Assembly: GCA_016188625.1 (NCBI GenBank)
Contig: JACPHL010000037.1
Span: forward strand, 1-8,976
Direction of reading: 5' to 3'
Length of the DNA: 8,976 nucleotides
Source: Candidatus Rokuibacteriota bacterium
GTDB taxonomy: Bacteria > Methylomirabilota > Methylomirabilia > Rokubacteriales > JACPHL01
Below the pieces are notes generated by a model, which searched no databases, was not told the DNA's origin, and saw only the letters and a program-made list of their open reading frames with translations. Of the stretch, positions 1 through 8,976 are shown in pieces (within the stretch, counting starts at the first letter, position 1; every line of letters begins with the position of its first letter). The position numbers and the translations under genes are program-made.

Positions 1-706
1 GGAACTGGAAGTAGAGGTTGTCCCCCAGCCCGTAGGCGAAGAAGAGCTTGGCGGCCGCGAAGGTCCGGTCGCTCTCGGTGATCCCGAGGACCTGTCGGGC
101 GTAGGTGTCGGCGCAGTAGACCATATCGTGGTGGAGGTGGACGACCCCCTTCGGGAACCCGGTGGAGCCCGAGGAGTAGAGCCAGAGGGCCACGTCGTCC
201 CTTGTGGTGTCGGCCGCGTCGAGCGCGGGGGAGGCCCCGGCGGCCCAGCGGGCGAAGTCGTGCTGGGGGCCCTGGGCCTTGCCGACGACCACGACGTGCT
301 CGAGGCGCGGGGCCTGGCGGAGGACGGGGGCGACCTCGGCCAGGAGCGGCTCGGCGACGATGAGGACCTTGGCCCGGCTGTCCCGGAGCATGTAGAGGTA
401 GTCGGGGGCCTTGAGGAGGGTGTTGACGGGGACCGGGACGGCGCCGATCTTGATGGCCCCGAAGAAAGAACCCACGAACTCCGGGGTGTCGAGGAGCAGG
501 AGCATGACCCGCTGCTCGGGCTCCACGTCGAGGGCCAGGAGCCCGTTCCCGACCCGGTTGGTCAGCTCCTGGACCTGGCGGTAGGTGTAGGTCTTGTCCT
601 CGTAGAAGAGGGCGACCTTGTCCCCCCGCCCCTCGGCGACGTTCTTGTCCACGAACTCGACGGCGACGTTGAACTCGCGGGGGAGATCGACGACGGGTTG
701 AGCCAT
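1..706 (-). CDS. Benzoate-CoA ligase family protein, N-terminal part (runs off the left edge)
   Basis: Adenylate-forming enzyme that would activate benzoate or a hydroxybenzoate to its CoA thioester using ATP, in the cytoplasm. Only the first 235 residues are in the window; the family is usually a little over 500. The start ATG is at 704-706, preceded by a strong GGGAGGTGAG ribosome binding site at 711-720. The protein begins MAQPVVDLPREFNVAVEF, shows the AMP-binding P-loop YSSGSTGFPKG at residues 177-187, and ends in KLFFAYGLGDNLYF, a stretch characteristic of the benzoate-CoA ligase branch of the ANL superfamily. It lies 57 nt downstream of the BoxB-like gene on the same strand, so it is probably the next gene of the operon. 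Family assignment is strong. Whether it prefers benzoate, 4-hydroxybenzoate or another aryl acid cannot be read from this part, because most of the pocket is beyond the edge. Confidence 0.93.
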   Translation of the reverse strand, partial: MAQPVVDLPREFNVAVEFVDKNVAEGRGDKVALFYEDKTYTYRQVQELTNRVGNGLLALDVEPEQRVMLLLLDTPEFVGSFFGAIKIGAVPVPVNTLLKAPDYLYMLRDSRAKVLIVAEPLLAEVAPVLRQAPRLEHVVVVGKAQGPQHDFARWAAGASPALDAADTTRDDVALWLYSSGSTGFPKGVVHLHHDMVYCADTYARQVLGITESDRTFAAAKLFFAYGLGDNLYFQF

Positions 707-732
707 GCTCTCACCTCCCGTCAGCAGGGTTT

Positions 733-757
733 GCCGGGCCGCCCGGCGAGCCCGGGC
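733..757 (-). other. GC-rich intercistronic hairpin(s) between the boxB-like and ligase genes
   Basis: The 57-nt gap between the BoxB-like stop and the ligase start holds two mutually exclusive hairpins. GCCGGG-CCG-CCCGGC lies at 733-747, and GCCCGG-CGAGC-CCGGGC at 741-757 (plus-strand reading). No T-run follows, so this is not a classical terminator. It could tune mRNA stability or expression of the ligase, or be chance in GC-rich DNA. Confidence 0.3.
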
Positions 758-763
758 GGGCGA

Positions 764-1879
764 TCACTCCTCGGGGCCGGCCTTCTTCGGGGCGATCCAG
801 TCCTTCTCCCGCATCAGGGCGTTGGCGGCCGCGATGTCCTCGGGCTGGGGGAGAACCTCCTTGAGATGCCGCGCGTACTCCTCCTCCGAGAGCGGACGGC
901 CGTCCACGCTGAAGCGCTGGCCCGCGTACTGGCCGATCTTCCGGTTGAAGCGCATGTCGGGGACGTAGAGCTTCGGCCGGTCGTCGGGGATCAGGCGGTT
1001 GGCCGAGTCCACGAGCCGCTGGATCTCCTCGAGGAAGAGCGTGCGGGCGTAGTGGTTGAGCTGCTCCCGGTCCGGCGGCGCGGGGTTGGTGTCCTCGTCG
1101 TAGCGCCCCTTGAGCCCCCAGACGTACGCCCATTGGGCCGAGGAGGAGTGATCGACCCCGAAGAGGTCGAAGGCGGTGGGGATCCACTTGTTGAAGTACT
1201 TCTGCAGCAGCGGGATCGGCACCCGGCCCGCCCTGGCGATCCGCTTGATCCCGTCGTTGCCGGTCCCGAGGTGAAATGCCTCCTCCTTCAGCATGGGCCC
1301 CATGGAGCGGGCCAGGGGCGCGAAGGCCGAGCGGGAGAGCATCCTGAGCTGGAACTTCCCGTCCCGGTCGATGAACTGGGTGAAGGTGAAGAAGTCGATC
1401 CAGTTGTCCACGTCCTCGTTGAAGGAGCCGAGCAGCCGGGTCCGCTTGAAGGACCGCCGCTCGAGGAGCTTCCGGGCCTCGCGCCGGCCCGAGTCGCCGA
1501 AGTAGCTGACCAGGAGGTGGGCCATCTGGTAGCCGTGGCGCATCTCCTCGCGGTTGACGCGGGCCAGGGCCTGGAAGTCGTAGTCGGAGGGCGCGGTGTC
1601 GTAGAGGTGGCGCTGCTGCTCCACCGAGGCGAACTCGGTGTCGCCCTGGACCGTGATCAGGTACTCGCAGGCGTCGCGGATCCGCTGGTCCGGGATCTGG
1701 AGCACGGCCTCCCACTTGGGCTCGCCCCTGAAGTCCCCGAACTCGATCTCGGGATGGCAGTCGCCGTAGAGGGGCTGGAAGGCGTACTCCCCCACGTGCG
1801 CGCCCACCATCCCGATCTCGCGCTGCCAGGCGTGGAAGAGGTCGGCCCAGTCTTCCCAGGTCTTGATCTTCACGGCCAT
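764..1879 (-). CDS. boxB: BoxB-like benzoyl-CoA 2,3-epoxidase, diiron oxygenase subunit (short form)
   Basis: 371-residue diiron protein resembling BoxB, the oxygenase component that epoxidises benzoyl-CoA with O2 in the aerobic CoA-dependent benzoate pathway. Family-typical stretches are GDTEFASVEQQRHL (79-92), VNREEMRHGYQM (108-119), FIDRDGKFQL (169-178) and MLKEEAFHLGTGNDG (196-210). Candidate iron ligands E82, E112, H115, D171, E200 and H203 reproduce, as I recall them, the spacing of the Azoarcus evansii BoxB ligands, with a two-residue slip before the aspartate. The protein is about 100 residues shorter than canonical BoxB (about 470), missing roughly 38 before the first ligand and about 60 after the last. 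The start ATG (1877-1879) has AGGAG 6 nt upstream, and that AGGAG overlaps the TAG stop of the crotonase gene; the gap is 9 nt. No BoxA reductase is visible. It clearly belongs with BoxB rather than PaaA, but its exact substrate is inferred. Confidence 0.85.
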   Translation of the reverse strand: MAVKIKTWEDWADLFHAWQREIGMVGAHVGEYAFQPLYGDCHPEIEFGDFRGEPKWEAVLQIPDQRIRDACEYLITVQGDTEFASVEQQRHLYDTAPSDYDFQALARVNREEMRHGYQMAHLLVSYFGDSGRREARKLLERRSFKRTRLLGSFNEDVDNWIDFFTFTQFIDRDGKFQLRMLSRSAFAPLARSMGPMLKEEAFHLGTGNDGIKRIARAGRVPIPLLQKYFNKWIPTAFDLFGVDHSSSAQWAYVWGLKGRYDEDTNPAPPDREQLNHYARTLFLEEIQRLVDSANRLIPDDRPKLYVPDMRFNRKIGQYAGQRFSVDGRPLSEEEYARHLKEVLPQPEDIAAANALMREKDWIAPKKAGPEE

Positions 1880-1888
1880 CGGCGGCTC

Positions 1889-2683
1889 CTAGCGGCCCTT
1901 GAAGCGGGGGACCCGCTTCGCCTGATAGGCGTCCAGCCCCTCCCGGGCGTCCTCGCTCCGGAAGAGCTGGATCTGCAGCTCCTGCTCCAGGGCGAGCCCG
2001 TCGTAGAGGTCCATCTCCACCCCGGACTGGATTGAGCGCTTGATGTGCCCCACCGCCTTGGCGGCCTTGTTGGGTGGGAGGAACTGCCGGGTGTACTCGA
2101 GGACCGCCTTCATGAAGTCGGCCTCGTCGAAGATGTGGTGGATGAGCCCCAGCTCCAGGGCCTCCTCGAAGGAGAAGGTCCGCCCGGTTGCGATCAGCTC
2201 CAGGGCCCTGGCCCGGCCGATCAGGCGGGCCAGCCGCTGGGTCCCCCCGGTGCCGGGGAGGACGCCCAGGGCGATCTCGGGCAGGCCGACCTTGCCGGCG
2301 TCCCGCCGGGCGAGCCGGATGTCGCAGGCCATGGCGATCTCGAGGCCGCCCCCCACGGTGTGGCCGTTCAGGGCCGCCACCACCAGCTTGGGGGTCTTCT
2401 CGAGCCGCAGGAGGGTCTCGTTGGCGTGGAGGCAGAAGCAGTACTTGAAGCCGGGCTCGGCCCCGGCGAGCATGTTGATGTTGGCCCCGGCCGAGAAGAA
2501 CTTCTCCCCCGCCCCGCGGAGCACCAGGGCGTGGACATCCTCGTCCATCCGGGCGCGGAGGATGGCGTCGTCGAGCTGGCGCATCATCGGGTAGCTGTAG
2601 GTGTTGGCGGGGGGGTCATCCAGCTCGATGACCGCGATCCCCTCCTCCACCCGGTAGTGGACCAGCTCCTTCTCGGTCGTCAT
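1889..2683 (-). CDS. Enoyl-CoA hydratase/isomerase (crotonase) family protein
   Basis: 264-residue single-domain crotonase, cytoplasmic, expected to act on an unsaturated CoA thioester. Visible features are the oxyanion-hole stretch FFSAGANINML (62-72), NGHTVGGGLEIAMACDIRLA (106-125) with candidate catalytic E115, and GLPEIALGVLPGTGGTQRL (133-151) with candidate catalytic E136. These two glutamates correspond to the hydratase pair of mitochondrial enoyl-CoA hydratase, so true hydratase chemistry is possible. It starts at ATG 2681-2683 with TAGGAGAGCGC just upstream, the TAG being the stop of the XRE-cupin gene. In the canonical box pathway the partner of BoxB is BoxC, a crotonase-superfamily lyase of about 550 residues; this protein is half that size and is not BoxC. 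It may hydrate a ring-opened or cyclic dienoyl-CoA intermediate of the operon's pathway, but the substrate is unknown. Confidence 0.9.
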   Translation of the reverse strand: MTTEKELVHYRVEEGIAVIELDDPPANTYSYPMMRQLDDAILRARMDEDVHALVLRGAGEKFFSAGANINMLAGAEPGFKYCFCLHANETLLRLEKTPKLVVAALNGHTVGGGLEIAMACDIRLARRDAGKVGLPEIALGVLPGTGGTQRLARLIGRARALELIATGRTFSFEEALELGLIHHIFDEADFMKAVLEYTRQFLPPNKAAKAVGHIKRSIQSGVEMDLYDGLALEQELQIQLFRSEDAREGLDAYQAKRVPRFKGR

Positions 2684-2692
2684 GGCGCTCTC

Positions 2693-3247
2693 CTATTCCT
2701 CTTTTCCGGTGATCACCCAGAGGGCCCTGGCCTCGCCGCCGCCCAGGTTCTCCCAGGTGTGGGGGGTGCCGCCGTCCAGGTAGGCCGTGTCCCCGGCCTC
2801 CAGGAGGTGCCGCTCGCCGTTATAGTGCAGGGCGACCTTCCCCTGGATCACGTACATGAGCTTCATCTGGCCCGGCTCGATCAGGACCCGCTCCGGCGGG
2901 ACCCCCATGGCGCGGGGGCCGAGGGTGGAGACCACCGCCCGGATCTTCCCCCGGAAGAGCCCGGCGGTCAGGACCTGCCAGCGCTCCGTGGAGCCGTCGA
3001 AGCTGACCACGGCCGCCTCCCGGCGCCGGCCGATGTGGAGCCGGCCGTTGGGGGCCTGCTCGAACAGGGCCGCGATGGGGATGCCGAGCGCCCCCGCCAG
3101 CCGCCCCAGGGTGTGGAGGGATGGGGTGAGCTTGTCGGACTCGATCTGGGAGATCAGGCTCGGGGTCAGGCCGCTCCTGGCGGCCAGCTCCTTCTGCCGG
3201 ATCCCCCGCTCCTTCCGGAGGTCCTTCAGGCGGGCGCCGAGAGACAT
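2693..3247 (-). CDS. XRE-family transcriptional regulator with C-terminal cupin domain
   Basis: 184-residue predicted DNA-binding regulator. Residues 5-60 form an XRE/lambda-repressor helix-turn-helix (RLKDLRKERGIRQKELAARS, then GLTPSLISQIESDKLTPS). A cupin lies at about 114-180, with the second cupin motif GDTAYLDGGTPHTWENLG (152-169) including H163 and N167. The first cupin motif lacks the usual HxH metal residues (MKLMYVIQGKVAL), so the cupin probably binds a small ligand without a canonical metal site. The start ATG (3245-3247) is 5 nt after the selenoprotein stop, with AGGGG 2 nt upstream of the start. Its place inside the operon suggests autoregulation of the aromatic acid genes. It is not the BzdR/BoxR type, which has a shikimate-kinase-like C-terminal domain. 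Operon targets and the effector (perhaps an aryl-CoA) are inference. Confidence 0.9.
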   Translation of the reverse strand: MSLGARLKDLRKERGIRQKELAARSGLTPSLISQIESDKLTPSLHTLGRLAGALGIPIAALFEQAPNGRLHIGRRREAAVVSFDGSTERWQVLTAGLFRGKIRAVVSTLGPRAMGVPPERVLIEPGQMKLMYVIQGKVALHYNGERHLLEAGDTAYLDGGTPHTWENLGGGEARALWVITGKEE

Positions 3248-3252
3248 CGCCC

Positions 3253-3840
3253 CTATGCCTCGCCGCGGGTGATGGCGGCCATGTCCACCTTCTGGAGGTG
3301 GGCATACTCGGGGTTCAGCTCCACCCCGAGGGCGTCCGCCACCCGCACGACGAAGTTGAAGAAGCCGATGATCCCCACCGCGTCCACGATCTCCTCGTCG
3401 GAGAGACCGTGAGCGCGGAGCTTCTCCAGGTCGGCCGCCTGGCAGGTCCAGGCCTCGCGGGAGACCTTGACCGCGAAGTCCAGGAGCGCCCGCAGCCGCT
3501 CGGAGATGGCGGCCGTGGTGTAGTCGGTCTTGATCGCCTCGGCGAAGGCCGCATCCCCGGTCTCGACACGCAGCCACGCTGCGTGGGCCTCCGTTCAGTA
3601 GTGGCAGCGGTTGACCACCGAGACCACGGTCGCGATCGCCTCCCGCTCCACCCGGCTCAACCCGGAGGGGCCGAACATGAGGGTCGAGAAGAGCCCGTTC
3701 CAGGCCCGCGTCAACTCCGGGCGGATCGTCGTGCTCTTGATGATGTTCGGGATCCACCCCCTGACCTTCTGGAGCGACTCGTAGAGGTTTTTGACGTACC
3801 CCTCGGCCTCCTCCGGCTCGATCGTCCGCACCCAGGTCAT
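3253..3840 (-). CDS. AhpD-like / carboxymuconolactone decarboxylase family peroxidase-related protein, candidate selenoprotein (TGA read as Sec82)
   Basis: Read through one in-frame TGA (3595-3597), this is a 195-residue protein of normal length for peroxidase-related AhpD/CMD proteins. Residues 1-81 begin MTWVRTIEPEEAEGYVKNLY and reach VVSVVNRCHY; after the TGA the frame continues TEAHAAWLRVETGDAAFAEA and later SDEEIVDAVGIIGFFNFVVR, then LGVELNPEYAHL, to TAG at 3253-3255. The family carries CxxCxxxH here; this gene has C79-H-Y-U82-T-E-A-H86. Together with E67 the spacing equals that recalled for AhpD (E118, C130, C133, H137), placing Sec at the peroxidatic cysteine. A SECIS-like hairpin starts 9 nt after the TGA. 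The start ATG overlaps the hcrB stop (ATGA) and has a GAGGAGG ribosome binding site. Likely role: thiol/selenol peroxidase or disulfide reductase protecting oxygen-sensitive partners (inference). Alternatives: a nonsense mutation or a sequencing error at this codon, splitting a broken gene into an 81-residue product. Confidence 0.82.
3567..3585 (-). promoter_or_regulatory. Putative bacterial SECIS element in the AhpD-like gene
   Basis: On the minus strand the sequence CACGCAGC-GTG-GCTGCGTG folds into a perfect 8-bp stem with a GUG triloop. The stem begins 9 nt after the in-frame TGA and the loop about 17 nt after it. Bacterial SECIS elements sit directly downstream of UGA inside the coding region, with a short apical loop that has a G in its first two positions at roughly 16-37 nt from the UGA; the E. 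coli fdhF element is at a similar distance. The hairpin lies within codons 86-92 (H-A-A-W-L-R-V), so it coexists with conserved protein sequence. GC-rich DNA makes hairpins common, but position, stem and loop all fit. No SelB binding can be shown from the sequence alone. Confidence 0.7.
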
Positions 3841-4883
3841 CGCGCCTCCTCATCGTTGGCGTGGTTCCGTCCCGCCATCGCCGTCGGCCAGTCGCCGACC
3901 GGCAGGCCGGCCAGCTCCCGGAGGGCTCTAGCCACGTACACCCGCGTCATCCGCTTCCGGTAGTAGTAGACCAGGTCGGTGTTGTCCAGCGGCTTCGACG
4001 GCCGGGCGGCGACCTCCGCCACGCGGTCGATCAGCTCGGGGGTGAGCCGCTCCCCGGCCAGGAGCCGCTCCGCCTCGACCGCCTCCCGCGGCTGGGAGGC
4101 GACCGCGCCGAGGACGATCCGCGCCTCCCGGCAGACCTCCCCCTCCCTCCGGAGCGCGACCGCCACGCCGAGGACCGGGAAGTCGAAGGAGCCGCGCCGG
4201 CGGAGCTTCCAGTAGGTCGCCCGGAGCCCGTCCACCGGCGGGAGCGCGATCTCGGCGACGATCTCCTCGGGCGCCTTGGCCAGGTACTGGATCCCGTCGT
4301 CCCGGTAGAGGGCCGGGAGTGGGATCACCCGCTCCCCGTCGGGCCCCACCAGCCGGACCCGCGCCCCGAGGCTCCAGAGGACCGGGGCGGTGTCCGAGGA
4401 GGAGACCGCCACGCAGCGCGGGCTCCCCGGCGCGACCAGGCAGATGTCGCCGTCCTTCTTCATGCAGAAGCCGATCGCCTTCCGCCAGGCGTAGGACTGG
4501 TTGTAGTAGTTGCAGCGGGTGTCGAGGCAGACGTTGCCGCCGATGGTCCCCATGTTCCGGAGCTGGGGGGTGGAGACGAGATCGGCCGCGCGCGCCAGGG
4601 CCGGGTAGTGGGTGAGGATCTCGGGATGGAGCGAGACCTGGGTCAGGGTCGCCAGCGCCCCGAGGGTCATCCCTTCCCGCGCGCTTCCCCGAATCCCGCC
4701 CAGCTCGCGGACCCCCCGGAGCCCGACCAGGACGCGGGGCTCGAACTGGCGGCGCTTCATGTTGGGGAAGAGGTCGGTCCCGCCGGCGACGACCATGGCG
4801 TCCGGGCCGTGCTCCTGGAGGAGCGACACCGCCCCCTCCACCGAGCGCGGGGTTCGGCAGACAGGGCGAGAACGACACGGCAT
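3837..4883 (-). CDS. hcrB: 4-hydroxybenzoyl-CoA reductase-type FAD subunit (beta) with [4Fe-4S] insert
   Basis: 348-residue FAD-binding subunit of a xanthine oxidase family enzyme, passing electrons between an iron-sulfur donor and the molybdenum centre. FAD-site stretches are VAGGTDLFPNMK (32-43) and TIGGNVCLDTRC (113-124). The insert carrying C124, C140, C148 and C157 (spacing 16, 8, 9) matches the spacing I recall for the four [4Fe-4S] ligands of Thauera aromatica HcrB (122, 138, 146, 155). This extra cluster marks 4-hydroxybenzoyl-CoA reductase and its close relatives, so the family call is firm; the substrate itself is inferred. The first 11 residues (MPCRSRPVCRT) do not look like a normal HcrB start, although PRSVEGAVSLL from residue 12 does. 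The start ATG follows the TAA of the antitoxin-like gene directly and in the same frame, with only a weak GTGGG before it. The stop overlaps the next gene's start (ATGA). Confidence 0.92.
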   Translation of the reverse strand: MPCRSRPVCRTPRSVEGAVSLLQEHGPDAMVVAGGTDLFPNMKRRQFEPRVLVGLRGVRELGGIRGSAREGMTLGALATLTQVSLHPEILTHYPALARAADLVSTPQLRNMGTIGGNVCLDTRCNYYNQSYAWRKAIGFCMKKDGDICLVAPGSPRCVAVSSSDTAPVLWSLGARVRLVGPDGERVIPLPALYRDDGIQYLAKAPEEIVAEIALPPVDGLRATYWKLRRRGSFDFPVLGVAVALRREGEVCREARIVLGAVASQPREAVEAERLLAGERLTPELIDRVAEVAARPSKPLDNTDLVYYYRKRMTRVYVARALRELAGLPVGDWPTAMAGRNHANDEEAR

Positions 4884-5081
4884 TTACCCACGGCGCGGCC
4901 GCTTTGCCCTCAGCCGCCGCTTGACGTCTTCCCATGCTACACGGGGTTCGCCCTTTCGACTTTCGGCAACGATGGCGTCGTAGATGTCCTCCCATATTTC
5001 GCGGTGTCGTCTCAGATCGAGAACGACCGCGGTCTTTTTCCCGTCAGGATCCGATAAGAACTGGACACCCTTGACCGTCAT
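4884..5081 (-). CDS. Small antitoxin-like protein (RelB/Phd-type), no toxin partner seen
   Basis: 65-residue protein with the pattern of many small type II antitoxins: an N-terminal strand segment VKGVQFLSDPDGKKTAVVLD, then a helical part with WEDIYDAIVAESRKGEPRVA and a basic tail ending RRLRAKRPRRG. In toxin-antitoxin pairs the toxin gene normally begins at or just after the antitoxin stop. Here the codon after TAA is the hcrB start, and no RelE/ParE-like toxin is visible. The stretch 4921-5100 is about 56% G+C by my count against roughly 70-75% in the flanking hcr genes, a sign of recent arrival. It starts at ATG 5079-5081, 61 nt after the hcrA stop, with only GGGGG as a possible ribosome binding site. 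It could be an orphan antitoxin, a solo DNA-binding protein, or a remnant of a decayed pair. The family call rests on pattern recognition only. Confidence 0.65.
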   Translation of the reverse strand: MTVKGVQFLSDPDGKKTAVVLDLRRHREIWEDIYDAIVAESRKGEPRVAWEDVKRRLRAKRPRRG

Positions 5082-5142
5082 ATCGCGCCCCCGTTGGAGA
5101 CGACCATCATGCTCGACCGCTCTTTTCCCGCCAGCTCATCGT

Positions 5143-7566
5143 CTACTCCCGCTTGAGGCTCAGATCCGCCGGCTGGCCGAACGCGGATTCGACGCGGATC
5201 GGCTCGGGGAAGCTGACCCGCGGGAACCGCTCCGGCCCCACCCGCGGCTCCTGCCCCTTGCCCTTCTGGTCGAGCCCCTTCAGGACCTTCTCCGGCGTGA
5301 TCGGGATCTCGTCCACCCGCACCCCGACGGCGTCGTAGACCGCGTTGGCGATCGCCGGGATCAGGGGGAGGAGCGGCACCTGCCCCGCCTCCTTGGCCCC
5401 GAACGGCCCCTCCGGGTCGTTGGTCTCGACCAGGATCGTCCGGATCTCCGGGGTCTCGAGGGTCGTGGGACTCTTGTACTCGAGCATCGAGGGGATCTTG
5501 TGGAGCCCCTTCCGGAAGATCTGCTCCTCCATCAGCGCCTCGCCGAGCCCCATGTAGACCGACCCCTCCACCTGCCCCTCGACCAGGAGCGGGTTGAGCG
5601 CCCGGCCGCCGTCGTGGGCGATCCAGATCTCGAGCGGCCTGACCTCGCCGGTCTCGGGGTCCACCGCCACCTCGGCGACGCAGGCGGTGTAGGAGTAGGC
5701 CGGCGTCGGCCCCACGCCCGCGCCCTTGAACTTCCCGCCCCGCCTCGGCGGTCGATAGGAGCCGGCGGCGGCCAGGGTCCCGTAGGCCGCCTCGGCGAGC
5801 TGGGCGGCCTCGGCGAAGCTCATCCCCCGCTCGGGGTCGTCCCGCAGGTAGACACGGCGGCCGCGCGCCACCAGGCCGGCCGGCGAGACCTCGAGCTTCT
5901 TCGCCGCGGCGTCGAGGAGGAGGCCGCGGAGCTTCTCGGCCGCCTCCTTGGCCGCGTTCCCCATCATCAGGGTCACGCGCGAGGAGTAGCTCCCCAGATC
6001 CACGGGGGTGAGGTCGGTGTCGGCCGTGACCACCCGGATGTCCTCGGGGAGGATCCCCAGGACCTCGGCGACCACGGAGGCGAGGACCGAGTCCGAGCCC
6101 TGGCCGATGTCGATGGAGCCGCAGAAGGCCGCGACCCCGCCGCCCCGGTCGATCTTCACGATGACCCCGGTGTGGGGCATCTCGTTCCAGTAGATCGCGA
6201 GCCCCGCCCCGGTGATGTAGGAGCTGGCCGCGAAGCCCACCCCGCGCCCCGGGGGGAGCCTCCGGTGCTTCTCCCGCCACCCCGAGGCCTCCACGACCCG
6301 GTCGATGCACTCCTCGAGCCCGCAGGTCGTGATGGTCAGGTGGTTGGCGGTCTTGGAGAACGGCTCCACCACCTGCCGCCGGCGCATCTCGGCCGGGTCG
6401 AGGCCGAGCGCCTCGGCGATCTTGTCCAGGTGGACCTCGATGGCGTAGCGCGGCTGGGGGGTCCCGTGGCCGCGCTTGGGGCCGCAGGGGGGCTTGTTGG
6501 TGAAGACCCGGCACCCCTCGAACTTGTAGCGGGGGACCTTGTAGGTGACGGTCTGAAGGGCGCCGGTGTAGAAGGTCGAGGCGACCCCGTAGGAGCCGTA
6601 GGCCCCGCCGTCGAGGATCGAGCGGAAGTGCATCGCCTGGATCGTCCCGTCGCGCGTGACGCCGGTCTTGACCCACATCAGGACCGGGTGGCGGCCGCGG
6701 TGGGCGTAGAAGACCTCCTCCCGGGTCAGGGTGCACTTGACCGGCCGGCCGGTGAGCTGGGCCAGGCGCGCCACGACCAGCTCGTGGCTGAAGGGGTCGG
6801 ACTTCCCCCCGAACCCCCCGCCTACGGGCGTGGCGATGACCCGGACGTGGCTCATGGGGAGCTCGAGGACCTTGGCCAGGGTGCGGTGGACATAGTGGGG
6901 GGTCTGGGTCGAGGACCAGAGGGTGAGCTTCCCGTCGGGGTCCCAGCGGGCGACGGCGGCGTGCTGCTCCATGGGGAGGTGGTTGCTCCCCTCGAAGTAG
7001 AAGAGGTCCTCCCGGATCAGGTCCGCCTCCCGGAACCCCTCCTCGACGTCCCCGAACTCCAGGGAGACGAGCTTGTGGATGTTCGGGCCGTCGCCGTACT
7101 CCTGGATCCGGACCGTCCCCTCGGCCAGGGCCTCCTCGATGGACATGATCGGCGGGAGCGGTTCGTACTCCACCTCGATCAGCTCGGTCGCGCGCTCGGC
7201 CGTCTCCTCGTCCACCGCGGCCACGGCCGCCACCGCGTCGCCGACGTAGCGGACCTTCTCGGTCGAGAGGGCCTCCTCGTCCTGGCTGACCGGGAGGATC
7301 CCGAACTTCACCGGCGGGAAGTCGGCGCCGGTGATGACGGCGAGGACGCCGGGGAGCGCCCGGGCGCGGGAGGTGTCGATCGCCTTGATGCGGGCGTGGG
7401 GGTGCCGGGCCCGGAGGAGCCTGGCGTGGGCCATCCGGGGGAGGATGAGGTCGTCGGCGTACTTCGTCTCGCCGATCACCTTCCCCCAGGCGTCCACCTT
7501 GGGGAGGCGCTTGCCGATGACGGCCAGCTCCTCGGCCCGGCGCGGAGGGGTCTCGACCGGTCCCAT
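5143..7566 (-). CDS. hcrA: 4-hydroxybenzoyl-CoA reductase-type molybdenum subunit (alpha)
   Basis: 807-residue catalytic subunit of a xanthine oxidase family molybdenum enzyme. In its family it carries the molybdopterin cytosine dinucleotide cofactor and reductively removes the para-hydroxyl of 4-hydroxybenzoyl-CoA, yielding benzoyl-CoA. Visible are the N-terminal domain (IGKRLPKVDAWGKVIGETKY, 17-36), PVGGGFGGKSD (247-257), KRGHGTPQPRYA (364-375), IDIGQGSD (485-492) and GPFGAKEAGQVPLLP (720-734). The last motif usually ends with a catalytic glutamate (GxKExGE); here that position is Q729. The start is ATG 7564-7566 with GGGGAGGTGA upstream; 2 nt separate it from the hcrC stop. The frame stays open far upstream to 8925, but that extension crosses hcrC and is not coding. 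The protein is about 40 residues longer than Thauera HcrA (769), through a C-terminal tail rich in Pro and Arg. Other aryl-CoA or hydroxylase substrates remain possible. Confidence 0.93.
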   Translation of the reverse strand: MGPVETPPRRAEELAVIGKRLPKVDAWGKVIGETKYADDLILPRMAHARLLRARHPHARIKAIDTSRARALPGVLAVITGADFPPVKFGILPVSQDEEALSTEKVRYVGDAVAAVAAVDEETAERATELIEVEYEPLPPIMSIEEALAEGTVRIQEYGDGPNIHKLVSLEFGDVEEGFREADLIREDLFYFEGSNHLPMEQHAAVARWDPDGKLTLWSSTQTPHYVHRTLAKVLELPMSHVRVIATPVGGGFGGKSDPFSHELVVARLAQLTGRPVKCTLTREEVFYAHRGRHPVLMWVKTGVTRDGTIQAMHFRSILDGGAYGSYGVASTFYTGALQTVTYKVPRYKFEGCRVFTNKPPCGPKRGHGTPQPRYAIEVHLDKIAEALGLDPAEMRRRQVVEPFSKTANHLTITTCGLEECIDRVVEASGWREKHRRLPPGRGVGFAASSYITGAGLAIYWNEMPHTGVIVKIDRGGGVAAFCGSIDIGQGSDSVLASVVAEVLGILPEDIRVVTADTDLTPVDLGSYSSRVTLMMGNAAKEAAEKLRGLLLDAAAKKLEVSPAGLVARGRRVYLRDDPERGMSFAEAAQLAEAAYGTLAAAGSYRPPRRGGKFKGAGVGPTPAYSYTACVAEVAVDPETGEVRPLEIWIAHDGGRALNPLLVEGQVEGSVYMGLGEALMEEQIFRKGLHKIPSMLEYKSPTTLETPEIRTILVETNDPEGPFGAKEAGQVPLLPLIPAIANAVYDAVGVRVDEIPITPEKVLKGLDQKGKGQEPRVGPERFPRVSFPEPIRVESAFGQPADLSLKRE

Positions 7567-7568
7567 CG

Positions 7569-8048
7569 TCACCTCCCCTGTCGCGCCGCCGCCAGCTCCA
7601 CGGCGTCCAGGATCTTCGTGTAGCCGGTGCAGCGGCAGAGGTTGCCGGCCAGGGCCACGCGGATCGCCTCTCGGCTGGGCCGGGGGTTGTGCTCGAGGAG
7701 GGCCTTGGCGGCCAGGAGGATCCCGGGGGTGCAGTAGCCGCACTGGGCCGCCCCCAGCTCGGCGAAGCTCTGCTGGAGCGGGTGGAGGCGCCCGGCCTGG
7801 GCCATCCCCTCCACCGTGAGGATCTCCCGCCCCTGGCACTCCACGGGGAGGAGGAGGCAGGAGAGGACCGGCTCCCCGTCCAGGAGCACGGTGCAGGTCC
7901 CGCACTCGCCCAGCTCGCAGCCGTGCTTGGTCCCAGTCAGGCCCAGCTCCTCCCGGAGGACCTCCAGGAGGGTCTTGTGGACCGGGGCGAGGACCTGGAC
8001 GTCGTCGCCGTTGACCCGGGGGGTGAGCAGCTCCCGCATCCCCGTCAT
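7569..8048 (-). CDS. hcrC: 4-hydroxybenzoyl-CoA reductase-type [2Fe-2S] subunit (gamma)
   Basis: Small iron-sulfur subunit of the molybdenum enzyme, with two [2Fe-2S] clusters. Using the ATG at 8046-8048 it has 159 residues; Thauera HcrC has 161. The plant-ferredoxin-type cluster is in GCELGECGTCTVLLDG with one more cysteine in LSCLLLP. The C-terminal cluster is bound by AAQCGYCTPGI and GNLCRCTGYTKI (C-x2-C ... C-x-C). The start is uncertain: a TTG at 8058-8060 has GGGGA at a fair distance, the ATG at 8046-8048 has no clear ribosome binding site, and a third choice is the ATG at 8037-8039. All three leave the clusters intact. It is the first gene after the promoter-like sequence at 8086-8115, and its TGA sits inside the ribosome binding site of hcrA (AGGTGACGATG), implying tight coupling. 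Confidence 0.94.
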   Translation of the reverse strand: MTGMRELLTPRVNGDDVQVLAPVHKTLLEVLREELGLTGTKHGCELGECGTCTVLLDGEPVLSCLLLPVECQGREILTVEGMAQAGRLHPLQQSFAELGAAQCGYCTPGILLAAKALLEHNPRPSREAIRVALAGNLCRCTGYTKILDAVELAAARQGR

Positions 8049-8081
8049 CCCATGGAACAATTAATCCCCGATGAAGAGTAT

Positions 8082-8098
8082 ATTCAGTATGAGTGAAT
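8082..8098. promoter_or_regulatory. Inverted repeat ATTCA-N7-TGAAT overlapping the -10 element (candidate operator)
   Basis: A perfect 5-bp inverted repeat with a 7-bp spacer (ATTCAGTATGAGTGAAT on the plus strand) covers the predicted -10 box of the hcr promoter. This AT-rich symmetry stands out in very GC-rich DNA and is placed where a repressor would block transcription. The XRE-cupin protein encoded in the operon is one candidate binder; a MarR, TetR or GntR protein encoded elsewhere is equally possible. Confidence 0.4.
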
Positions 8099-8115
8099 CG
8101 ACCGGGGGCTGTCAA
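8086..8115 (-). promoter_or_regulatory. Sigma70-type promoter for the hcr operon
   Basis: On the minus strand a perfect -35 TTGACA (8110-8115) is followed after 18 bp by CATACT (8086-8091), four of six matches to the -10 consensus. Transcription would start near 8079, giving a leader of about 20-40 nt before hcrC. No other gene start is nearby. A second TATACT (8077-8082) is 27 bp from the -35, too far to pair with it. Confidence 0.55.
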
Positions 8116-8132
8116 GGGGGTGTCGAGGCGGG

Positions 8133-8156
8133 CCCGGTGGGCGACTCCCACCCGGG
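8133..8156 (-). terminator. Hairpin after the secreted protein gene (weak terminator candidate)
   Basis: CCCGGTGGG and CCCACCCGGG can pair around a CGACT loop with one bulged base, 12 nt after the stop of the SnoaL-like gene. There is no T-run after it on the minus strand, so termination would be weak or factor-assisted. The hcr promoter lies just beyond it, which fits a transcription boundary here. Confidence 0.3.
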
Positions 8157-8168
8157 ATCCTGCCGCGT

Positions 8169-8663
8169 TTACCGGCCGGGAAACGGGGGCTGGGGCTCGT
8201 AGTCGAAGCGGAACAGCCGCCACTGCCCCTGGCGCCGGACGAACGTCCACAGATCCCGGTAGTAGTGGTCCCGGCCCCAGCCGTGGAACCGCTGGTTGAT
8301 CTCCACGGCGGCGGTGTGGTTGACGATGTAGATCCGATGGATCCAGTCCTCGAAGCGCACCTGCCCGATCGCCGGGTCCCGAAAGGCGCCCAGGGCCTCG
8401 CTCCTGATGCCGTCGTAATCGAGCATCACGTCGGGGTTGTCCCACGCGCGCTGGGTCGCGTCCGGGGCATAGGCGGACATGATCCGATCCGCGTCCTTGC
8501 GCTCCCAGCCCTCGCCGACGGTCCGGATGAGCCGGACGATCGCCGCCTCGTCGTCGTTCCGCGCGACATACCGGGACGCCGGGACGCCGATCCCGTGATC
8601 GGCCCATCCCGGATGGACAAACCAGAGGTGCGCCAGCACAAAAACGGCCAGGGCCAACATCAT
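8169..8663 (-). CDS. Secreted NTF2/SnoaL-like (DUF4440-type) small protein
   Basis: 164-residue protein with a hydrophobic N-terminus (MMLALAVFVLAHLWFVHPGW, then A-DHG) that looks like a signal peptide cleaved near WA/DHG, followed by an NTF2-like fold. The pattern IVRLIRTVGEGWERKDADRI then MSAYAPDATQRAW, and the later WTFVRRQGQWRLFRFDYEPQ, is typical of SnoaL-like and DUF4440 proteins. The start is set by ATG-ATG at 8658-8663 with GGAGGG immediately upstream; the frame is open further 5' but without ATG close by. The signal peptide lacks a basic residue before the hydrophobic core, whereas the untranslated codons just upstream would encode GRRKKR, so a non-ATG upstream start cannot be excluded. 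Function is unknown. Its lower GC and separate terminator-like hairpin suggest it is not part of the aromatic operon. Confidence 0.75.
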   Translation of the reverse strand: MMLALAVFVLAHLWFVHPGWADHGIGVPASRYVARNDDEAAIVRLIRTVGEGWERKDADRIMSAYAPDATQRAWDNPDVMLDYDGIRSEALGAFRDPAIGQVRFEDWIHRIYIVNHTAAVEINQRFHGWGRDHYYRDLWTFVRRQGQWRLFRFDYEPQPPFPGR

Positions 8664-8854
8664 CCCTCCGCTCCCGGTCTGAGATCTTTTCTTCCGCCGA
8701 CCAACCTGCGTACATCCCAGATCGTCGCACTGGAGGAGCCTGATGTCCAGCGATCCCGGCGCGATTTCGTCTTGACGGGACGGGACGCCTGTAGGTAAAT
8801 GGGCGGTGCGCCGCGCGTCGGCGATCCCGGCCGCGCGGCCGTGAGCCCGAAGAG
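8664..8854. promoter_or_regulatory. Divergent intergenic region between the secreted protein and CoA-transferase genes
   Basis: 191 bp separate two divergently read genes, so promoters for both should lie here. On the plus strand TTGACG (8772-8777) followed after 17 bp by GTAAAT (8795-8800) is a weak candidate for the CoA-transferase gene. A perfect 14-bp palindrome CGGCCGCGCGGCCG (8828-8841) lies 13 nt before that gene's start, and GCGATCCCGGC occurs twice (8750-8760 and 8821-8831). No convincing promoter is visible on the minus strand. Confidence 0.35.
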
Positions 8855-8976
8855 ATGGTGGCATCCTCGAAGCTCGTAACGATGGCCGAGGCGGTCGGGC
8901 GGCACGTCCCGGACGGCAGCTCCATCGTCCTGGGGACCGCCCTGGAGGCCGCGATCCCCTTCGCGGCGGGGCACGA
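8855..8976 (+). CDS. CoA-transferase subunit A family protein, N-terminal fragment (runs off the right edge)
   Basis: The first 40 codons read MVASSKLVTMAEAVGRHVPD, then GSSIVLGTALEAAIPFAAGH. This is the opening of glutaconate/acyl CoA-transferase subunit A-like proteins, which begin with an EAV..V.DG segment and a hydrophobic strand followed by LEAxIPFAAGHE. Members move CoA between acyl groups. The start ATG at 8855-8857 has only AGAG-like purines directly before it; GTG at 8858 is an in-frame alternative. It is divergent from all other genes here. It might serve aromatic or dicarboxylic acid breakdown, but with so little sequence this is only a guess. Confidence 0.75.
   Translation, partial: MVASSKLVTMAEAVGRHVPDGSSIVLGTALEAAIPFAAGH

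Follow-up and report, generated by a model that had tools for sequence, protein, structure and literature searches.

A compact BoxB-like diiron protein and a single-domain crotonase appear to be exchanged in place for BoxB and BoxC in Rokubacteria

Introduction

The closest described counterparts of the two proteins considered here are BoxB and BoxC, the epoxidase and ring-opening pair of the box pathway for oxygen-dependent benzoyl-CoA degradation. In Azoarcus BoxB the iron ligands are E120, E150, H153, D211, E240 and H243 (PMC5489048), while in BoxC the active centre lies only in the N-terminal crotonase domain, with two glutamates placed as in PaaF (PMC4498308). Surveys of the box pathway search for full-length boxA, boxB and boxC (e.g. 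PMC10803450).

The stretch of DNA analysed here, 8,976 nucleotides and hereafter the window, is an entire contig (C217) of a Rokubacteria draft genome (G000; 2.6 Mb, 84% complete). The first-pass annotation had drawn attention to a short, divergent BoxB with no BoxA or BoxC beside it, and had suggested that it might belong to a distinct subfamily with a different reductase, downstream lyase or aryl-CoA substrate. Here we compare the locus with canonical box clusters of the same order and with related loci in other phyla.

Results

The short BoxB gene is an uninterrupted minus-strand reading frame with strong coding bias (GC3 0.98) and a Shine-Dalgarno-like AGGAG immediately upstream, and it lies among the genes listed in Table 1. 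As first noticed, neither boxA nor boxC is present in the window, which spans its contig completely, and the suggested search of the rest of the draft genome returned neither gene above cut-off. An artefact of the contig boundary is ruled out by relatives that carry the cluster inside longer contigs without adjoining boxA or boxC, and one relative of 94% completeness (G045) likewise has neither gene above cut-off genome-wide.

Table 1. Genes of the window and their coordinates
Feature	Position	Strand	Remarks
Benzoate-CoA ligase family protein, truncated by contig end, 235 aa present	2..706	-	TIGR02262
Short BoxB-like diiron protein, 371 aa	764..1879	-	Ligands E82, E112, H115, D171, E200, H203
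Single-domain crotonase, 264 aa, in BoxC's place	1889..2683	-	Cys84, Glu115, Glu136 = BoxC Cys111, Glu146, Glu168
XRE-family HTH and cupin regulator	2693..3247	-	Homologue of the regulator in the order's canonical box clusters
CMD/AhpD-like (peroxidase-related) protein, 195 aa if in-frame TGA is selenocysteine	3253..3840	-	
FAD subunit, 4-hydroxybenzoyl-CoA-reductase-type (HcrB-like)	3837..4883	-	C-x15-C-x7-C-x8-C loop
Molybdenum subunit (HcrA-like)	5143..7560, start approximate	-	
2Fe-2S subunit (HcrC-like), 163 aa	7569..8060	-	

On the NCBI BoxB model TIGR03225, which has a curated cut-off of 499.1 bits, the short protein scores 242 bits and other short members score 225-233, against 847-893 for canonical full-length BoxBs, one from the same order included; the scores are thus bimodal. 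The protein lies outside canonical BoxB as NCBI defines it, yet very likely functions in the manner of BoxB. An AF2 model (pLDDT 93) aligns with BoxB (3q1g/3pm5) over 364 of 371 residues, with Z 43, rmsd 2.3 and 39% identity, which argues for a complete, trimmed BoxB and against a fragment; the protein is predicted to have the complete BoxB fold together with its iron site. The first-pass annotation had described it as about 100 residues shorter at both ends and had suggested structure prediction as a way to find the missing segments. The size of the deficit stands, at about 95 residues in all, but its location does not: the predicted fold is complete overall and the losses fall mostly in loops, comprising (in canonical numbering) an N-terminal loop at about 46-69, internal inserts at about 256-274 and 326-348, two short segments towards the C-terminus and a handful of residues at the N-terminus.

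The Pfam profile matched by the protein is PF05138 (PaaA_PaaC), and this match, along with a common ferritin-like fold, might be taken to indicate a PaaA-type subunit of phenylacetyl-CoA epoxidase. Such an identity is extremely improbable, as the protein scores 34 bits on the PaaA model TIGR02156 (cut-off 280) against 242 on the BoxB model, the structural families that follow BoxB are a Sulfolobus PF05138 protein at Z 25 and only then PaaA at Z 22, and no PaaB, PaaC or PaaE partners were recognised adjoining the gene; the PaaA assignment was discarded on the scores. The genome of the window encodes further PF05138-like diiron proteins (L047 5331-6059 and 4511-5293, L046 and L048; contigs C130, C253 and C155), and on C130 such a protein adjoins a crotonase whose sister is the partner crotonase of short BoxB. 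It is possible that these are additional acyl-CoA epoxidase systems.

The residues that define the active site were compared in an alignment of 83 short and 29 canonical BoxB proteins. The six candidate iron ligands recognised at the outset map to the Azoarcus set and are invariant (83/83 short, 29/29 canonical), and the change from GDTEP to GDTEF, also spotted at first sight, proves to be diagnostic, with phenylalanine in all 83 short and proline in all 29 canonical sequences (P121F in canonical numbering). Also invariant across both sets are four residues that touch the benzoyl group in BoxB or set its orientation, Gln116, Thr119, Ser123 and Phe193. The fixed or near-fixed differences between short and canonical forms include P121F, G151M, L154G, F206Y and T210I/V, and H242F/Y is a further second-shell change near the substrate in the short family.

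Phylogeny, proposed earlier as a check, places the short protein outside canonical BoxB, with canonical sequences on one side and short sequences on the other side of a branch with support 100/100 and a length of 4.28 changes per column; the great distance of the outgroup leaves the position of the root among the short forms uncertain. A separate group in the tree, bimodal HMM scores and a nearly one-to-one co-occurrence with a single-domain crotonase that replaces BoxC together uphold the idea of a distinct subfamily. Of the 58 relatives in the order, 4 have orthologues with 60-78% identity and most of the others have canonical BoxB, and a genome scan found 80 short BoxB loci (54-78% identity), some of them from these same relatives, in Acidobacteriota, Gemmatimonadota, Binatota, Myxococcota or 'Deltaproteobacteria', Tectomicrobia and Rokubacteria. 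In one Rokubacteria bin (L041/L084) the two proteins branch within Gemmatimonadota sequences, which points to transfer or a mis-binned contig. The family appears to be a widespread and so far unnamed variant of the box-pathway epoxidase and ring-opening pair; we found no account of it in the literature searched, which is weak evidence given that most subscription papers were outside our reach.

The partner crotonase follows the short BoxB closely. Full BoxC is found above cut-off in 46 of the 59 genomes of the order and in none of the four that have only short BoxB, while the partner crotonase (at least 61% identity) is present in 5/5 short-BoxB genomes and 0/54 others (Fisher p 2e-7), the best match in those 54 reaching 46%. 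Across phyla, 45 of 48 short-BoxB genomes carry the partner crotonase and 1 of 47 carries full BoxC; transfer or a mixed bin may account for this single genome, since in the trees its short BoxB and its crotonase fall within Gemmatimonadota. The different downstream lyase surmised in the first pass therefore takes the form of a near one-to-one pairing of short BoxB with a single-domain crotonase rather than BoxC.

On the BoxC model TIGR03222 the partner crotonase scores 84 bits (cut-off 712.3) and covers only model positions 43-226, and with 264 residues and one crotonase domain it lacks the two-domain architecture of BoxC. Its Cys84, Glu115 and Glu136 align with residues 111, 146 and 168 of a BoxC. 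In the work of Bains et al. (2009), the BoxC glutamates were reportedly proposed for ring cleavage and the cysteine for deformylation; we take Cys111, Glu146 and Glu168 to be the residues meant. The FCxxxNET motif is present in 46/55 partner crotonases and 9/9 BoxC proteins, and in 0/70 PaaF-like, PaaG-like and dienoyl-hydratase-like crotonases of the same clusters, and the full C-E-E set is present in 48/55 partner crotonases, the cysteine being missing in 7/55.

In overall sequence, the partner crotonase is closer to ordinary enoyl-CoA hydratases (2ppy, 5zai) than to BoxC, it retains both hydratase-type glutamates, and the crotonase tree, in which BoxC has a long branch, does not join the two. 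In a structural comparison that does not discriminate, BoxC is not among the 50 matches listed (Z 27-31). Sequence and fold nearest to ordinary hydratases, with both glutamates in place, would suit an enzyme that serves only as the lower-pathway enoyl-CoA hydratase (the PaaF role), leaving ring opening to an unlinked enzyme or to a spontaneous reaction. We consider this unlikely: clusters in Gemmatimonadota hold the partner crotonase besides PaaF-like and PaaG-like crotonases, its distribution within the order is confined to short-BoxB genomes, its FCxxxNET motif is of the BoxC type and it occupies the BoxC position.

That position emerges from a comparison of operons. Canonical clusters of the order read hcrC-hcrA-hcrB-regulator-boxC-boxB-RidA-ligase-second ligase, and the short clusters have the same order, with a 264-aa crotonase replacing boxC and the short gene replacing boxB. 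The early remark that a crotonase sits in BoxC's place was accurate, as it takes the exact boxC position in an otherwise homologous operon of related genomes. When one short cluster is compared with one canonical cluster, identity is 62-80% for the flanking genes but only 36% for BoxB and, over 168 residues, 39% for the crotonase against BoxC, so that the pair looks exchanged in place. In Rokubacteria, boxC-boxB appears to have been swapped for the compact pair, a direction that we infer.

The cluster of the window differs from other clusters of the order in having no RidA gene between boxB and the ligase and in having an extra CMD gene, which was not seen in other short clusters. The CMD/AhpD-like gene (3253-3840, minus strand) has an in-frame TGA at 3597-3595 within a CHYU-T motif that resembles the one of the NCBI 'CFYUT (seleno)protein' family. 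This TGA likely encodes selenocysteine, given the motif, a SelB encoded above cut-off in the same genome and a hairpin after the TGA, the hairpin being no more stable than shuffles.

4-Hydroxybenzoyl-CoA-reductase-type enzymes are usually met in anaerobic pathways. In the window (3837-8060, minus strand) their genes share an operon with oxygen-dependent box-type genes, as they do in the order's canonical-BoxB clusters. All three Hcr-like subunits score below their equivalog cut-offs (871/994.6, 290/404.6 and 184/257.8 bits), and the cysteine loop of the FAD subunit is found in the window and in seven related clusters. The ligase fragment scores 250 bits on TIGR02262 and its intact homologues in short clusters score 698 and 657, above cut-off; benzoate-CoA ligase genes lie inside or close to the clusters of Rokubacteria, Tectomicrobia and Binatota. 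In Gemmatimonadota the clusters hold a TetR regulator, the crotonase, an aldehyde dehydrogenase, a PcaF-like thiolase (533 bits, cut-off 597), a PaaG-like crotonase, the short BoxB and a PaaH-like dehydrogenase, along with a PaaF-like hydratase in some and an amidohydrolase-like protein named from sequence only. The aldehyde dehydrogenase and the PaaG-, PaaF-, PaaH- and PcaF-like proteins amount to the complement of the lower box pathway.

The first-pass suggestion of a different aryl-CoA substrate is not favoured by these data. It would have the short BoxB act on, for example, hydroxy- or aminobenzoyl-CoA, or at another position, and the crotonase handle that product, and we regard it as quite unlikely. 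The family-wide second-shell changes (P121F to H242F/Y, above), the adjoining hydroxybenzoyl-CoA-reductase-type genes and the seven partner crotonases without the cysteine would all be in keeping with it. At the same time, the four benzoyl-binding residues and all ligands are invariant, and the pair replaces BoxC-BoxB in an operon that is homologous to those of canonical clusters and whose ligase and reductase genes are 62-80% identical to theirs. A benzoate-CoA ligase and a 4-hydroxybenzoyl-CoA-reductase-type enzyme in one operon thus argue against another aryl-CoA, despite the second-shell differences.

BoxA was found above cut-off in 0 of the 59 genomes of the order, canonical-BoxB relatives included, and in 0 of 47 short-BoxB genomes across phyla. 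Several relatives (L042-L045 among others) have canonical BoxB and BoxC yet no BoxA above cut-off. Because all 46 BoxC-bearing relatives of the order are also without BoxA, lacking this protein does not set the short form apart, and BoxA loss was rejected as a mark of it. Short BoxB has a 107-aa 2Fe-2S ferredoxin and a NuoF-like flavoprotein as neighbours in Myxococcota-like genomes, in some Acidobacteria and in one Tectomicrobium, in whose operon (L186 4420-9589) a dienoyl-CoA-hydratase-like gene is followed by those for the crotonase, short BoxB, the 2Fe-2S ferredoxin and the NuoF-like flavoprotein, in that order. These two proteins are the best candidate for the electron donor in other genomes. 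A search of the genome of the window for that ferredoxin gave no candidate partner, and no reductase for short BoxB was identified there. The L186 genome also has a second short BoxB (L082), and in Binatia and Myxococcota-like genomes (L123, L126, L128 and L137 ~9130-10460) a GlpC-like 4Fe-4S protein is encoded next to short BoxB in convergent orientation.

Discussion

Overall, we believe the window probably encodes a compact benzoyl-CoA epoxidase and a single-domain equivalent of BoxC, exchanged in place for BoxB-BoxC, an assignment of activity drawn from sequence comparison. In the pathway that we envisage, the CoA ligase would activate 4-hydroxybenzoate or benzoate, and the neighbouring molybdenum enzyme would dehydroxylate 4-hydroxybenzoyl-CoA to benzoyl-CoA. 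The short BoxB, with O2 and two electrons, would then convert benzoyl-CoA to 2,3-epoxybenzoyl-CoA, and the crotonase would open the ring with release of formate; the resulting 3,4-dehydroadipyl-CoA semialdehyde would be processed further by an aldehyde dehydrogenase and enzymes of beta-oxidation.

Our data point to a second version of the known benzoate degradation pathway in several little-studied soil phyla. Because surveys based on full-length genes would miss the short form, the extent of oxygen-dependent benzoyl-CoA degradation in several uncultured soil phyla is probably underestimated. From the short family one can also see what BoxB and BoxC may be able to do without. As the BoxB loops and the second half of BoxC are missing together, natural variation offers a way to test the BoxB-BoxC interface and the requirement for BoxA. 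A bolder and more doubtful possibility is that of a second, separately evolved and perhaps older box pathway, in which a loop-trimmed epoxidase, a single-domain ring-opening crotonase and, replacing BoxA, an NADH-dehydrogenase-like flavoprotein with a ferredoxin would form the main aerobic benzoyl-CoA route in uncultured soil Acidobacteriota, Gemmatimonadota and Binatota.

Comparison with known systems

Among described systems, PaaA of phenylacetyl-CoA epoxidase (TIGR02156; 3PW1) has the superfamily and the ferritin-like diiron fold in common with short BoxB, which differs in its weak sequence match, lower structural score and want of Paa partner subunits. With 4-hydroxybenzoyl-CoA reductase (HcrABC) the window shares three neighbouring subunits and the C-x15-C-x7-C-x8-C loop of the FAD subunit, although its subunits fall below the equivalog cut-offs and stand beside oxygen-dependent box-type genes. 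The best solved-structure sequence match of the partner crotonase is 2PPY, the 'enoyl-CoA hydratase' GK1992 of Geobacillus kaustophilus, which carries FKTQFCLFCNET and whose record gives no function. BoxC (TIGR03222; 2W3P) has both active-site glutamates, the FCxxxNET cysteine motif and the place in the operon in common with the partner crotonase, which at 264 residues is a single domain without the C-terminal half of BoxC and is not resolved as its sister in the tree.

BoxB itself (TIGR03225; Azoarcus/Aromatoleum evansii 3PM5) differs from the short form, which is below the model cut-off, forms a separate group without BoxC or BoxA, has GDTEF and the second-shell substitutions, lacks about 95 residues in loops and ends and is 36-39% identical. 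What the two have in common is the fold, the six ligands, Q116, T119, S123 and F193, and the position in the operon.

Follow-up and report, generated by a model that had tools for sequence, protein, structure and literature searches.

A predicted AhpD-like selenoprotein encoded beside hydroxybenzoyl-CoA reductase-like genes in a Methylomirabilota genome

The window analysed here, an 8,976-nucleotide stretch of a Candidatus Rokuibacteriota genome, carries on its minus strand a gene that almost certainly encodes an AhpD-like (TIGR01926/PF02627) selenoprotein, in which selenocysteine (Sec) would occupy the second cysteine position of a CxxC motif; Sec insertion and a role as a peroxidase are predicted from sequence comparison. 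The frame opens with ATG at 3840 and closes after 195 codons with TAG at 3255−3253. TGA at codon 82 is its sole internal stop, and there are no frameshifts. Automatic ORF calling at this locus yields a product of 81 aa only. The original prediction, that a single TGA splits a 195-codon AhpD/CMD gene and that an annotation would report an 81-residue protein, is confirmed on both counts. The features of the locus are collected in table 1.

Table 1. Features of the window, with the basis for each assignment.
Feature	Position	Strand	Basis
Predicted AhpD-like selenoprotein gene, 195 codons + TAG, TIGR01926 / PF02627	3253..3840	-	read-through translation, Pfam, NCBIfam, PDB relatives
Predicted Sec codon TGA (U82), second residue of CxxC redox pair	3595..3597	-	sole in-frame internal stop; Cys in Cys homologs and PDB relatives
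Predicted bacterial SECIS, 8-bp stem CACGCAGC/GCUGCGUG, GUG apical loop	3567..3585	-	fold; Sec relatives; published model
hcrB-like FAD subunit	3837..4883	-	TIGR03195 290 bits, below cut-off 404
hcrA-like molybdenum subunit, 4-hydroxybenzoyl-CoA reductase	5143..7590 (start approximate)	-	TIGR03194 874.6 bits, below 994.6, best-matching family
hcrC-like [2Fe-2S] subunit	7569..8060	-	TIGR03193 183.7 bits, below cut-off 257.8
XRE helix-turn-helix + cupin regulator, next gene after AhpD	2693..3250	-	Pfam HTH_3, Cupin_2 over cut-off
Enoyl-CoA hydratase family protein	1889..2683	-	Pfam ECH_1 4.9e-54
BoxB-like (benzoyl-CoA epoxidase-like) protein, 371 aa	764..1879	-	TIGR03225 242 bits, below cut-off 499
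Benzoate-CoA-ligase-like gene start, cut by window end	2..706	-	66% identical to G083 protein

The read-through protein contains a CMD domain (PF02627, Pfam E = 8.4e-18) and passes the threshold of the NCBIfam family TIGR01926, ‘peroxidase-related enzyme’ (155.3 bits, cut-off 81.8). Scores were below threshold for the true AhpD profile TIGR00777 (22.1 bits, cut-off 191.95) and for NF041238, the AhpD-related CFYUT (seleno)protein family (86.9 bits, cut-off 175). By its sequence, the protein is AhpD-like and not AhpD itself. The PDB entries 2pfx, 6k40, 2oyo and 2prr are full-length peroxidase-related relatives that align over nearly the whole protein and, in the alignments listed, have Cys where the window protein has its predicted Sec. 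As they carry the same catalytic residues, these solved structures settle the fold of the protein. In the plasmid collection, the matches listed were exclusively Cys-type ‘peroxidase-related enzyme’ proteins of less than 60% identity. The AhpD relay E-x11-C-x2-C/U-x3-H is matched by E67, C79, Y81, U82 and H86, in agreement with the motif (C79-H-Y-U82-TEA-H86) and AhpD-type spacing (E67-C79-U82-H86) first noted for this gene. In Pseudomonas aeruginosa PA0269 the catalytic relay reads E-x11-C-x-Y-C-x3-H (PMC3141380); Mycobacterium tuberculosis AhpD and PA0269 together conform to Glu-x11-Cys-x-(His/Tyr)-Cys-x3-His, with spacing identical to that of the window protein (PMC3141380). Both have Cys at the position of the predicted Sec, however, and overall similarity beyond this core is low.

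Selenoproteins of this kind have precedents. AhpD-like (COG2128) and CMD-domain proteins with a CxxU motif were described in 2005 (PMC1088965) and 2008 (PMC2398784), which bears out the statement that AhpD-like selenoproteins are known in other bacteria, as does a 2026 review (PMC13188914), whose catalogue (Table 1 therein) includes both CxxU families, the AhpD-like one under TIGR01926, and which refers to a genome of the Methylomirabilota in which 63 selenoprotein genes are predicted. With the AhpD-like group (TIGR01926/COG2128; PMC1088965, PMC2398784, PMC13188914) the window protein shares its NCBIfam family, a CxxU motif with Sec at the second Cys, and a SECIS-like loop downstream; likened in this way by family profile and motif, it differs from the catalogued proteins only in its hcr/benzoyl-CoA-type operon and host lineage. 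The CMD-like selenoproteins (PF02627, CxxU; PMC1088965, PMC13188914) have the same Pfam domain and motif but form a broader superfamily, and TIGR01926 describes the window protein better. The predicted gene therefore joins an already known selenoprotein family, and what is new is its operon position and host lineage. Its presentation as a novel Sec form within an hcr operon was correct as to position, which is real, but somewhat overstated, given that the family and its CxxU motif are catalogued and most of the hcr operons examined in the phylum lack the gene.

The hcrC-, hcrA- and hcrB-like genes lie upstream on the same strand, and each finds its best match in the corresponding NCBIfam model (TIGR03193/03194/03195) at a score below the equivalog cut-off; none of the HcrA proteins in the phylum reaches the cut-off of TIGR03194. 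The hydroxybenzoyl-CoA reductase operon of the original prediction stands in outline, from the hcrCAB-, BoxB- and benzoate-CoA-ligase-like genes, although the hcr and boxB matches fall short of equivalog level. The BoxB-like protein shows a large gap when aligned with true BoxB, its neighbour at 1889−2683 is a simple enoyl-CoA hydratase and not BoxC, and a 65-codon ORF between hcrA and hcrB (4884−5081, minus strand) has no family match in Pfam or NCBIfam. The TGA stop of hcrB overlaps the start of the AhpD-like gene as ATGA, which suggests translational coupling of the two. In a genome of another genus (G083), the order hcrA-hcrB-AhpD(Sec)-regulator is kept and is followed by true boxC, boxB and a ligase-like gene, the product of which scores 244.6 bits against TIGR02262 across residues 1−233.

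Whether this position carries functional meaning can be weighed from the other loci of the phylum. Among its best 30 HcrA loci, the AhpD-like gene stands beside hcrB in the window only, G083, read separately, being the second case; in most of the others the XRE-cupin regulator comes immediately after hcrB, and a 62% identical gene in genome G084 has no hcr genes beside it. We rejected the AhpD-like gene as a standard hcr operon component, since most hcr loci examined do not have it; for the same reason its link to the operon is best described as accessory, an insertion between hcrB and the regulator in two genera. It is quite possible, at somewhat below an even chance, that the selenoprotein is real and its place in the operon incidental, with no functional tie to aromatic acid breakdown, although the ATGA overlap in the window and the conservation of the gene order in two genera speak against this. 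A more tentative reading is that a selenoenzyme has been recruited to a hybrid aromatic-acid pathway, where it would be co-translated with the FAD subunit and might serve as a peroxide guard or as a thiol redox partner of the reductase.

The case for Sec itself rests first on the relatives of the gene. A search of 95 Methylomirabilota genomes gave matches in 31, and a scan of the contig database with the AhpD-like protein returned one relative, the Cys form L018. In an alignment of the fetched phylum loci with L018 (n = 30 sequences), the U82 column contains TGA in 22 cases (the window gene and 21 others) and Cys in eight, and no other residue. The 22 TGA-bearing sequences represent 13 genera, and none has an internal TGA outside this column. 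The codon is kept at 62−72% identity in the closest relatives (72% over residues 1−111 in G083, 62% in G084). It had been proposed to check whether U82 aligns with Cys in homologues and whether orthologues in related genomes share the TGA; both proved to be so, the former from the eight Cys homologues together with the PDB relatives. The 113 codons past the TGA, described at the outset as family-like, are indeed so (62% identity with L021, residues 1−178). It is this conservation of TGA in a single column that lifts the observation above chance. The genome also has a second AhpD-like CHYU selenoprotein gene (L020; G000:C110:4102-4635, minus strand), 30% identical to the first. The G083 orthologue (L051, 3097−3735 of G083:C43) has approximately 22 extra in-frame residues (WGLASCRACLAAWPTALGSNCH) after KRDY, an insertion absent in all other relatives.

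All four components of the Sec machinery looked for are present in the same genome. A tRNA-Sec with anticodon tca (UCA) was found on contig C273 (75.7 bits), a call with which ARAGORN concurs; selA (600 bits) and selB (381 bits) lie within 5 kb of it on that contig, and selD (396 bits) is encoded elsewhere (L015; G000:C179:1347-2267, minus strand). This SelD is Sec-coded itself, with the active site GAGUACK read through a TGA. A second tRNA-Sec candidate, on contig C243, was rejected, as ARAGORN calls it a tRNA-Ser. Across the phylum, selB was found in 84 of 95 genomes. Among genomes with a TGA-form AhpD-like gene, the selB search found none in G077, G078 and G088; two of these are drafts 77−81% complete, while G088 is nominally 100% complete. 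A paralogue in G088 (L043; G088:C3:13454-13960) bears the TGA, and neither selB nor tRNA-Sec was found in that genome. The exception probably comes down to a single locus absent from a draft assembly, which is the simplest reading because tRNA-Sec and selB adjoin wherever they are seen.

These observations bear directly on the alternative that a Cys gene recently acquired a nonsense mutation, leaving a pseudogene, or that the TGA in such a gene arose as an error of sequencing or assembly. The source is a draft assembly (2.6 Mb, 344 contigs, 84% complete) and the automatic ORF call stops at the TGA, as such a lesion would have it, but TGA stands at this codon in the 21 other loci, and across 13 genera, and nowhere else in the gene, the frame is free of further stops and frameshifts, and the Sec machinery is complete. 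Conservation of the TGA at the Cys column therefore excludes a sequencing error or a decaying pseudogene, an explanation that we regard as highly improbable.

A SECIS-like hairpin follows the TGA. The UGA is succeeded by 9 nt and then by CACGCAGC GUG GCUGCGUG, in which 3585−3578 pair with 3574−3567 around a loop at 3577−3575; the stem starts 10 nt past the TGA and the loop is reached at nt 18. The published bacterial SECIS model places, 16−37 nt from the UGA, a small apical loop whose first or second nucleotide is G, often with G or U next to it (PMC13188914). The GUG loop fits this model (PMC13188914), and the 8-bp stem with a GUG triloop at the correct downstream distance stands as first described. 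Stems of at least 8 bp occur at SECIS distance after 2.2% of codons in the other genes of the window, and when the peptide is recoded synonymously 5000 times, the exact 8/8 stem arises in 0.3% of cases. Third positions in the gene are approximately 95% G/C, yet the stem includes the A/T-ending codons GCA and CGT. Folding energy was dropped as evidence for the hairpin: over 67 nt it is no stronger than that of dinucleotide shuffles (z −0.20), and 18% of synonymous recodings match it.

Comparison with relatives adds to this picture. The stem recurs at this distance in many Sec relatives; forms such as L025-L035 have CACGGAGC GGC GCUCCGUG at the same place and others CACGGAGA GGC UCUCCGUC, with compensatory changes on both sides of the stem (C-G to G-C and C-G to A-U). 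Over 11 sequences, 90.9% of cells are paired versus 82.7% after shuffling (0/500 as high), and covariation is 0.186 versus 0.075 (1/500 as high); as kin sequences can beat such shuffles without any structure, pairing and covariation together amount to moderate evidence for the hairpin. The Cys homologues L026, L027 and L030 have a near-identical peptide (HGAALRI versus HGAALRV) but use GGC and CGC where the Sec forms use GGA and CGT, losing three of the eight pairs. The closest orthologues, L021 and L022, keep six of the eight and may fold differently, and the window-type stem is absent from the distant Sec paralogues L020 and L037. In a CEYU subfamily (L043, L045-L048), a different conserved hairpin, CCGCUUC-GUC-GAAGCGG, stands three nt farther from the UGA. 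The hairpin thus supports the selenoprotein assignment but falls short of proof, because L021 and L022 pair at only 6/8 positions and the fold is no more stable than those of shuffled sequences.

The imperfect pairing in these nearest orthologues could also be expected if the UGA were a true terminator or a selenium-dependent switch, with the 81-aa N-terminal product predominating and read-through marginal or regulatory, for instance in translation of a downstream regulator. It is well established that all UGA-Sec genes compete with termination, and a regulator gene does lie directly downstream. We nevertheless consider this very unlikely, as the codons beyond the TGA are conserved as protein and the 81-aa piece lacks half of the active-site motif. 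That a suppressor tRNA or altered code inserts Cys or Trp at the UGA is scarcely credible, for although translation tools cannot distinguish Sec from Cys at this codon, TGA is not in general use within the frame, the genome encodes tRNA-Sec (UCA) with SelA, SelB and SelD, and the column partners are Cys, as in Cys/Sec pairs, and not Trp. The selenoprotein reading, supported by the Cys alignment, the Sec machinery and the TGA in 13 genera, is the one that we retain. In a FastTree phylogeny with Sec read as Cys, the deep nodes of which are weakly supported, the Cys forms L026, L027 and L030 nest inside a Sec clade, which suggests a Sec-to-Cys change at these loci; elsewhere on the tree, Sec and Cys forms are interspersed.

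For the AhpD-like selenoprotein, we propose that the ribosome would decode UGA-82 as Sec with the help of tRNA-Sec, SelB and the stem-loop that follows the codon. U82 would then act as the attacking selenolate, primed by a proton relay of E67, Y81 and H86; C79 would resolve it, and the oxidized Se−S bond would be reduced by a thiol system. By analogy with the paired cysteines of M. tuberculosis AhpD and PA0269 (Cys133/Cys51 and Cys130/Cys48; PMC3141380), U82 would stand in place of Cys133/Cys51 and C79 in place of Cys130/Cys48. The peroxidase activity of PA0269 is weak (PMC3141380); a Sec nucleophile should quicken the reaction with peroxides. The likely task would be removal of peroxide, or reduction of disulfides, where the hydroxybenzoyl-CoA reductase/benzoyl-CoA oxygenation pathway meets oxygen. 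Sec insertion at U82 and SECIS function are what we infer from the sequence; a peroxidase activity of TIGR01926 proteins, and the substrate and protective role of this one, would follow by analogy.

The annotation is thereby corrected at a locus that would otherwise pass for a fragment of 81 residues or a pseudogene. Predicted Sec forms of TIGR01926-type AhpD-like proteins emerge as common across the phylum, with exchange between Sec and Cys and a hairpin that is broken in close Cys forms. In the papers searched, we found none that links hydroxybenzoyl-CoA reductase with selenoproteins, and recruitment of the enzyme, if true, would be the first selenium link to this reductase and to an oxygen-using benzoyl-CoA-type pathway. 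Should the operon link prove functional, it would connect selenium with the degradation of aromatic acids by uncultured bacteria of soil or sediment.
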